Of a stretch of DNA of 62,400 nucleotides, positions 1 to 62,400 are shown piece by piece (positions within the stretch are counted from its first letter, which is position 1; every line of letters starts with the position of its first letter). The stretch comes from a virus. The translations under genes and the position numbers were made by a program. The stretch lies in IMG/VR virus record IMGVR_UViG_3300009071_000009, positions 1 through 62,400 of that record; one strand, written 5' to 3'. Under the pieces are notes generated by a model, which did no database searches, was not told where the DNA came from, and saw only the letters and a program-made list of their open reading frames with translations.

Positions 1-1
1 C

Positions 2-154
2 AACGACTTTAATCTTCGTCCTGGTTTTGGTTCAACTGATTTTTGGAATTTTGTTGAGTCTGATATGTATATGGACTTATCTGGTGTTTATGCATCTACT
101 TACATCGACGAATGTTTTGATGTCTTAGCAGAACTAGAACTTGAAGGAGTATAA
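2..154 (+). CDS. 3' end of an unidentified phage protein (partial)
   Basis: Fifty in-frame codons run from the window edge to a TAA; the start lies outside. The visible C-terminus is rich in aromatic and acidic residues and ends AELELEGV. The last codons contain the GAAGGAG ribosome-binding site of the next gene, which starts two bases after this stop, so the two are probably translationally coupled. I do not recognise the family from this fragment. Confidence 0.7.
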   Translation, partial: NDFNLRPGFGSTDFWNFVESDMYMDLSGVYASTYIDECFDVLAELELEGV

Positions 155-156
155 TA

Positions 157-564
157 ATGGCTTTTACTTACTCAGATGATTGTTTCTCCGACCTTCATAA
201 AGATGTTTATGGATTTCGTCCTCGTGGAGTTTTAATGGATGAGTGGAATGACCGCACTCCTCGCCAAAAACAAGAGCTATGGAATGCTCTTTGTGATCAG
301 CTTGAGGAGAATACCGCTCGTGAAAAAAAGATTGAAGAAATGAAAGTTGATGAATTCAAAGAACGCATTCATCAAGCCCAAACCTGGGGTGCTCATGATT
401 ACTGGGATGCTTTACGCTGGATTACTGGTTCTGAAACCTTTTACCATTCTCAAGACGTTGAACATTTTGTATGGGAACAGGGAATTCTGTTTACTCAATA
501 CGGTAAACAGTTAGTTAAAGATCTCTTGAAGATCGTTGAATATAAGGAATATAATTATGCTTAA
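157..564 (+). CDS. Conserved hypothetical phage protein, 135 aa
   Basis: A strong GAAGGAG lies about 7 bases before the ATG. The protein begins with a YSDDCFSDLHKDVYGFRPRG-type segment, which I associate with small proteins common in marine T4-like phages, and continues as a charged, mostly helical protein without membrane segments. The function is unknown. It belongs to a tightly packed run of three small genes ending at the tRNA cluster, with the next gene overlapping its stop. Confidence 0.8.
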   Translation: MAFTYSDDCFSDLHKDVYGFRPRGVLMDEWNDRTPRQKQELWNALCDQLEENTAREKKIEEMKVDEFKERIHQAQTWGAHDYWDALRWITGSETFYHSQDVEHFVWEQGILFTQYGKQLVKDLLKIVEYKEYNYA

Positions 565-727
565 TAAGTACTTTAGAATTGAAGCTTTTTCTTTTGAAGA
601 TGGCGAGTACAAGTTGCAAGAGTTTGCAACCGGTTTTGCTCATAAGCAAGCCGCTGATTACTTTCGTCGCATGCATGATACTAATGAATTTGCTAAGATC
701 ACTATGAAACCTGTAAAGGCAGCATAA
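557..727 (+). CDS. Small hypothetical phage protein, 56 aa
   Basis: I chose the ATG at 557 because AAGGAA (544-549) sits at good distance before it. An upstream in-frame ATG at 536 would add seven residues without a ribosome-binding site. The start overlaps the end of the previous gene by 8 bases. The product is a soluble mixed-charge protein (FRIEAFSFEDGEYKLQEFA at the start). The family is unknown; its place between two conserved small phage genes supports it being real. Confidence 0.7.
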   Translation: MLNKYFRIEAFSFEDGEYKLQEFATGFAHKQAADYFRRMHDTNEFAKITMKPVKAA

Positions 728-931
728 ATGCATTGGGTCTTAGTATACATCGCAATTTCTGGTCATTCAATTTATGCTGTCAATGCTATGGGCCCGAAAA
801 TTTATTTTGAAACTATTACTGAGTGCTTTTTCGCTAGAGAAAGATTGTCATTGACTGTAGGAGGAACCGTAGAAGGTTACTTTCCTCTTAACACTCAAGC
901 AGTTTGTGTACAAGCCTCTGTTGTAGAATAG
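728..931 (+). CDS. Small conserved phage protein with hydrophobic N-terminus, 67 aa
   Basis: The ATG directly follows the TAA of the preceding gene. Residues 1-20 are hydrophobic (HWVLVYIAISG) and could be a signal or anchor segment. The middle contains a TECFFARERLS-like segment and the C-terminus has TQAVCVQ, a pattern I associate with small proteins of T4-like marine phages. Two cysteines (33 and 60) could form a disulfide if it is exported. The function is unknown. It ends three bases before the first tRNA. Confidence 0.7.
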   Translation: MHWVLVYIAISGHSIYAVNAMGPKIYFETITECFFARERLSLTVGGTVEGYFPLNTQAVCVQASVVE

Positions 932-934
932 AAT

Positions 935-1009
935 GGTCACGTAGCTCAGCTGGATTAGAGCAAGGCACTTCTAATGCCTAGGCCGGGGGTTCGAGTCCTC
1001 CCGTGATCA
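935..1009 (+). tRNA. tRNA-Arg (anticodon UCU)
   Basis: A full cloverleaf can be drawn. Acceptor GGTCACG/CGTGATC has one G-U pair, the D arm is GCTC/GAGC, the anticodon stem AGGCA/TGCCT holds loop CTTCTAA, and the T loop is TTCGAGT. CCA is encoded at 1010-1012. UCU reads AGA, which is used heavily in this AT-rich genome. Confidence 0.95.
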
Positions 1010-1014
1010 CCAAT

Positions 1015-1096
1015 ACTCGCATGTTGGAATTGGTAGACAATGAAGACTTAAAATCTTTTGCCTTAGGGCGTACCGGTTCGAGTCCGGTTGCGAGTA
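1015..1096 (+). tRNA. tRNA-Leu (anticodon UAA)
   Basis: Acceptor ACTCGCA/TGCGAGT pairs perfectly. The anticodon loop around ACTTAAAATC gives UAA. The long variable arm expected of a class II tRNA is present, the T loop is TTCGAGT and CCA is encoded (1097-1099). It reads UUA, the dominant Leu codon here. Confidence 0.95.
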
Positions 1097-1105
1097 CCAA
1101 ATAAT

Positions 1106-1179
1106 ATTCCTCTAGCTCAATTGGTTAGAGCAGAACGCTCATAACGTTTTGGTTACAGGTTCGAGTCCTGTGGGGAGTA
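1106..1179 (+). tRNA. tRNA with CAU anticodon (Met or lysidine-modified Ile)
   Basis: Acceptor ATTCCTC/GGGGAGT pairs with two G-U pairs. The D stem is GCTC/GAGC and the anticodon stem GAACG/CGTTT closes loop CTCATAA, giving CAU. The T loop is TTCGAGT and CCA is encoded (1180-1182). Sequence alone does not show whether it is elongator Met or Ile2. Confidence 0.92.
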
Positions 1180-1191
1180 CCATTAAACTAT

Positions 1192-1265
1192 CTCGGAGTA
1201 GCGCAGGCTGGTAGCGCATTTGGTTTGGGACCAAAGGGTCGGGAGTTCGAATCTCTCCTCCGAGA
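1192..1265 (+). tRNA. tRNA-Pro (anticodon UGG)
   Basis: The acceptor CTCGGAG/CTCCGAG is a perfect 7-bp stem. The anticodon stem TTTGG/CCAAA closes TTTGGGA, giving UGG. The T loop is TTCGAAT and CCA is encoded at 1266-1268. It reads CCA, the commonest Pro codon in the structural genes. Confidence 0.95.
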
Positions 1266-1300
1266 CCAATTAATAAATAATTTAAACATAAGGATGTATA

Positions 1301-1417
1301 ATGCCAAAAGGCTTCACAAACGCTAAGAAAACGTCAATCGGTAGAAGAAACGTAAAGAAGTCTTCTATGAATAAAAGTAAAAAACGTAGTTTTAAAAAAT
1401 ACAGGGGACAGGGGTGA
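1301..1417 (+). CDS. Very small, highly basic phage protein, 38 aa
   Basis: The ATG is preceded by AAGGATG. The peptide is about half Lys, Arg, Ser and Asn and ends KKYRGQG. The stop TGA overlaps the GTG start of the sulfotransferase-like gene (GTGA), which supports translation. I associate short peptides of this composition with marine T4-like phages, possibly nucleic-acid binding, but the function is unknown. It is easy to miss because of its length. Confidence 0.6.
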   Translation: MPKGFTNAKKTSIGRRNVKKSSMNKSKKRSFKKYRGQG

Positions 1418-2016
1418 ATTACTACTTATTTGGGTTACAGAGATCAGGCACAAATTTAGTCCAGAATTTAATTGAAGACAATTATGGATTAAAACCAGCA
1501 AATGCTGCCCCTGAAGAGTGGAAACACTCTATGAAACCTAATTTAAAAAATGATTATCCAGTTTTTAAGGTAATAAAAAATCCATACACTTGGGTTGAAT
1601 CTATAGTTTATAGAGAACGCGCAGATTTCTTTCAAAAACATGATTTTGACTTTTTTCAAACAGGTCCATTTATGGTCGAAGACGTAAACTTAAATATGTT
1701 AATGTACGTTTACAAAACTTGGTACGATCAATGGAAAGATAAAGGCACACTTATTAAGTATGAGGATATTTTATATCCAGAACAGCAAAGAGAATATTTT
1801 GCAAAACACTTTGGAGATTTGGGAAGTTGGAAAACAGTTGCGCCTGGATCCATGTTTATGTGTGAAGAATTTAAATATAAAGACTTAGAATATTATGAAA
1901 AGCAGAAACCAACGAAGCTAACTGGTATGCAGGTGAAAATAATTAATAAAGTGATGACTAAATATTTCTTTATTGAAACTGGATTCAAAATGTTAAGAGT
2001 AAAAGGATTAATCTAA
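1414..2016 (+). CDS. Sulfotransferase-like protein
   Basis: This 200-residue protein starts with a GTG overlapping the previous stop. Residues 6-15 (FGLQRSGTNL) match the 5'-phosphosulfate loop of PAPS-dependent sulfotransferases. VIKNPYTWVESIVYR near residue 55 resembles the 3'-phosphate-binding motif (R/KxPxxxxxS). The family moves sulfate from PAPS to hydroxyl groups of sugars, lipids or small molecules. The substrate is not visible here. It is short for the family but keeps both nucleotide-binding motifs. It converges with, and overlaps by 9 bases, the minus-strand hydrolase gene. With a second sulfotransferase-like gene at 3051 it suggests glycan or metabolite sulfation. Confidence 0.75.
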   Translation: MNYYLFGLQRSGTNLVQNLIEDNYGLKPANAAPEEWKHSMKPNLKNDYPVFKVIKNPYTWVESIVYRERADFFQKHDFDFFQTGPFMVEDVNLNMLMYVYKTWYDQWKDKGTLIKYEDILYPEQQREYFAKHFGDLGSWKTVAPGSMFMCEEFKYKDLEYYEKQKPTKLTGMQVKIINKVMTKYFFIETGFKMLRVKGLI

Positions 2017-2529
2017 AACCGTAAATCTGCGAAATCCTATTGCAGTAGATAAAGGTTTTTCTCCTATAGTTACTTGATCATTATCATTTCCACTTATAAT
2101 AAGAACATATGTTTCCCCATATCTTTGTCTTTTTTCTAAGAAAAAACCAACATGTCCTTGCCACTCTTCACCATCTTGTCGAGGAAAAACTATGATATCA
2201 CCTTGAGTTAAATCATTAGGAAGAACTTGCTCTCCATACTCTAAGAAACTTCTTGCAAGCAGTGATGTTTCAGGATCCATAACTTCAGAGCCCCAATATC
2301 CTGATTTTATTAAAACCGCGTTCATAAATGCAGCGCACCACGGTGTGATAACAGGATCAACATTTAAAAATTCTTTTAATTCTTTTCTATGCGTCTTTTC
2401 GTTATATCCAATATACATATAACTGTTCGCAATAAAAGGATGAGTGTATTCAGATGCGGATGGCAATCCAGCGCATGCTGAAGTAATTTGTGCTAGTGCA
2501 CCGATGGTAAAAAAAGTGATTTTATTCAT
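2008..2529 (-). CDS. Secreted TIGR02594-type cysteine hydrolase, probable lipoprotein
   Basis: The central part (TPWCAAFMNAVLIKSGYW ... QGDIIVF ... GHVGFFLE ... ISGND) matches the TIGR02594/CHAP-NlpC-like fold, with Cys in PWCAAF and His in GHVGF as catalytic candidates. Such proteins cleave peptidoglycan peptide bonds. The N-terminus from the chosen Met (2529) is a basic-hydrophobic signal followed by ITSACAG, which looks like a lipobox, so the mature protein may be tethered in the periplasm. An upstream Met at 2544 would add five residues. It is the only minus-strand gene in this part of the window. Roles in lysis or superinfection exclusion are possible; neither is shown. Confidence 0.75.
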   Translation of the reverse strand: MNKITFFTIGALAQITSACAGLPSASEYTHPFIANSYMYIGYNEKTHRKELKEFLNVDPVITPWCAAFMNAVLIKSGYWGSEVMDPETSLLARSFLEYGEQVLPNDLTQGDIIVFPRQDGEEWQGHVGFFLEKRQRYGETYVLIISGNDNDQVTIGEKPLSTAIGFRRFTVLD

Positions 2530-2537
2530 TTTTATGG

Positions 2538-2566
2538 TGTACATTTCAATAGAACTATGGTAGTAT
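2538..2566 (+). promoter_or_regulatory. Extended -10 (sigma70-type) promoter
   Basis: TGTACA (2538-2543), a 17-nt spacer and TATGGTAGTAT ending at 2566. It has the same architecture as five other sites in the window and drives the gene at 2593. It overlaps the 5' end of the divergent hydrolase gene. Confidence 0.7.
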
Positions 2567-2592
2567 ATATAGAAACTTAAAGGAGATACATC

Positions 2593-3051
2593 ATGAAAAA
2601 AATTATTCTAGCAACTACAATGCTTGCTACAATGGCTACATCAGCCTTTGCTGCAACTCGTCCAGCAAAAATAGTATTTGTTGAAACAGAAACAGTTTAC
2701 GAAAATGTTTATGTTGAAAAAGAAGTTTGTACGCGTGAAAGAGTAGAGTACACTACACCAAGCGGTGATGTTTTAGGTGGTTTAATTATTGGTGGAATTC
2801 TTGGTAAAATTGTAACAGGAGATGACGGTGGTGCTGCTGTAGGCGCTATCCTCGGTGCAGGGATTGAAGGCAACAAGAAAAAGCATATTGGTCATGGATA
2901 CGAAACTAGATGTGAAATTATAGTTGAACCTGTTAAACGAGAAGTTAACATGTATGTTGTCCATTGGAAATATAAAGGAAAGCGTGGCTATTTCTTTACA
3001 GAAAAGAAACACTATGTTGGTCATACTATTCACGTTGATGTCGGTCACTAA
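2593..3051 (+). CDS. Exported glycine-zipper (2TM) protein
   Basis: A classic Sec signal peptide occupies residues 1-20 (MKKIILATTMLATMATSAFA). Residues 55-80 form a glycine-zipper segment (GGLIIGGILGKIV then GAAVGAILGAGIE), as in SlyB/OsmB-like and Rick_17kDa outer-membrane proteins. The C-terminal third is rich in Lys, His and Tyr. Glycine zippers oligomerise in membranes, so an envelope-disturbing or surface-modifying role in the host is plausible, but this is inference. It has its own extended -10 promoter and an AAGGAG site. Its stop overlaps the start of the second sulfotransferase gene (TAATG). Confidence 0.75.
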   Translation: MKKIILATTMLATMATSAFAATRPAKIVFVETETVYENVYVEKEVCTRERVEYTTPSGDVLGGLIIGGILGKIVTGDDGGAAVGAILGAGIEGNKKKHIGHGYETRCEIIVEPVKREVNMYVVHWKYKGKRGYFFTEKKHYVGHTIHVDVGH

Positions 3052-3695
3052 TGGTATTTAAATTAAGTGGTGATTTAAATAGATGGGGCATTGGAAAAAT
3101 TGGTCGAGGATTAATCAATTCAGAAAAAGATAAATTTTGGCTAGATATTCCAAAAAACGCCTCGCAAACTACCATTCATGGATTAACTAATCGTCATCCA
3201 AATGATGGAAAATGGGTGCCAATTAATTCAGAAAATTTTAAAGTCAATTCTATCCAGAAATATTTGATTGTTAGAGATCCGATCCAGAGATGGGTCGGAT
3301 CTTCAGTCGAATTAGCATGGCATCATCATAAAACTAAATCAGAGGGAAATTTTTTCGCACGGAAAAATCTAAAAGAATGGTATGATATGCATGCACGTCC
3401 TGATCTTCATCATTTACCACAATGGGTATGGGCAAGACATCTAGATCTACATGATAATACAACCTTTATAATAATGGATAATAAAGATATTAAATTAAAA
3501 CTAAATAAAACGTTTTCAGACTACAACTTTGATGTGAACGTAAACTACAGTGAAGACAACGAATTTAAAAAGAAAATTAAATATCGTATTATGGATGAAT
3601 TTATGACAGATCATGTCTTTGTAGATAAATTAAAAGATTACTATGCTGAAGACTACGATTTATTGGAATTAGCATATACATCAAGTGGACACTAA
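3051..3695 (+). CDS. Second sulfotransferase-like protein (Sulfotransfer_2 type)
   Basis: The protein has 214 residues. DIPKNASQTT near residue 33 fits the 5'-PSB motif (PKxGTT in the Sulfotransfer_2 group). YLIVRDPIQRWVGSS near residue 71 fits the 3'-phosphate motif RDPxxRxxS, and several His residues follow (LAWHHHK). The expected activity is PAPS-dependent sulfation of a glycan or lipid; the acceptor is unknown. Its ATG overlaps the stop of the glycine-zipper gene. It resembles the gene at 1414 only in the cofactor motifs, so the two are probably different subfamilies rather than a recent duplication. Confidence 0.65.
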   Translation: MVFKLSGDLNRWGIGKIGRGLINSEKDKFWLDIPKNASQTTIHGLTNRHPNDGKWVPINSENFKVNSIQKYLIVRDPIQRWVGSSVELAWHHHKTKSEGNFFARKNLKEWYDMHARPDLHHLPQWVWARHLDLHDNTTFIIMDNKDIKLKLNKTFSDYNFDVNVNYSEDNEFKKKIKYRIMDEFMTDHVFVDKLKDYYAEDYDLLELAYTSSGH

Positions 3696-3720
3696 ATGAT
3701 TATAGATATAGAGGTAACAC

Positions 3721-3870
3721 ATGGTTGATAGTAACGATCCAGAACCAATACGGTATTATGAATGGATGCTTTGGAAATTAAGACAAGAGCGGAAAGAAGA
3801 TAACGCGAAAAGTATTGAAGGGCTTTGGAAATTAAGACAAGAGCGGAAAGAAGATAACAATGAAACTTAG
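3721..3870 (+). CDS. Small charged protein with internal 12-residue duplication, 49 aa
   Basis: The ATG follows GAGGTAA at suitable distance. The product contains LWKLRQERKEDN twice, at residues 17-28 and 35-46, encoded by two identical 36-base copies (3769-3804 and 3823-3858). The stop overlaps the start region of the next gene (3860). It is strongly charged, probably helical, and has no recognisable family. Identical DNA copies mean the duplication is recent or kept by recombination. Confidence 0.55.
   Translation: MVDSNDPEPIRYYEWMLWKLRQERKEDNAKSIEGLWKLRQERKEDNNET
3769..3858 (+). repeat. Perfect 36-bp direct repeat, 54-bp period
   Basis: CTTTGGAAATTAAGACAAGA begins both copies (3769-3804 and 3823-3858), which are identical over 36 bases with an 18-base spacer. 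The period keeps the reading frame of the small gene that contains it. Confidence 0.95.
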
Positions 3871-4102
3871 AAATCAAATTTTGGGAACAGCTTTACAACA
3901 CGCAGACGGTGAAATTCAAATACATAAAATGAATATTGAAGTTTATTTAACTAACCCTGCAGGTATAGGCGAACACAGTGATGTAATGGAAGCTATTCAA
4001 GGTGAACTTGATAAAATGGCATTAGCGCATGATCGTAAAGAAATGCTTATTAAGTATTTTGAAGGCTTAAAAAACCAGGTTTGGCAAAACGATGACAAAT
4101 AA
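3860..4102 (+). CDS. Conserved hypothetical phage protein, 80 aa
   Basis: The sequence includes HKMNIEVYLTNPAGIGEHSDVMEAIQGELDKMA, a pattern I recognise from small conserved proteins of T4-like marine phages with no known function. It has no cysteines or membrane segment and probably folds as an alpha/beta protein. Its start overlaps the previous gene and its end overlaps the radical-SAM gene by 11 bases, so it is part of the accessory operon. Confidence 0.75.
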   Translation: MKLRNQILGTALQHADGEIQIHKMNIEVYLTNPAGIGEHSDVMEAIQGELDKMALAHDRKEMLIKYFEGLKNQVWQNDDK

Positions 4103-4940
4103 AAAATATAAAGATTTCTATGACAACGATAATTTGTGGATGTGGTTAGATATATGTACAAATTGTAATGCTGGATGTCCCGAATGTCACAGAACAGATT
4201 GGGAAGGTGGAGGCCTTGGAAAGCAAGAATGGCTTCCTCTTATTAGTTGGACTTTTACACAATTTAAAAAATGCTATCCACCTGAATTTATCAAAAAAGT
4301 AAAAGAGTGGGACATTTGTGGAACGTGGGGAGATCCTGCAATGTGTAAAGATTTATACGAAATTGCAGAATATATTATTACTCATCGTCCTGATGTTAAA
4401 CTAAGTATTGATTCAAATGGCAGCATTAGATCAAAAGCTTGGTGGAGAAAACTTGGTGAATTATCTAAGCTTATGCCTCTTGATGAAGGTGTAAGACCTA
4501 TTAGAGTTGACTGGGCAATTGAAGGTATCAATCAAGAAATGCACCAAGCGTATCGTAGAAAAACTCACTTGAATAAAGTGTTAGGAAATATGCAGGCTTT
4601 TGTTGAAGGTGGAGGTTATGCAACAGCTATGGTAGTTGTTCATAAACATAATCAAAACCATTTGCAAGAAATTAAAGATTTGGCAATGACTTATGGCGCA
4701 AGTGAAGCTTGGTTCACAGAATCTAATCGTTTTTACAATGGTCCTATTTTCCATTTTAAAGATGAACATGGTAATGATGCTACATTAGAACAAGCCGGTG
4801 GTGATTATTATAAACCTAATCCAGTTAGACCACCACAAGCGGATTGGAAAACTAGAGTAGAAAAACAAGCCTGGTTCAAAGAAGCACAAGAAGGCGTAGA
4901 TGAAATAGAGGAATTTGAAGATGAAGACAACTTGTATTGA
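4092..4940 (+). CDS. Radical SAM enzyme (catalytic domain; SPASM part is the next gene)
   Basis: Residues 22-33 read CTNCNAGCPECH, with the CX3CX2C iron-sulfur motif at Cys25, Cys29 and Cys32 and an extra Cys22. DICGTWGDPAMCKD (about residues 75-88) and LSIDSNGS follow at the positions of the GGE-like and beta-strand motifs of a SAM barrel. The family uses SAM and a 4Fe-4S cluster for radical chemistry, often peptide or sugar modification. There are 282 residues and then a stop. The auxiliary-cluster SPASM domain that normally follows starts in another frame at 4921. Neighbours (sulfotransferases, carbamoyltransferase, SGNH hydrolases) suggest tailoring of a glycan or peptide; the substrate is unknown. 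Confidence 0.8.
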   Translation: MTNKKYKDFYDNDNLWMWLDICTNCNAGCPECHRTDWEGGGLGKQEWLPLISWTFTQFKKCYPPEFIKKVKEWDICGTWGDPAMCKDLYEIAEYIITHRPDVKLSIDSNGSIRSKAWWRKLGELSKLMPLDEGVRPIRVDWAIEGINQEMHQAYRRKTHLNKVLGNMQAFVEGGGYATAMVVVHKHNQNHLQEIKDLAMTYGASEAWFTESNRFYNGPIFHFKDEHGNDATLEQAGGDYYKPNPVRPPQADWKTRVEKQAWFKEAQEGVDEIEEFEDEDNLY

Positions 4941-5328
4941 ATGTAGTTGGCAAAATGAAGGAAAAATTTTAATTAATCCTGATGGTCAAGTTTTTCCTTG
5001 CTGTTATCTTGCTAATAAAACATATAAAGCTGATCAACACGGCGCAGCTTTTCCTACTATGGAAGAAAAATCTGAAGAGTGGGGTAATTGGTTTTGGAAA
5101 GAAAAGTCTGATGCTATTATGAGAAAATATATAGAGCATAAAGACGATTTAAATGTATTTAATAAACCAATGGAAGAAATTGTAAATCATCCTTGGTTTA
5201 CAGAATGGCTACCTGAGTCATGGGAAGATGAGGAAACACGTAATGAAATTTGTGTTACGTTTTGTGAAGTTCCTGTAGATGAAGAAGAGAAAAAAGAATT
5301 TTTTGAAAAGTATACTAATTCATCATGA
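4921..5328 (+). CDS. SPASM-domain protein, partner of the radical SAM enzyme
   Basis: The ATG at 4921 has its own ribosome-binding site, AGAGGAA at 4907-4913; an in-frame TTG at 4915 is less likely. Residues 5-30 (CIECSWQ ... INPDGQVFPCCYLA) are the start of a SPASM auxiliary-cluster domain, and CVTFCE near the C-terminus supplies further ligands. It overlaps the radical-SAM gene by 20 bases in a shifted frame, so the usual one-chain enzyme is two chains here, or they are joined by frameshifting. The domain would hold auxiliary 4Fe-4S clusters and help bind the substrate. The stop overlaps the next start (ATGA). Confidence 0.75.
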   Translation: MKTTCIECSWQNEGKILINPDGQVFPCCYLANKTYKADQHGAAFPTMEEKSEEWGNWFWKEKSDAIMRKYIEHKDDLNVFNKPMEEIVNHPWFTEWLPESWEDEETRNEICVTFCEVPVDEEEKKEFFEKYTNSS

Positions 5329-6686
5329 CATTAATAGTAGGCATAAGTGAGGGATTTCACGATGCTGGCCATTGCGTAATAAGAAATGGAAGAATTATTA
5401 AAGCGCAGCATTCAGAAAGATTTACTCGTAAAAAGAATGATAGATGGTTATCTGAAAACTCTGCAACAGATATTTGCAGAGCTGATGTAGTTGCCTTTTA
5501 TGAAAAACCTTGGCTAAAAAAGACACGCCAGTTTTATGCTGGACAAGGTTGGAAAAAAACTCATACAGAATACGATGTTTCTTTTCCTCATCATATGTCA
5601 CACGCCGCAGCAGGATTTTATACATCCACATTTAATGAATGCAATATTCTAGTAGTTGATGCTATTGGGGAATGGGATACTATTTCTGTCTGGAAAGCCT
5701 GGATGGATGGTGATGTACCAAAAATGAAAAAGACTAAGAGTTGGAAATATCCATATTCTCTTGGTCTTTTTTATTCTGCGATAACACAAAGAATTGGACT
5801 TAAACCTCAAGAAGATGAATATATTACAATGGGCATGGCTGCTTATGGTTCGCCAAAACATGTCACCGCTTTGCAACCTTATATGGAATCTAATTGCCAT
5901 AAAGGTATTGGCACTGCAATCCCAGAAGCAAAAGATGAAGATCTTGCATCATCTGCACAATTTTGCATTGAAAGAGAAATATTACAGATAATAGAAGATC
6001 ATTGCCCTCATAAAAATTTAGTGTTTATGGGAGGTGTTGCTCTTAACTGTGTTTTAAATACTAAGATAGCTGAACGCGGAAAAAATATATGGATCATGCC
6101 TAATCCTGGTGACTGTGGGTCCTCTCTCGGCGCCGCGGCGTTGGCATATGGTAAGAAATTAAAATGGAGGCACCCATACCTTGGTACAGATATCCGAAGA
6201 GAAATCAATCCTACAGAAATTGTTCAACATTTGCTTGATTATTCTTATTGCGGGGTTGCAAATGGCCGTGCTGAGTTTGGCCCTCGTGCCCTTGGCAATC
6301 GTAGCTTGCTTGCTGACCCTAGACGAGATATTAAAGATACAGTTAACCAAATTAAACGTAGACAAAAGTTTCGACCCTTTGCACCTGCAATCCTGGAAGA
6401 ATATGCTAAAGAATATTTCGAAGGACCAATGAATGAATACATGCAATTTGTGGCAATGGCCAAGCATGATTACTCATCAGTAACACACGTAGATGGATCA
6501 GCAAGAGTACAAATTGTAAAGAGAAATTGCATGTCACCATTGAGAATTATTCTAGAAGAATGGATGAATAAAACAGGTGTTCCTATGTTATTAAATACAA
6601 GTCTTAATATTAAAGGACAGCCTATGGTAGACACGTGGAAACACGCGTTGGAATTTCAAGAGCATTATAATGTTAAAGTTTTCTAA
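5325..6686 (+). CDS. NodU/TobZ-family carbamoyltransferase
   Basis: The 453-residue protein has an N-terminal ASKHA/Kae1-like domain (VGISEGFHDAG, then HHMSHAAAGFYTS with the metal-binding His pair). Its C-terminal part carries GRAEFGPRALGNRSLLADPR and RPFAPAILEE, hallmarks of the NodU/CmcH/TobZ family. The enzymes transfer a carbamoyl group from carbamoyl phosphate via carbamoyl-AMP onto hydroxyls of sugars or antibiotics. It is shorter than the usual 550-600 residues, but both signature regions are present. I recall that related genes occur in marine T4-like phages. It overlaps the genes on both sides, so it is co-translated with the radical-SAM and SGNH genes. Confidence 0.88.
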   Translation: MTLIVGISEGFHDAGHCVIRNGRIIKAQHSERFTRKKNDRWLSENSATDICRADVVAFYEKPWLKKTRQFYAGQGWKKTHTEYDVSFPHHMSHAAAGFYTSTFNECNILVVDAIGEWDTISVWKAWMDGDVPKMKKTKSWKYPYSLGLFYSAITQRIGLKPQEDEYITMGMAAYGSPKHVTALQPYMESNCHKGIGTAIPEAKDEDLASSAQFCIEREILQIIEDHCPHKNLVFMGGVALNCVLNTKIAERGKNIWIMPNPGDCGSSLGAAALAYGKKLKWRHPYLGTDIRREINPTEIVQHLLDYSYCGVANGRAEFGPRALGNRSLLADPRRDIKDTVNQIKRRQKFRPFAPAILEEYAKEYFEGPMNEYMQFVAMAKHDYSSVTHVDGSARVQIVKRNCMSPLRIILEEWMNKTGVPMLLNTSLNIKGQPMVDTWKHALEFQEHYNVKVF

Positions 6687-7491
6687 AGAATTATATGCCT
6701 GTGGGTGCAGTTATACTTCAAAAAATTGGATCGTCTCAGATGCTAATAAAATAGAAGGCTATGAAACAGGACCACATCTTATGTGGCCAGAAATTTTAGC
6801 TAAAAAATTAAATTTAAAAGAAGTCAATCATGGTTTAGAAGGTCATGGGAATGATTACATTATGCAAAATAGTGTAAAATACATCCTTGATAATCATAAA
6901 AAAATTGATGTGGTTTGTATCCAGTGGTCTGAATTAACCAGAATGTGGGTTTATGACATGAATTACTTTAATCCTTCTGTGTGGCTAGATGAAGACTTAC
7001 GAAAGTTTGACAGATGGGGTGATGATTTTGTTGGTTTTCCAAATATTTTTGGTGATCGGTTTACAGCTTCCATAGCATTAATGAAATATGTTGCCAGAGA
7101 TCCTTATACGGTTGTAGATTTATTTAAAAAATATCTTAGAGAAATATACACCTTGCAAAAATTATGTGAAGAATTAAATGTTAAATATATTTTTGGTCAA
7201 GGCTTTCCAGCACATCAGTTAGATCAATGGCGTTTAATTAATCCAGACCTAGATTGGAAAGAAACATTAAATTGTTTAATAGGACAACCGGAATTTCATT
7301 TAATTAATAAGAAAAAATTTATGGGTTGGCCGTGTCTACCTGAACTTGGTGGAATGACAATGACTACAGGACATCCTGATTTTGAACCTCGAACAAATAG
7401 ATTAAATCCTATGGATGATCATCCAAGCGCTAAAGGCCAGGAGCTTATTGCGAAGCAGTTTCATAATAAATACGTGGAGTTATATGGATGA
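6670..7491 (+). CDS. SGNH/GDSL-like hydrolase 1
   Basis: The N-terminus has GCSYT, block I, with Ser14 as nucleophile. NHGLEGHGND provides the Gly and Asn blocks, VCIQWSE follows, and DDHPSAKGQ near residue 248 supplies the Asp-His pair. Such enzymes remove or transfer acyl groups on sugars and lipids. The 273 residues cover the full domain with no signal peptide, so it acts in the cytoplasm or on intermediates. It overlaps the carbamoyltransferase end by 17 bases and the next gene by 4. It is a distant paralogue of the next gene. Confidence 0.78.
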   Translation: MLKFSKELYACGCSYTSKNWIVSDANKIEGYETGPHLMWPEILAKKLNLKEVNHGLEGHGNDYIMQNSVKYILDNHKKIDVVCIQWSELTRMWVYDMNYFNPSVWLDEDLRKFDRWGDDFVGFPNIFGDRFTASIALMKYVARDPYTVVDLFKKYLREIYTLQKLCEELNVKYIFGQGFPAHQLDQWRLINPDLDWKETLNCLIGQPEFHLINKKKFMGWPCLPELGGMTMTTGHPDFEPRTNRLNPMDDHPSAKGQELIAKQFHNKYVELYG

Positions 7492-8468
7492 CTTATATTT
7501 TATTTGGTGGCTGCAGTTTCACTGCGGAATCATATTACTGGTTTCAATTCATACAACAAGATAATGAAAATTTATTACATGATTACCATAGAGGTCTTAA
7601 TGTTTTTCCAGCGTGGCCTGAAATTTTAACGAATCAGCTTAATAAAAAAATAGGTAGTAATTATGAATGTGTAAATGTTGCTGTGTCTGGAGATAGTAAT
7701 CAACAAGCCATTAGAAATATATTTGATTATATCGGAGGAAATAATTTAAATTGGCGTTTAAATATTCCAGAAGGAGCAAAAGAAAAACCAGAAGCAATAG
7801 TTATAGGTCTTACTGAATGGACAAGATTTATAGACATATATGGAAATGCTATAACTTGTTCATTGATTAGTGATTTAGAGTTTCAAGGATTTTATGACGA
7901 CCTAGAATCATTTAATGAATTAGAAGAAATTTTAATTGATTGGCGCAACACAAGAGAATCAAATAGAAAATTAAAATCTCATACTGCATCTCTTATGACT
8001 GGATTTTTAGAAGGCAACCAAGAAAGAAAATATTATCGAGGCGCATTGCAGCTTAATTTAGATTATATGGAAATGTTAATTCTTTATTGTCGTGCACACG
8101 ACATAAAACTTCTTTTTTGTCAAATATTAAATCCTTGGTGGAGTGGTGGAGGTATTGAATTTCAGGAAGAGTGTGCAAAACGTGTACATTATGAGTGCGA
8201 TTATCTACAACATAGAATAAATACTATTGAAAGTTATTTTAATGAAAGCTGTAAATTTTTAAATCAAAAAGGATTAGATGCAGCACTAAGAGAGAATGCT
8301 AATACTTTGGGTCAAAAATGGAAATGGTCGACAGCTTTTCATTGCTGTAATGTTCCAATTCCATCTACTGGTAAACCTGATCCATATGACCAACATCCAA
8401 ACAAAGAAGGACATGAATATATTGCGAGCCTTATATCTAAAGATTTTAATGCATTATTCAATCATTAA
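7488..8468 (+). CDS. SGNH/GDSL-like hydrolase 2
   Basis: Block I is FGGCSFT with Ser10. PAWPEILTNQL and VNVAVSGDSNQQA match the second block, IVIGLTEWTRF the third, and DQHPNKEGHEYIA near the C-terminus has the catalytic Asp-His. The protein has 326 residues and no signal peptide. Its architecture is the same as the preceding gene (WPEIL, SE/TEWTR and HPxxxGxE are shared), so the two probably arose by duplication and diverged to different substrates. The ATG overlaps the preceding TGA. Confidence 0.78.
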   Translation: MTYILFGGCSFTAESYYWFQFIQQDNENLLHDYHRGLNVFPAWPEILTNQLNKKIGSNYECVNVAVSGDSNQQAIRNIFDYIGGNNLNWRLNIPEGAKEKPEAIVIGLTEWTRFIDIYGNAITCSLISDLEFQGFYDDLESFNELEEILIDWRNTRESNRKLKSHTASLMTGFLEGNQERKYYRGALQLNLDYMEMLILYCRAHDIKLLFCQILNPWWSGGGIEFQEECAKRVHYECDYLQHRINTIESYFNESCKFLNQKGLDAALRENANTLGQKWKWSTAFHCCNVPIPSTGKPDPYDQHPNKEGHEYIASLISKDFNALFNH

Positions 8469-8547
8469 ATACAAAATTAAATTAAAATTTTTTAAGCCTA
8501 AACACGAAGAAAAAACTCACGTGTTTATTTACGAACAGGACGAGTAA
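8449..8547 (+). CDS. Possible 32-aa basic/acidic small protein
   Basis: A short frame starting inside the end of the SGNH gene encodes a Lys-rich start (KYKIKLKFFKPKHEEK) followed by THVFIYEQDE, with its TAA touching the ATG of the next gene. The stop-start junction and the frame's continuation through the whole intergenic stretch support it. No good ribosome-binding site is visible. Function unknown. Confidence 0.4.
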   Translation: MHYSIIKYKIKLKFFKPKHEEKTHVFIYEQDE

Positions 8548-8814
8548 ATGACAGACGAAATTTTCGATTTTGGTTTTACTGCAGTTGATGAGGATGAACT
8601 CACCGCTGTACAAAACACACAAGCTAAAGTAGTAGAGACTGAGTCTTTAGCCAGTGACACTCAAGATAGACTAGATAGCCTTTTCAATGCCATCACGCCT
8701 TTGCTGAATAACCTTAAAGCGAACCCTGATAAAGAATACATTCTATGGCCTAATAGGTTAGCTAAAGTTGAACAATTTGAAACAAAACTACAAAAAATAT
8801 ATCGTGGAACTTAA
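8548..8814 (+). CDS. Conserved hypothetical T4-like phage protein, 88 aa
   Basis: The sequence starts MTDEIFDFGFTAVDEDEL. Its second half contains LFNAITPLLNNLKANPDKEYILWPNR, a segment I recognise from small proteins widespread in T4-like phages. It is acidic, predicted mostly helical, and has no known function. It directly follows the preceding stop, and the upstream AGGACGAG can serve as ribosome-binding site. It is followed by about 100 bases holding the first copy of the duplicated promoter. Confidence 0.8.
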   Translation: MTDEIFDFGFTAVDEDELTAVQNTQAKVVETESLASDTQDRLDSLFNAITPLLNNLKANPDKEYILWPNRLAKVEQFETKLQKIYRGT

Positions 8815-8848
8815 AAAAAACGTAAGTAATTGATTTCTATTAGTTTTT

Positions 8849-8904
8849 AATTGCACTTTTTCCTTTACATTCCCTATGCTATATGGTAGTATAGTTATAT
8901 CAAA
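8849..8904 (+). repeat. 56-bp promoter cassette, copy 1
   Basis: Identical over 56 bases to 10172-10227. The copy contains TTTACA (8864-8869), a 17-nt spacer and TATGGTAGTAT ending at 8892, and it directly precedes the gene at 8917. Just upstream, A-run plus CGTAAGTA(A/G)TTGATTT is also shared between the two places. Confidence 0.95.
8864..8892 (+). promoter_or_regulatory. Extended -10 promoter
   Basis: TTTACA at 8864-8869, spacer of 17, TG-G-TAGTAT at 8884-8892. It drives the small-gene operon from 8917 (ribosome-binding site AAAGGAG at 8903-8909). Confidence 0.72.
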
Positions 8905-8916
8905 AGGAGAAAAGAT

Positions 8917-9318
8917 ATGAAATTCGCAGTATACCAAATTCAAATGACTCGTGAAATCGCCGACAAAGTAAACGCAGGCGAAACTGTACCAGCATTTGAA
9001 GCTCGGAATAAAATGAACCTTGACTTTGCTGGTCACAAAATTGGTGGTTTGGCAGACGAGGCACTTACTGCTGGGTTTTATACTCACGTTGCTAACATTG
9101 AAGCTGATAGTGCAAACGATGTATTTGAAATTGGTAATATGGGTCCTGAGTCGGCAATCACTCGCTTTTCTCGTATGCACTCACTATCAGTTGGTGATCT
9201 TATCGTTGATGAAGAAGGTAATGTAATGGTTGTAGCTAACTATGGTTTTGTTGCAATCGGATTTAAGCCTGAAATGTCAGCCGCTAATTTAGTTTATAAT
9301 ATGGAGGAAGTAGCATAA
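8917..9318 (+). CDS. YodL-like small protein, 133 aa
   Basis: Starts after AAAGGAG. The C-terminal half reads RMHSLSVGDLIVDEEGNVMVVANYGFVAIGF, the pattern of the YodL-like/antirestriction-associated beta domain seen in many phages and plasmids (SxSVGDVI ... G). The N-terminus (VYQIQMTREIADKVNAGE) is also typical. Function in the family is unclear. It is the first gene after a strong promoter and overlaps the next gene (TAATG), consistent with early expression. Confidence 0.7.
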   Translation: MKFAVYQIQMTREIADKVNAGETVPAFEARNKMNLDFAGHKIGGLADEALTAGFYTHVANIEADSANDVFEIGNMGPESAITRFSRMHSLSVGDLIVDEEGNVMVVANYGFVAIGFKPEMSAANLVYNMEEVA

Positions 9319-9554
9319 TGACACCTTGGATTCAAGAAACCCGCAATGGCTTTGTAATGGCCGCGGACGAAGTCGCTCGCGTTCACGCTGAGATTGCTCA
9401 AGGTGAGCAATCGATTGCTGTCCAGATAGATATGAAAAAGTGGAGTGAGAAAGCCGGAATGTGGCCTAATGCTGAGTACAAAAATATAATTAAAGCTCAT
9501 GCTGAATCTCGTGGTTGGACGCAGGAAGGGTTTACTGGAATGGAGATACTGTAA
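9318..9554 (+). CDS. Hypothetical protein, 78 aa
   Basis: ATG overlaps the previous TAA, and GGAGGAAG ends about nine bases upstream. A Trp-rich soluble protein (PWIQETRNGF, KKWSEKAGMW, SRGWTQEGF). No known family comes to mind. Its stop again overlaps the following start, so three genes form one coupled unit. Confidence 0.7.
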   Translation: MTPWIQETRNGFVMAADEVARVHAEIAQGEQSIAVQIDMKKWSEKAGMWPNAEYKNIIKAHAESRGWTQEGFTGMEIL

Positions 9555-9793
9555 TGGATTCGATTGTAGATCCTTATATGGATGACATTATTGTAACTGA
9601 AAAGCTGCCGCGGCACGGTGGTCCTCAAGATCGTGGTGGCGCTGATGCATACTATCACCGGCCTTATGATCCTCACTACTATGTTGGTGGTTCAATGCAA
9701 TCTGAACGTGTTGAGAAAGACAACATGACTGTTGGTGAAATTGAGGCTTATAAGTATGGTTATGAAAATGAAGTTGATAGAAAAGAGTGGTGA
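9554..9793 (+). CDS. Conserved phage hypothetical protein, 79 aa
   Basis: I chose ATG 9554 because it overlaps the preceding TAA in the same way as the neighbouring junctions; a longer form from 9515 would lie within that gene. The middle (YYHRPYDPHYYVGGS) is rich in His, Tyr and Pro, and the end (MTVGEIEAYKYGYEN) resembles a tail I have seen in other T4-like phage small proteins. Function unknown. Confidence 0.68.
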   Translation: MDSIVDPYMDDIIVTEKLPRHGGPQDRGGADAYYHRPYDPHYYVGGSMQSERVEKDNMTVGEIEAYKYGYENEVDRKEW

Positions 9794-9930
9794 TTGAAAT
9801 TACAGGTATACTCCTTGACCGAGTTGAGAAGCGTGTATTTGATAATGTACTAGACGCTATAGAATTTAGAGACATTCTTGATGCTCATTACGCAAAAGTA
9901 ATATGGACACAGTACTATGTTTACGATTGA
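9790..9930 (+). CDS. Small hypothetical protein, 46 aa (GTG start)
   Basis: A GTG overlaps the previous stop (GTGA). The frame encodes IEITGILLDRVEKRVFDNVLDAIEFRDILDAHYAKVIWTQYYVYD and overlaps the next start by 14 bases. Amphipathic and helical, without a known family. It fills what would otherwise be an empty 120-base gap in a gene-dense operon, which supports it. Confidence 0.5.
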   Translation: MIEITGILLDRVEKRVFDNVLDAIEFRDILDAHYAKVIWTQYYVYD

Positions 9931-10156
9931 AATCGATTTGGATGAAACTGCCATTACAATTATGGATGATACAGGAGAGCTTGAAGATGTTCAAGCTCTT
10001 TTGTACGAAGATTACTGCCATTTTAGACAATGGAACGAAAAAACTAATAAGTTTGAGGTAATTACTTTAAAGGCTGAAATGTATTTAAAGCTAATGGAAT
10101 CTTGGAAGCTTAGCGATGGCACATATGTCTTAGAGAAAAAAAACGTAAGTAGTTGA
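9917..10156 (+). CDS. Conserved hypothetical phage protein, 79 aa
   Basis: Begins with IEIDLDETAITIMDDTGELEDVQALLYEDY, then FRQWNEKTNKFEVITLKAEMYLKLMESWKLSDGTY. I associate this pattern with small beta-rich proteins of T4-like marine phages; function unknown. Its last codons (AAAAAAACGTAAGTAGTTGA) coincide with the upstream part of the sequence duplicated near 8813, so the promoter duplication may have included this gene end. Confidence 0.7.
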   Translation: MFTIEIDLDETAITIMDDTGELEDVQALLYEDYCHFRQWNEKTNKFEVITLKAEMYLKLMESWKLSDGTYVLEKKNVSS

Positions 10157-10171
10157 TTTTAAACGGAAACA

Positions 10172-10227
10172 AATTGCACTTTTTCCTTTACATTCCCTAT
10201 GCTATATGGTAGTATAGTTATATCAAA
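10172..10227 (+). repeat. 56-bp promoter cassette, copy 2
   Basis: Perfect match to 8849-8904, including TTTACA (10187-10192), the 17-nt spacer and the -10 region. Precedes the operon starting at 10243. Confidence 0.95.
10187..10215 (+). promoter_or_regulatory. Extended -10 promoter
   Basis: TTTACA, 17-nt spacer, TG-G-TAGTAT ending at 10215; identical to the promoter at 8864-8892. Confidence 0.72.
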
Positions 10228-10242
10228 TAAGGAAATATGATT

Positions 10243-10425
10243 ATGATGATTATGACTGATATTCAAGATACCCTAGCAATGCAGAATAAGCTTTCTAGCT
10301 TACTACGTCGCTCTAATACTTTTGGAATGTCTAAGTCTGACATTCAAGTTGAACTTGATATGATTATTAGTGATCTTATCTCAAATGTAAATCGTATGGA
10401 AAATGAAATGAAGGAGTCTATATAA
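10243..10425 (+). CDS. Small helical hypothetical protein, about 60 aa
   Basis: Several Met codons occur in a row. AAGGA (10229-10233) is 9 bases from the ATG at 10243 but only 3 from 10237, so 10243 is preferred. The product (TDIQDTLAMQNKLSSLLRR ... IQVELDMIISDLISNVNRMENEMKES) is a likely coiled coil of unknown function. The stop overlaps the next ATG (TAATG). Confidence 0.62.
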   Translation: MMIMTDIQDTLAMQNKLSSLLRRSNTFGMSKSDIQVELDMIISDLISNVNRMENEMKESI

Positions 10426-10670
10426 TGGAAATCGCAAATACTCAAGTTGAACGTCTTGCTCTTATCAAGAAAATCGCTAACCGCAAGAAAAAACTTGCAG
10501 AGGTCAAATCTAAAACTCGTAAAATGCGTGCTCCTAAAGTTGATCGTTCTTTTATGAACATCCCTAAAGAGTCTAACATGTATCAGTGGACTGATGCTTC
10601 TAAATATGCTAAAGAGTATTATGGTGAAACATTGCACTATACAACTAAATTTGACAATGACTGGGATTAA
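10425..10670 (+). CDS. Small basic hypothetical protein, 81 aa
   Basis: The N-terminal half is a basic helix (KKIANRKKKLAEVKSKTRKMRAPK); the C-terminal half is acidic and aromatic (YQWTDASKYAKEYYGETLHY). Could bind nucleic acid, but no family is recognised. It starts on the previous stop after AAGGAG and overlaps the next gene by 14 bases. Confidence 0.65.
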   Translation: MEIANTQVERLALIKKIANRKKKLAEVKSKTRKMRAPKVDRSFMNIPKESNMYQWTDASKYAKEYYGETLHYTTKFDNDWD

Positions 10671-10929
10671 TCAAGAAATTCGTAATAGGATTCGTCTTTC
10701 TGTCGCAGCTTATGCTTATGAGATGGAAGACAATCCTATTATGGGTGATTATGAGTTTGACGAATTATCCAAGACTATCAATCCTGCTGAAAAAACTGGT
10801 AATAGAAAAATGGATAATTTTTTCAAAAAACATTTCAATCCTGACACCGGTATGTGGATCCGTTTTCATCCTGAGAGGCAGAAAATAAAATGGATTTATG
10901 ATACATATTATAAAAATAAATGCAAATAA
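10657..10929 (+). CDS. Conserved phage protein resembling DNA-ligase domain Ia, 90 aa
   Basis: I chose ATG 10657; a longer form would overlap the preceding gene by 77 bases. RLSVAAYAYEMEDNPIMGDYEFDELSKTI resembles the NAD-ligase N-terminal Ia motif (YxYxxDxPxxxDxEYDxL). The following MDNFFKKHFNPDTGMWI is a signature I recognise from widespread phage hypotheticals. Too short to be a ligase and lacking a nucleotidyltransferase domain, so it is probably a stand-alone fold of unknown role. The last gene of its operon. Confidence 0.75.
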   Translation: MTGINQEIRNRIRLSVAAYAYEMEDNPIMGDYEFDELSKTINPAEKTGNRKMDNFFKKHFNPDTGMWIRFHPERQKIKWIYDTYYKNKCK

Positions 10930-10953
10930 AATGAAAATAATGCATTTTAGGGG

Positions 10954-10982
10954 TGTACAATCGGTTTAAACTATGGTAGTAT
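10954..10982 (+). promoter_or_regulatory. Extended -10 promoter of the structured leader
   Basis: TGTACA (10954-10959), 17-nt spacer, TATGGTAGTAT ending at 10982. Transcription should begin near 10989, which puts the structured RNA at the very 5' end of the transcript. Confidence 0.75.
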
Positions 10983-10988
10983 AATTTA

Positions 10989-11229
10989 TCAAATGGGGAA
11001 AAGGAGACTCTTTTAATCAACGTCCGTGTAGAGGGAACCGGACCTAGAAGCACTTGGAAGAAATCGACTTACAAATGACGACGGTGCTATCTAACAATCG
11101 TATTAGATAGTAAATATAGCGAAACTAGTAAGTTAGATCCAATTGGTTTCAATCAAACTAGAGCGGCAATGTCAATAAGGCCGTGCGGAGAGATTGGAGA
11201 TACTAGGGGCGTTGATTTAAGGAGTTTTT
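10989..11229 (+). ncRNA. Highly structured ~240-nt leader RNA sequestering the downstream ribosome-binding site
   Basis: This stretch has no convincing gene, although the surrounding genes are packed end to end. Bases 11003-11025 pair with 11207-11229 as a closing helix of 23 positions: 22 pairs, five of them G-U, and one U-U mismatch. The 3' strand contains AAGGAG (11219-11224), the ribosome-binding site of the gene at 11233. Inside, GTGCTATCTA (11084-11093) can pair either with TAGAAGCAC (11045-11053; 9 bp, one bulge) or with 11103-11112 (10 bp with an 8-nt loop). Further hairpins are 11143-11149/11155-11161 and 11063-11067-independent CGGC/GCCG at 11164-11167/11180-11183. This is the form of a cis-regulatory RNA or a compact ncRNA; I cannot assign a class. 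Confidence 0.7.
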
Positions 11230-11232
11230 ATT

Positions 11233-11439
11233 ATGAGAACTGTACACTATGTTGGTATGAGCGAGGCTCGTTATGAGGCAGCCCGCAGGGTCTTCGGTGG
11301 TCCTGCTTACTATCACAAATATATGGACGCTAGAGTCTATAGTGAAGTTGGTGATAGTGATGTTGTTATTGTAGGTGATGCTAGAATGCAACCATATGTA
11401 TGGGATGCATCTGCAGTTGATAGGGAATATACAGAATGA
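11233..11439 (+). CDS. Conserved T4-like phage hypothetical protein, 68 aa
   Basis: The sequence RTVHYVGMSEARYEAARRVFGGPAYYHKYMDAR ... SDVVIVGDA is a pattern I recognise from small proteins in many T4-like phages, probably an alpha/beta fold. Function unknown. Its ribosome-binding site AAGGAG at 11219-11224 lies in the closing helix of the leader RNA, so translation should depend on opening that helix. It overlaps the next gene by 4 bases. Confidence 0.8.
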   Translation: MRTVHYVGMSEARYEAARRVFGGPAYYHKYMDARVYSEVGDSDVVIVGDARMQPYVWDASAVDREYTE

Positions 11440-11621
11440 TTTTTTCTACTAATGGTATCAACACTCAAAATCATTGGATGGTTGGCATTCAATGGCCCTT
11501 TGCTAAAGGTACTGTTACTATGCATGACGAAGGTTTTAGCTGTACATGTCAAAAGAAACCACGTAAAGCGTGTAGTCACATTACAAACGTAAAGCTAAGA
11601 ATATACGGAGTGTTCCAATGA
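11436..11621 (+). CDS. Small SWIM-like zinc-finger protein, 61 aa
   Basis: The segment FSCTCQKKPRKACSHITNVKLRIYG has the CxC-x7-CxH ligand arrangement of SWIM-type zinc fingers, which usually bind DNA or protein. The N-terminus (NTQNHWMVGIQWPFAKGTVTMHD) is beta-like. The protein overlaps the genes on both sides (ATGA) and sits in the operon behind the structured leader. Zinc binding is inferred from the pattern only. Confidence 0.72.
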   Translation: MIFSTNGINTQNHWMVGIQWPFAKGTVTMHDEGFSCTCQKKPRKACSHITNVKLRIYGVFQ

Positions 11622-11962
11622 GTATGCATATGATTCGTGGTATTCAAGTCCATGGTAAATCAAAGGTTAAACGTAAACCCGGTTGGAAAAAAGCTCAGCA
11701 GGAGCACGAAGAATTTCTGAAGAAAATGGGTGTGACTGGCAAAAAATCTAACTATCGAGCTCCTATGCCTGATTATAGTTCAGATCGTCAGTCACCTCCA
11801 ACTTCAGATGTTATATGTGGTAATGGTACTAAAAAAGATGCAGTGCAATACACTGGTAATGAGATTGCCGGTATTGTTACTACACATAAGTCAAATCTAA
11901 TGCCTGTCCGTAAAGACAACAAAAAAGCTTTTGTTGATGCAGCGCAAATGAGGAGAAATTAG
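11618..11962 (+). CDS. Conserved phage hypothetical protein, 114 aa
   Basis: The N-terminus is basic (KSKVKRKPGWKKAQQEHEEFLKKMG). The C-terminus YTGNEIAGIVTTHKSNLMPVRKDNKKAFVDAAQMRR is a strongly conserved block I have seen in many marine and enteric phages, but its function is not established. ATG overlaps the preceding TGA. It ends 23 bases before the dioxygenase gene. Confidence 0.78.
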   Translation: MSMHMIRGIQVHGKSKVKRKPGWKKAQQEHEEFLKKMGVTGKKSNYRAPMPDYSSDRQSPPTSDVICGNGTKKDAVQYTGNEIAGIVTTHKSNLMPVRKDNKKAFVDAAQMRRN

Positions 11963-11985
11963 GTGCTAAAAGCCGGACGTGATTC

Positions 11986-12744
11986 ATGATAAATTGGGAC
12001 ATATTTCACGATAGAGGATATGTCATTTCTGACAAAATATTTAGAGATGAAGATATCGCATCTCTAAATGTAATAGCTAGTAAACTAAATCCATCTATTG
12101 GTCAATCAAAACAAGGATGGTATAATTATTTACGTTTACATGAAGAACGTGATCAAGGCGTTGATATACTTAATGATATTGACTGGTCATATTTCTGGTC
12201 CCATACTCCTTTAGACAATCCAATTATCAACGAAAAAATTCTACCAGCATTATCTAAAATTTGTGATCAAGCCTTTGATGGATGGGATTGGGGATGGCAG
12301 GATACAAATCGCTATATTGTTCAAAATTATCCTCACGATGAGTCTGAAGCTGGAATTCATCCTCATTTTGATGCTCCATACATTTGGCCTCAAATGCTAG
12401 AAAAACAAATGGCGAAAGAATTACAAGAAGGAATCTTAAGTGTCACCTTTATTGTTCCATTAATGAACTTTACTGTGGAAACTGGTGCTACAGGTGTAGT
12501 GCCAGGGACTCATAAATTTATTTGGGATACAACTAAGTGGAATGATGCTAAAGATTACACCACACAATTTTTTAAAGATAACTATGTACAACCAGAAGTA
12601 GAAATGGGTAGAGTTGCATGTTTTTATGGAAATATTTTACATAGTGTTATGCCAAACAAATCTGATATGATTAGGCGTGGAATAATTTATCGAGGCATAA
12701 GACAAGATGCACTTGATGAAATGAAAAAATATGAACTAGGATAA
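11986..12744 (+). CDS. Phytanoyl-CoA-dioxygenase (PhyH)-like Fe(II)/2-oxoglutarate oxygenase
   Basis: The protein has 252 residues. IHPHFDAP gives the HxD pair (His127, Asp129), NILHSVMPN the distal His219, and RRG (230-232) the 2-oxoglutarate-binding Arg. GATGVVPGTHK is the typical PhyH strand before it. The family hydroxylates small molecules, lipids, nucleobases or peptides; I recall such genes in cyanophages. The substrate is not visible. There is a 23-base gap upstream without an obvious promoter, so it is probably read with the preceding operon. Confidence 0.82.
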   Translation: MINWDIFHDRGYVISDKIFRDEDIASLNVIASKLNPSIGQSKQGWYNYLRLHEERDQGVDILNDIDWSYFWSHTPLDNPIINEKILPALSKICDQAFDGWDWGWQDTNRYIVQNYPHDESEAGIHPHFDAPYIWPQMLEKQMAKELQEGILSVTFIVPLMNFTVETGATGVVPGTHKFIWDTTKWNDAKDYTTQFFKDNYVQPEVEMGRVACFYGNILHSVMPNKSDMIRRGIIYRGIRQDALDEMKKYELG

Positions 12745-12754
12745 GGAAATACGA

Positions 12755-13015
12755 ATGTATAAAGAAGATATTGTAGCACATCTTGTACGTAAAACTGCTA
12801 CCATCACTTTTGATAAAAAAGATGGTACTCAACGTGTAATGAATTGCACTCTAATGAAAAATCTGTTGCCTGAACAAATGGACATTGAAGAAAAAATGGA
12901 TGGTGATCGTGTAGCTGGTAATCCAAATGTGCTAGCAGTATGGGATCTTGAAAAAAATGATTGGCGAAGTTTTAGAATTGATAGTGTCAAAGAAATGGTT
13001 TTTCACGACGTATAA
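12755..13015 (+). CDS. SH3-beta-barrel-fold small phage protein, 86 aa
   Basis: TATITFDKKDGTQRVMNCTLMKNLLP ... NVLAVWDLEKNDWRSFRIDSVKEM matches a widespread family of small phage proteins with an SH3-like barrel. They are often annotated as such without a known role. AAGGAAA precedes the ATG. Its last codons overlap the TATAAATA late promoter at 13011-13018. Confidence 0.8.
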   Translation: MYKEDIVAHLVRKTATITFDKKDGTQRVMNCTLMKNLLPEQMDIEEKMDGDRVAGNPNVLAVWDLEKNDWRSFRIDSVKEMVFHDV

Positions 13016-13018
13016 ATA
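13011..13018 (+). promoter_or_regulatory. T4-type late promoter (TATAAATA)
   Basis: Exact TATAAATA followed by GTGG, 25 bases before the ATG at 13043. Sigma-gp55-like/gp33-dependent transcription is expected by analogy with T4. Confidence 0.75.
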
Positions 13019-13042
13019 GTGGTATTACTACCGGAGAAAAGC

Positions 13043-13387
13043 ATGGAAAATGAATTCGATTCAAATGGATATGGAATTTTAATTCGTACTGAAGATTCAG
13101 ATGATTTAGCTGTTTTAGCTGATGCCAGGCCTCCAGGGCAGGACATTCTTAATCCTGCAGTTACTGCAATCAAAGATATGTTTTGGAGGAAGTTTGGAAA
13201 AATATGGATAGACGATAATCCTCTTCCCTATCACGTTACGATAGATGAAGGCATACCAACACCAGATGGCAGAGAAATAAACGAATACTTTAGTAGTGAT
13301 AGTATTACTTTGTGGGAATATCGAAGTAATAAATGGTTAACTTTTCATATTACGCAAGTCGCAGGAACAAAAACAGGTAGTAAGTAA
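13043..13387 (+). CDS. Hypothetical late protein, 114 aa
   Basis: I chose ATG 13043 because GGAGAAAA is just before it and the late promoter lies at 13011. A frame opening at 13019 with GTG would start within the expected promoter-proximal leader. The product is acidic, soluble and without known domains (LILRTED-like start, VTIDEGIPTPDGREINEYF). The stop overlaps the next gene (TAATG). Confidence 0.65.
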   Translation: MENEFDSNGYGILIRTEDSDDLAVLADARPPGQDILNPAVTAIKDMFWRKFGKIWIDDNPLPYHVTIDEGIPTPDGREINEYFSSDSITLWEYRSNKWLTFHITQVAGTKTGSK

Positions 13388-13563
13388 TGAATATAGCAAT
13401 ACCTTTTTTAATTTGGATATCAATGCTAGCATGCTGGCTTGTTGGTCGGCGATCAACTCAAGAGGAAGTAATTGAAGCAACTATCGATACTTTAATTCAA
13501 AAGGGGTATTTGAAGGCTAGCGTTGATGAAGATGGTGAAATTATTTTAGAAAAAATTAAATAA
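13387..13563 (+). CDS. Small single-pass membrane protein, 58 aa
   Basis: The ATG overlaps the preceding TAA. Residues 3-20 (IAIPFLIWISMLACWLVG) form one membrane segment, followed by RR and a cytoplasmic tail (TQEEVIEATIDTLIQKGYLKASVDEDGEIILEKIK). The topology is N-out/C-in by the positive-inside rule. Possible roles include a lysis accessory or host-membrane factor; unknown. It is too short for many gene finders, but its coupling to the upstream gene supports it. Confidence 0.62.
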   Translation: MNIAIPFLIWISMLACWLVGRRSTQEEVIEATIDTLIQKGYLKASVDEDGEIILEKIK

Positions 13564-13567
13564 ATGG

Positions 13568-13596
13568 TTTACTTTTGATTTAAACTATGGTAGAAT
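13568..13596 (+). promoter_or_regulatory. Extended -10 promoter
   Basis: TTTACT (13568-13573), 17-nt spacer, TATGGTAGAAT ending at 13596, upstream of the 13625 gene. Confidence 0.7.
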
Positions 13597-13624
13597 ATAC
13601 TATATTTAATGATGGAGGAAGCCA

Positions 13625-14098
13625 ATGGCTATTCGTAAAAAGCGTAAACCAATGTCACCGGAACAGCGTGCTGCAGCGGGCGAAAGATTAAAAAAAGCTC
13701 GTGAAAAACGCATGAAGGAAAATCCACCTCAGTATAAAAACATTGCTTCTGGCGTTCTTGAACGTTCTGAAGATGATCCATTTTATTTCCGTAAAATTCA
13801 AGAGTGGATTAAAGTTCAAAAAGAAGAATTATCTATCGCTCGTAGCATGCTTCGTAGAAAAGAAAAAGGAGCAGAAGGTAAGGTAGCTAATCACCAAGCT
13901 TACATTCGTAATCTTGAAACATTTCTAAGAACTGGTACTTACCAAGATATGTTTTATGGAGAGCAACAGCAGAATAAGATTAGGTACGTCTGCCACACTC
14001 CAGCCTATGACAAGGATGGAAACCAAAAATATTCATATGGTGTCTTCTATCCTAGTCTAGGAGTTACCTACACAGGTCTAGAGGAAGAAGATGGTTGA
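13625..14098 (+). CDS. Basic conserved phage protein upstream of gp33, 157 aa
   Basis: Residues 1-35 are very basic (RKKRKPMSPEQRAAAGERLKKAREKRMKE), like a nucleic-acid-binding tail. The middle is helical (RKIQEWIKVQKEELSIARSMLRRKEKG). The end carries IRYVCHTPAYDKDGNQKYSYGVFYP. I recognise it as conserved next to gp33 and gp32 in T4-like marine phages, but not as gp59. Its own promoter and GGAGGAAG site precede it, and it overlaps gp33 by 8 bases. A role in replication or late transcription is inferred from context. Confidence 0.75.
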   Translation: MAIRKKRKPMSPEQRAAAGERLKKAREKRMKENPPQYKNIASGVLERSEDDPFYFRKIQEWIKVQKEELSIARSMLRRKEKGAEGKVANHQAYIRNLETFLRTGTYQDMFYGEQQQNKIRYVCHTPAYDKDGNQKYSYGVFYPSLGVTYTGLEEEDG

Positions 14099-14324
14099 AG
14101 TAGAATTTATGAATAAATCAAAATTTAGTAAAATAGTAGAAAAGCAGGTTATGGACAAAAAACTCGACTACATTGAAGCTGTAGTCGAGGCCTGCAAAGC
14201 AACAAACATCGATCCAGAAGATGTAAAGAAATTCATCTCTCCTGTTATCAAGGAGAAGATTGAAGCAGAGGCAATGCGATTAAACTATTTGCCTCGACAA
14301 AATGAACTATTGTTTTTTGAATAA
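14091..14324 (+). CDS. 33: Late-promoter transcription accessory protein, gp33-like
   Basis: The 77-residue protein contains KQVMDKKLDYIEAVVEACKATNIDPEDVKKFISPVIKEKIEAEAMRLNYL. This segment is characteristic of the gp33 family, which in T4 binds the RNA-polymerase beta flap and couples the sliding clamp to late transcription. It sits directly before gp32, as in other T4-like marine phages. The many TATAAATA sites in this window are the expected targets. An internal Met7 is an alternative start, but 14091 has the GAGGAAGAAG site. Confidence 0.82.
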   Translation: MVEVEFMNKSKFSKIVEKQVMDKKLDYIEAVVEACKATNIDPEDVKKFISPVIKEKIEAEAMRLNYLPRQNELLFFE

Positions 14325-14331
14325 ATAGTCA

Positions 14332-14360
14332 TGTACATTTCAGAAAATATAGTGTATAAT
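14332..14360 (+). promoter_or_regulatory. gp32 promoter
   Basis: TGTACA (14332-14337), 17-nt spacer, TGTATAAT ending at 14360, 37 bases before the gp32 ATG. The -10 is a perfect TATAAT, unlike the TAGTAT form of the other five sites, suggesting a stronger or differently timed promoter. Confidence 0.75.
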
Positions 14361-14397
14361 ATTTCAGTAACATTTCAGACATACGGAGAATACAATA

Positions 14398-15315
14398 ATG
14401 TCTTTTGCAAACCTTAAACGTAATAAAAATAAAATTGACCAGTTGGTAGCAGCAGCGGAAGCAACTGGTGGCGGAAATTCAAATAACAAGTATGAAGATA
14501 CTCGTTTTTGGAAACCTACTGTAGACAAAGCCAATAATGGCTACGCTGTAATTCGATTTTTACCAGCAGCTGAAGGTAATGACTTGCCGTGGAATCGCTA
14601 TTGGGACCACGGGTTTAAGGGCCCAACAGGTCGTTGGTATATCGAAAAATCACTTACTTCAATTGGACAAAACGATCCAGTCGGTGAATTAAACTCTCGC
14701 CTCTGGAACTCAGGTGTTGAGTCTGACAAACAAAAAGCCCGTAATCAAAAACGTCGGCTTCATTATGTATCAAACGTAATGGTTGTCAATGATCCAGCAA
14801 ATCCAGACAATGAAGGTAAAGTGTTCCTTTATCAGTATGGTAAAAAAATCTTTGATAAACTAATGGATGCTATGCAACCTGAGTTTGCTGATGAAGAACC
14901 AGTTAACCCATTCGATTTTTGGAATGGTGCGAACTTTAAGCTCAAAATTCGTGATGTTGAAGGTTATCGTAATTATGATAAGTCTGAGTTCTCTGCTTCT
15001 AGCGCATTAAATGACAGTGATGCAGAGCTTGAAAAAATTTATAATGGACTTTATGATTTACGTGAATTTGCTGACGCAGCTCAGTATAAATCTTATGACG
15101 AGCTTAAAGCAAAGTTGATGAGTGTCCTTGGTGAAGAAGCAAATGCTGGCGCATTAAAGATTGATGATGAAATCAAGTTAGGCAATGAAACTCCAGCGCC
15201 TACTATGAAAGAAACAGCACCATCAACTATTGAAGAGACTATCTCATCTAATGATGATGAAGATGATCTCATGGCTCATTTTTCTCAGCTTCTGGATGAC
15301 GACGAAGCTGCTTAA
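14398..15315 (+). CDS. 32: Single-stranded DNA-binding protein gp32
   Basis: At 305 residues it matches T4 gp32 in length and architecture. There is a basic N-terminal motif (LKRNKNK), a central OB fold with FWKPTVDKANNGYAVIRFLPAAEG and PWNRYWDHGFKGPTGRWYIEKSLTSIG, and an acidic, flexible C-terminal tail ending DDDEAA. No Cys is present, so the zinc site of T4 gp32 is absent. It coats ssDNA during replication and recombination. It has its own promoter and CGGAG ribosome-binding site. It converges on the minus-strand tape-measure gene with a 4-base overlap. Confidence 0.95.
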   Translation: MSFANLKRNKNKIDQLVAAAEATGGGNSNNKYEDTRFWKPTVDKANNGYAVIRFLPAAEGNDLPWNRYWDHGFKGPTGRWYIEKSLTSIGQNDPVGELNSRLWNSGVESDKQKARNQKRRLHYVSNVMVVNDPANPDNEGKVFLYQYGKKIFDKLMDAMQPEFADEEPVNPFDFWNGANFKLKIRDVEGYRNYDKSEFSASSALNDSDAELEKIYNGLYDLREFADAAQYKSYDELKAKLMSVLGEEANAGALKIDDEIKLGNETPAPTMKETAPSTIEETISSNDDEDDLMAHFSQLLDDDEAA

Positions 15316-16955
15316 AATGGAACTGATGCCTCGGTGGTGAATGGCATCGCCGGGGCATTCATTACTGTAGTGTCATTGTTGTTAGTCACTCTAGCATCGT
15401 TCACTGCATTGACAACTTGATTTTGGAATGCATTTCCTAATGTAGTAAGTCTATCTCTTTGTGCTTGCATCATATCAGCTAATTCATTATTTCTTCTACT
15501 AATGTTAGAATCTCTTGATGCATTTCTTCTATTAATGCTTGCTTGCGCTGAAGCTCTAGATGAAGCATCGCCAACGCCAGCAGTAAATCCTTCAGTAATT
15601 ACTATTTCTTTATTAAATGGCCAAGGTAGTGTAATAGCTAGCTTTGGCATAGTAAACTGTAAATTCTCTGACAACATCAAATAAAGCTCATCTCCAATAT
15701 TAGCAACAAATGTTGTTAGTCTTTCGAATGCATTTTTAATACCGGTGACTATCTTAGTAATTTGTATTTCAAAGTCAGCTACAATAATATCTTTCATTAA
15801 TATAAAGTTATCAGCAACAAAACCAACTACACCTTTTATTCCAGCCCATAATGGATCAACTAAATCAGTAAAGCTAAATCCACGTAAGATTTCAGCCATG
15901 TTGTCCATTCCAAATTTTTCAAGTAACCAAGCTGGAACAGTAAAGAATAATAAGTCAAAGGCTTCAGTAATGCCTTTAATGACACCAATTACACCTCCTT
16001 CAACACCTGCTAATAATTTTTGGCCAAATGTGTCTCCGTCTTCTCCACTATTAAATCCTTCATAAAATCCTTGTACAAAATCAATTACAGTTAATACGAT
16101 TTGAGTAAATGGCCTTAGAGCAGTTTTCATAATAAATTCTAAAGGTTTTAAAGCTGGCTTTAAGATATTGAATATAGATCCAATGACACCAAGTATGCCT
16201 TTTCCAGCAACGCCAGTACCTCCATCTGGAAAATTACCAATAATGTTCATAACACCTTCTGTAAAGGTTTGTATACTCTGCATTTTTGGAAATTCTACAG
16301 TAATCTTTGGTAGTTTTGGCATGTTAATATCTTGAACAGCACCAATAATTTTACCACTTATAGCATCTTTATATTGTATGGCTGGTAATTTTATTTTATA
16401 ATCTATAAAATCTTTTGCAGCATCAATTGCTTTACCAGCGCCGTCCATAAACCGCAGCGCTGGTAATTTTATTTTATAGTCTATAAACTCAGTTATAGCA
16501 TCTCCTGCAGCAGTTAGAAATCTTAGCTTAGGAATATCTGGCATTTCGATTTTTACTTTTGGTAAAGCATCAAATACATTTTTAAATCCTTTTAAAAAGC
16601 TTTTAATGTTTGTTACTACGCTAGGTAGTTTAAGAGCTTTTAGTGCTGCATCTAATCCAGTTAATGATGCCAATCCTCCTAAAGCTAAAGGTCCTAACAT
16701 ACCTCTTAACATACCAGGAAGACCTCCTAGCATTCCACCACCGCCGCCGCTTGAGCTTCTAGAATTGTTATTATTAAAGTTAACTTTAGTTTGCTTTTGA
16801 GCTTCCCTCATCATTTCTAGTTCTTTTAATCGTTGCCGATCTTCTAACTGAAATCTTTTTGCAAATAAATCATACAACTGATCAATCACGGTTTCCGTGT
16901 TTTCTTGGCTTTTTCTAGTTGCTGTAATTTCTTTAGTTAAGGATTCTAAGCTCAT
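15312..16955 (-). CDS. Putative tail tape-measure / hub protein (gp29 position)
   Basis: I place the start at ATG 16955 (SLESLTKEITATRK): the frame further upstream overlaps a better small gene (16964-17134). The N-terminus is a coiled coil, followed by a Gly/Leu-rich segment (GGLPGMLRGMLGPLALGGLASL) and a 26-residue repeat ending FIDYKIKLPA. Long hydrophobic helices follow (around GVIGVIKGITEAFDLLFFTVPAWLLEKFGM), then an Asn-rich C-terminus. The 547-residue length, the membrane-like helices and the place next to gp51 and gp26 genes fit a tape measure that sets tail length. Sequence proof of homology to gp29 is not available to me. Confidence 0.65.
   Translation of the reverse strand: MSLESLTKEITATRKSQENTETVIDQLYDLFAKRFQLEDRQRLKELEMMREAQKQTKVNFNNNNSRSSSGGGGGMLGGLPGMLRGMLGPLALGGLASLTGLDAALKALKLPSVVTNIKSFLKGFKNVFDALPKVKIEMPDIPKLRFLTAAGDAITEFIDYKIKLPALRFMDGAGKAIDAAKDFIDYKIKLPAIQYKDAISGKIIGAVQDINMPKLPKITVEFPKMQSIQTFTEGVMNIIGNFPDGGTGVAGKGILGVIGSIFNILKPALKPLEFIMKTALRPFTQIVLTVIDFVQGFYEGFNSGEDGDTFGQKLLAGVEGGVIGVIKGITEAFDLLFFTVPAWLLEKFGMDNMAEILRGFSFTDLVDPLWAGIKGVVGFVADNFILMKDIIVADFEIQITKIVTGIKNAFERLTTFVANIGDELYLMLSENLQFTMPKLAITLPWPFNKEIVITEGFTAGVGDASSRASAQASINRRNASRDSNISRRNNELADMMQAQRDRLTTLGNAFQNQVVNAVNDARVTNNNDTTVMNAPAMPFTTEASVPF
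16381..16490 (-). repeat. Internal 78-bp-period repeat in the tape-measure-like gene
   Basis: GCTGGTAATTTTATTTTATA occurs at 16381 and 16459 (plus-strand view). It encodes the repeated FIDYKIKLPA blocks of a 26-residue unit seen two to three times in the protein. Confidence 0.75.
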
Positions 16956-16963
16956 AATGGTTT

Positions 16964-17134
16964 CTATCTTTTTCGTTGTTGCTGTTGTCTTTGTCTTTCT
17001 TCTTCGTCTCTCAAATGTTCCATTAACATAGTTAGGTATACTTCTCTCTCCCACGGCATCATCATTTCTATTTCTGACAAACTATAGTTATGGTGTTGCA
17101 TTAATTGAAAATTAATCTTATAATAATTCACCAT
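16964..17134 (-). CDS. Small baseplate-hub assembly protein, gp51-like, 56 aa
   Basis: The frame between the tape-measure-like gene and gp26 encodes VNYYKINFQLMQHHNYSLSEIEMMMPWEREVYL followed by a Gln/Arg-rich tail (EEERQRQQQQRKR). The motif SxxEIxxMMPWERE(V/I)Y is, to my knowledge, typical of the tiny gp51-like hub assembly genes of T4-like phages. It starts at ATG 17134, with GTG 17131 as an alternative, and ends 8 bases before the ATG of the next gene. It is below the size many gene callers accept. Confidence 0.7.
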   Translation of the reverse strand: MVNYYKINFQLMQHHNYSLSEIEMMMPWEREVYLTMLMEHLRDEEERQRQQQQRKR

Positions 17135-17154
17135 CCTATCGTGAGAGAGGCATA

Positions 17155-17859
17155 TTACAAAAAATCTTGCATTCCTTTTAGTACAGTTGTTTTTTCTTCT
17201 TTACAGCCAGAGCATTCATAAGTCAATGTATGAGATACAGAAGGCATAGCTTCTACAAAATCTCTTAAGAGTGCAAATTGTTTAGAGTCTAATGATTCTA
17301 AAAAGTCTAGTCTTTCTTGTAAAGGCTCTTCACTAAATTTAATCACTTCATTTTCTGTAATTACTTCATCAATACACTCAACCAGAACTCTAAATGTTTG
17401 GTCTGTTGGAGTCATATCATCAAGGTCAGCCGCAATCATGTCTAAGTATTTTGGCCATTTAAGAGATACTGAAATATCATTTGTAATTTCTATATTTTTG
17501 TCTACATCTGGCATATTTACAAGAATTTGATCTAGTGGTACTTCCACTGAGGTTGCAGTATTACACTCTTTGCATACCGCATTAACTGTACTATTTTCTC
17601 CTACAGATTTTGATCTAATTTGAATAAATGCATATTCAATATCAAATGTAGTTAAGTTAGTATAAGAAATATCTTCTTGGATACATGCCTTTAGTGTATC
17701 AACAATAGCTGTCATTGATGCTTTTGTATCTCCACTTTCGGCTGCCAACATAAGAACCTTTTCTTCTTTCACTAAGTAAGGTCTAAATCTTACTGTTTCT
17801 TGTGTAGAAGGTATAATCAATTCATACTTTGGACTTTCATTCAACTTAGGTAGTGCCAT
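17155..17859 (-). CDS. 26: Baseplate hub subunit gp26-like with CxxC zinc motifs
   Basis: The protein has 234 residues. It starts ALPKLNESPKYELIIPSTQETVRFRPYLVKEEKVLMLA and carries two CxxC pairs (VCKECN near residue 97 and YECSGCKEE near 220) that could bind zinc. This matches the T4-like gp26 family (FRPFLVKEEK motif), which in T4 acts in building the central hub. It is followed by gp51-like and tape-measure genes and preceded by the tail-tube-family gene, all on the minus strand with very short gaps. Confidence 0.82.
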   Translation of the reverse strand: MALPKLNESPKYELIIPSTQETVRFRPYLVKEEKVLMLAAESGDTKASMTAIVDTLKACIQEDISYTNLTTFDIEYAFIQIRSKSVGENSTVNAVCKECNTATSVEVPLDQILVNMPDVDKNIEITNDISVSLKWPKYLDMIAADLDDMTPTDQTFRVLVECIDEVITENEVIKFSEEPLQERLDFLESLDSKQFALLRDFVEAMPSVSHTLTYECSGCKEEKTTVLKGMQDFL

Positions 17860-17861
17860 TA

Positions 17862-18386
17862 TTATCTCCAGTCTGTAAAGGCCAGCTGTACATTCACCTG
17901 TACTAATCCGTCCTGATCGTTATTTAATTCAATTACGTTTACGGTTGTCGGAAACGCTTCCGATAAAACGCAGGTGTAAACCTCTCTGCCTTGGTGGTCT
18001 AATTGCTGTATAGTCACTTCTCTAGCATATTCATTTTTATATTTTACTTCATATACATTTCTTGAAATAATTTTATCTTGCCATCCATCCCAATATCTTT
18101 TAATGCTATAATCATTATTGTCATAAAAAGTTAATGACACATCATCTACAATATAACCATATGGCATTTTTTCTGATTTCATGCCATACATTCTTTCATT
18201 AGTCGTTATCTGTCTTCCTGGTAGCTGAGCCGCATTACACATTAAGTCTAAAGTTTTAGAATCTCTTTCTGCAAAAGGATCAGCAATGCCTAAAGAACTT
18301 GCATTTGGTAAATAGATTCTCCAAAGGTTGGGTCTTGCTAATCCTCTGCCCTTCCCAATTGCGGCTTTAAATTCTTCTATTTTCAT
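17862..18386 (-). CDS. T4 gp19/gp54-family tail-tube protein (probable tube initiator)
   Basis: The 174-residue protein has the tail-tube fold signatures: RPNLWRIYLPN at the N-terminus, CNAAQLPGRQITTNERMYG, MPYGYIVDDVSLTFYDNND, RYWDGWQDKI and EAFPTTVNVIEL. The position among hub genes rather than next to the sheath gene suggests gp54 (baseplate tail-tube initiator), a gp19 homologue, but a second tube protein is possible. It overlaps the upstream gene by 4 bases (ATGA). Confidence 0.8.
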   Translation of the reverse strand: MKIEEFKAAIGKGRGLARPNLWRIYLPNASSLGIADPFAERDSKTLDLMCNAAQLPGRQITTNERMYGMKSEKMPYGYIVDDVSLTFYDNNDYSIKRYWDGWQDKIISRNVYEVKYKNEYAREVTIQQLDHQGREVYTCVLSEAFPTTVNVIELNNDQDGLVQVNVQLAFTDWR

Positions 18387-18970
18387 CTAATCATTTTCCT
18401 TGAATCGCGGTACACTTCTGTTTTACTTGCTTTTTGGAAGTCGGCTGTTGGTAAGAATGAAGCAATCTCCCATTCAGGAGGAGGAACAAATGCAAATCTA
18501 CTACGTACATTAGAATTTAAATAATGTTTAAAGCAAGGTGCAAAATGTTTCATTGATGACGTTTTTTGTAACATAGCATAATTAATATTAAATCGAGTTG
18601 ACTCATCATATGACATATTGTTAGTGTTATCTAAAAGACGATCAAGAAACTTTGCTCTTAATAGAGGTGGCAAATAATGTAGGTTAAGACCATAAAATCC
18701 ACCAGGAGCTGGCTTTACTACAATTACGAGGGGAAACGAATCATAATATGGTAATGTTTCTTTGTGCTTAGGATCATAGAAAAACATAAACATACCACCT
18801 ACGATTTGTCTAGGTTTAAGCTCTAATGGATCTTGTTGCATGAGCTTTGATCGTGATGGAGCTCTAAGGCGTTGCGCCTTTTGTCGAAACCAGTTAATCG
18901 ACTGACGAGTTCTAGGCTGAATGCCTGCTCTAAATGCATCTAATTCGAGTTGTCTAAATAAATTTGCCAT
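18383..18970 (-). CDS. Conserved T4-like morphogenesis protein next to gp4 (possibly gp2)
   Basis: The protein has 195 residues with a basic N-terminus (NLFRQLELDAFRAGIQPRTRQSINWFRQKAQRL). A central GGMFMFFYDPKHKETLPYYDSFPLVIVVKPAPGGFYGLNLHYLPPLLRAKF block follows, which I recognise as conserved in T4-like phages. In T4 the gene next to gp4 is gp2, the protein that protects DNA ends in the head, so gp2 is a reasonable guess, but I cannot verify it. A minus-strand TATAAATA lies only 5 bases before its ATG. Confidence 0.65.
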   Translation of the reverse strand: MANLFRQLELDAFRAGIQPRTRQSINWFRQKAQRLRAPSRSKLMQQDPLELKPRQIVGGMFMFFYDPKHKETLPYYDSFPLVIVVKPAPGGFYGLNLHYLPPLLRAKFLDRLLDNTNNMSYDESTRFNINYAMLQKTSSMKHFAPCFKHYLNSNVRSRFAFVPPPEWEIASFLPTADFQKASKTEVYRDSRKMIR

Positions 18971-18975
18971 GTTAG

Positions 18976-18983
18976 TATTTATA
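18976..18983 (-). promoter_or_regulatory. Minus-strand TATAAATA directly before a start codon
   Basis: Exact late-promoter octamer on the minus strand with the ATG at 18970 only 5 bases downstream. If active, transcription would start at or within the start codon, giving a leaderless mRNA. Otherwise the match is fortuitous. Confidence 0.45.
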
Positions 18984-18994
18984 ATCGAAAATAG

Positions 18995-19492
18995 TCATTT
19001 CTTCTTCTTTCTTACTGGTCCTAGTGGTTTGATTTTTTTCAGAGGTTTCAGTGGTTTAGGTTTTATTCCCATTTTTTCTAAATGTTTTTCTGTCCATATT
19101 TGAAATTGCCATCCTCTATCTTTAGCAAATTCACCTGCCGCTTTCCATTTATTTTGATTTTTCACATATTCTAAGCCTTCTGAAAGATATGCTTTAGTCT
19201 TTCTTCCTGGATAGATAGGAGGCTTAGTCTGCTTTTCAGGTTTTACTTCAACTAGCACAGTTTTGTTATTTGTGTATGTTATTTTTAAATCCATAAAATA
19301 TCGGTGATATCTTTTATCAACATCGTATAAGTATGGTATAACTATCTCTTCTGAGCTCCATGTCTTAATGTTAGAATTTTCATCACACCACTTAAAACAC
19401 CACTTTTCCCACATAGATCGATAGACTACATTAGAGCTATCTCCTCTATATTTCTTCTTATTTTTAACTGTGTATTTGCCTTTGTAGCTCAT
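18995..19492 (-). CDS. 4: Head completion protein gp4 (gp50)
   Basis: Starts with SYKGKYTVKNKKKYRGDSSNVVYRSMWEKWCFKWCD and contains FMDLKI and LVEVKPEKQTKPP, the conserved PD-(D/E)xK-like elements of gp4. The protein is needed to complete heads before tail joining in T4. A Lys/Pro-rich tail ends it. The internal Met at 19492 fits the family start; ATG at 19501 would add three residues and lies on the first base of the plus-strand late promoter. It is the first gene of the minus-strand hub operon. Confidence 0.85.
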   Translation of the reverse strand: MSYKGKYTVKNKKKYRGDSSNVVYRSMWEKWCFKWCDENSNIKTWSSEEIVIPYLYDVDKRYHRYFMDLKITYTNNKTVLVEVKPEKQTKPPIYPGRKTKAYLSEGLEYVKNQNKWKAAGEFAKDRGWQFQIWTEKHLEKMGIKPKPLKPLKKIKPLGPVRKKKK

Positions 19493-19500
19493 AGGATCCA

Positions 19501-19508
19501 TATAAATA
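19501..19508 (+). promoter_or_regulatory. T4-type late promoter (TATAAATA) for gp48 operon
   Basis: Exact octamer 34 bases before the gp48 ATG. It is divergent with a weaker minus-strand match (AATAAATA, 19531-19524) that could serve gp4. Confidence 0.78.
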
Positions 19509-19523
19509 CTGATAAGATTTTTC

Positions 19524-19531
19524 TATTTATT
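19524..19531 (-). promoter_or_regulatory. Possible divergent late promoter (AATAAATA) for gp4 operon
   Basis: Seven of eight bases match TATAAATA, reading away from gp48 and 23-32 bases upstream of the gp4 start. This is the only candidate I see for the minus-strand hub operon apart from 18976. Confidence 0.4.
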
Positions 19532-19541
19532 GGAAGTTTAC

Positions 19542-20504
19542 ATGGCTGAATTACAATTCCCTATCTCAGGACAAGACAAATACAAAGGTCGAATTAGATT
19601 TGACGTATGGAGAACCATTCCTCCTACAATAACACAAAGAGCTCAACGCGCGGTAACTGATGCATTAGCTACAGCAGATGCAGCATTAGGTGGAAGATCT
19701 ATACCACGATCATCTTTAGATCCTAACGATCCACGTGGCCCTCAACAGATTCCATCTTTAGATGATCCAAACGTAGGTATTGGCGCTAACTCATTTATTG
19801 GGAAAGCACAGGAACAAAGAACTGGTAACATGTGTAGCATTTATATGCCACAGTCAATACAAATTCAAGATGGTGTTCAAATTGAAAACGTAGATCTTGG
19901 AGTATTTGGATCTACACTTGAAGCTGGATTAAAAGCAGGCACTGCACCTCTTGAAGCGTTAGTTAATTCAACTGGAGCTACATTTAGTTCAATCGCTGAT
20001 TTTTTTAGGGGTAACTTAACACAAGACGCAGCTAGAGCAGCCGCAGCAAGACTTTCGGGGATGGTCAGTGACGGCGCTATTAGTGGAGCAGTTAGATCAG
20101 CCCTTCAAACTACACCAGCACCTAACACTAGAGCAATTTTTAAAGCCGTAAACATTAGAGAATTTTCTTTTCAATTTACAATGATTCCAAAGACTCAAAG
20201 AGAAGCTCAGGAAATTGTCAACATTATTAAATTTTTTAGAACTGAGCTATATCCGGAAACGATCAAAGCTGGAAACATTCCTGTAGCATATAAATTTCCA
20301 AATAAGTTTGCGATATCAATAGAATATGATGGCAAACTGGTAGCAACTCAGATCTTAAAATCATACTTACGTAATTTTCAAACTAACTATAACCCCTCTT
20401 CAATGGCATTCTTTGAAGATGGAAATTTCCAAGAGATTCAGATCGCGATGAGTTTCGTAGAATCCAGAACATTGGACAAAGACGATATTGCTGGAGGTTT
20501 CTAA
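19542..20504 (+). CDS. 48: Baseplate tail-tube cap gp48
   Basis: I chose ATG 19542 (AELQFPISGQDKYKGRI) because TTGGAAG is correctly spaced before it. The C-terminal half (FKAVNIREFSFQFTMIPKTQREAQEIVNIIKFFRTELYPE ... PNKFAISIEY) is the tail-tube-like fold of gp48. gp48 caps the baseplate hub and, with gp54, starts the tail tube. The N-terminal insertion with Pro/Arg-rich SIPRSSLDPNDPRGPQQIP is typical of marine T4-like versions. The stop overlaps the gp53 start (TAATG). Confidence 0.88.
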   Translation: MAELQFPISGQDKYKGRIRFDVWRTIPPTITQRAQRAVTDALATADAALGGRSIPRSSLDPNDPRGPQQIPSLDDPNVGIGANSFIGKAQEQRTGNMCSIYMPQSIQIQDGVQIENVDLGVFGSTLEAGLKAGTAPLEALVNSTGATFSSIADFFRGNLTQDAARAAAARLSGMVSDGAISGAVRSALQTTPAPNTRAIFKAVNIREFSFQFTMIPKTQREAQEIVNIIKFFRTELYPETIKAGNIPVAYKFPNKFAISIEYDGKLVATQILKSYLRNFQTNYNPSSMAFFEDGNFQEIQIAMSFVESRTLDKDDIAGGF

Positions 20505-21250
20505 TGGCATATTTTCGAAATTTTCCTATCATTAACTATCAATTTGGAGATTCAAAAGATCTTACTGCTATGCAAGATCTTACCTCACACGTTGATCTAA
20601 TTGATAGAGTAAGAGATGACGCTACATTCTATGAAATGTATACAATCCTTCCAAAAGAAAGACCTGACTGGTTATCTTTTAAGCTATATGGTGATAATAG
20701 ATTTCACTGGACATTTTATTTACTAAATGACAAGATCCGGCGCCAAGGCTGGCCGTTAGACTATAATGAGGTTGTACAGAAAGCAAAAGAAGATTATCCT
20801 AATGAGACATTCAGGTTTAATGAATTAATGCATGATCAATTTCTTGTAGACACCACGTTTGAAGGATTAACAAGTGGCGCAACTGGAAAAATCTTACGTA
20901 GAAATTTAGACCTAGGGCAAATTACATACGAAAGAACGAGTAGTGCTAGCTTTATAAGCGGTGGTGAAGTAGTCGTCCAAAAAGATGAATTTGGCAATGT
21001 TACGAATAGTGGCAATGGATCATCATTTACAAAAGAATATCTTTCAGCTCATCATTATGAAAATGCTGATAAAGAAACAGTAGACTTTGATCCGTTGATT
21101 GGACCAGGTGTTCTTCTAACAGAAATTACGTATTTGGACAGATACGAACAAACGAATGATGAACTAAAAGAAATCAAAGTGCTAAGACCAAATGTAATCA
21201 ATGACATAGATCAAGCATTCCAAGAAGCATTAACGGGTACTGATGGATGA
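20504..21250 (+). CDS. 53: Baseplate wedge subunit gp53
   Basis: The sequence AYFRNFPIINYQFGD ... DLIDRVRDDATFYEMYTILPKERPDWLSFKLYGDNRFHWTFYLLND matches gp53, which links wedges to one another in T4. Its 248 residues are close to the T4 length (196) plus a C-terminal extension. A central Gly/Ser-rich insert (SASFISGGEV ... GNGSSFTKEYLSAHHY) is present. It is coupled at both ends (TAATG and ATGA) with gp48 and the hub gene. Confidence 0.88.
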   Translation: MAYFRNFPIINYQFGDSKDLTAMQDLTSHVDLIDRVRDDATFYEMYTILPKERPDWLSFKLYGDNRFHWTFYLLNDKIRRQGWPLDYNEVVQKAKEDYPNETFRFNELMHDQFLVDTTFEGLTSGATGKILRRNLDLGQITYERTSSASFISGGEVVVQKDEFGNVTNSGNGSSFTKEYLSAHHYENADKETVDFDPLIGPGVLLTEITYLDRYEQTNDELKEIKVLRPNVINDIDQAFQEALTGTDG

Positions 21251-22563
21251 GTGAAGCAACACCCTTTGACTTTGAAATCATCAGCGCGGTTGTATCTGCA
21301 AATAGAATGTCTTTTGTAGTAGACTTAGCACGAGTCATTTCAGAAATTAACATATTCGAACATGTTGATAAACCATTTTTGACTGGAAATATTCTTTTCA
21401 ATGACAATGCTGGTCTCTATAATGAAGTAAACTGGCAAGGGACAGAAACACTTTCACTTACTATTCGCACTGACCAGTCTGGTGATTTTACTATCAATCG
21501 TGTTTTTCGAATCACAAATGTTAAACAATCAATAAAGTCTAATGACAATAACGAAACATTCTTAATGGAGTTTATTGATGAGTATGCTTGGTTGTCATCA
21601 ACTATTAATGTAAATAAAGCGTACCAAGGTAAGTGTAAAGATATAGTCACTAACATTATAAGTGATAATCTTGGCATAGAAGTTATGAGCCAAAATAAAC
21701 CTGATGCATATAAAGACATGCGAGTTTTGATTCCTAATATGTCTCCGCTTCAAGCAGCAATGTGGATAAAGGATAGAGCACGTGATGTGTATGGATCACC
21801 ATATTTTCTTTATGCATCTATTGCAGATGAAAGATTACGATATATCGACTTAGAGACAATCCTTTCTCTTGGACCACTTAATGAAGGTAGAGACTACATT
21901 TCTGCTCAGCCATTTGGTGCACAGAGTCCTAAAATGGATGTCGAGGATCAATGCTTTATCATACAAACTTATAGACAGCCTGAATCTGAAAACATGCTTA
22001 GGTTATCAAATGAAGGATACATTGGCGCTGACTGGGAATTTGTAGATCCCATCAAAGCTAATTCACATAAAATCAAACACGACATCTCATCTACATTTAG
22101 CAGTATGGTGGCAAGAGGCGTGTTTCCATCAACACAAAATGTACCAGTGTATGATGGAGAAGAGAAGATGCATCAAAAGAGTTCAAGACATATAACTCAA
22201 ATGGCTAGTAGTAGAACATACACTGATTATAAATCAGTAAGTAATATTTATGAGGCTGAAGAAGCAACTTACCATAAAGAAAAGATCCAGTCAAAGGCTT
22301 TAAGAAATTTCCTTTTAAAAAGTCCACTTGACATAAACGTCCCAGGTAAAAATTTCTTTTTAAGAAGAAACAACATGACAATTGGAAATACGATAAATGT
22401 AATGTTTCAAGTAAATGACGATACCGATGGTGGTAACGTTGTAGACTACAAAAGATCAGGACAATACATGGTGTATTCAGCAAGACACGTGTTCACGGCA
22501 AATAGATACACTGTAAACTTAACTTGTGCTAAATTAGCTACAGGTTCCAAACGTGGAGTATAG
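21247..22563 (+). CDS. Baseplate hub protein, gp27-like
   Basis: The protein has 438 residues. It starts with FDFEIISAVVSANRMSFVVDLARVISEINIFEHVDKPFLTGNILFNDNAG, then TLSLTIRT and a central PLQAAMWIKDRARDVYGSPYFLYASI. These resemble the late-control D/gp27 tube-like hub fold. It lies between gp53 and the OB-fold/lysozyme spike gene, the expected hub position, and would form the trimeric ring holding the spike. The family name is inferred from position and motif style. Confidence 0.75.
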   Translation: MSEATPFDFEIISAVVSANRMSFVVDLARVISEINIFEHVDKPFLTGNILFNDNAGLYNEVNWQGTETLSLTIRTDQSGDFTINRVFRITNVKQSIKSNDNNETFLMEFIDEYAWLSSTINVNKAYQGKCKDIVTNIISDNLGIEVMSQNKPDAYKDMRVLIPNMSPLQAAMWIKDRARDVYGSPYFLYASIADERLRYIDLETILSLGPLNEGRDYISAQPFGAQSPKMDVEDQCFIIQTYRQPESENMLRLSNEGYIGADWEFVDPIKANSHKIKHDISSTFSSMVARGVFPSTQNVPVYDGEEKMHQKSSRHITQMASSRTYTDYKSVSNIYEAEEATYHKEKIQSKALRNFLLKSPLDINVPGKNFFLRRNNMTIGNTINVMFQVNDDTDGGNVVDYKRSGQYMVYSARHVFTANRYTVNLTCAKLATGSKRGV

Positions 22564-22565
22564 CT

Positions 22566-23498
22566 ATGAGTTTGTTGGATGATAGAATTCCTAAAGTTAT
22601 AGAAAATCATCACTATGGTGATGAAACAAGATGGTGGCTAGGAAAGTGTGTAAATAATCAAGATCCAGACAAATTAGGAAGAGTCCAAGTTAGAATTTTT
22701 GGCATACACTCTGGAAATCAGGCTGACATGCCTGCAGCAGTGTTACCTTGGGCACAATGTCTAACTCCAAGCACAGAAGGTGGAGTATCTGGAAAAGGAA
22801 GATATTCTAAAATATTGCCAGGATCTGAAGTGTTTGGAATAATGCTTGATGGTAAAAATTCACAGTGTCCACTTGTACTAGGTACATTACATTACAAAGA
22901 AAATGGCTCAGGTATCGTACCAAGACACACAAACGCCGGGCGGCAAGATAGAGTCTACGATCCAAGAGGTCCACATCAAATACCAGGCTACGATAGTGGT
23001 GTACCAAATGGAGAAATAGATACTGCGCTATCAGGCGGCACAAATGCTGAAAAGATTTTCAACTTCTTCACAGCCCAAGGATATCAGCCGAATCAGGCTG
23101 CAGCCTTTGTAGGAAATTTCTATGCTGAATCAAGCTTAGATCCAAAGGCTCTAAATCCTAATGACAAAGGAAAGCCTGCGTTTGGATTAGCTCAATGGAG
23201 AGGCACACGTTATGATGACCTAATGACATATTCTGAGACTGTTGGCCTTCCTCACGACTCACTTACGACTCAACTTAATTTTGTCATGCATGAATTAAGT
23301 ACAAGTGAAACATTAGCCAATGGAAAATTACAATCGAGTGGATCAGTCACTGATGCTACGACTATAGTAAGTAGATATTATGAAAGACCTGAATTTACAT
23401 TAACGAATGGCGTATATAATAGTCCAAGCTTACCTACTCGTCAAAATGTGGCAATGGATGCGTACAATAGATTTGCGTCGAATGGAGCCAACCAATGA
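22566..23498 (+). CDS. 5: Baseplate spike protein: gp5 OB fold plus tail lysozyme
   Basis: Residues 15-115 form the gp5 N-terminal OB fold (WWLGKCVNNQDPDKLGRVQVRIFGIHSG, LPWAQCLTP, PGSEVFGIMLDG, CPLVLGTLHYK). Residues 155-300 are a Phage_lysozyme2-like domain (AAAFVGNFYAESSLDPKALNP ... AFGLAQW, probable catalytic Glu188) that would cut glycan strands during penetration. T4 gp5 has these two parts plus the beta-helix needle in one chain. Here the needle is a separate gene (25063). The stop overlaps the amidase start by 4 bases. Confidence 0.85.
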   Translation: MSLLDDRIPKVIENHHYGDETRWWLGKCVNNQDPDKLGRVQVRIFGIHSGNQADMPAAVLPWAQCLTPSTEGGVSGKGRYSKILPGSEVFGIMLDGKNSQCPLVLGTLHYKENGSGIVPRHTNAGRQDRVYDPRGPHQIPGYDSGVPNGEIDTALSGGTNAEKIFNFFTAQGYQPNQAAAFVGNFYAESSLDPKALNPNDKGKPAFGLAQWRGTRYDDLMTYSETVGLPHDSLTTQLNFVMHELSTSETLANGKLQSSGSVTDATTIVSRYYERPEFTLTNGVYNSPSLPTRQNVAMDAYNRFASNGANQ

Positions 23499-25054
23499 GT
23501 GTAAACGTACAAATTTCTCTTCCATCACTGAATGAGATTCTTGGAAATATTCCAGCATTTTCACAGTTATTAAAAGTACAGAGTGAAATACAAAATTTCG
23601 CATTTCAATTTAGTTCTGCATCGCCAGAGGGGACAACGTTAGGTAGATCAAGAACTACCATCAACGGCCTAGAATCTCTTACCTCAAACGTAGACTTAAC
23701 AAGCACAGGATTAACTTTCAATCAAGCGGCTGAAGCTAATGTTGGAGTGGTGCGAGTGCGAGCAACGGTGCCAGGATATTCAAATATCCTAACCAACACA
23801 CAAAACTCTTCTGCTGACTTACGATTAGTAACCGGAAGAACATCTCTTCCAACATCATTCGAACCGAATGAAATCATTATTGCAAACTCTGCAAGATCAA
23901 TAAAATCAAATGTCTCTAACATTACAGGCAAAACGCCTAATTACAATAAGGTCATTGCAGCTACCATAGATCCACAATACAGTTCAACTGCACCAGCTGC
24001 ATACAATGCAGTTGACACTTCAACCGGCGATCTTACTCAAATTCTAAATCAGACTGCTACATCTGTAGGTGGCCTTTCAGCAACCATAAACACATCGCTT
24101 GGTGATATATCTCTTACATATGGTAAGCTCGATAACGCTGCGTTGCAGGTCGATAACTATATCGAAAAAGAAATCCGTTCACTTACCAGTAATACGATAC
24201 CAGATGAAGATGTCAAACTTGCCTTAGAGGAAATTGCAGACGGCAGGCCAGAAGTTGCAGTTCAAATTATGCAGCCTTACTCTACAGTTGAATTTTCAAA
24301 GCTTGAAGAAGACGTTCATTCTATTCCAGCATCTCCAACCAGTCAAATCGGTACTCCACGTGGTACACAAACTATCGTAACTGGATCCGGACTAGGTACA
24401 TCAACGTATTCACCAAAAGTCATTGGTGCAGAAACCGCAGGATGGAAAGGCCGATCTACACCAGTCAACTGGCCAGGATTCAACCAAGTCAATTCAACCG
24501 AAGAATTGATTGCAGAATTTCTTCAATGCAAAAGGCCGATCACAGAGTTCGTTCTTCATTGGACAGCTCATTACCTTGATTCACACGGAGTAGGAGCTTC
24601 TCATGTTCATCGAGACATGATTAGTCGAACAGACATTAAGTTTGCGGGATTAGGATATCACTACATTATCAAGAGAGATGGTACGATCGAAAGAGGTCGA
24701 CCACTCGGACTTGCTGGAGCTCATGCTGTGAGAGGTGGACATAATAAGTATTCAATAGGAATATCTTTCGTCGCAGGATACAATTGTACGAGTGGTACAC
24801 CGAATCCGAATCAATACGTAAGTGCAGCATCAATTACTAGTCTTCAATTTACGGCATTTGATAACTGGTGCAAAGCATTCTATCAAGTATTTCCAGCGGG
24901 TCAAGGATTTGGTCATAATGACACTGATCCGAGTCGAAAGGTCGATCCAGGATTCAATGTACCCGAATATTTAGATACAAAATTCGGCAAAAGAAACGTG
25001 ATTGCTGCGGCACAGGGCCCTCTCTCACCGAGTCAACTGACAGCAATAGTATAG
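23495..25054 (+). CDS. Virion-associated N-acetylmuramoyl-L-alanine amidase
   Basis: Residues 345-505 form an Amidase_2/PGRP domain. LHWTAHYLD gives His355, GYHYIIKRDGTIERGRPL the core strand, GFGHNDTDP His474, and RKVDPG Asp484 as third ligand. It would cleave the amide between N-acetylmuramic acid and the peptide stem. Residues 1-330 are a Thr/Ser-rich, beta-like region of unknown fold that may attach it to the spike. It sits between the spike lysozyme and the needle genes, so two different peptidoglycan hydrolases are next to each other. Confidence 0.8.
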   Translation: MSVNVQISLPSLNEILGNIPAFSQLLKVQSEIQNFAFQFSSASPEGTTLGRSRTTINGLESLTSNVDLTSTGLTFNQAAEANVGVVRVRATVPGYSNILTNTQNSSADLRLVTGRTSLPTSFEPNEIIIANSARSIKSNVSNITGKTPNYNKVIAATIDPQYSSTAPAAYNAVDTSTGDLTQILNQTATSVGGLSATINTSLGDISLTYGKLDNAALQVDNYIEKEIRSLTSNTIPDEDVKLALEEIADGRPEVAVQIMQPYSTVEFSKLEEDVHSIPASPTSQIGTPRGTQTIVTGSGLGTSTYSPKVIGAETAGWKGRSTPVNWPGFNQVNSTEELIAEFLQCKRPITEFVLHWTAHYLDSHGVGASHVHRDMISRTDIKFAGLGYHYIIKRDGTIERGRPLGLAGAHAVRGGHNKYSIGISFVAGYNCTSGTPNPNQYVSAASITSLQFTAFDNWCKAFYQVFPAGQGFGHNDTDPSRKVDPGFNVPEYLDTKFGKRNVIAAAQGPLSPSQLTAIV

Positions 25055-25062
25055 GATAGAAG

Positions 25063-27102
25063 ATGACAACCGAAAAAGATGACTTACAAGACAGAATTGC
25101 TGCTCAGGGGCAGGGAAGAGTCAACTCAGATGGCCGAACACAAGATGCTTGGGGAGATGTAAGCGGTATATATCCTCAATATGGACCAAACGAGCCAGGT
25201 GTCAACCGCGCTGCTCGAGGCGAGAAAATCAATAATCTAGACGTCAAAACCACTGTTCCAAACGTCGAGCATAATATCATGCAAGACACCGCAACAGTAT
25301 ATCCAAAGTCAGATATCAACGAATCAGAAACCGGACACGTTATCGAAATTAATGATACACCCGGGGGCGAAAGAATTCTCATACATCATAACACTGGTGC
25401 AGGGTTCGATATTCGACCAGATGGTACGATTGTTATCAATTCAAAGAACAACAACGTCGAGTCAACAGACGGAAACAAGTATATGGCAATCGGCGGAGAT
25501 GGCAAAATCACAGTCTTCGGCAACCTCGATCTCGATGTACGGGGTGATATGAATCTCAAGGTTGGAGGAAATCTCAACTGGAGAGTCGGCGGAACAGTTG
25601 TTGGAAACGTCGTTGGCTCACTCGTTACTCGCATATCAGGATCAGTACGAAGAGTCATCACCGGAGATCTTCAAGATCAAGTTCTGGGTAATACCTTCAG
25701 TCTTGGCCTAGGCGGCTTCACTCAATATGTCAAAGGAAATTTCAAATCAGCAGTGCATGGTTCAACCTCACTCTTTTCAAAAATCTCTACAAGAATCTCA
25801 TCAGAAAATGAACTCGACATTGCATCAAACAATATCAATATCGGTGCAAGAGATCTAACCGCAATCGCCGATAAAGGAACCATCGGCGGCCAGAACGTTA
25901 TCATGTACAATTACAACATGCATACCGAAAAGTCAGTATGGGCAGAAACCATGTCAGCAGAAACATTTCATGGAGATTTATCGGGTAAAGCTAAACTAGC
26001 AGCATCGTCAGAACACCAATCATATAGCGATCCAGATGGAGGAGGAGGTGTTGGCTCACGAGGTTCTATTACAGAAACGGCTCTCGATGAAAAGGCTACA
26101 GTACTTCCAACTGGTGCACTCATGAACGATTTTCTTGATAATACAGAAGCTGGTATCACAAAAATCAATATCGATCCAGATGGAACAATAGCACAAGGTA
26201 TCGATCATACACAACACACAGGAAACGTTACGGATAGACTACTTACAAAGGAAGAAGTCAGAGCAAGACTACGGAATCCAAGCCATCTCGCTAATACAGC
26301 ATTCTATACTAGTCAAATAGCTGCAGGTAACCTCGCAAGTAATTTTGCCAACTCATCTCCTTCGTCCATAGGGAGAGTCATCGCCACCACTGACAACACC
26401 TATACCGGTGAAAACATTATAGGCCGGTTTCCAGATGATGGATTCCGTGGTACCACCTTCCGTCAGACTGAATCATCAGGCCAATCTCGTAATCTTACGA
26501 TACTGGTAGAAGGAAGGTTTAACCCTAACCGTTGGACCTCTATTGCAGCGAATACACCACTCTCGAATAAGATTACTCTGGCTAGGTTCCTTGGTGGGGC
26601 TGGAGATCCAGCGAATATAAACCACATTACAGACCTCGAAGAACGAAGACAGATCCTTCGTAACCTATTACCCCATACAGGATTTATTAATCTATTCAAC
26701 ACCTTAAAGAGTACAGCAGGACACAATCTCGTTATTACTGAGGGCCTATACAGACCTAGTCAGACTGAGACTATAGACACTGATTCTATATTAGATCTAA
26801 GGCAAACCGGTAGAGCAGTAGCATATGAAGTCCATAACAATACAACTGGATCTTTATCACCAGAGAAATTATTTGATTTTGCTCGATTAGTAAAGAATGC
26901 AAGTCAGTTTGAAGAACTCTCGCTAAGGTATGATACATTCGATCCGAACGGAGCTCAGCATGTTTCTCTGGTAATAACGACTCCTAATATACCGAGTAAT
27001 TTAACAGCAAAGTTCGAACAGAAATTATCTACATATTATAACGAAGCTCTACAGTCAGCCACATCGTTAGTCGAAATGACACCGGCAGGAAGGCCCTTTT
27101 AA
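25063..27102 (+). CDS. Spike beta-helix (gp5 C-terminal type) with M15-peptidase-like C-terminus
   Basis: Residues 85-290 contain DTPGGERILIHHNTGAGFDIRPDGTI followed by short VxGNxxxxVxG repeats (RGDMNLKVGGNLNWRVGG). This is the VgrG/gp5 triple beta-helix style of a membrane-puncturing needle. Residues 545-650 look like a D,D-carboxypeptidase M15 fold (EGLYRPSQ, TGRAVAYEV, QHVSL). Two of the three zinc ligands appear replaced: Arg580 and Ala587 at the usual His and Asp positions, with His633 kept. It may therefore be structural rather than catalytic. Base composition is richer in G+C than neighbouring genes. Confidence 0.75.
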   Translation: MTTEKDDLQDRIAAQGQGRVNSDGRTQDAWGDVSGIYPQYGPNEPGVNRAARGEKINNLDVKTTVPNVEHNIMQDTATVYPKSDINESETGHVIEINDTPGGERILIHHNTGAGFDIRPDGTIVINSKNNNVESTDGNKYMAIGGDGKITVFGNLDLDVRGDMNLKVGGNLNWRVGGTVVGNVVGSLVTRISGSVRRVITGDLQDQVLGNTFSLGLGGFTQYVKGNFKSAVHGSTSLFSKISTRISSENELDIASNNINIGARDLTAIADKGTIGGQNVIMYNYNMHTEKSVWAETMSAETFHGDLSGKAKLAASSEHQSYSDPDGGGGVGSRGSITETALDEKATVLPTGALMNDFLDNTEAGITKINIDPDGTIAQGIDHTQHTGNVTDRLLTKEEVRARLRNPSHLANTAFYTSQIAAGNLASNFANSSPSSIGRVIATTDNTYTGENIIGRFPDDGFRGTTFRQTESSGQSRNLTILVEGRFNPNRWTSIAANTPLSNKITLARFLGGAGDPANINHITDLEERRQILRNLLPHTGFINLFNTLKSTAGHNLVITEGLYRPSQTETIDTDSILDLRQTGRAVAYEVHNNTTGSLSPEKLFDFARLVKNASQFEELSLRYDTFDPNGAQHVSLVITTPNIPSNLTAKFEQKLSTYYNEALQSATSLVEMTPAGRPF

Positions 27103-27232
27103 ATGACAGGAAAAAGCCATATACCCTGCCGAAGGCCATACTAACGAGGTTGTCTGTCCATAGAAAAAAGTTCAGTAGATTCACTCAGATTTTTTTTTCT
27201 CACGAGTAAATGATACTCTCAGGGTTTTATGG

Positions 27233-27240
27233 TATAAATA
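27233..27240 (+). promoter_or_regulatory. T4-type late promoter for gp25 operon
   Basis: TATAAATA 27 bases before the gp25 ATG. It sits in the 164-base gap 27103-27266, which otherwise holds a nine-T run but no hairpin or gene that I can support. Confidence 0.8.
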
Positions 27241-27266
27241 GACAATAACCAGACAAGGAAACACCA

Positions 27267-27710
27267 ATGGCAAGAAGATCGTTCGCAGTAGAGGATGGAA
27301 GTTTAAATACTCCAGCTATTGTTACGAGTAGAGTCCGAGCTTATACGGATATTGATCTACTCTTTCGAGCCAAGGGGAACGGAGATCTATATAAGAAGAA
27401 TGATGCTGCCGCAGTAAAGCAGGCAGTCAAGAATCTAATACAGACTAACTTCCATGAGAAGCCGTTTGCTCCTTACTTTGGTGCAAATCTGAGAAACATG
27501 CTTTTTGAGTTAGCAAGCAATGATGTAGACTATATCGTAAAAGAAGATATAAAGGCTGCCATTGCGAATTATGAACCAAGAGCAGAAGTAATAGAAGTAG
27601 ATGTCATTGCTCGACCTGATAATAATAGTATCGGAGTAACGTTGACTTTTAGAGTAAAGAATACGGACGAGAATGTCGTTTTAGAAACATCAATATCAAG
27701 GTTAAGATAA
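27267..27710 (+). CDS. 25: Baseplate wedge protein gp25 (lysozyme-like name, structural)
   Basis: The 147-residue protein has the gp25 signature. VRAYTDIDLLFRAKGNGDLYKKNDAAAVKQAVKNLIQTN precedes EKPFAPYFGANLRNMLFE and the C-terminal strands VIARPDNNSIGVTLTFRVKN. It is the conserved sheath-nucleating wedge component found in all contractile machines, with the EPR-like segment YEPRAEVIEVDV. Late promoter and AAGGAAA precede it; gp6 follows after one base. Confidence 0.92.
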   Translation: MARRSFAVEDGSLNTPAIVTSRVRAYTDIDLLFRAKGNGDLYKKNDAAAVKQAVKNLIQTNFHEKPFAPYFGANLRNMLFELASNDVDYIVKEDIKAAIANYEPRAEVIEVDVIARPDNNSIGVTLTFRVKNTDENVVLETSISRLR

Positions 27711-27711
27711 T

Positions 27712-29574
27712 ATGGCAACAACAGTTAGAAGCACAGCACTTGATTTCGATAGAATAAAGACAGCGCTGGCGAAAGATCTCTCCGCGAGTAACGAGTTTCC
27801 GGATTTTGATTTTGAGGCAAGTGGTATCAGTAACATACTGGATGTCCTTGCGTATAATACTCATTTGAATGGTCTGATCGCAAACTTTGCTACAAATGAG
27901 AGTTTCATGCGCACTGCGCAACTCCGGTCTTCAATTGTATCAAGAGCAGAAGAACTTGGTTTAAATATTCGCAGTAATACAGCATCCTCTGCAGTACTCC
28001 GTATATCCGTTAACCTATCGACTCTACCAGTTCTACCAACAACAATTAAACTACCACAATATACAGAATACACAGCGACACTTGATGGAGTGACATATTC
28101 CTTCTATACTCTTGAGGATTACACCGCAGAGAATAACGGAGCAGGAATCTATACCTTCGAAGTCGACTACGGAAATGGCGTGGGAGATGATACTGACTAT
28201 CAGATACCTGTTTATCAGGGTGATATTAAAACAAAGAATTTCTATGTAGGCACAACAGACGATTATCAAGTATATGTTATTCCTGATACTCAACTCGATA
28301 CTTCAAGTGCAAGAGTATTCGTCTATGATACTCCGACCTCAAATTCTTATGAAGAATATACAAGTATTACAAAAGCAATTACCGTGAATTCGAGCTCGAC
28401 TTATTACGACCTCCGCGAGGCGCCTAACGGCGCCTATGAACTTACCTTCGGAGATGGACAGACCTACGGTAAAGCACCAACTCCAGGATCAAAGATAGTC
28501 GTGACATATCTTAGACCAGATGGAGAAAATGCAAATGGGAGCGCAGACTTCTTTCCACAGAACAATTTAACTTATTCAGGCGTTTCATTTCCGCAAGGTG
28601 TAACGACATTCAGTAACTCAACTGGTGGGAAAAATAAACAAACAATCGATCAGATACGTCAAACGGCTCCAATCGCGTTCGCATCTCAACAAAGACTCGT
28701 AACACCAGAGGATTATCAAGCTCAGATCTTATCAAACTTTTCTCAAGTTGATGCAGTCGCAGCATGGGGTGGACAAGATAATATACCTATCGATTATGGA
28801 AAGGTTTATATTAGTCTTCAGTTTGATGATGGAACTGATACAAATACACAGACTCGAGTGAAAGCAAAGATCGTATCTGATTTAACAGATAAATTATCAG
28901 TAACGTCAATTACACCAAAGTTTGTTGATCCAGTGAACGTTTATCTTGAATGTACTGTTGATTTTAATTACGATCCAGACTTGACAGGACTCACGGCTGG
29001 TAACATGGCTACAAAGGTAGAAAACATTGTTACTAATTACTTTAATTCAATTGATGGGTTTGAAAAAACATTCCGTCGATCAAACATGTTAACTACAATT
29101 GATGAAAATGAAGATGCAATTCTTTCTTCAAAGTCTGATGTGAAGATGAGAATGAGATTTGAACCTGAGTTTGGATCTACTTCAACCTTTGCATATACTA
29201 TTAACTTCCCTGTTCCATTAGCAGAATTTGATGATGTCAATTATGTCATTCGAACAACAAACTTTGAGATCACAGGGGCAACAGCATATATCCGTAATAA
29301 ACTCAATAGTACACAATTAGAACTGGTGAATGCAATAACAAGCGAAGTTATCACTTCAAATGTTGGAGCATACTATCCTACAAAGGGTGAGGTTTGGATT
29401 TCAGAAATTACACCATTGAGTTCTTCTTCAGGCGCGAATTATATTGAAATAAGAGCAACTCCAAATAACCAATCAGTAATTAAACCATTGCGTAATTATA
29501 TTATTAAACTTGACAACACTCGTCTTGTTGTAAATGCGTTAAGAGATGATAAGAATACGAAAGTAACACTCTAA
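27712..29574 (+). CDS. 6: Baseplate wedge subunit gp6
   Basis: The 620-residue protein starts with TALDFDRIKTALAKDLSASNEFPDFDFEASGISNILDVLAYNTHLNG. It continues with ANFATNESFMRTAQLRSSIVSRAEELG and LVTPEDYQAQILSNF, hallmarks of gp6, the dimeric scaffold ring of the wedge (J-like fold). It is close to the T4 length (660). The 5' two thirds share the G+C-rich codon style of the spike genes, while the last third returns to the AT-rich style, suggesting a mosaic boundary near 28.6-28.9 kb. The stop overlaps the next start. Confidence 0.92.
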   Translation: MATTVRSTALDFDRIKTALAKDLSASNEFPDFDFEASGISNILDVLAYNTHLNGLIANFATNESFMRTAQLRSSIVSRAEELGLNIRSNTASSAVLRISVNLSTLPVLPTTIKLPQYTEYTATLDGVTYSFYTLEDYTAENNGAGIYTFEVDYGNGVGDDTDYQIPVYQGDIKTKNFYVGTTDDYQVYVIPDTQLDTSSARVFVYDTPTSNSYEEYTSITKAITVNSSSTYYDLREAPNGAYELTFGDGQTYGKAPTPGSKIVVTYLRPDGENANGSADFFPQNNLTYSGVSFPQGVTTFSNSTGGKNKQTIDQIRQTAPIAFASQQRLVTPEDYQAQILSNFSQVDAVAAWGGQDNIPIDYGKVYISLQFDDGTDTNTQTRVKAKIVSDLTDKLSVTSITPKFVDPVNVYLECTVDFNYDPDLTGLTAGNMATKVENIVTNYFNSIDGFEKTFRRSNMLTTIDENEDAILSSKSDVKMRMRFEPEFGSTSTFAYTINFPVPLAEFDDVNYVIRTTNFEITGATAYIRNKLNSTQLELVNAITSEVITSNVGAYYPTKGEVWISEITPLSSSSGANYIEIRATPNNQSVIKPLRNYIIKLDNTRLVVNALRDDKNTKVTL

Positions 29575-30536
29575 TGAAAACTCTTAGTGATTTAAATCGT
29601 TTACCAATTGCTATGAAACGAAGTCTGGTAGGAAATGTCTTACCAGAATATTGGTCATCCGACTATCCTAACTTAATTGCTTTCCTTGAAGCTTATTATG
29701 ATTTCTTAGATAGTGATGAGAACTTTGGTAATCTGATTGAAGACCTATATACAATAAGAGATATCGAAGCAGCTACTTTAAATCAAATAGATCTGATGTT
29801 TAAAGAGATTGGTATGGGAGTTGCCCATACACAGTTTACATCACCAAGAGAAGTAATAAGAAATTTTGGTCGATTTTTTCGAGTAAAAGGTACAGAATAT
29901 AGTGCGGAAAATTTCTTCCGTGCATTCTTTAATGAGGATGCTTGGTTAGAGTATCCTAAGCAAAATTTATTTACAGTCGGTGAATCTACATTAGGTATTG
30001 ATGGACTGGATGTATTGCAAGATGGTAAACTAAATCAAATCTTATCTGTTCTTGTAAAGTCACCTGTCTCAATTGCAACTTGGGGTAATTTATATAGAAA
30101 GCATGTTCATCCAGCTGGATTTTATCTAGGTGCAGAAGTTTTAATTACAACTTTATTTGATGTAGGAGCAACAGCTCCAATTGTTGTTTTAGATTCTGAT
30201 GGCGAAGTTATAGTGGAAGAAGTTACAACCTTCTTAACACAAGGTGCAGAACAAGACTTAACTCTATTACAGACCATGGGCGCAACCATGTATGTGTTTG
30301 ATTCAATACAGAACAGATTGATTTGGACTAACATGGATGGACTACAAGAATTTGATTCAAGTTACACAGATAGAAATGCAGATTCTGCACAAACAGTCTT
30401 TAATGTTAGACTTGATCCAAGTATTCAGATTAGAGGATATAAAGATATTGTAATATCTGATTTTGATAGTGATTATACATCTATTTATGATTTAATGGAA
30501 GCATCTTATGACTTTGAACCATCTGTTCGGGTATAA
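29574..30536 (+). CDS. Baseplate wedge protein in gp7 position, 320 aa
   Basis: The N-terminal 190 residues (LPEYWSSDYPNLIAFLEAYYDFLDS ... IRDIEAATLNQIDLMFKEIGMG ... KGTEYSAENFFRAFFNEDAWLEYPK ... HVHPAGFYLGAEV) resemble the tail-protein-I/gp7 wedge-connecting fold conserved in marine T4-like phages. It is much shorter than T4 gp7 (1032 residues). The rest is beta-rich. It lies between gp6 and gp8, exactly the gp7 slot. Its end overlaps the next late promoter. Confidence 0.7.
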   Translation: MKTLSDLNRLPIAMKRSLVGNVLPEYWSSDYPNLIAFLEAYYDFLDSDENFGNLIEDLYTIRDIEAATLNQIDLMFKEIGMGVAHTQFTSPREVIRNFGRFFRVKGTEYSAENFFRAFFNEDAWLEYPKQNLFTVGESTLGIDGLDVLQDGKLNQILSVLVKSPVSIATWGNLYRKHVHPAGFYLGAEVLITTLFDVGATAPIVVLDSDGEVIVEEVTTFLTQGAEQDLTLLQTMGATMYVFDSIQNRLIWTNMDGLQEFDSSYTDRNADSAQTVFNVRLDPSIQIRGYKDIVISDFDSDYTSIYDLMEASYDFEPSVRV

Positions 30537-30539
30537 ATA
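30532..30539 (+). promoter_or_regulatory. T4-type late promoter for gp8
   Basis: TATAAATA overlapping the preceding stop, 27 bases before the gp8 ATG. Confidence 0.78.
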
Positions 30540-30565
30540 ATAGAAAATAATTTAGGGCATAGAAA

Positions 30566-31924
30566 ATGGTAGCAGTAATAACAGATTATTTTAGAAGTAA
30601 TATCGTCAGATATATCACTGATGGTATTAACGACTCCAGTGAGCATATGTATATTGGCCTAGGTAGATCTGAGTATTGGGATAGTACTGATACTCCACCA
30701 CCGCCAGTTAATTCAGCAGAAGAAATTAAAAACTTTAGAGAAAGTTTACAAGCTGTAAAGAAAATCACTGACACATCTTATGTTGTTCCAAGAGTCAATT
30801 GGACTACTGGTACAACTTATTCACAATGGGACGATACTCAAGTAGATTATCCATCACCTAACTTCTATGTGATGACACAAAACTACGGTGTGTATATGTG
30901 TTTAAGAACTGGGAGAAATAATACAGGAGCAACAGTTCCTTCTATAGTAGCACCTTCTGGTTCGAACAACGATCCATTTGAAACTGCTGATGGATATGTT
31001 TGGAAATTTCTATTTACTATTTCTGCAATTGAAGCTAACTACTTCCTTTCTGCTAATTACATGCCCGTAAGCAGAATTGTTGGTGAGTTAGATTCTGATG
31101 CAACAGGTATTCAATTAAAGCATAAAGAAATTCAAGATCAAGCTGTGCCCGGCATGATTTCTTCCATTATCGTAACTGACGGTGGATCTGGATATTCTTC
31201 ACCTCCTACTGTTACTATTAGTGGCAATGGAACAACAGCATCAGTAGTTGCTACAATTGATTCTGCAACAGATTCTGGTAGAGTTGCTAAGATTGAATTC
31301 GAAAATGATTCTTCTACTTTATCATATCCTTATGGCTATGACTATGGTCAAGTAACAATATCAGGCGGAGGCGGTTCAGGTGCTGAAGCTAGATTAGTTA
31401 TTACACCACCTGAAGGACTTGGTGCAGACGCGCCGAATGATTTAAGATCTTCTGGAATTATGATTCATACTAAAGTTTCTGGATCAGAAGAAGACTTTAT
31501 TGTTGTTCAAGATTTCCGTCAAGTTGGTTTAATAAGAAATCCTGTAAAAGGAGATGGAAGTGATTCAGACTTTACTTTTGATACAGGCAATGCATTAAAG
31601 GCTCTAAACTTATCATCTACAGCAGTAGCCTTTAGTGTTGATAAAACAGTTGTCGGTGGAACATCCGGCGCTAAAGCTTATATTGATGAAGTAGATTCGA
31701 ATTTATTATATTATCATCAAAACTCTACAACTGGATATGGTGCATTTACATTAGGCGAAGCATTAACAGAATCTGATGGTTCTGGTGAAGGAGTACTAGG
31801 ATCTATCATAGATAGTTCAGAAGTCGATCCATTCTCTGGAGAAGTTCTATATATCGATAATAGGACAGCAGTTGAGAGAATGTCTAATCAAACAGAAGAT
31901 GTTAAAATCATTCTACAATTATAA
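30566..31924 (+). CDS. 8: Baseplate wedge subunit gp8
   Basis: The 452-residue protein has the gp8 signature. VAVITDYFRSNIVRYITDGINDSSEHMYIGLGRSEYW precedes YVMTQNYGVYMCL and DGYVWKFLFTISAIEANYFLSANYMPV. gp8 forms a dimer bridging wedge components. Its C-terminal half has Gly/Ser-rich beta segments (IVTDGGSGYSSPPTVTISGNGTTA, resembling the short structural repeats of phage adhesins) that T4 gp8 lacks, making it longer than the T4 protein (334). Confidence 0.85.
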   Translation: MVAVITDYFRSNIVRYITDGINDSSEHMYIGLGRSEYWDSTDTPPPPVNSAEEIKNFRESLQAVKKITDTSYVVPRVNWTTGTTYSQWDDTQVDYPSPNFYVMTQNYGVYMCLRTGRNNTGATVPSIVAPSGSNNDPFETADGYVWKFLFTISAIEANYFLSANYMPVSRIVGELDSDATGIQLKHKEIQDQAVPGMISSIIVTDGGSGYSSPPTVTISGNGTTASVVATIDSATDSGRVAKIEFENDSSTLSYPYGYDYGQVTISGGGGSGAEARLVITPPEGLGADAPNDLRSSGIMIHTKVSGSEEDFIVVQDFRQVGLIRNPVKGDGSDSDFTFDTGNALKALNLSSTAVAFSVDKTVVGGTSGAKAYIDEVDSNLLYYHQNSTTGYGAFTLGEALTESDGSGEGVLGSIIDSSEVDPFSGEVLYIDNRTAVERMSNQTEDVKIILQL

Positions 31925-31935
31925 AGAGCTAGCAC

Positions 31936-34900
31936 ATGACGATAAATTACACTGAAAAATTATTTGAAACTAGATACCGAGATGACTACGCGGATAGCAA
32001 CGGGTTTGTTCGAATCTTGTTTAACAATGGGCGTCACTTACAAGCTAGAGAGTTAACACAATCTCAAACGATTATTCAAAAGCAATTAGAAAGATTTGGC
32101 CGGAATATTTTTAAAGAAGGTGCAGATGTTCTTCCAGGAGCAGTTGCTTTAAATAATAAGTATGAATTCGTAAAATTAGATGCAGGAGTTTACTCTGTTC
32201 CAGTTGATGGAAGTGTCCTTGATGAAACATTCGTTGGTCAAAATTCAAATGTACGAATTAAAGTCTTAGAACAAGTTGGTATTGAAGGATCAGATCCTCA
32301 TACACTTTATGTAGAATACACAAATACTATAGGCGGAACAGTTGGTAATACTCCAATTAGATTAACACCAGGCGAAGATATTGTAGGTGTTTCTACTGGA
32401 ACTATTTTAAGAGTACAAACAACGAACACAATTTCAAATCCAGCGGTTGGTCAAGGCGTCAAGTTCTCCGTAGATGAAGGTTCCTTTTTTGTCAATGGTT
32501 TCTTTGTATTTGCACCTAAACAAGAAATAATTATTCAAAAGTATAGCCCAATTTATAGTGGTACTGTTGGATTTAAAGTTGTTCAAGATGTTGTTACTGA
32601 AGATGATGATGAATCTCTTTATGACAATTCACAAAAACTTCCTAACACAACAGCGCCTGGAGCAGATAGATTTAGAATTACACTAACTTTAATTGATGAA
32701 ATAGAGATAAGTGCAACTGATACGTTTGTTTATCTAGCTAAGGTAATAAATTCAAATGTTGTAGATGCTGTAACCGGATTTAATCAATATAATAAAATAA
32801 ATGATTTAATTGCACTAAGAACAAAAGAAGAATCTGGAAACTATTTAGTGCGTCCATTTAAAGCTTTATATGATTCATCGGATGCAACAAGTCTAAGTTT
32901 AAGTGTTTCTGATGGTACTGCTTATGTTAATGGATATAGAGTTAATAAAGATTATCCTACCGAATTACAAGTGTCTAGAGCTCAAGATACTGAGCAATTA
33001 GAAAATGAGGTTGTTGCAAGTAACTTTGGAAACTATGTTATTGCAAGTACAATAGCAGGTTTACCTGATATATCTACATTTGCTTCCGTCAATCTAAGAG
33101 ATAATTCTACCTATGCATCTGGATCTAATATAGGTACAGCTAGAATTAGATCTGTTGACCGTGTTGGTGATGGTACTTATAGAATTTACTTATTTAATAT
33201 AGCAATGGCTGGTGGAAATAATTTTAGAAATGTTAAATCTCTTGGAACTTCTTCAATTAACAATGCTACTTTATTATTAGAAAATAATTTAGCTGTTTTA
33301 AAAGAAGCTAATAACATAGATTTATTATTTCCTCTTCCACAAATTAGACCTTCTTCAATTAACGATATATCATTGACTGTACAAAGAAAAGTCAATGCTG
33401 TAACTGATGGCGCTGGAGCAGTTGATTTAACTTTATCAGCTGCAGGTGAAACATGGGCAAGTACTTCTGACTGGATTACAGCAGTAGATTCTGATGGTGC
33501 TGTAATTACTCCATCAGTTTCAGGATCTGGTACTACTACAGCTTCTATTTCAGGCGCGCCTTTTAACTCTAATTTAACACTTTTTGCCTATATTAATAAG
33601 AGTGTTGGAACAGTTAAACAGAAGTTGATACAAGAAACTACTGGAAATCAAGGAAGCTTAAACACTGGCAGCAATGGAGAGCGTTACGTAGACCTTGCGG
33701 TTCCTGATGCTTATGAAGTGAATTACATTAGACAAGATAGTGCTAATGGTGCAGATATTGCTGATCAATTTAATTTAGATACTGGTCAAAGAGATGCATA
33801 CTATGATATTTCTAGATTAGTACTTAAAGGTGGTATTGCAGTACCAACAAATATTTACTGGTCAATTAAACATTTTCAGCATACTACTTCAGGTGATTTC
33901 TTTGGAATCAATTCATACTCTTCATTAAGCTATGCTGATGTTCCATCATATACCAAACAGGACGGAACAGTAATTGATTTAAGAAATGTTATGGATTTCC
34001 GTTCAGTTAAAAATGTTGGCGATACCTTTATAGGTGGAACCGGACGAATTCATGAACTTCCAAAAAATACTGATGTAATTAATTCAGACATTACTTATTA
34101 CTTACCAAGATATGATAAAATTATAGTTAATGAACAAGGAGAATTATCTGTATTGAAGGGGATTTCTTCTTCTACACCAAAGTTTAAAGAAGTTTCACCT
34201 AATGCTTTAGAATTATATAGAGTTAAAATGAATCCATTTACTTTACATGATAGTGATATGGTAACTCAATTCATAGAAGCTAAAGGCTATACTATGAAAG
34301 ATATTGGTTTAATAGAAAAAAGAGTAAACACTTTAGAAAAAGCTGTTAGTCTTTCATTACTTGAATTAGATACTAATGCATTAGAATTAATTGATTCAAA
34401 TGGAACACCTAGAACTAAATCAGGCTTTGCTGTAGATAACTTTACAAGTCATATTTTATCTGATACTACATCTTCAGAATATAAAGCATCAATTAATCCT
34501 AGTGAACAAACTTTAAATCCTGCATATGTTGAAAAGAATGTTGGATTAATATATGATTCTTCTTTATCAACTAATACTACATTAAAAGGCGATAATGTTT
34601 ATGTAAGATATGATGAAACAAATTATATTTCTCAACCTCAAGTTTCTAATACACAAAATGCTAATCCATTTACCACTTCTTTATATAACGGTACAGTTAT
34701 TTTATCAGGTGCTTCTGATGAACATAGAGATACAAAAACTCCAGCTACTATAGTATTACAAGGTGGAGTAAGTTTAACGCCTAAACAAGAATTGCTTTAT
34801 TCATTTAATGAATGGGGATGGAACGGTGTCGATAGAAATTCTACTATAACAACTAGAGTTGTAGATAATGAAACAATTAGAGAAATTGTTAATGATAGAA

Positions 34901-36873
34901 TAGTTGATGTAACTTTAATTCCATTCATGAGATCAAGGAAAGTTTATTTTAAAGCTGTAGGTTTAAGACCTAACACAAGAATTATTCCTTATTTTGATGG
35001 TGTTAATGTCAGTGATTGGTGTAAAGCAGAAGCGTTCCAAAGAATTAATACTACTAAAGAAGAATATGGAAACACCAAACTCGTGGCAACAAGTCATCCA
35101 GATGGAAGTTCTAATTTATTCACTGATGCTAAGGGTGAAGTTTCTGGTTCTTTCTTTATACCAAATGGAAATCTTAGATTTAGAACAGGCGTAAGAGAAT
35201 TTACTTTATTAGATATTACAACATTTGCTCCAGATACTTCAGGTTCTGTAGCGTCTGCTTCATTTGCATCTGAAGGTGTCATAGAAACTAAAACAGCTAA
35301 TCTTGTTAATACAAAAAGAGTTAATCCACCAAACTTAACAAGAAAACATAATCCACTGGCTCAATCTTTCTATGTTGCTGAAACAACTGGTGTCTTTTTA
35401 ACTAAAATTAAATTGTATTTTAAAAAGAAAGATGATACACTTCCAGTTTGGATTCAATTAAGACCAATGAAAAATGGTGCACCTAGTGATGAGGAAATTA
35501 TACCTGGTTCTAATAAAATTTTAGATCCTGTTAACGTTCAAACCTCAACCGATGGAAGTGTAGGAACTGACTTTGAATTTGATGAACCCATTTATTTAAA
35601 TCCACAAACAGAATATGCTTTAGTAGTTCTTACAGATGCTTCTAATTACAATCTTTTCATTTCAAGAATGGGAGAGTTTGAGTTAGGATCTACTGAAAAG
35701 AGAATTACAAAACAGCCTACATTAGGTTCTATGTATAAACCTCAAAGTGTTGCGGATTGGGAGCCTTCACAATTAGAAGATTTAATGTTTATAGCATATA
35801 GAGCTTCATTTGATACTGGAACATCAACTGCATATTTACAAAACATAAGTTTACCTAATAAACTTCTCCATGATAATCCAATTACTACAACTTCGGCTTC
35901 GGCTGAAATTACAGTAAAACATAATGAACATGGTTTATTTGTAGGAGACACTGTTACTCTTAGTGGTATTGTTGGTAATCTTGGAGGATTTTCACAGGAC
36001 AGCTTAAATTCTAATCATATAATTACAGCAATTGATGGAACTGGATATACTTTTGATATGGATTCCACCGCAAGCATTACAACCACTGCTGGTGGCGATG
36101 GTGTAATCGCATCAGAGCAAATGTTAATGGATAAAGTTTTTCCTTACATTGAAACCATTGCGCCGGAAGAAACCGCTTTACAGTATAAAGGTAGATTCCA
36201 TACTGGTACATCTTTTGCTGGAAATGAAACAGCTTATGCTGAGGATACTGTATATTCAGATCTTAATAATAAAGAATATAATTACTTCCTTGCTCCAAGA
36301 GTTGTGGCGCAAAGTTCAAAAGAAAGTTCATTAGCAACTTCTACTGCTAAAATGAATGTGTTAATGACTACTGCATCTGAATATGTATCACCAATTATTG
36401 ATTTACAAAGAAGTTCATTAACAGGTATATCACATAAAATAGACGATCAAGCGGCAGCTCCTGCATCAGGTAAAAACGTTCCTTTGAATTATGTAGCAGA
36501 AACTGATCCTGCTGAAGGTTCTTCTTTATCAAAGCATATAACAAAGCCAGTTACTCTTATTCAAGATGCTGTTGGTTTAAAAGTTGTGTTTAGTGCAAAT
36601 AGGCCATCAGTCTCTAATATAGAAGTTTATTATAAAGCAATTACTGAAGATGAAGATCTTAATTTAGTTGATTGGGCACTTGCTTCTATAGAAGCTGAAG
36701 TTCCTTCTGATGAAAATAAAGATGAATTTAGAGAATATAGATACCTAGTTGGAGGAAGCAGTGGTAGCTTATCTTCATTCTCAGTGTATCAACTAAAAAT
36801 TGTTATGAAATCTACAAATAGTTCTAAAGTTCCTGTTATAAAAGATTTAAGAGCAATTGCTCTAGGTACATAA
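31936..36873 (+). CDS. Very large DUF4815-type virion structural protein (baseplate/fibre base)
   Basis: The 1645-residue protein begins INYTEKLFETRYRDDYADSNGFVRILFNNGRHLQARELTQSQTIIQKQLERFGRNIFKEGADVLPGA. I recognise this as the DUF4815 start found after gp8 in T4-like cyanophages. Downstream segments include RPFKALYDSSDATSLSLSVSDGTAYVNGYRV, YRVKMNPFTLHDSDMVTQFIEAKGYTMKDIG with an alpha-helical stretch, RSRKVYFKAVGLRPNTRIIPYFDG, and a C-terminal jelly-roll-like end. It probably replaces gp9/gp10 as fibre attachment. AT-rich and free of frameshifts over its whole length. Confidence 0.78.
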   Translation: MTINYTEKLFETRYRDDYADSNGFVRILFNNGRHLQARELTQSQTIIQKQLERFGRNIFKEGADVLPGAVALNNKYEFVKLDAGVYSVPVDGSVLDETFVGQNSNVRIKVLEQVGIEGSDPHTLYVEYTNTIGGTVGNTPIRLTPGEDIVGVSTGTILRVQTTNTISNPAVGQGVKFSVDEGSFFVNGFFVFAPKQEIIIQKYSPIYSGTVGFKVVQDVVTEDDDESLYDNSQKLPNTTAPGADRFRITLTLIDEIEISATDTFVYLAKVINSNVVDAVTGFNQYNKINDLIALRTKEESGNYLVRPFKALYDSSDATSLSLSVSDGTAYVNGYRVNKDYPTELQVSRAQDTEQLENEVVASNFGNYVIASTIAGLPDISTFASVNLRDNSTYASGSNIGTARIRSVDRVGDGTYRIYLFNIAMAGGNNFRNVKSLGTSSINNATLLLENNLAVLKEANNIDLLFPLPQIRPSSINDISLTVQRKVNAVTDGAGAVDLTLSAAGETWASTSDWITAVDSDGAVITPSVSGSGTTTASISGAPFNSNLTLFAYINKSVGTVKQKLIQETTGNQGSLNTGSNGERYVDLAVPDAYEVNYIRQDSANGADIADQFNLDTGQRDAYYDISRLVLKGGIAVPTNIYWSIKHFQHTTSGDFFGINSYSSLSYADVPSYTKQDGTVIDLRNVMDFRSVKNVGDTFIGGTGRIHELPKNTDVINSDITYYLPRYDKIIVNEQGELSVLKGISSSTPKFKEVSPNALELYRVKMNPFTLHDSDMVTQFIEAKGYTMKDIGLIEKRVNTLEKAVSLSLLELDTNALELIDSNGTPRTKSGFAVDNFTSHILSDTTSSEYKASINPSEQTLNPAYVEKNVGLIYDSSLSTNTTLKGDNVYVRYDETNYISQPQVSNTQNANPFTTSLYNGTVILSGASDEHRDTKTPATIVLQGGVSLTPKQELLYSFNEWGWNGVDRNSTITTRVVDNETIREIVNDRIVDVTLIPFMRSRKVYFKAVGLRPNTRIIPYFDGVNVSDWCKAEAFQRINTTKEEYGNTKLVATSHPDGSSNLFTDAKGEVSGSFFIPNGNLRFRTGVREFTLLDITTFAPDTSGSVASASFASEGVIETKTANLVNTKRVNPPNLTRKHNPLAQSFYVAETTGVFLTKIKLYFKKKDDTLPVWIQLRPMKNGAPSDEEIIPGSNKILDPVNVQTSTDGSVGTDFEFDEPIYLNPQTEYALVVLTDASNYNLFISRMGEFELGSTEKRITKQPTLGSMYKPQSVADWEPSQLEDLMFIAYRASFDTGTSTAYLQNISLPNKLLHDNPITTTSASAEITVKHNEHGLFVGDTVTLSGIVGNLGGFSQDSLNSNHIITAIDGTGYTFDMDSTASITTTAGGDGVIASEQMLMDKVFPYIETIAPEETALQYKGRFHTGTSFAGNETAYAEDTVYSDLNNKEYNYFLAPRVVAQSSKESSLATSTAKMNVLMTTASEYVSPIIDLQRSSLTGISHKIDDQAAAPASGKNVPLNYVAETDPAEGSSLSKHITKPVTLIQDAVGLKVVFSANRPSVSNIEVYYKAITEDEDLNLVDWALASIEAEVPSDENKDEFREYRYLVGGSSGSLSSFSVYQLKIVMKSTNSSKVPVIKDLRAIALGT

Positions 36874-36874
36874 T

Positions 36875-37081
36875 ATGAAATATTTACCAGTAGAAGGAAA
36901 TAGTGATTTAGTAAAAGATCTTAATACGGGAGCTATTTTAAATACTTCTAGTAACATTATAGTTGCAAGGAGAGCTAAAGAAGCACGTAAACAGAAAGAA
37001 CAAGAATTAATTGAACTAAAGGAAGAAGTAAAAGAATTGAAGACTATGTTGAGTGTACTTCTAAATAAATTGGATAATTAA
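36875..37081 (+). CDS. Small coiled-coil protein, 68 aa
   Basis: KYLPVEGNSDLVKDLNTGAILNTSSNIIVARRAKEARKQKEQELIELKEEVKELKTMLSVLLNKLDN: the C-terminal half is an evident heptad coiled coil. The first half is conserved in T4-like marine phages, in my recollection, as a small virion-operon protein. It may bridge or chaperone the large structural proteins on either side. One base separates it from the upstream stop. Confidence 0.72.
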   Translation: MKYLPVEGNSDLVKDLNTGAILNTSSNIIVARRAKEARKQKEQELIELKEEVKELKTMLSVLLNKLDN

Positions 37082-37083
37082 TT

Positions 37084-37335
37084 ATGGCACGTCAAGTAAG
37101 AGCAGATTTAAGCGATCACTTTGAAGCATGGAGAGAAAAAACAAATCTTCTCTCTAATTACATGGGTGACTTAGATAGATTAATTACACCAGAAGATTCC
37201 GATCTTGTTGGTGCTATTAATTCTGCTTATACGTATAGGCAGAACTATTATACTGACACAACTGTAGTTTTGGTTAATTCAGCCGGCAGTATAATTAAAA
37301 CAATGTACGTTTATGATAGTGTAGGCGGCTTATAA
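37084..37335 (+). CDS. Small structural protein paralogue A, 83 aa
   Basis: ARQVRADLSDHFEAWREKTNLLSNYMGDLDRLITPEDSDLVGAINSAY has the same layout as the next gene (ARKIYVDLSDTIDAWREKTNILGANSGDLDNLITTADSDLVAAINEVY), so they are tandem duplicates. The C-terminal tail (IIKTMYVYDSVGG) resembles the ends of fibre proteins in this window. Possible fibre-associated adaptor; function unknown. Confidence 0.72.
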   Translation: MARQVRADLSDHFEAWREKTNLLSNYMGDLDRLITPEDSDLVGAINSAYTYRQNYYTDTTVVLVNSAGSIIKTMYVYDSVGGL

Positions 37336-37338
37336 ATA
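37331..37338 (+). promoter_or_regulatory. T4-type late promoter
   Basis: TATAAATA overlapping the previous stop and 23 bases before the ATG at 37361. It is the nearest upstream late promoter of the glycosyltransferase cassette. Confidence 0.75.
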
Positions 37339-37360
37339 AAGAATAAAATGGGCGGATTAG

Positions 37361-37609
37361 ATGGCAAGAAAAATTTACGTAGATCTAAGCGATACAATCG
37401 ACGCTTGGCGGGAGAAAACAAATATTCTTGGTGCGAACAGTGGTGACTTAGATAATCTAATCACTACTGCGGATTCTGACCTCGTGGCTGCTATTAATGA
37501 AGTATATAATTATCAACCAATCCGGGATGAGAATTTGCGCATTAGAAGAGCCAATGGAACTGTTGCAAAAGATTTATACGGCTTTTCAATAGATTCATCT
37601 GGTGGTTAA
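37361..37609 (+). CDS. Small structural protein paralogue B, 82 aa
   Basis: Tandem duplicate of the gene at 37084, with DLSDxxxAWREKTN, LGxNSGDLDNLIT and SDLVAAINEVY shared. It has its own late promoter, suggesting a higher level than paralogue A. No enzyme motifs. Five bases separate it from the next structural gene. Confidence 0.72.
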   Translation: MARKIYVDLSDTIDAWREKTNILGANSGDLDNLITTADSDLVAAINEVYNYQPIRDENLRIRRANGTVAKDLYGFSIDSSGG

Positions 37610-37614
37610 TTATT

Positions 37615-38613
37615 ATGGCAAGAAGAAGACCGCTTAGATTAGACGACAGCGATAACCTAATAGAAATGTCTCTTGATGACATGTTGGATGTTAGAAAACG
37701 TATAATTTCGTTATACGGTACTAATCCTTCTGTGTCATTAAGTGTTGTTCCATCTGGTGGTAATTTACCAGGCGCTCCACTATATGATAGAAGAACCATT
37801 TCCACTGGTGCTGTTTTAGCAGGAGATCCTCTTAAACCTTTAAGCACAATAGATGTTGCTTATAATAGAATCACACAAACAATAGATTCTGCGGGCGTAG
37901 CGCCGACATGCCCTGATACAAATCTTAGAGGATTTCCAGTTTATTTAAATGATAGCGATCACATTCAAGCGATGACTGATTCTGATTTTTATGATACTTT
38001 TATGGATTCAGCTATTGATACTCTTACTCTTACTGGGTGGGCAGACAGTACACAAGCCGGAACATATGTAGTATCAACTACTCAATTTGTAGAAGATGCA
38101 GAACTTGTATCAACAACTCCAATTTTTATTAATACTATAGCTGATGTTGAACAATTTAGTTCTGGCCCATTACCTGAAGATTCAGATCAACCATTAGAAT
38201 TAACTTCATATTATTTACATAGAATTAATCCAAACCAAGCGCCGAGCTTTAATTGTATTGTAATTGATGATTCTGATCATTTACAAGAATTAACAGATTC
38301 AGATTTTGATGAATGCCTTTCTAAATCTATTAGATATTCAGCCGCGCGGAGACCTTTAAATCAAATAAGGTATTCATTTGATAGTGGTAATATTAGAACT
38401 ACTGCTATATTAGATACGGTTATTGATTCAACTGGCGGCCCTGTTCTAGATTATGAAGGTAGCACATATGAATCTGAAATAGATAATGAGTACTCGCAGT
38501 ACGATTCTGCGTTGCCATATATAATAAGAGAGGATGGAACATATCGTCAAATTGTTCCAAGCGGCAAAGAAGCAATTTACAGAAGATATTATTTGAAAAT
38601 ACAAAAGGTGTAG
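37615..38613 (+). CDS. Virion structural/fibre protein, paralogue of the 44843 gene
   Basis: The 332-residue protein starts with the basic RRRPLRLDDSDNLIEMSLDDMLDVRKRIISLYGTNPSVSLSVVPSGGNLPG. It has two repeats of a DSDxxQxMTDSDFYDTFxxSAIDT-like unit (around residues 115 and 220). GTYVVSTTQFVEDAELVSTTPIF and SYYLHRINP align with the same segments of the protein at 44843. It is probably a trimeric adhesin or fibre segment. A duplicated module therefore flanks the glycosyltransferase cassette on both sides. Confidence 0.75.
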   Translation: MARRRPLRLDDSDNLIEMSLDDMLDVRKRIISLYGTNPSVSLSVVPSGGNLPGAPLYDRRTISTGAVLAGDPLKPLSTIDVAYNRITQTIDSAGVAPTCPDTNLRGFPVYLNDSDHIQAMTDSDFYDTFMDSAIDTLTLTGWADSTQAGTYVVSTTQFVEDAELVSTTPIFINTIADVEQFSSGPLPEDSDQPLELTSYYLHRINPNQAPSFNCIVIDDSDHLQELTDSDFDECLSKSIRYSAARRPLNQIRYSFDSGNIRTTAILDTVIDSTGGPVLDYEGSTYESEIDNEYSQYDSALPYIIREDGTYRQIVPSGKEAIYRRYYLKIQKV

Positions 38614-38619
38614 TTTATA

Positions 38620-39087
38620 ATGGCAGTATTTAGTGGAAAGATCATCGAAGCTAAATTCTTAGATCGTCAAAAAACAATGATAGAAATCTTATATAAAGAT
38701 GCAGATAAAATTGTGGCGCATTCTATAGAAGTTGATTGGGAACTAAAAGATTTTCATGATTTATTAGAAGAAATGGATCTTGAAGATATTGAAAGACAAA
38801 CAATCATTAGAAATCAAGACTTAGCTGAACAAAAGAAAGCCGCCGTGACGGCTACTGTTGAAGCTAGATTAGCAGACGGGTTTAAAGAAAAAGCAACTAC
38901 TATTGATGTGCTAATAAAAGAAGTAATTGCTAATAGACATGATGAAAGTTTCTTGTTTAGATTTAAAGCAGAAATATTTAAAATGGAAGAAGTGAGTCTT
39001 TCTTATAAGTGGTTTAAAAAAAGAAAAATACAAAAATCTAAAGATGCATTAGAAATTTTAGCTATATTATATAAAATTATAAAGTGA
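38620..39087 (+). CDS. Conserved phage hypothetical protein at the cassette edge, 155 aa
   Basis: The start AVFSGKIIEAKFLDRQKTMIEILYKDADKIVAHSIEVDWE is a short beta domain I have seen in small proteins of marine myoviruses. The rest is a charged helical tail (LLEEMDLEDIERQTIIRNQDLAEQKKAAVTATVEARLADGF). It could be a tail-fibre assembly factor; not shown. It is the last gene before the first glycosyltransferase (7-base gap). Confidence 0.68.
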   Translation: MAVFSGKIIEAKFLDRQKTMIEILYKDADKIVAHSIEVDWELKDFHDLLEEMDLEDIERQTIIRNQDLAEQKKAAVTATVEARLADGFKEKATTIDVLIKEVIANRHDESFLFRFKAEIFKMEEVSLSYKWFKKRKIQKSKDALEILAILYKIIK

Positions 39088-39094
39088 ACTCATA

Positions 39095-39844
39095 ATGACA
39101 AATAAAGTGATTTACCTCAGATGGGGTGAAAGATACACTGAAGAGCATGTATCACAATTATTCGATAAAGTAAACAAAAATTGTTCAGTTGATTTTGAAT
39201 TTACTACAATTGAAAGTGTTCATCTTGGCGATGAATTTGATTTACTCGCAAAGGGTCAGAGTTCTTGTTTTAGAGGAACGCAAGATCCTGAATCCTCAGT
39301 AACAGACAATCCTAATCAAGATTATTGTAGAGAAGACGCTGGTGGTATGGCTCACTGGCGTAAATATCTCATGTTTAATCGAGATGTTGAGCAATTTAGT
39401 AAAGAAGATACTTTATTGTATTTAGATCTAGATACACTTATCACTGGAGATTTAGCTTACTTTTTTGATTTAGATATGTCTAAACCATATATTGCTAGAA
39501 GTTGGCAATTTGAAATAGATGATTTATGGAGAAAGCTATATAATCTTAGAAGTTGTCCTTACTTTAATAGTTCAGTTTTAGTCTGGAAACCAGGACAATG
39601 TTTACCTGTTTTCGATGAAATGATGAAACAATATTGGAATATGATGTTATCATACGGGAGTAATGATAATTGGTTATTCCATAGATTTGGACCCCATACC
39701 TTTTCAGATGAAAATAGAAACTTTTTTAACTGGTTTCCAGAATACACTGTAGCATCTGATCCTCGTTTTGTTAAAGAAGGTGAAACAATTATTCACACTT
39801 TAGCTGGTTTAACTATGTCTGAAAAGAATAAATTATGTTTATAA
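39095..39844 (+). CDS. GT-A-fold glycosyltransferase 1
   Basis: The protein has 249 residues. NKVIYLRWGERYTEEHVSQLFDKVNKNCSVDFEF opens the nucleotide-sugar fold. YLDLDTLITGDLAYFF has the DxD metal motif (Asp111-x-Asp113), and NSSVLVWKPGQ with DNWLF and FNWFPE follow. It closely resembles the genes at 40470 and 41149, so these form a paralogous family. The product transfers a sugar from an NDP-sugar to an unknown acceptor. No signal or membrane segment, so it acts in the cytoplasm. It overlaps the next gene by 10 bases. Confidence 0.78.
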   Translation: MTNKVIYLRWGERYTEEHVSQLFDKVNKNCSVDFEFTTIESVHLGDEFDLLAKGQSSCFRGTQDPESSVTDNPNQDYCREDAGGMAHWRKYLMFNRDVEQFSKEDTLLYLDLDTLITGDLAYFFDLDMSKPYIARSWQFEIDDLWRKLYNLRSCPYFNSSVLVWKPGQCLPVFDEMMKQYWNMMLSYGSNDNWLFHRFGPHTFSDENRNFFNWFPEYTVASDPRFVKEGETIIHTLAGLTMSEKNKLCL

Positions 39845-40485
39845 TAGATGATTACAATATTAATGATAGTTTAGTTGATAGCCTATTTGCATTAGATGAA
39901 AACTGTCCGTGGATGAAAGTTGATTTTTATAGATCATTATCAAAACGCAAATTACAAAAAAATATGTGGTTATATAATGAATTGACAAATATTATACATG
40001 ATCCAAATATAATGTTTAAAGTAAATTGGTTAGCACCAGGATTTTGTTATTATTCTTCTATAGTTTTAAATAAACTAAATTTCACAGATATAAAATTCTA
40101 TGATTATGATCCTTCAGTTAAATATATTAATTATCAATCTACAAAATTAATTAAAAGCGCTAATGTAGAACATATTATGTTAGATGTAGTGTTTGATAGA
40201 GAATTTGTTAGAAAAGATCCAGATTTAGTAGTCTGTCTTTCTACGTCATCTCTTGGTAATAGATTCTCTGAACTTAATGGAAATTACTATAATAATCCTT
40301 TATTTGCTTTAATGGGTTCCAATAAATGTAAACGAGGAAATATCAACGTTTTTGAGAGTATAGATAAATTCATAGAATCAACTGGAATTAAGAATGTTTT
40401 ATACTCTGGCGAAAAAAATATACATGGAGAAATTTATTATTTTGTAATAGGGCATAAGGAAGATGATGTATGCTACAAATTATAG
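39835..40485 (+). CDS. Methyltransferase-like Rossmann protein 1 (degenerate)
   Basis: The 216-residue protein is a paralogue of the gene at 41930. Both share PWMKVDFY/PWDGMHAN-like starts, a KFYDYDPS/VYDMDPI strand-loop ending in Asp, and a C-terminal MGSNKCKRGNINVFESIDKFIESTGIKNVLYSG / MSGNNLTARGHINLFKNMRSLKKSVGFKDVLYE block. The glycine-rich SAM loop of the other copy (NGGIGYFS) reads LAPGFCYYSS here, so binding may be weaker. The expected role is modification of a sugar or peptide; the substrate is unknown. It overlaps both neighbours. Confidence 0.6.
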   Translation: MFIIDDYNINDSLVDSLFALDENCPWMKVDFYRSLSKRKLQKNMWLYNELTNIIHDPNIMFKVNWLAPGFCYYSSIVLNKLNFTDIKFYDYDPSVKYINYQSTKLIKSANVEHIMLDVVFDREFVRKDPDLVVCLSTSSLGNRFSELNGNYYNNPLFALMGSNKCKRGNINVFESIDKFIESTGIKNVLYSGEKNIHGEIYYFVIGHKEDDVCYKL

Positions 40486-41165
40486 TTTCTAAATGGGGCA
40501 CATTATACGGTGAAGAGTATATAGATCGTTTAAAAGAAAGAATTGAAAAAAATTGTAGTGTACCTTGGAACTTAACAGTTATAAGAGATCATGAAAATGG
40601 TTGGGGAGAATATAGTAAAAAACATTATAGAGGTGAAGGAGAACCAAAAGTAGTTCAAGGGGAAGGATTTCAAAACGATTACCATCATTTTGATTTAGGA
40701 GGAATTCCTTTATATAGAAAAATGTATCCATTTGCAATGGATGATCATTGTAAGCAAGATGATACAATTATGATGATGGACATAGATATGTTAATTACCG
40801 ACGATTTAGCATATTTTACAACTTTATCTACTGACAAACCTTGGATTCAATTTGACTATGATACACCAGAATGGGAACTTATGGATGATTATAAAAATCA
40901 AAATATAACTCCACTAAATAGTTCTGTAACAGTTTGGAAAAAAGGCCAAATGAACCCCGTATATGATTTTGTAAGTAAATATAAAAATGAAGTATTTTTT
41001 ACATATAGACGTGTTGATGCTTATCTTTGGTATTGCTGGGGAGTAAACGACTTTTTTAATTATTTACCAATAGAAGCAGTAGACTGGTACTATAAAGGAA
41101 CAAACGCTATTATAAGAAATATGGCAGGTGAAAAGATCGAGTTTAAAAATGAAATGGTTGTATAA
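40470..41165 (+). CDS. GT-A-fold glycosyltransferase 2
   Basis: The protein has 231 residues. IIVSKWGTLYGEEYIDRLKERIEKNCSVPWNL matches the N-terminus of glycosyltransferases 1 and 3. MDIDMLITDDLAYF carries DxD at Asp104-x-Asp106, and NSSVTVWKKGQ corresponds to the conserved NSSV(L/M)VWKPGQ. It is the most divergent of the three close paralogues, with DAYLWYCWGVNDFFNYLP replacing the FGPH segment. It overlaps the methyltransferase-like gene by 16 bases, so the proteins are made together. Confidence 0.75.
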   Translation: MLQIIVSKWGTLYGEEYIDRLKERIEKNCSVPWNLTVIRDHENGWGEYSKKHYRGEGEPKVVQGEGFQNDYHHFDLGGIPLYRKMYPFAMDDHCKQDDTIMMMDIDMLITDDLAYFTTLSTDKPWIQFDYDTPEWELMDDYKNQNITPLNSSVTVWKKGQMNPVYDFVSKYKNEVFFTYRRVDAYLWYCWGVNDFFNYLPIEAVDWYYKGTNAIIRNMAGEKIEFKNEMVV

Positions 41166-41943
41166 TGCAATGAATCCTAGACCCCCTAAAACGTCTACGA
41201 GCAAAAATAAAATAGTATGCGCTCGGTGGGGAAAACTTTATAGCGAAAGAGATATTGATGATTTATATGAAAAAGTGAAAAAGAATTGTTCAGTAGATTT
41301 TGATTTTGAAGTATTTGACAACTTTAAAAAATATAAACATTGGGAAAAAGCAAAGAAAAAACATTATAGAGCTTCTTTACAACCTGATGAAAGATTTGAT
41401 GCTGTACAAAAAGGATACCACCGCGATGATTTTGGGGGAATTCCTCATTATCGTAAAATCACCATGTTTGATCAAGACAAAAAATTTAATTCAGAAGACA
41501 CAATATTATATCTTGATTTAGACACAAATATTACTGGTGATTTAGCTTATTTTTTTGAAGAGCTTAATTATGCTAGACCATATTTGGTTTGGAATTATTG
41601 GTGGGACGAAAATGATGGTATTGAATGGAAGAGACAATACCATGTCACTCGTTGTCCACTATTTAATAGCTCAGTTATGGTTTGGAAACCAGGCCAAAAT
41701 GAAACTATATATAATTTTGTAGAGAATAATTTAGATGAGTGTTTTTATACTTATCCTTCTATGGATACATTTATGTTCCATAATTTTGGGCCACACAGCA
41801 ATTTAGAAAGAAGAAATCATTTTAATTATTTTGATGAAGGTATAGTTACTTCACAGCGAGTACTAAATAACAATAATCCTGGGATTGTTAATATGCTAGA
41901 AGGACTGAGCGTGGAAGAGAAAAATAAATATGTATCACATTGA
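41149..41943 (+). CDS. GT-A-fold glycosyltransferase 3
   Basis: I chose ATG 41149, which overlaps the previous gene by 17 bases. A GTG at 41128 and an ATG at 41170 are alternatives, and no clear ribosome-binding site decides. NKIVCARWGKLYSERDIDDLYEKVKKNCSVDFDF, YLDLDTNITGDLAYFF (DxD), NSSVMVWKPGQ and FHNFGPHSNLE align with glycosyltransferase 1. Sugar donor and acceptor are unknown. Part of a continuous overlapping operon. Confidence 0.76.
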   Translation: MKWLYNAMNPRPPKTSTSKNKIVCARWGKLYSERDIDDLYEKVKKNCSVDFDFEVFDNFKKYKHWEKAKKKHYRASLQPDERFDAVQKGYHRDDFGGIPHYRKITMFDQDKKFNSEDTILYLDLDTNITGDLAYFFEELNYARPYLVWNYWWDENDGIEWKRQYHVTRCPLFNSSVMVWKPGQNETIYNFVENNLDECFYTYPSMDTFMFHNFGPHSNLERRNHFNYFDEGIVTSQRVLNNNNPGIVNMLEGLSVEEKNKYVSH

Positions 41944-42550
41944 GAAAAAGGATGTAGATAGATTCCAAAAAATACTTGATCAACTTAAACACGCTTATCC
42001 ATGGGATGGGATGCATGCTAATATATGCGCGCAAGTAGGACCAATTGAATTTCAAATTCAAAAATGGTGGGCCGATAGAATAAATTGTATAGATCAAAGA
42101 GTAGCTATTTTAAATGGTGGTATTGGATATTTTTCAGTTCCATTTGCACATGAAATGGGAGCTAAAAAAATAGATGTATATGATATGGATCCAATCACGG
42201 AAAACTTAAGTTGGTATATAAATGGAAACTATAAACCGGAATTTTGTCACCACCAAAAAAACGTTATTTTTGATAGAAAAGAAATAAAAAATGCTGACGT
42301 ATACATAAATACTAGTTGTGAGCATAGCTATCATATGAGAGATATAATTCCACCAAATAGGCTCTGTGTAATGAGTGGAAATAATTTAACAGCAAGAGGA
42401 CATATAAATTTATTTAAAAATATGCGCAGCTTGAAAAAATCAGTAGGATTTAAAGATGTATTATATGAAACAACTATGGAATTTACATATCATGACGATA
42501 TGGGAAAAAGACCATACAAACAATTTTTAGTAATAGGGATAAAAGCATGA
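41930..42550 (+). CDS. SAM-dependent methyltransferase-like protein 2
   Basis: The protein has 206 residues. RVAILNGGIGYFSVPFAHEMGAKKIDVYDMDPITENLSWYIN matches motif I (xGGIGYxS) and motif II (VYDMDP, acidic residue for the SAM ribose) of a Rossmann-type methyltransferase. ADVYINTSCEHSYHM occupies the motif IV position. It could O- or N-methylate the sugars added by the neighbouring transferases, but no substrate is visible. Paralogous to the gene at 39835. It overlaps the genes on both sides. Confidence 0.68.
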   Translation: MYHIEKKDVDRFQKILDQLKHAYPWDGMHANICAQVGPIEFQIQKWWADRINCIDQRVAILNGGIGYFSVPFAHEMGAKKIDVYDMDPITENLSWYINGNYKPEFCHHQKNVIFDRKEIKNADVYINTSCEHSYHMRDIIPPNRLCVMSGNNLTARGHINLFKNMRSLKKSVGFKDVLYETTMEFTYHDDMGKRPYKQFLVIGIKA

Positions 42551-43449
42551 AGAAAAGAGTTATTTTTTCAATTTACATTGAAATCCCTGAAGCACTATTA
42601 GATGAGACTGGTTATTCAAAGCATGCGGTTAATAATACGCATAGAGGTGAAAGAGCTGGGGAAACTAAAGATAAACTAAAAGCATATAAAAACAGATTAA
42701 TGTGGAATCAAAAATGGTATGCAGATCAGTGTGATGCAGACTATCATATGTACACTTATGATAAACAGTTTTTAGAATATTATCGTTATTGCAAAAGTGT
42801 GCATGATAAGCTTCCAATGTATCACATTGTAAATTATTACAAAAATCATTTGCTTCAGGAACTAGCAAAAACTTATGATGAAATTTTTTATATGGATATT
42901 GATATTATTCCTAGAACAAAGGATAATATATTTGAAGTCCATAATATGAATAAGCTCTGGGCAAAAAATAATAATGACTTAGCTGAATGGAGTAAGCATT
43001 ATGATTTAACAAAATACAATAGTTGTGATAGAAATCCTGGTATTAAGTATTGGAATTGTTATGCTCTTTTAATTCAAAATGGGCATGACCCTGAAAATAA
43101 CGTTATTAACACCGGAACGATAATAGGCGGCAAAAAAGCAATTATGGCAATGGACTGGCAAGGAGAGTTTGAAGGATTAATTGCTGATTTGCTAAAACTA
43201 CAGGAAGATCAAGCAACTATGTTCCCTGAAGCTTTGCATTCTAGGTTTGCTTTTGATAATGAAACAATGTTTAGTTATTTAGTAAAAACTAAAAAATTGA
43301 AGTATGATACTTTAGATGATATTTGGCATGGAAGATTACCAGATGATGGAGTAGATCCAAGACATAAAATTATTCATGCAATTAATAAGAAATTTGAATT
43401 AATTTGGGATGATGTTCCATATGATGGAAGAACTTTAGGGAAATCATAA
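42547..43449 (+). CDS. Glycosyltransferase-like protein 4, 300 aa
   Basis: FYMDIDIIPRTKDNIFEVHNM contains a DxD-like motif after the hydrophobic strand of a GT-A fold. NTGTIIGGKKAIMAMDW resembles the acceptor-side NxG segment of GT8/GT32-like enzymes. The N-terminus (KRVIFSIYIEIPEALLDETGYSKHAVNNTHRGERAGETK) is unlike the first three, so it is a separate subfamily. It is AT-rich and overlaps the flanking genes by 4 and 1 bases. Confidence 0.68.
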   Translation: MKKRVIFSIYIEIPEALLDETGYSKHAVNNTHRGERAGETKDKLKAYKNRLMWNQKWYADQCDADYHMYTYDKQFLEYYRYCKSVHDKLPMYHIVNYYKNHLLQELAKTYDEIFYMDIDIIPRTKDNIFEVHNMNKLWAKNNNDLAEWSKHYDLTKYNSCDRNPGIKYWNCYALLIQNGHDPENNVINTGTIIGGKKAIMAMDWQGEFEGLIADLLKLQEDQATMFPEALHSRFAFDNETMFSYLVKTKKLKYDTLDDIWHGRLPDDGVDPRHKIIHAINKKFELIWDDVPYDGRTLGKS

Positions 43450-44162
43450 TGCCTCTTACAGAACATTCTTCGGGTCAAACAAATCAAGCACAAAAAATAT
43501 TCGTTTTTAGAATAGGTAAAAAATATGGTGAAGAGTATGAAGAGTACTTGAATCAAAAACTAAAAGGAAGATATGATCTTATTTGGATAAGAAATCCATT
43601 AGATTCAAAAGTAGCGTTGCAATGGAATAAAATGTTTCTTATGAATTTAGATTATCCGGATCCTATTGTTGTAATGGATATTGATATATTATTAGAAAAT
43701 AATTTTCATGAATTATTTGAATATCCTATTCAAAAAGGTGAATTTTTGTCTATTCCGGCGTGGTGGAATGAAAGAGCTGGATATTTATCAAACGGCGGGT
43801 TTTTTAAATACTATCCTAAGGATTGTAAATATATTTTCGATGAATTTATTAATAATTCTAAACATTGGCAGTCACATTATATTAAAGAAGGCATTACTGT
43901 AGGACCAGTAAATGGTGAACAGTATTTTGTTGAAGATCAAGTTAAGAAAAACTTAGATTTAAAATTTGTTCCTAAGTCATGGGTAACTAGATGGACTAAC
44001 GATAGCAGTAAAAATATGAAAATAGCTGATAGATGGAGAAAAAAGGTGGAAGATACACAATTATTTTACCATGAAAAAAATAAATTTAACGAAAATGTTA
44101 AATTTGTTCATTTTACTACCTCTTTAAACAAGCCGCATGAATCTAAATTGTATAAATACTAG
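43449..44162 (+). CDS. Glycosyltransferase-like protein 5, 237 aa
   Basis: Includes PIVVMDIDILLENNFHELFE (DxD-like), SIPAWWNERAGYLSNGGFFKY and EQYFVEDQV, all in GT-A order, and ends KFVHFTTSLNKPHES. It starts on the previous stop (TAATG). The 3' end of the gene overlaps the late promoter at 44151-44158 for the following fibre gene, which ties the cassette into the fibre transcription plan. Confidence 0.68.
   Translation: MPLTEHSSGQTNQAQKIFVFRIGKKYGEEYEEYLNQKLKGRYDLIWIRNPLDSKVALQWNKMFLMNLDYPDPIVVMDIDILLENNFHELFEYPIQKGEFLSIPAWWNERAGYLSNGGFFKYYPKDCKYIFDEFINNSKHWQSHYIKEGITVGPVNGEQYFVEDQVKKNLDLKFVPKSWVTRWTNDSSKNMKIADRWRKKVEDTQLFYHEKNKFNENVKFVHFTTSLNKPHESKLYKY
44151..44158 (+). promoter_or_regulatory. 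T4-type late promoter
   Basis: TATAAATA within the end of glycosyltransferase 5, 29 bases before the fibre gene ATG at 44187. Confidence 0.75.
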
Positions 44163-44186
44163 TAACCGTAAAAAAGAGGTTTCAGT

Positions 44187-44840
44187 ATGCCTAGAATTAT
44201 AGATTTACCATCAATTAGTGCAGATTCCGCCGATTCGGCAGATTGGCTCATTCTATACAACGTCGATGCCGCATCAAATGACGCTGTTAATAAAATTAGA
44301 GTTGATCAATTAGCTGAATTAACAGCAGGAGTTGCTGCTTATGGTGATTCTAATGTAGCATTATTTTTAGCTAATAGTGATTCAGCTAATCCTATACAAG
44401 TCGGACAAATGATCATTGATAGTGACTTGGTTGTTCAAGGCGATTTAAGAGTTTTAGGTACAACTACTACAGTTAGTCAAAGTGAATTAAGTATTTCAGA
44501 CAAGTTGCTAATATTAGCTGATAGTGCAGTAACAGATACTGATGCCGATGGTGGTGGTATTCAATTAAACGGCGCTAATGCAACAATTCTATATCAACAA
44601 TCAGATGATACTTGGAATTTTAATAAAAACGTATCTTATCCGAATCAATATTCATTAACAGACACTGATTCATTAAATGAAGGATCTACAAATTTATATT
44701 ACAGCGCTGCAAGATTTGATTCCGATTTAACTAATGCAGATTCGTCAATTACTTCTAGTCAATTAGCTTCTGCTGTTTCTTTAATCATTTATGATTCTAC
44801 TGGATCTGCTATAAAGACGTTGTATGGTGCAGGAGTTTAA
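44187..44840 (+). CDS. Tail-fibre protein, 217 aa
   Basis: Asp/Ser-rich (SADSADSADW). It contains VQGDLRVLGTTTTVSQSELSISDKLLILADSA and EGSTNLYYSAARFDSDLTN, modules that recur in the 2469-residue fibre (GNLNVLGTETTTSISNLNVADTFIYLG and EGDNLYYTTSRADSDFD). It ends with IIYDSTGSAIKTLYGAGV, like the small proteins near 37.1-37.6 kb. Probably a short fibre or connector sharing the trimer-forming repeats of the long fibre. Confidence 0.75.
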   Translation: MPRIIDLPSISADSADSADWLILYNVDAASNDAVNKIRVDQLAELTAGVAAYGDSNVALFLANSDSANPIQVGQMIIDSDLVVQGDLRVLGTTTTVSQSELSISDKLLILADSAVTDTDADGGGIQLNGANATILYQQSDDTWNFNKNVSYPNQYSLTDTDSLNEGSTNLYYSAARFDSDLTNADSSITSSQLASAVSLIIYDSTGSAIKTLYGAGV

Positions 44841-44842
44841 GC

Positions 44843-45823
44843 ATGGCTGGCAATCCTTTAGTATGGGACACATCATCTGAAGATGTACGTCCAGCAAGCG
44901 CGGGACATGTGGAAACACTAATTGAAAGAGGAATTTTCCACTATAGTTCTAATCCTAGTGTGGAATTAAGTTATGTTGCATCTGGTGGTAATTTAAATTC
45001 TATTGATGACACAAGATATGCGCCGAGCGCAGGTTTATCTAGAGTTGATAGATTTCCAACCTCAGCTGAAACTGGAGCAGTTGACCTTATCACTGTATCA
45101 CAACAAAAAATACAACAAACGAAAGCAACGGTAACAAAACCAACAAACGCTAAGCCTTTAGCTTATGTTACAAATACTGGAAATATTAGAGCTCTTCCTA
45201 TTGATGAAGCAGTTGAATTATTAGTAAAGCCGGCAATTGATAGATTAAATTCTAAAGCTGCTATTGACGATGAAAATCGCGGTGGAACTTATTTTGTTAC
45301 TACATCAGTTTCAGCGGCAGATGCTGATAATGTTTCATCTCAACCAATATATACCGATACCAACGCAAATGTTTCTTTTTATGATGCGGAAAGATCTGGA
45401 AATGGATTATTTGTTTCATTAGATACTCCAGCCATTAACACTTCTTGGTATTTACATAAACAAAGAGCAAATGCCTTTGATAGAAATTTAGCGGGAACAT
45501 CTGGAGGGGATGTAAACAGATATCCTCTTTATGTTACACCATCAGGTGATTTAAGACATTACACTGTTGCCGAATATGATAATTTTATTGGCGAATTAAT
45601 TAGATGGGCTGCTGTAAATTTATCAGGTTATATATTAGATTATCAAGTTAGCAATTCTTCTACTGATAATACATATAGAAGTTCAACAATAACTAATACT
45701 TTAGTTGATAGTTCAAAACACTTTACTGAAGAAGTAGGCCTAGATGATTATAGAGGTCAATCAATTCCTCAAGGTACAGCAACCATAATAAATTCTTATT
45801 ATCTTACCCTTTCTAAGAGCTAA
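44843..45823 (+). CDS. Virion structural/fibre protein, paralogue of the 37615 gene
   Basis: The 326-residue protein aligns with 37615 at NPSVELSYVASGGNLNS, LAYVTNTGNIRALPIDEAVELLVKPAIDRL, GTYFVTTSVSAADADNVSSQPIYTD and SWYLHKQRAN, with matching spacing. Probably a fibre segment or adhesin. Together the two genes frame the glycosyltransferase block, suggesting either that the cassette was inserted between duplicates or that a structural module was copied around it. Confidence 0.74.
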   Translation: MAGNPLVWDTSSEDVRPASAGHVETLIERGIFHYSSNPSVELSYVASGGNLNSIDDTRYAPSAGLSRVDRFPTSAETGAVDLITVSQQKIQQTKATVTKPTNAKPLAYVTNTGNIRALPIDEAVELLVKPAIDRLNSKAAIDDENRGGTYFVTTSVSAADADNVSSQPIYTDTNANVSFYDAERSGNGLFVSLDTPAINTSWYLHKQRANAFDRNLAGTSGGDVNRYPLYVTPSGDLRHYTVAEYDNFIGELIRWAAVNLSGYILDYQVSNSSTDNTYRSSTITNTLVDSSKHFTEEVGLDDYRGQSIPQGTATIINSYYLTLSKS

Positions 45824-45827
45824 TTTT

Positions 45828-45835
45828 TATAAATA
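45828..45835 (+). promoter_or_regulatory. T4-type late promoter with 57-nt leader
   Basis: TATAAATA followed by a leader (45836-45892) that is unusually rich in G+C. GGGCGC (45850-45855) can pair with GCGTCC (45861-45866), and CCGA (45865-45868) with TCGG (45877-45880). The two hairpins share two bases. A TAGGAG site follows. Confidence 0.7.
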
Positions 45836-45892
45836 GAATAAAGAGGCAGGGGCGCTGTTCGCGTCCGACAAAGAAATCGGTAGGAGTATTTC

Positions 45893-46258
45893 ATGGCCCA
45901 ATATGAAGAATTCACCTTAGCTCAAGGTGCAGACATAGCAATTGAGCTACATTTAGTAGACGACCAAGGATCTCCAAAAGATCTAACAAACCATACGGTT
46001 TCAGCGCGAATACAAAAATCGTATTCATCTACAACTTTCACGGATTTCAATTCAATAATCGCAGCGCCGCCTTCTGACGGTATTGCTACTATATCATTAA
46101 ATAATACTCAAACTGAAGCTTTGGAAAAGGGACGTTATGTTTATGATGTAATGCTTTCTTTTGTTGATAGCGCAGGTGATACAATAGCTGAAAGACTATT
46201 AGAAGGAAGAGTTCAAGTAACACCAAATGTTACTCCAACTCCAGGAGGCAGCGAATAA
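45893..46258 (+). CDS. Small beta-sandwich virion protein (BppU-N/Ig-like), 121 aa
   Basis: EEFTLAQGADIAIELHLVDDQGSPKDLTNHTVSARIQKSYSST resembles the N-terminal domain of receptor-binding baseplate upper proteins and other small phage beta-sandwiches. GRYVYDVMLSFVDSAGDTIAERLLEGRVQVTPNV completes the sheet. A Pro/Thr-rich tail ends it. Just before the longest fibre gene (stop and start separated by no bases), so it may be a fibre attachment or chaperone-like part. Confidence 0.7.
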   Translation: MAQYEEFTLAQGADIAIELHLVDDQGSPKDLTNHTVSARIQKSYSSTTFTDFNSIIAAPPSDGIATISLNNTQTEALEKGRYVYDVMLSFVDSAGDTIAERLLEGRVQVTPNVTPTPGGSE

Positions 46259-49200
46259 ATGGTAACCGTAGTTAAAAAAGTTATAGTTGGAACACCAATT
46301 AGAAGAGTTACTTCTGGTGCCTTTAGTATTTTTAATATTGATGGTATTTCAGCTGAAGGATCTGCCCATAACGATCTTCTTGTTTTTGATTCATCTTCTG
46401 AAAAATTTACAAATCTAAGCACGCTCCGCGTTTTAAAAGTAGATGATTTTACAATTGATAGTAATACAATAAGTGCTACTGGCGATATATACATTTCTTC
46501 TACACAAGTTAATATCAACTCTCCAGTTGAAGCAACATCTTTTAAGCAATCTCAATTAGGCGCTTTTGATGATTCTGACTTAACTAGTAAACTTTATGTA
46601 GATACTGAAGTCGAAAGAGTTAAAAACGTTATCTTTACTACAGATGACGGATTTACTGATTCTGTTCAAATTTATGATGATGAAGATATTAAAGTAATTG
46701 GTGGAATTGGTGTTAAAACTTCTTCTACAAAAATAGGATCACAGTATCAATTAACAATTGATTTAGATAGTTCTGATATAGTAACTGGAACTTATGGTAC
46801 TGCTGACTCAGATAATCTTACAATACCTTTTCTTTCATTTGATTCATCTGGATTATTATCTGGTGTTACGGTATCAAATCCAATTACAACAGATAATGTT
46901 AGAGAAGGCGATTCTAATTTATATTATACTACAGCTAGATTTGATGATAGATTAGACGACAGTAGTTCTATTTCATCTATACGTAGTATGTTCTCTCCTG
47001 GCGGAGATATGGTATATGATTCAATTAACGGTACCTTTTCAATTAATGTTGTTGCTACTTATAACTCAGAAAATTTTGATTCCGATTTAGATGTTGCTTT
47101 AGCTAATAGCCAAAATATTGTATACGCTGATTCATTAAATTCATTCGATTTAACTGCTATAAATGAATCAAATGCTGGGACATTTGGATCAACAACTAAA
47201 ATTCCAATTCTTTCTGTTGATTCATATGGTAGAATTGATAGTATTAGTACTGCCTCAATTTCAACATCATTAGTAATTAGTGCTGATTCTGTTAGTGATA
47301 GTAGTGTAGATTCGATAAATCTTGGTACAGATGTTTTTAATATTTCTGGACAACCTGGTAATATCATTACAAGAGTAACAGATAGTGGTATTAATATACG
47401 ATTAGATAGCGGGCAAACCACACACAATTCTTTTTTAGGTGCCGTGCAACCAGGATTATATACGTATGGTGGCGGGTCGCAGGTAGCTCGAGTTTCAGTT
47501 GATGAGTTTGGTATTGTTAAACACATAGACGCAACTACAATACAGGCGCAAATAACTCTTAAAGATGAAAATAATGCAGAATATGATGCATTTACTACAC
47601 AAAATGACTTAAAGTTTGTAGGCGGGAACGGGATTGATGTTGATGTTAGTGGCGGCTTTTCAGGTGGCAACCCCAGCGCTGATGCAGTAATTACTGTTTC
47701 AATTGATTCATCAGAATTAAGTGCAATAGATAGTGTATCTTGGCTGACTGATTCTAATAAATTACAAATTAGTACTTCTGATGGAGCAAGATTTGTTCCA
47801 CAAATTAATTACTTCGGTGATAGTGTAATATTCGACGATACACTACGCATGAATACCTCTAAACAAGCAGTTTGGGGTACAAAAGGAAATACTGAGCAAG
47901 GTGTATCTGGATCATTTAGTTCAATATATATGATGCCAGGTGATAGTGAAGGAAGTGGTTGGTGGTTCTATAATAATTCACCTGGAATGAAGTTTTATTC
48001 TAAGAGTGAAAATAGTCAAACAGGTGCTGATAGTACTGGGTCCATTGAATTCCTGACTTATTATCGCAATGAAGGTTCCTTTTACGAAGATATGGTTATC
48101 AGTAATGGGGTTTCATTAAAGCATAAAGGTCAGACCGCATTAGCTATTATAGGGCCACAAAATGGCGCTAATGATAGCACGAATGTTACAAGGTTTTATT
48201 CCCATGCTATTCCTTATACTGGTTTGGGTGTAAACTATGATTTAGGTGATTCTGAAAATCCATGGAGAGATTTATATCTTTCTGGACAAACAATACATTT
48301 AGGTGAAATTCAACTAAAAGATAGCGGTGGTGATTTTGCAATTAGATCTGCAGATGGATCTCCTGGTAATATAACAGCAGCTCATATAAATGCTGATTCT
48401 GGTTATATTAGCCAATTTAGAGTCGATTCTGCACAAATTACTAATTATACTGCAACTACGGGATTTGTTGGATTACTAACTGTTGATTCTATAAATGTAA
48501 CAGATCTTAACATTAACACTGCAATAGTAACAAATGGTATTACAGCAGACTCTGCTAAAATAGAAGGTACTTTGACTGCAAGAGATATAAATGTAGACTC
48601 TGGATCTATTAGTCAATTTACAGCAGACTCAGCTTCAATTACTACACTGAATACTACAACAATATCTGGCAATTCTGCAACATTTACAGACATAGTAAGA
48701 TCTGGAACAACTGTTACTGCCGGCGCATATGGTTCAGGTTCACTGGTTCCAGTTCTTACGGTTGATTCTTCAGGTTTTGTTGATAGTATCGGAACAGTTT
48801 CAGTTGCGGGTGTAACAGGATTTGCATGGGATTCGGCAACTTCTACTGCTACAATTAGTACAGCTGATGGTGGATCATTTGCATCAACAATTAATGGTTT
48901 CCATAAAATTACCAGTCATCTAATACCATCAATTGCTAATACATACGATCTTGGTAACGATTCATATAGATGGAATGATCTCTATCTAAATGGAACTAGT
49001 TTGTATCTTGGAGATACCATTATAGAAGATAGTGCTGGTGGCTTTGTCTTTATGCACAATGACGGTGGCGCAGCAAGTCCTGTAGGAGTTACTGTACCGC
49101 AAACTAATTATATTACTTCGACACCACCTACTGGTAACAGTAGCATCACTGCGCAAAGAATGATATTTAATCCAACTGGTACGATATTACAGATAGGTGG

Positions 49201-52200
49201 AATATATACACCTTTGACATATTATGATTTATCTACAGGTTGGGACTTAAGCACTGCAACTGTAGATCAAAATAATTCTTGGACAAATTCTGGCACTCCT
49301 TGGAGTTCAAATGTTAATTTTGATATTGGAAGTCTAAGCTTTAATGCTGATGGTTCAAAGGTTTTCACTGGACGGTATAACAGTTCTATATTCCAATTAG
49401 TATTACACGCCTATGACCTAGGCACAAATTACGTAATTGAAAGCGTAGGAAATAATCCTTCTCAATCCGTAAACGTTAATGTTACTTCATTAAATACAGC
49501 TTGGAATGACAGCAAACCTGCTGGATGGTCGAGTGATTTCTATTCAGCCGGGAGAGATTTTAAAGTAAGGATTATTGATAATGGTAATAAAATTGCCATG
49601 TTTACGGGTGAAAGTAGTAGCTTCTTAGACCTAATTGTTCTTCCTTTAACTACTCCTTATGACTTAAGTACTATTGACTATACTCCGGCCAATGTAAAAT
49701 GTTTTGATTTCGAATATGAATTAACAAATAATATTGTGCCAGGTAGATATACTAGTACGAAAATTTACGGCGAAGATTTCCAATTTAGTAACGACGGCAC
49801 GAAGCTTTGGCTGACTGTTTATGAAAGAGTTGGAGCTTCAAGTCCTTATACTCATGAAATGGATTTCTATCAATTTAATTTATCTACTGCCTATGATATC
49901 GATCCAAGTAGCTTATCTTATAATAGTTCGGTAAGATTAGGAGAATCTGCTTCTTCTCCTTATTATAGATTAGGTGAAAGAATAGATGTTTTCCATGTAG
50001 AAGAGTCAGAAAATAAAATATTCATGGTAGTAAGAAATGAATATTTAAATTCTGGTGGAAGTCAGTTGCTAGCAACTAGCGCAATTGTAGAATTTAGTTA
50101 TGGTAGCCCAGCAATTATGGCTCTAACTAAAATGGGTCACGTAAAAGCAGATTCAGCTCAAATTTCCTTACTAAACGCTGATTCAGGAACTATTGGTCAA
50201 TTTACAGCTGACTCAGCTTCAATTACTACACTAAATACTACAACCGGTAATATAAGTCAGTTTACATCAGATTCAGCTTCGATTACTAATTTAAATGTAT
50301 CTACTCTTAATGCTCCAAGTTTAGATGTTGATTCATCACACATTACTACACTTTCAACAAATAGATTTAATGTTGATTCTGCTAGAGCTGGATTTATACA
50401 GTTTAATGTAGGCGAATATGATGATAACGTTAAACCAACAACTACAGAAGGCGCAGTTTATTATAATTCTGGACCAGATACACTTGTCTTTAAATCTTCT
50501 TCTGGTAGTCCAATTAAAATTGGTCAAGAAGAAGTTACTAGAGTTTATAATAACACTATTTCAACCATACCAAAAGGAAAAGCTGTTTATGTAACAGGAG
50601 CAGCAAATGATTTCCCAACTATTGGTTTATCTAGATCAGACGATATAAACACTGTCTATAAAACAGTAGGTATTACAAAAGATGATATATCACCATCTTC
50701 ATTTGGTTTAGTAGTAAATAGAGGCTTATTTGGTGGAGTAGACACTACAAACTTCTCAGCAGGTGATATTTTACATGTTTCTCCTGATAGTGCTGGAGAG
50801 TTTACTGCATCAAACCCAGTATATCCTAACTTTGCTTTCCAAGTTGGTACAGTTTTAGTTGTAGACTCTGCTGGAGGAAATGCAGTAGGTGGATGTATTC
50901 AAATTGAAATTGTAAGAGAAGTTTTTGAAACTATTAGAGTTTCTGGTGATGGTAGAATCGATGCCAACCTAACAATCGGTGGTAACTTAAACGTTTTAGG
51001 TACGGAAACAACAACTTCAATTTCTAACTTAAATGTTGCTGACACTTTCATATATTTAGGCGCCGGTGACACTATTGGCGCTGGTGGAACAAACTTTAAT
51101 GGTACTGGTGACCAAAACGCAACATTTATTGGCCATTATAAAGGTGATAGCGACGAAACATTTAGAGTACGTGTTTCGGGTGTTGGTGGTGATACTCTTG
51201 AATGGGCACTTGATAGTTGGGGTGCAGGTACCTTAACATTCGATTCAGCTGGTGGTCCAGCAACATGGAATTTAACTACTGATGGTCAAATTGTACCTTT
51301 AAAATATGGCATTTCAATTGATTTTGATAATCCCACTGGCCATGATTTAGGAGATAGTTGGAATGGCGATGCATCACCAATTAATGTTCAAATTGGTCTT
51401 GCTGGTAACTATAATGAGCCAGATGATATTTATCGCCATGCTGGTTTGTTTAGAGACATTTCAGATGGAGTCTGGAAATTCTTTGATAATTATGTTCCAG
51501 AACCAGAAGGTCAGATAAATGTAGCTGCACCTACATTTTCTTTTGCAGATATGAAAGCAAAAGATATTACTGGCGCAGTAATTGAAGCAACTAATGGATT
51601 CACTGGTAATGTTACTGGTACAGTTTCAGATATATCTAATCACACTACTACAAACCTAACTGAAGGTGATAACCTTTATTATACTACCTCAAGAGCTGAT
51701 TCGGATTTTGATGTTAGACTTGCAACTAAGTCTACAACAAACCTAACTGAAGGTGATAATTTATACTATACATTAGCTAGAGCAGATAGCGCAGCTCGTA
51801 GCGCTTTAAGTGTAGATGATCAAAGCGGGGATGGCTCGCTATCTTATGATTCAGCAGCTGGGAAGTTTACTTATATAGGACCTTCTCCAGCTGAGGTTAG
51901 AGCTCATCTTTCAGAAGGTAATGGAATCACTTATGATTCGGCTTCTGGGCAGATAACTATAACAAATACCGGAGTAAATTCAGGTACATATGGTTCAAGC
52001 ACTGAAATTCCTGTATTTACAGTAAATACTAGAGGTCAAATAGATTCAGTTGGAACGGTTGCAGTTGCAGGAGTCACTGGATTTGTATATGATTCATCAA
52101 GCGGAAATCTAACTATTTCTACTGCTGATGGCGCAACTTTTAGTGATAGTATTAACTTAAATCCATTTACTACAAATGAACTAGTTGAAGGTAGCGATAA

Positions 52201-53668
52201 TCTTTATTATACTAGAGCTAGATTTGATTCTGCATTAGGTGATAATACATCAATTACTACAATTAGAGGTTATTTTAATACCGGAGGTGATTTATCATAC
52301 GATTCTACTACTGGTAAATTCTCAATTGACGTAGAAGAAATTTATACCGCTGGTAACTTTGATTCTGATTTTAGAGTTAGATTATTAACTACTACAACTG
52401 ATTCAATTGGCGAAGGAAGTACAAATTTATATTACACTACATCGAGAGCTGACTCAGACTTTGATGTTAGACTTACAACTAAGTCTACTACTGATTTAAG
52501 TGAAGGAAATAATCTTTATTATACCACAACAAGAGCTGACTCAGACTTTGATGTTAGACTTGGTATAGCTGGATCTATTGCTACGATTAGAAGTTATTTC
52601 TCAGCTAGTGGTGATTTATCATACGATTCTACTACTGGCGATTTTAGTTTTGATGTAGAACAAGTTTATACAAAAGCTAATTTTGATAGTGATCTTGGTG
52701 ATGCACTAATTGGCGGAAAGGGAATATCTTACGATTCATCAACAGATACTATTAATATTGATTCGGCTGAATTCTCTGCAATGTTCACTACTACAGATTT
52801 GCCAGAAGGTGATAATTTATACTATACATTAGCTAGAGTAGATTCGGCCTTTGATGTTAGACTTGCAACTAAGTCTACTACAAACCTAACTGAAGGTGAT
52901 AACCTTTACTACACTACATCGAGAGCTGACTCAGACTTTGATGTTAGACTTGCAACTAAATCTACTACTGATATTACAGAAGGAACAAATTTATATTATA
53001 CTCAGACACGGACTGATTCAGATATTATTTCTAGATTAAAAGACGTAAATGAATTTGATGCCGATTCAGTTGGTACTAGAGAATTAATTGTAGAAGCTGA
53101 TGATTCTGCTGGCGATTTAACTATTAAAAATGGAATTATTCATAGAGAATATCATGGAAGAACTGGTGGTGATTCCACATCTGAAAGAGTTAACGTATAT
53201 GTTAGAACAGCGGCAAAAACAAGCAATCACAGATTCTATCAAAAAGGATCGGCAGCTGCTTACTGGTTATCATATGATTCAGCTGATATAGGCACAGCTA
53301 GAGAAATTCAAGCGCCATATTTAGAAATGACTCCAGGTGTTAAATACAGATTTTGGACATTCCACAATTCAAATTCAACACATGATGTTAGATTTTACTA
53401 TGAAAACGATAAACATGAAAGATTAGAACCATCAAGTCCAGGTGTAGATATTACATATAATGGAACAGCTGGTCAGGCCGGTGCGTATTCAGAAATTTTA
53501 GTTCATGATGGCGGCCCGCAATCCTTAGCATATCAATGTATCAATCATCAATATATGGGTAATCATCTTAACTCAAAATCATTAGCATTATCAAGATTAT
53601 ATCAAACAGATTCGGCTATTAATGTTGTTGGAACATTAAACGCAATAATTGACGGAGGTACGTTCTAA
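46259..53668 (+). CDS. Very long tail fibre, 2469 aa, with repeat modules and cupredoxin-like end
   Basis: A single frame encodes a Ser/Asp/Thr-rich protein. Recurrent fibre modules include TTNLTEGDNLYYTTSRADSDFDVRLATKS (at least seven versions between 51640 and 53020), GNLNVLGTETTTSIS near 1580 and TYDLGNDSYRWNDLYLNG segments near 660 and 905. A propeller-like insertion is present at about residues 960-1290 (DLSTGWDLSTATVD ...). Near the C-terminus (2360-2440), THDVRFYYEN and LAYQCINHQYMGNHL give His2375, Cys2427, His2430 and Met2433, a cupredoxin-type copper-site pattern. It is probably a host-recognition fibre. Confidence 0.8.
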   Translation: MVTVVKKVIVGTPIRRVTSGAFSIFNIDGISAEGSAHNDLLVFDSSSEKFTNLSTLRVLKVDDFTIDSNTISATGDIYISSTQVNINSPVEATSFKQSQLGAFDDSDLTSKLYVDTEVERVKNVIFTTDDGFTDSVQIYDDEDIKVIGGIGVKTSSTKIGSQYQLTIDLDSSDIVTGTYGTADSDNLTIPFLSFDSSGLLSGVTVSNPITTDNVREGDSNLYYTTARFDDRLDDSSSISSIRSMFSPGGDMVYDSINGTFSINVVATYNSENFDSDLDVALANSQNIVYADSLNSFDLTAINESNAGTFGSTTKIPILSVDSYGRIDSISTASISTSLVISADSVSDSSVDSINLGTDVFNISGQPGNIITRVTDSGINIRLDSGQTTHNSFLGAVQPGLYTYGGGSQVARVSVDEFGIVKHIDATTIQAQITLKDENNAEYDAFTTQNDLKFVGGNGIDVDVSGGFSGGNPSADAVITVSIDSSELSAIDSVSWLTDSNKLQISTSDGARFVPQINYFGDSVIFDDTLRMNTSKQAVWGTKGNTEQGVSGSFSSIYMMPGDSEGSGWWFYNNSPGMKFYSKSENSQTGADSTGSIEFLTYYRNEGSFYEDMVISNGVSLKHKGQTALAIIGPQNGANDSTNVTRFYSHAIPYTGLGVNYDLGDSENPWRDLYLSGQTIHLGEIQLKDSGGDFAIRSADGSPGNITAAHINADSGYISQFRVDSAQITNYTATTGFVGLLTVDSINVTDLNINTAIVTNGITADSAKIEGTLTARDINVDSGSISQFTADSASITTLNTTTISGNSATFTDIVRSGTTVTAGAYGSGSLVPVLTVDSSGFVDSIGTVSVAGVTGFAWDSATSTATISTADGGSFASTINGFHKITSHLIPSIANTYDLGNDSYRWNDLYLNGTSLYLGDTIIEDSAGGFVFMHNDGGAASPVGVTVPQTNYITSTPPTGNSSITAQRMIFNPTGTILQIGGIYTPLTYYDLSTGWDLSTATVDQNNSWTNSGTPWSSNVNFDIGSLSFNADGSKVFTGRYNSSIFQLVLHAYDLGTNYVIESVGNNPSQSVNVNVTSLNTAWNDSKPAGWSSDFYSAGRDFKVRIIDNGNKIAMFTGESSSFLDLIVLPLTTPYDLSTIDYTPANVKCFDFEYELTNNIVPGRYTSTKIYGEDFQFSNDGTKLWLTVYERVGASSPYTHEMDFYQFNLSTAYDIDPSSLSYNSSVRLGESASSPYYRLGERIDVFHVEESENKIFMVVRNEYLNSGGSQLLATSAIVEFSYGSPAIMALTKMGHVKADSAQISLLNADSGTIGQFTADSASITTLNTTTGNISQFTSDSASITNLNVSTLNAPSLDVDSSHITTLSTNRFNVDSARAGFIQFNVGEYDDNVKPTTTEGAVYYNSGPDTLVFKSSSGSPIKIGQEEVTRVYNNTISTIPKGKAVYVTGAANDFPTIGLSRSDDINTVYKTVGITKDDISPSSFGLVVNRGLFGGVDTTNFSAGDILHVSPDSAGEFTASNPVYPNFAFQVGTVLVVDSAGGNAVGGCIQIEIVREVFETIRVSGDGRIDANLTIGGNLNVLGTETTTSISNLNVADTFIYLGAGDTIGAGGTNFNGTGDQNATFIGHYKGDSDETFRVRVSGVGGDTLEWALDSWGAGTLTFDSAGGPATWNLTTDGQIVPLKYGISIDFDNPTGHDLGDSWNGDASPINVQIGLAGNYNEPDDIYRHAGLFRDISDGVWKFFDNYVPEPEGQINVAAPTFSFADMKAKDITGAVIEATNGFTGNVTGTVSDISNHTTTNLTEGDNLYYTTSRADSDFDVRLATKSTTNLTEGDNLYYTLARADSAARSALSVDDQSGDGSLSYDSAAGKFTYIGPSPAEVRAHLSEGNGITYDSASGQITITNTGVNSGTYGSSTEIPVFTVNTRGQIDSVGTVAVAGVTGFVYDSSSGNLTISTADGATFSDSINLNPFTTNELVEGSDNLYYTRARFDSALGDNTSITTIRGYFNTGGDLSYDSTTGKFSIDVEEIYTAGNFDSDFRVRLLTTTTDSIGEGSTNLYYTTSRADSDFDVRLTTKSTTDLSEGNNLYYTTTRADSDFDVRLGIAGSIATIRSYFSASGDLSYDSTTGDFSFDVEQVYTKANFDSDLGDALIGGKGISYDSSTDTINIDSAEFSAMFTTTDLPEGDNLYYTLARVDSAFDVRLATKSTTNLTEGDNLYYTTSRADSDFDVRLATKSTTDITEGTNLYYTQTRTDSDIISRLKDVNEFDADSVGTRELIVEADDSAGDLTIKNGIIHREYHGRTGGDSTSERVNVYVRTAAKTSNHRFYQKGSAAAYWLSYDSADIGTAREIQAPYLEMTPGVKYRFWTFHNSNSTHDVRFYYENDKHERLEPSSPGVDITYNGTAGQAGAYSEILVHDGGPQSLAYQCINHQYMGNHLNSKSLALSRLYQTDSAINVVGTLNAIIDGGTF
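51640..53025 (+). repeat. Fibre repeat modules (LTEGDNLYYT ... SDFDVRL)
   Basis: Degenerate direct repeats of roughly 75-90 bases encoding (T)NLTEGDNLYYTxxRADSDFDVRLATKST start near 51650, 51735, 52400, 52490, 52790, 52880 and 52970. Several copies are nearly identical in DNA, so recombination between them is likely. Confidence 0.85.
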
Positions 53669-53671
53669 GCG

Positions 53672-53679
53672 TATAAATA
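53672..53679 (+). promoter_or_regulatory. T4-type late promoter
   Basis: TATAAATA 60 bases before the ATG at 53732. A longer leader than the other late promoters here. Confidence 0.72.
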
Positions 53680-53731
53680 GATTAAAGTCGAGTTTTTACT
53701 CATATATGGCTTCCTTTATTAAGGTGTAACT

Positions 53732-54559
53732 ATGGCAGCAAATATTAAATTAAAAAGATCCGCGGTTGCGGGTAAACAGCCTTTAGTGGCAGACATCGAT
53801 TACGGTGAGTTAGCATTAAACTATGCTGACGGTATTCTCTATTACAAAAATAATATTGATGGTATTGCATCAATATCTGGTGGTGGAGCAGACGCAGATA
53901 GCGCAGCTCCTACTGGCGCAGCTTTAAGAGATGGCCAACTATGGTGGGATGCTACAAATGGTAGACTTAAGATTTATTATGACGACGGTGCTGATTCTGC
54001 TCAATGGGTAGACGCATCTCCTGCTGGTAGAGGTTACACTGGTTCGGCCGGCGCAATAACATTTAGTGAAACTGCTCCAGCAAATCCTTCAGATGGTCAA
54101 ATCTGGTATAATTCAACAACAGGAAAATCATATCTCTATTATGAAAATCAAAGTAATAGAGCATGGATTTTATTTGCAGATCCAACTGTAACAGATGGTG
54201 ACACTGGTTTTACTGGATCTGTAGGTTATGTTGGCTCACAGGGAACAATTTCACCTAGAAACATTTCACTTCTTAATCCTTCAGGTGGTGAAGAAATAAC
54301 TTTACTTAGAACTACCAATGCAATATCAGTTTCAGAAGTAAGAGCTGTAATTAGAGGAAGTAGTTGTGAATACGCAATAAAATATGATACTGATAGAAGT
54401 GCAGCTGGAACTACAGTAGCAACAGAAACAACCACAAACACAACTACAGGATCGACTCCTGTAATTTCTAATGCTTCTATTCCTGCTGGAAATTATGTTT
54501 GGTTAGAAGTTGTTGCTGTGAATAGCTTAACTGAAATTTCAGTAAATGTTACATTTTAA
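53732..54559 (+). CDS. Tail-fibre protein with Mtd-N-like start, 275 aa
   Basis: NIKLKRSAVAGKQPLVADIDYGELALNYADGILYYKNN is the 'IKRSxxAGKxPxxxDLxxGELAxNxxDGxLY' start common to phage adhesins. Two copies of a DGQLWWDATNGRLKIYY / DGQIWYNSTTGKSYLYY unit follow, with short GYTGSAG and GFTGSVGYVGSQG collagen-like linkers. The C-terminus is a beta domain. It starts an operon of five fibre genes sharing these linkers. Confidence 0.75.
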   Translation: MAANIKLKRSAVAGKQPLVADIDYGELALNYADGILYYKNNIDGIASISGGGADADSAAPTGAALRDGQLWWDATNGRLKIYYDDGADSAQWVDASPAGRGYTGSAGAITFSETAPANPSDGQIWYNSTTGKSYLYYENQSNRAWILFADPTVTDGDTGFTGSVGYVGSQGTISPRNISLLNPSGGEEITLLRTTNAISVSEVRAVIRGSSCEYAIKYDTDRSAAGTTVATETTTNTTTGSTPVISNASIPAGNYVWLEVVAVNSLTEISVNVTF

Positions 54560-54569
54560 GGAGTAAATA

Positions 54570-55526
54570 ATGGCAGCTTTAAATTTTCCAGCATCTCCTA
54601 CACATTTAGATCAATACGTTGATCCTAATCAAGCTGTTTGGCAATACGATTCAGATGGTTCATTTTGGAATGTTATAACGAGCACAACTCGTAAAAATTT
54701 CAGTGGATCTAAAAGAAGAATTCAAACTTCATTTGATGTTACAGAAACCCTATCACCAATTGAATTTTTAAATGAAGATTTTTCGGTAGATAATTATTTT
54801 GGTGGTTCAACTACTAGAGCAACTGTTCCAACTACTGGCTTTTATAGAGTTTATGTTTCTCTTTTCACTTCAACCGGTGGTTCTGGCGCATCTTATACTG
54901 CAGAATTAAGAAAAAACGGAGTTTATTTATTTACTATTAATTTGGGGCCAAACCAAAACGTTAATTTTGATGAAACACTTTCTCTAGTTGCTGGTGACTA
55001 TATTGAAGTTTTTGCATCTGAAAGTGCTAATGTAGGTCAATTTACAAATGAATCAGAATTTTTAGTGTATAGAATAGGTTTTTCTCCAGGCACTGGAATT
55101 AGTAATCATAATGCGTTTAGTGGAGTTAGAGCCGTTTTAAACGGAGCAGTAAATGCTACAAGTACTCCTACACCAATTTCATGGTTTACTACTGATTTTA
55201 ATGCTAATGCAAATGTGATTGGAGATTTATTTTGGTATTCAGGCGCGCCTGATAGATTGACAGTAAGAACTTCAGGATTTTATAGATGTAGATCCTTTGT
55301 TCTTACTAACTCTTTTGGTGGATCAGAAACATATACTGTAGAAATTAAGAAAAATAATACAACTACTATTGATACAATTACAATGGGTCCAAATGACCAA
55401 TTAGATTTTGATGAAGTTTTAGAACTAGCATCAGATGATTTTATTCAATTAATTATTAGTAACTCTGATAACACTGGAGCAGCTAATCAAGAAACATATT
55501 TAGAACTTGTCAGAGAAGGAGTGTAA
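54570..55526 (+). CDS. Fibre/adhesin with two tandem C1q-like jelly-roll domains, 318 aa
   Basis: An N-terminal NFPASPTHLDQYVDPNQAVWQYDSDGSFW attachment segment is followed by two similar about 130-residue beta domains. Each has the order SxxxxPIxFxxxDFxxxxxF ... TTRATVPTTGFYRVYVSL ... YTAELRKNGVYLFT ... NFDETLSLVAGDYIEV. The second copy is TVRTSGFYRCRSF ... YTVEIKKNNTT ... DFDEVLELASDDFIQL. This is the C1q/TNF-like trimeric jelly roll typical of receptor-binding tips. GGAG precedes the ATG. Confidence 0.75.
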   Translation: MAALNFPASPTHLDQYVDPNQAVWQYDSDGSFWNVITSTTRKNFSGSKRRIQTSFDVTETLSPIEFLNEDFSVDNYFGGSTTRATVPTTGFYRVYVSLFTSTGGSGASYTAELRKNGVYLFTINLGPNQNVNFDETLSLVAGDYIEVFASESANVGQFTNESEFLVYRIGFSPGTGISNHNAFSGVRAVLNGAVNATSTPTPISWFTTDFNANANVIGDLFWYSGAPDRLTVRTSGFYRCRSFVLTNSFGGSETYTVEIKKNNTTTIDTITMGPNDQLDFDEVLELASDDFIQLIISNSDNTGAANQETYLELVREGV

Positions 55527-55529
55527 TCT

Positions 55530-55898
55530 ATGGCATTCGTTAAATCAACCAGTACACTTTCCGCTGATGCTATTACGGTACCGGGCCTTTCTGGCGGTGA
55601 TAATGGTAAAGTAGTAAGAATTTCTGGATCAAACACTGCAACTAATGCTGCAAACACTGATACCGCAACTCAGCTTCAAGCTGTATTAATTAAAATTGGT
55701 GATGAATATTATGCTGGAGGAACTGTTTCTGGTTTTACTGGATTAACAGCAAGCACGCCATTATTTTTAGATGCAACAGGAGGATTAACAACATCTCCTC
55801 CTTCTCCAACTGCTTCAACTAGAGCGCTATTTATTGGTTTCGCTATAAATTCAACCGACCTTGTTTTTAGACCAGGAATACCTATTTCAGGAACATAA
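55530..55898 (+). CDS. Small structural protein, 122 aa
   Basis: AFVKSTSTLSADAITVPGLSGGDNGKVVRISGSNT ... LFIGFAINSTDLVFRPGIPISG looks like a small beta protein related to trimming or decoration domains of phage fibres (GKVVRISG and a VGxAxSxTxLxFRPG-type end). It lies between a C1q-like adhesin and a giant propeller protein. Function unknown. Confidence 0.65.
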   Translation: MAFVKSTSTLSADAITVPGLSGGDNGKVVRISGSNTATNAANTDTATQLQAVLIKIGDEYYAGGTVSGFTGLTASTPLFLDATGGLTTSPPSPTASTRALFIGFAINSTDLVFRPGIPISGT

Positions 55899-55901
55899 CA
55901 T

Positions 55902-58900
55902 ATGACTATTGCTAACGTAACTAGAGCTATTGAACTTGCTGATGACTCAGATTTCTTGGGTCTTCCAGTTATGCATCACATATCTGAACAAGGTTATTGG
56001 TATACTTATCATCCTTCAGATTATGATTCAAATGCAACTTTATCTGGTAATTCTATTTCAATATATGAGTGGGATTCTCTATCTCCAATTTCTTCAGCGG
56101 ATCAGCTTTCTGGAAATTCGAGCAGAATAGAATTAGATGGGACTGCAGCATTTATTGATGAATCACATGGGAATGGTACTTTACGTTACCACGGAGGCTG
56201 CGTTGTACACATTGGTTCTGGCGTTAATGATATTACTAATGTAAATGAAGCTAATGCTTTCTTTATGGCCCATATTGGGACTTGGGGTGATGATGGACCA
56301 GCAACTGGTGGTTTATTAGAAGATGATGCTTTCTATTGGGATAGATTTTATCAACAATCGGCTGGTGGTGATTGGAATTATTATCAATATCATAAACACT
56401 TACCCTCTAATTATCCAAGATTTGATGACGGCCGGATTGTTTTTGCTGCTGATGATTATATTAGACCAGCTGATAAACAATATGGTTATTTAATTAGTGT
56501 GAGAGCTAGTACTGGGGGAAAATCTTACAATGTTCCTTTGGCTCGTATTCACACCCCATCTATTGGTGGAGCTCATAACTCTCATAATGATGTAACTTTG
56601 CCTAACACTTCAGGTGTTAACTTCGTAAATGGGGGAATTATATCTGGAGGATCAAATAGATTCCACGCTTCATATTTAGATTCAAATGGAAGTGGAAATT
56701 GGAATTTTTATACGAGAACATACACTTCAAGTTCAGGATCTTTTACTCCAGAAGTTAATTATGGTTCTTTTGATTTAGCTGACCCTGTAAATACACCTTA
56801 TGCTGGAGGTGATGCTCAAGCTGAAGGATCGGTAAGTGAATACCCTATGAGAATGTCTGCGGGCCATTCTTTTGGCTCTAAGGTTTATTGGCCAGTTTTA
56901 ATGAACTCAGTTTATAAGTCATTTGACGTTACTCTATATGGTGATGTGATTCAAAATTTATATAGAGTTGGTGGTGAACATAGAGATGATCCTAATAAAT
57001 TAAATGCTACAGATCCTAGTACCGGAGATCAAAATCCTACAATATATTTAAAAGTAGGTGATACTATTGTATTTGATGCGTCTCAATCTTATCAAAATCA
57101 CCCAATGTATGTAAAATCAAGCTTGGTCAACGCTTTAAATACAAGCCAAAATGTGGCATCAGGTACTTCTGGCAATGGAACAGCTACAATAACATGGGAC
57201 ACTACTGGATTAACACCAGGTGAATATTATTATGTATGTGTTGTGCACAATGGTATGTATGGTAAAATTATTTTAGAAGCTTCTAATAATTGTGTAGATG
57301 CTCAAATTTGGAGTGTTACTGATGCTAATACTATTTCACCAGGAACATTAAGTAGAACAGATCTTCCATGGAGATTTACAGGAAGAGATGATAAGCCAGA
57401 TATTTTAATTACAAGTGTAGGCGATAAACTTTATATTGCAGGTGGATCAGCTAGAGATGGTGGCTTACACTTGTATAGTGCTGAAGCAATTGATTCCACA
57501 GGAAGTTTTTATGATGAAGGAAAAATTATAAGCACTGATTCTGAAAATCCTGCAAGATTACACGGATTTAAATATAATGCAACTAATACAAAATTTTATG
57601 CATTAGCTTCAGCAGATGGACAATCTAATTTTAAAGGGCTGTATAGTTTTGATTTGGCTGGAGGTACATTTGACGGTTATGAGCATTTAAAATGGAATGA
57701 TTCTGGATATTTTGAAGATATAGGTGCAGCAACAAGTGGATACATAGAATACACTCACTCAAATGCTCAATACACAGCTAAATCGACAATTGAGCCTGAA
57801 GGCATACCAAATGGATCTTCTATTTTAAGATGGGATGTTTCATCTCCACAATTTTTTAATAGAAAAGAAATAAACACTAATTCTGAAGAATATCTTTTTC
57901 AGGGGATTTACTTAAAAGATGGAAGAAAGGCTTTAGTTGGCAGAATTGAAGGCCATGTTGGAAACACTGGAACTGATAATACTGGAGATTTATTACTTAC
58001 CATTGTTGATAATGAAGGTGAATCAATAAGTTATTCTTGGGGTGGAACTGGCGATGATTTTATTACTGGTATTATAGAAGATGAAGAAAATGATAGACTC
58101 GTAATATCTGGATACGCTAAAGGTGAATTGGGTAGTAAATCAAATCAATGGGTGCATGGATGGGCGAGAAGATTAAGAAATACTGATAATACAGCAGGAA
58201 TAACATTTACTGGAATTGACATAGATCAATATGGGCATTATTCATTGTCTGCAAATGATAATTTAAATGGAGATGCGCTTCTTACATGTTATAATAAAAA
58301 CTTTGACTATCTAACCACAGTTGCTATGTCATTAGGTGGTGAATCTGATAATTTTTCTGGTGTTCTTACTACAGCAGATAATAAAAGAGTAGTGGTTGGT
58401 GGAACTAAAAATCTAACATCAGAAAAGAGTGCATTTGTAATGAATGTTGATTCTGATTTTACAACTGTAAATTGGGCTAAAGGATTTAGTTCTAGTACGA
58501 ATTATTTAACAATTACCGACCATTGCTTAATTCAAAGTTCAGGGACTGAATATGCCATTTGTTTTGCTCAAATAAACACTACCGTTGACCAAGAAGATTA
58601 TCAAAAAGAAGGTGTCTTATTTGGTGTTAATACTTCAAACGGAAGTATAATTTTCCAAAAATCAATAAGTGGTTTGGCATCAAGTCCATCTACTATGAGA
58701 TGGGTATCTTCAATCGCGCCAGGCGCGCCTAATACTGGTACGTTTTTTATTGCTGGATCATCAGGTATTGAACTTAGTGGGCCTACTAGAGTTTATAAAA
58801 CTCCTTTCTTTGCTTATGGTGATATTAATACTAGTGATGTTATCAATTATATTGAAGATAAATGGGGAAGCAACGAAACATCATATCAATTAGTTTCTGA

Positions 58901-61172
58901 TCAAAATAGTAATTGGGATATTAATGAAAGTAGGTTTGATGTTATTAGAGTTTCAAAATATGATTCAGCTACTGGCACCTATGATTTAATATTAGGAGGC
59001 AGAGCAGAGGATATTAGTCTTGCAGCCGAAGATTCTGCGTCATATACAGATCAAACAACTGTTATGGGTAGAACAACTGGACATGTTAGTCATGGTATTT
59101 ATGAAAAAATTAAATTCGTAGATAGTAATTATAAAACTAGTACAATATGGGCTAAACAGTTAAATTCACATAAAGGATATATTGAAGGTGTCACTACTCT
59201 ATTGATTGAAGAATCAGATATGAGACCTTGGTGGTTTAATGAAACAGAATTCTTCCATAATGGAAATAGTAGAGTTGTTGCATTTGCAGATGGTTTAGGA
59301 CTAGATAGTGATGCTAGTATTCTTAAATTAAGTGATACTGCATTTTTTGGCTTTAACGATAATGATGGTTCTTTATATTTTAGAAGTTCCTTTGGCCATA
59401 TGGGTAGAGATTATATAAACACTGATGTTGTATGGGATCATAATTTTAGAAACTTTGTTGTAGCTGGTGGATCTTCTTCTCACTCTCCAGGTAAAGACGG
59501 AGTTTTATTTAGAGGTGATAAAGAAGGATTTGGGCAAGGTGTGTATCACACGGCTGCTTCAACTTCGAATGCATATTATTATGATTCTGCGCCAATATAT
59601 GTTTCAGATTGGACATGGCCAAATGTAACTAAAGACAGCAACCCTGCAGCCCCAGATAGTATATTAGATGCCAATGATTATAATCCTTCAATGATTACAT
59701 CATCGTATAATAGTTTAGAATATAATGGTTCTTATGGTGCTAATGGATTGTTTACAGGTTTCCTAGGAATAGTAGATAAATCAGATTTACAATCATTCTT
59801 AAATACTGAAGAATATAAAGAAAATGTAGCTAATGGTATTAGAGTACATAGAGCTAATGATTTATTTCAAATACACCAAGTATCAACGGTTGGTGATGCC
59901 ACCGCTGATGACGGGAACGTATTTATGTATGATGTAATTAAATCTACAGACGGTGAATACTATTATTTAGCTGGTCAAGTTTCAGGCATGCTCGCTAAAC
60001 AAAATACAGGCTTATCCGGTGTTTATGATTATTTCTTAGGACAATGGGATATTGCATCAGAACAATTTAGGTTTTGGCAAAATGGAACAGAAGATGATGA
60101 AGAAATTTATGCCTTAACTGAATTACGCGGAACATCTAAAGCTGTGACTAATCCTGAAGCTGAAAACAATGGTGCTGGTAAAGGAACTGTTAGCTGGACA
60201 CCTTCAACATCTGGTTCATATTTTTATCAATGTGGAAATCATGGTGTTATGAATGGATCACTGAATGTTACAGTAGGTGTTGGAGGAAATACCTATAATA
60301 TTGAAGTTCTGTATACAAATGCTCCAGGTGCATTTAGATTTAGTGGATCCGATAGAAATGGAGCTATTAATTCTAGTACTGATAATCCTACACTCACTAT
60401 ACAAACAAATGACACAATTGTATTTACAGTAAATAATGTTGGGCATCCATTCTGGATTCAAACTGAAACTGGTACAGGCGGTGCTAAAAAAGGACACATA
60501 GCATTTTGTGGACGAACTACTGGTCAATTAGGTGATCCTGCAGATACTCCAACATTTGGAGGTTATGATTTATTTTTAGGAATCTTTGATCCTAGAAATT
60601 GGAATGCAGAATATTATAATATGGGTTCAGGCTATAATGACAAAGCAATGAATCTTCATGATATAGATAGCACTATACCTAATACACTAGCTTTAGTATA
60701 CACTACTTTTGGATCAATGAATGGTGGACCTACATTTGGATCAGAGGATATTGGTATAATAACATTTAATTATGATACTGATGATTGGAGTGAAGGTTTT
60801 ACAACTGGATCGGAAACTTCAGAAGAAATAGATCAAAATGGTAAACCTAGTACAAGATTAGCTGATGGAAGAATAGCAGTTGTCGCAAATAGCTCAGGCG
60901 CATTTGCAGATAACTCTGTAACATTTGGACTAAAGGATATGGTTTTAGGTATATTTGACTTTGATAGTGATACGTTGAATGGTGGCTATAAAGGATGGAG
61001 AAAATATCAAGTTGGATCTGGTTCTTCAGATTTTTCTTATAGCGTTGATAACAATGGATCTTCATTACTTATAACTGGTTATTCAGAAGCAACATGGGAT
61101 AAAGAAGTGCATGGTGTTATAGTTGAATTTGACCCAGAAAGAAATGTGCTTGCAAAATCAAGCGGGAGTTAA
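55902..61172 (+). CDS. Giant beta-propeller fibre with two cupredoxin-like insertions, 1756 aa
   Basis: Many blades resemble SBBP-type repeats (DDFITGIIEDEENDRLVISGYAKGELG, DNFSGVLTTADNKRVVVGGTKN). At residues 375-460 a cupredoxin-like domain (GDTIVFDASQSYQNHPMYV ... YYYVCVVHNGMYGKI) has His400, Cys446, His449 and Met452. At residues 1405-1527 the same fold appears with its halves in reverse order: SYFYQCGNHGVMNG (Cys1444, His1447, Met1450) precedes DTIVFTVNNVGHPFWI (His1515). This segment lies inside a blade (EEIYALTEL ... GHIAFCGRTTG). Probably a host-range fibre. Copper binding is an inference from the motifs. Confidence 0.78.
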   Translation: MTIANVTRAIELADDSDFLGLPVMHHISEQGYWYTYHPSDYDSNATLSGNSISIYEWDSLSPISSADQLSGNSSRIELDGTAAFIDESHGNGTLRYHGGCVVHIGSGVNDITNVNEANAFFMAHIGTWGDDGPATGGLLEDDAFYWDRFYQQSAGGDWNYYQYHKHLPSNYPRFDDGRIVFAADDYIRPADKQYGYLISVRASTGGKSYNVPLARIHTPSIGGAHNSHNDVTLPNTSGVNFVNGGIISGGSNRFHASYLDSNGSGNWNFYTRTYTSSSGSFTPEVNYGSFDLADPVNTPYAGGDAQAEGSVSEYPMRMSAGHSFGSKVYWPVLMNSVYKSFDVTLYGDVIQNLYRVGGEHRDDPNKLNATDPSTGDQNPTIYLKVGDTIVFDASQSYQNHPMYVKSSLVNALNTSQNVASGTSGNGTATITWDTTGLTPGEYYYVCVVHNGMYGKIILEASNNCVDAQIWSVTDANTISPGTLSRTDLPWRFTGRDDKPDILITSVGDKLYIAGGSARDGGLHLYSAEAIDSTGSFYDEGKIISTDSENPARLHGFKYNATNTKFYALASADGQSNFKGLYSFDLAGGTFDGYEHLKWNDSGYFEDIGAATSGYIEYTHSNAQYTAKSTIEPEGIPNGSSILRWDVSSPQFFNRKEINTNSEEYLFQGIYLKDGRKALVGRIEGHVGNTGTDNTGDLLLTIVDNEGESISYSWGGTGDDFITGIIEDEENDRLVISGYAKGELGSKSNQWVHGWARRLRNTDNTAGITFTGIDIDQYGHYSLSANDNLNGDALLTCYNKNFDYLTTVAMSLGGESDNFSGVLTTADNKRVVVGGTKNLTSEKSAFVMNVDSDFTTVNWAKGFSSSTNYLTITDHCLIQSSGTEYAICFAQINTTVDQEDYQKEGVLFGVNTSNGSIIFQKSISGLASSPSTMRWVSSIAPGAPNTGTFFIAGSSGIELSGPTRVYKTPFFAYGDINTSDVINYIEDKWGSNETSYQLVSDQNSNWDINESRFDVIRVSKYDSATGTYDLILGGRAEDISLAAEDSASYTDQTTVMGRTTGHVSHGIYEKIKFVDSNYKTSTIWAKQLNSHKGYIEGVTTLLIEESDMRPWWFNETEFFHNGNSRVVAFADGLGLDSDASILKLSDTAFFGFNDNDGSLYFRSSFGHMGRDYINTDVVWDHNFRNFVVAGGSSSHSPGKDGVLFRGDKEGFGQGVYHTAASTSNAYYYDSAPIYVSDWTWPNVTKDSNPAAPDSILDANDYNPSMITSSYNSLEYNGSYGANGLFTGFLGIVDKSDLQSFLNTEEYKENVANGIRVHRANDLFQIHQVSTVGDATADDGNVFMYDVIKSTDGEYYYLAGQVSGMLAKQNTGLSGVYDYFLGQWDIASEQFRFWQNGTEDDEEIYALTELRGTSKAVTNPEAENNGAGKGTVSWTPSTSGSYFYQCGNHGVMNGSLNVTVGVGGNTYNIEVLYTNAPGAFRFSGSDRNGAINSSTDNPTLTIQTNDTIVFTVNNVGHPFWIQTETGTGGAKKGHIAFCGRTTGQLGDPADTPTFGGYDLFLGIFDPRNWNAEYYNMGSGYNDKAMNLHDIDSTIPNTLALVYTTFGSMNGGPTFGSEDIGIITFNYDTDDWSEGFTTGSETSEEIDQNGKPSTRLADGRIAVVANSSGAFADNSVTFGLKDMVLGIFDFDSDTLNGGYKGWRKYQVGSGSSDFSYSVDNNGSSLLITGYSEATWDKEVHGVIVEFDPERNVLAKSSGS

Positions 61173-61175
61173 TAA

Positions 61176-62400
61176 ATGGCAATTTTAAATTTTCCACCTA
61201 ATCCTAACAACGGCGATTCATACACCGCCAATGGGATTGATTATACGTATGATTCTAATACGACGTCTTGGATTGTAGATGCTGCAGTAGGATATACTGG
61301 ATCAAAGGGATTTACTGGATCTAAAGGAGCAGGATATACCGGGTCAAGAGGTCTTTTAGGCTATTCTGGATCTCGAGGATTTACGGGATCACGCGGATTT
61401 ACTGGATCAAGAGGATTTGCAGGATCTGCAAATTCACTCGGAATTATATACTATATCGACACAACTACAACCACGACTGCAGCGGACACTGTTCCTGGTC
61501 AAATGGTTTTTAATAGCGCCACTTTTACTAGTGCTACTGAAATAGCTATTGATGCCTTTGATGACCTTAATAATAATCAAAATGGTTATATTGACACATT
61601 TGATGATTTCGGTTCTAGTACAAATAGAGGCTATTTGTACGTAAGATCTTTAGACGCATCAGATAGTGGATTTATAATTTATGAAGTTACTGGCAGCGTT
61701 GTTTCAACAGGTAGCGCGAGAAGATTAACTGTTACTGGCATATCAGGCGGAGCGGGTTGGCAAAATAATGATAAAGTACTTATCAATTTTATTCATCAAG
61801 GACAAACAGGATTTGTTGGATCGCAAGGTGATAGAGGATTCACTGGATCAAGAGGATTTACTGGTTCTAAAGGTGACAGAGGATATACCGGATCTAAGGG
61901 TGATATAGGATTCACGGGTTCAAAAGGTGATAGAGGATTCACTGGATCTCAAGGCGTTATAGGATATACCGGATCTAAGGGTGATAGAGGATTCACTGGA
62001 TCTCAAGGCGTTATAGGTTACACTGGATCAAGAGGTGCTACTGGTTTCAATGGATCTCAAGGTGATATAGGTTACACTGGATCTCAAGGCGTTATAGGAT
62101 ATACCGGATCTCAAGGCGTTATAGGATATACCGGATCTCGAGGATTTACTGGTTCACGTGGATTCACTGGTTCGAAAGGTGATATAGGTTACACTGGATC
62201 TCAAGGCGTTATAGGATATACCGGATCTAAGGGTGATAGAGGATTCACGGGTTCACGTGGATTTATAGGTTACACTGGATCTAAGGGTGACAGAGGTTAC
62301 ACTGGATCTCGAGGATTTACTGGTTCAAGAGGTGATGATGGTACATCTGTTACAATTGCTGGATCAGTAGCAGACGTTAACGTAAATCCTCCAAATAATC
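61176..62400 (+). CDS. Collagen-like tail fibre (partial, runs off the window)
   Basis: Starts AILNFPPNPNNGDSYTANGIDYTYDSNTTSWIVDA, the attachment segment also seen at 54570. It then has collagen-like Gly-x-y tracts of the types GFTGSRG, GYTGSKGDRG and GYTGSQGVIG, at residues of about 39-88 and 209-400, split by a globular segment (about residues 89-208). The frame stays open to the last base. Collagen-like stalks form triple helices in phage fibres. Confidence 0.85.
   Translation, partial: MAILNFPPNPNNGDSYTANGIDYTYDSNTTSWIVDAAVGYTGSKGFTGSKGAGYTGSRGLLGYSGSRGFTGSRGFTGSRGFAGSANSLGIIYYIDTTTTTTAADTVPGQMVFNSATFTSATEIAIDAFDDLNNNQNGYIDTFDDFGSSTNRGYLYVRSLDASDSGFIIYEVTGSVVSTGSARRLTVTGISGGAGWQNNDKVLINFIHQGQTGFVGSQGDRGFTGSRGFTGSKGDRGYTGSKGDIGFTGSKGDRGFTGSQGVIGYTGSKGDRGFTGSQGVIGYTGSRGATGFNGSQGDIGYTGSQGVIGYTGSQGVIGYTGSRGFTGSRGFTGSKGDIGYTGSQGVIGYTGSKGDRGFTGSRGFIGYTGSKGDRGYTGSRGFTGSRGDDGTSVTIAGSVADVNVNPPNN
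61810..62337 (+). repeat. Collagen-type GXY tandem repeat DNA
   Basis: About 520 bases of short tandem units coding G(F/Y)TGS(K/R/Q)G and G(D/V)(R/I). Blocks such as GGATATACCGGATCT and GGTTACACTGGATCT recur. Prone to slippage and length change. Confidence 0.9.

Follow-up and report, generated by a model that had tools for sequence, protein, structure and literature searches.

A previously uncatalogued structured RNA of T4-like marine phages with a putative self-pairing loop

The viral DNA analysed here (the window, 62,400 nucleotides) carries at positions 11007-11225 an element that is rather likely to belong to a new single-copy family of phage noncoding RNAs, excised at its closing helix (P1) and homodimeric. 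Comparison of the relatives shows a conserved fold, a defined strand, independence of genomic context, a self-complementary loop and a single copy in the records searched. As judged from these sequences, the family, referred to as family A, is a previously uncatalogued and strongly conserved structured RNA of T4-like marine phages; the family is new, but it belongs to a known kind, that of structured phage noncoding RNAs bearing the signature of a kissing loop. The features of the window copy are as follows.

10954-10959, + strand: TGTACA, nearest -35-like hexamer, with a 20-nt spacer to TATAAT
10980-10985, + strand: TATAAT, -10-like hexamer, read directly
11007-11225, + strand: the conserved RNA of family A in full; matched by covariance model R2 over its full length (model positions 1-148) at 123.1 bits, E 5e-36
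11007-11025, + strand: P1 5' strand, ACTCTTTTAATCAACGTCC, pairs with 11207-11225
11026-11053, + strand: P2 hairpin, GTGT 11026-11029 with GCAC 11050-11053, inner A-U and G-C pairs
11038-11041, + strand: CCGG loop tetranucleotide, proposed symmetric kissing loop; self-complementary columns in 75/75 members
11055-11142, + strand: P3 region, variable peripheral hairpin, from the alignments
11143-11206, + strand: P4 long hairpin, 5' strand 11143-11154, 3' strand 11192-11206
11207-11225, + strand: P1 3' strand, GGGCGTTGATTTAAGGAGT, closing-helix partner of 11007-11025
11219-11224, + strand: AAGGAG, ribosome-binding site, inside P1 and 8 nt before ATG 11233
11233-11439, + strand: downstream gene, 68 aa, MRTVHYVGMSEARYEAARR..., with its ribosome-binding site in P1

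The window copy and its relatives

The first-pass annotation had described this region as a promoter followed by a leader RNA whose 23-position closing helix hides a ribosome-binding site. Exact pairing of 11003-11025 with 11207-11229 gives the helix as claimed, with 17 Watson-Crick pairs, five G-U pairs and one U-U mismatch, the last being found again in many relatives. It is also beyond chance: taking the best helix between both 50-nt ends of each copy, none of 2000 mononucleotide shuffles reached 23 positions with one mismatch, and the shuffle maximum was 19. The outermost four pairs (11003-11006/11226-11229; G-U, G-U, A-U, G-U) are weak and lie beyond the conserved family model. Against dinucleotide shuffles, the transcribed strand folds with a z-score of -4.15 and the opposite strand with -1.61. 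The AAGGAG of gene 11233 was likewise found inside the 3' strand of the helix, with a pairing probability of 0.72-1.0 per base. The promoter was upheld in part, as its -10 hexamer is good, but the nearest -35-like hexamer stands at 20-nt spacing, whereas the usual spacer is 16-18 nt, and a consensus promoter scan of the window did not list TATAAT 10980-10985 owing to this spacer length; a promoter at 10954-10985 is for that reason only plausible. A seven-codon open reading frame (ATG GGG AAA AGG AGA CTC TTT TAA) occupies 10993-11016, with its stop within the P1 5' strand.

Gene 11233 encodes a 68-aa product for which no Pfam or PHROGs match was found; its relatives led to 73 IMG/VR loci. The same RNA core lies upstream of many of them, its middle being variable and its outer arms different, and a scan with a core pattern gave 88 viral-contig stretches. 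Thirty short members were aligned with MAFFT without fitting to structure (alignment A1), and the model R2 was made from the RNAalifold consensus of A1 with one variable hairpin added by us; the window sequence was not among these 30. Seventy-five full-length members were recognised by R2, and no second credible copy was found in the window. A further alignment, A3, comprises 60 distinct rows fitted to R2. Family-A RNAs are about 130-220 nt long, the shortest whole RNA measuring 134 nt with P1 included.

The annotation could place the element in no known class, and this was borne out by Rfam. Across 4227 families, tRNAs alone exceeded the gathering threshold in the window, and a permissive search (E<10) of 10900-11300 returned as its best match noise at 9.1 bits, where the cut-off is 167. 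A scan of ten related loci gave nothing besides tRNA. BLAST with the window and L010 elements against cultured phages returned nothing credible, and R2 did not match phages C48C1, Melnitz-3 or HTVC008M. Candidate host or prophage copies were discarded, as the 19 pattern matches in bacterial genomes are due to chance, only the P4 tip, from which the pattern was taken, being matched.

The window encodes a T4-type gp32 (PF08804), which is nearest to Kyanoviridae phages at 52-58% identity, together with baseplate and tail genes; gp32 is present in 11 of 18 related records. The related contig L079 carries at 9451-9844 a permuted tmRNA of alphaproteobacterial type (RF04321 and RF01849 above cut-off; ARAGORN tag ANDNVAPSGYALAA), which suggests an alphaproteobacterial host. 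Close to the element, a 111-aa open reading frame (10594-10929) matches PF22745, the N-terminal NAD+-binding subdomain of NAD-dependent DNA ligase, above cut-off, and the rest of the ligase is missing from this frame.

Fold, covariation and the P2 loop

One fold is common to the members of family A, consisting of the closing helix P1, the hairpin P2, the variable hairpin P3 and the long conserved hairpin P4, with folding z-scores from -3.7 to -7.0. The covariation of the closing helix, on which the first-pass proposal turned, is very strong: P1 has 19-20 pairs, and double changes occur in 10 of 20 pairs among the 60 distinct members. Such changes are also seen in three of the four outer pairs of P2, which carries a conserved GAGG..CCU (GAGG..CCUAAA), and in all five pairs of P3, a hairpin ranging in relatives from zero to about 90 nt and among the longest in the window. 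P4 contains near-invariant internal loops, a 3-nt bulge (11199-11201) and a 12-nt terminal loop (11168-11179), and its pairing is kept in 99-100% of cells by pair counts on the RNAalifold consensus. Our first hand model had placed a pseudoknot in this part (a P4 loop strand, CAAUC/GAUUG, in a 7-bp hairpin); it was abandoned, since the nested P4 covers the same complementarity.

Over the whole of A3, 98.2% of cells are paired and 25 pairs show double changes, compared with 12.9 +/- 1.7 in shuffles; sliding the partners by 1-3 columns lowers the pairing to 40-48%. Alignment A1 gives the same picture, with 98.3% of cells paired and 16 pairs with double changes. The invariance of ACT...AGT at the P1 ends comes partly from our trimming and was excluded as evidence. 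Base-pair cells hold 454 G-U against 18 A-C combinations, which argues for selection on the RNA of this strand and not on a DNA palindrome. Taken with the fold, these counts show conservation at the RNA rather than the DNA level, in a four-helix junction. The 1-nt insertions and deletions inside conserved parts of A1 argue against a conserved protein reading frame, which would have spoken against a structured RNA.

The tetranucleotide in the P2 loop (positions 34-37) is GGCC in 30 members, GATC in 27, CCGG in 12, GTAC in four, and GGCT and TCGG in one each. All 75 loops are self-complementary when G-U is allowed, GGCT and TCGG being wobble forms, and no other stretch of the alignment has six variants that are all self-complementary. 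At least about 20 loop switches are counted on a tree of the rest of the core, a tree that is poorly resolved and likely affected by recombination, which makes the independent number uncertain. Within a single chain, adjacent loop bases are unable to pair with one another, so the loop speaks for base pairing from one molecule to another, and a family-A RNA probably binds a further copy of itself. A cryo-EM study of GOLLD, ROOL and OLE has made the same argument from palindrome switches, including GGCC to GAUC for the OLE kissing loop (PMC12286853). In the distant RNA of L053, which has a different core (core B), the P2 loop is not self-complementary, which counts against the dimer reading.

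Genomic contexts and the possible role of the RNA

Among 23 records searched whole (33-275 kb for those with the element), 19 hold exactly one family-A copy and four hold none; this suggests one copy per genome, as seen in partial genomes, since most contigs are fragments. The element is intergenic in the contexts read, and its flanks cluster into 28 upstream and 23 downstream groups, giving at least 23 gene contexts. The cores of the window and of L109 are 100% identical in unrelated flanks, and their P1 arms differ at several positions on both sides with pairing kept. L010 and L039 have outer arms in common, and L039 has there only a bare hairpin, CTCTTTTCTGCAGAAAGGAG; at another gene the element is present in L049 and absent from L053. 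Identical cores in unrelated flanks, together with such empty sites, indicate that the core moves or is lost as a unit. A search for a further empty site through relatives of the gene after L109 returned the L109 contig alone.

The downstream side is equally varied. Relatives of gene 11233 often, not always, lie 3' of the RNA, and the genes downstream differ between contexts. In 27 of 60 distinct contexts an AGGAG lies in the P1 3' strand just before a start codon (among these the contig ends there in one, and the frame is short in one), and the P1 5' strand is then usually ACTCTTTT, matching AGGAG. The ribosome-binding site is absent from P1 in the other 33. Nine of these copies are followed at 4-7 nt by a tRNA gene (L075, L079, L081, L083, L097, L109, L128, L151 and L161), while others have a promoter-like sequence or another RNA on their 3' side; in L117 the RNA precedes a bidirectional terminator and then, on the opposite strand, a 443-aa gene that is capsid-like as judged from sequence. 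Hiding a ribosome-binding site therefore cannot be the conserved role. Among the options left by the annotation, the compact noncoding RNA is supported, and the claim of a leader that serves to hide the site applies locally but not throughout the family.

Short hairpins (GAGTC..GACTC, GAGTT..AACTC, GAGTTA..TAACTC) occur upstream of P1 in L004, L009, L022, L068, L108, L152 and others; P1 starts with their 3' arm, and they are commoner where P1 has a ribosome-binding site. They may provide an alternative pairing or act as weak terminators.

A cis-acting leader, in which P1 sequesters the ribosome-binding site until a ligand, a protein or an upstream ribosome opens it, is an unlikely account of the family as a whole, yet several observations fit it. 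The site is paired in the window; AGGAG just before ATG is accompanied by a matching P1 5' strand in the 27 contexts; a stop codon lies within 20 nt upstream of P1 in 19 of 26 contexts with the site (the nearest upstream stop of the window copy is 77 nt from P1); and the competing upstream hairpins are longer in this class, with a mean score of 5.7 compared with 3.9 where P1 lacks the site. Moreover, a coreless P1-type hairpin, CTCTTTTCTGCAGAAAGGAGT, persists with its ribosome-binding site before a relative of gene 11233 in L039 (649-670) and L040. The larger class lacking the site, however, with many of its copies leading to a tRNA, promoter, terminator or other RNA, speaks against a leader, as do the differing genes downstream, no constant regulated gene following the element, and the near-invariance of P4 and not of P1. 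In the window, the ribosome-binding site is paired and the competing upstream hairpin is weak, and in the predicted fold the site stays covered when the P1 5' arm alone is deleted.

The mobility of the core could also reflect a non-autonomous, MITE-like element with P1 as its terminal inverted repeats, which the identical cores in unrelated places, the number of contexts and the presence or absence at one gene (L049 and L053; L010 and L039) would suit. We regard this as very improbable, because no record holds more than one copy, selection acts on G-U pairs and internal helices, the P1 arms are fitted to their site rather than fixed, and ordinary phage recombination explains the moves; no consistent target duplication was seen, and a GGAG duplication noticed around some copies is not a constant feature. 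Equally remote is a self-splicing or self-cleaving ribozyme, or the RNA of an RNA-guided nuclease (group I intron, HEARO/IsrB type). The precise absence of the core at the bare hairpin of L039/L040 and the variable genomic place agree with it, but no credible Rfam match was obtained at E<10 or at gathering thresholds, and the element is as short as 134 nt. For a group I intron it is too short and lies between genes, and P4 as an intron core was dropped as too short and unmatched. No HEARO or omega RNA model matched, and in every untruncated copy the 5' part is found no further than 260 nt from the core, which leaves no gene inside the element.

The preferred reading, an excised and dimeric noncoding RNA, would work as follows. 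The RNA would be transcribed together with adjacent phage genes or tRNAs, and the long P1 may be a processing stem, cut by host RNase III or an enzyme of that kind to release the RNA, as the length of the helix would allow. Two molecules would then be joined through the P2 loop, and in the infected cell the RNA or its dimer would act in trans, the near-invariant P4 being the putative functional part. An effect in cis appears secondary and local, as the window and about half of the contexts suggest: closed P1 would hold back translation of gene 11233, and a terminating upstream ribosome or cleavage would open it. More tentatively, we propose an RNA-only homodimer or larger assembly in marine T4-like phages, in which modular cores A, B and C with a common processing stem form an interchangeable trans-acting set.

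Few families of structured noncoding RNA are known from large lytic marine phages, abundant as these are. A single-copy, strongly constrained RNA kept amid changing gene neighbours points to a role in infection, and its palindromic loop makes dimerisation directly testable on about 130 nt, GOLLD and ROOL being far harder to handle. The presence of one outer stem on different RNA cores suggests a general phage route to embed and excise RNAs in dense operons.

Comparison with known RNAs and neighbouring elements

As far as tested, the known RNAs that family A resembles are analogues and not relatives. GOLLD and ROOL are structured RNAs of phages and prophages whose function is unknown; they are often near tRNA genes and multimerise partly by symmetric kissing loops, and the L21a kissing loop of GOLLD is backed by palindrome-to-palindrome covariation (PMC12286853). 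Family A is also a phage RNA, at times adjacent to a tRNA, with the covariation signature of a kissing loop and oligomers predicted from its sequence. However, GOLLD and ROOL are far larger (many GOLLD exceed 800 nt, against 130-220 nt) and form 8- or 14-mers, and their family models gave no match in the Rfam scans, sequence and fold being unrelated. Loop L9.3 of OLE switches among palindromic tetranucleotides, including GGCC and GAUC, as P2 of family A does (PMC12286853), whereas OLE is bacterial, larger and protein-binding, with no relation in sequence or fold by Rfam. Species 1 and 2 of phage T4 (rnaC and rnaD; 139 and 119 nt) are small stable RNAs of a T4-type phage adjoining tRNA genes, but their predicted folds are unlike family A, and R2 with filters off gave no credible match to them in the T4 tRNA region. 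The pRNA of phi29 is likewise small and phage-encoded, has a closing helix and forms multimers through loop-loop pairing; in pRNA two different loops pair, and it serves the phi29-type packaging motor, whereas family A has one self-complementary loop and occurs in T4-like phages. Riboswitches and sequestering leaders share with the window copy the ribosome-binding site held in a helix, but family A is tied to no gene or regulon, and about half of its contexts lack that site.

Further RNA-like elements were observed in these contigs. Family B comprises elements of 88-109 nt (L043:4808-4901; L085:421-529, - strand; L053:714-801; and L088, - strand, directly after the family-A copy), which share with family A the outer sequence of P1 and a hairpin of GAGG..CCUAAA type, lack P4 and have z-scores from -3.2 to -6.6. 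Family C (L060:1593-1713; L111:10340-10461, - strand; L036:303-412), present in 17 IMG/VR stretches, has a closing stem similar to P1, the core AACCCGUAAAAUCCUGGUNAGGGNCU and inner palindromes GCUAGC or CCAUGG. P1-like stems on cores B and C would be expected of a common processing stem. Family D (L010:890-1056 and about 30 other loci) is a structured RNA of about 167 nt (z -3.8), GGUACCGAAUGGAAACCC..., whose end is a strong hairpin resembling a terminator. Family E is a structured RNA, CCCACACGAAGG...GCCGGGGCGGGGGGCGUG, that lies directly before a family-A copy in L086 (8879-9005) and in L157 (near 3054), with a z-score of -3.4.
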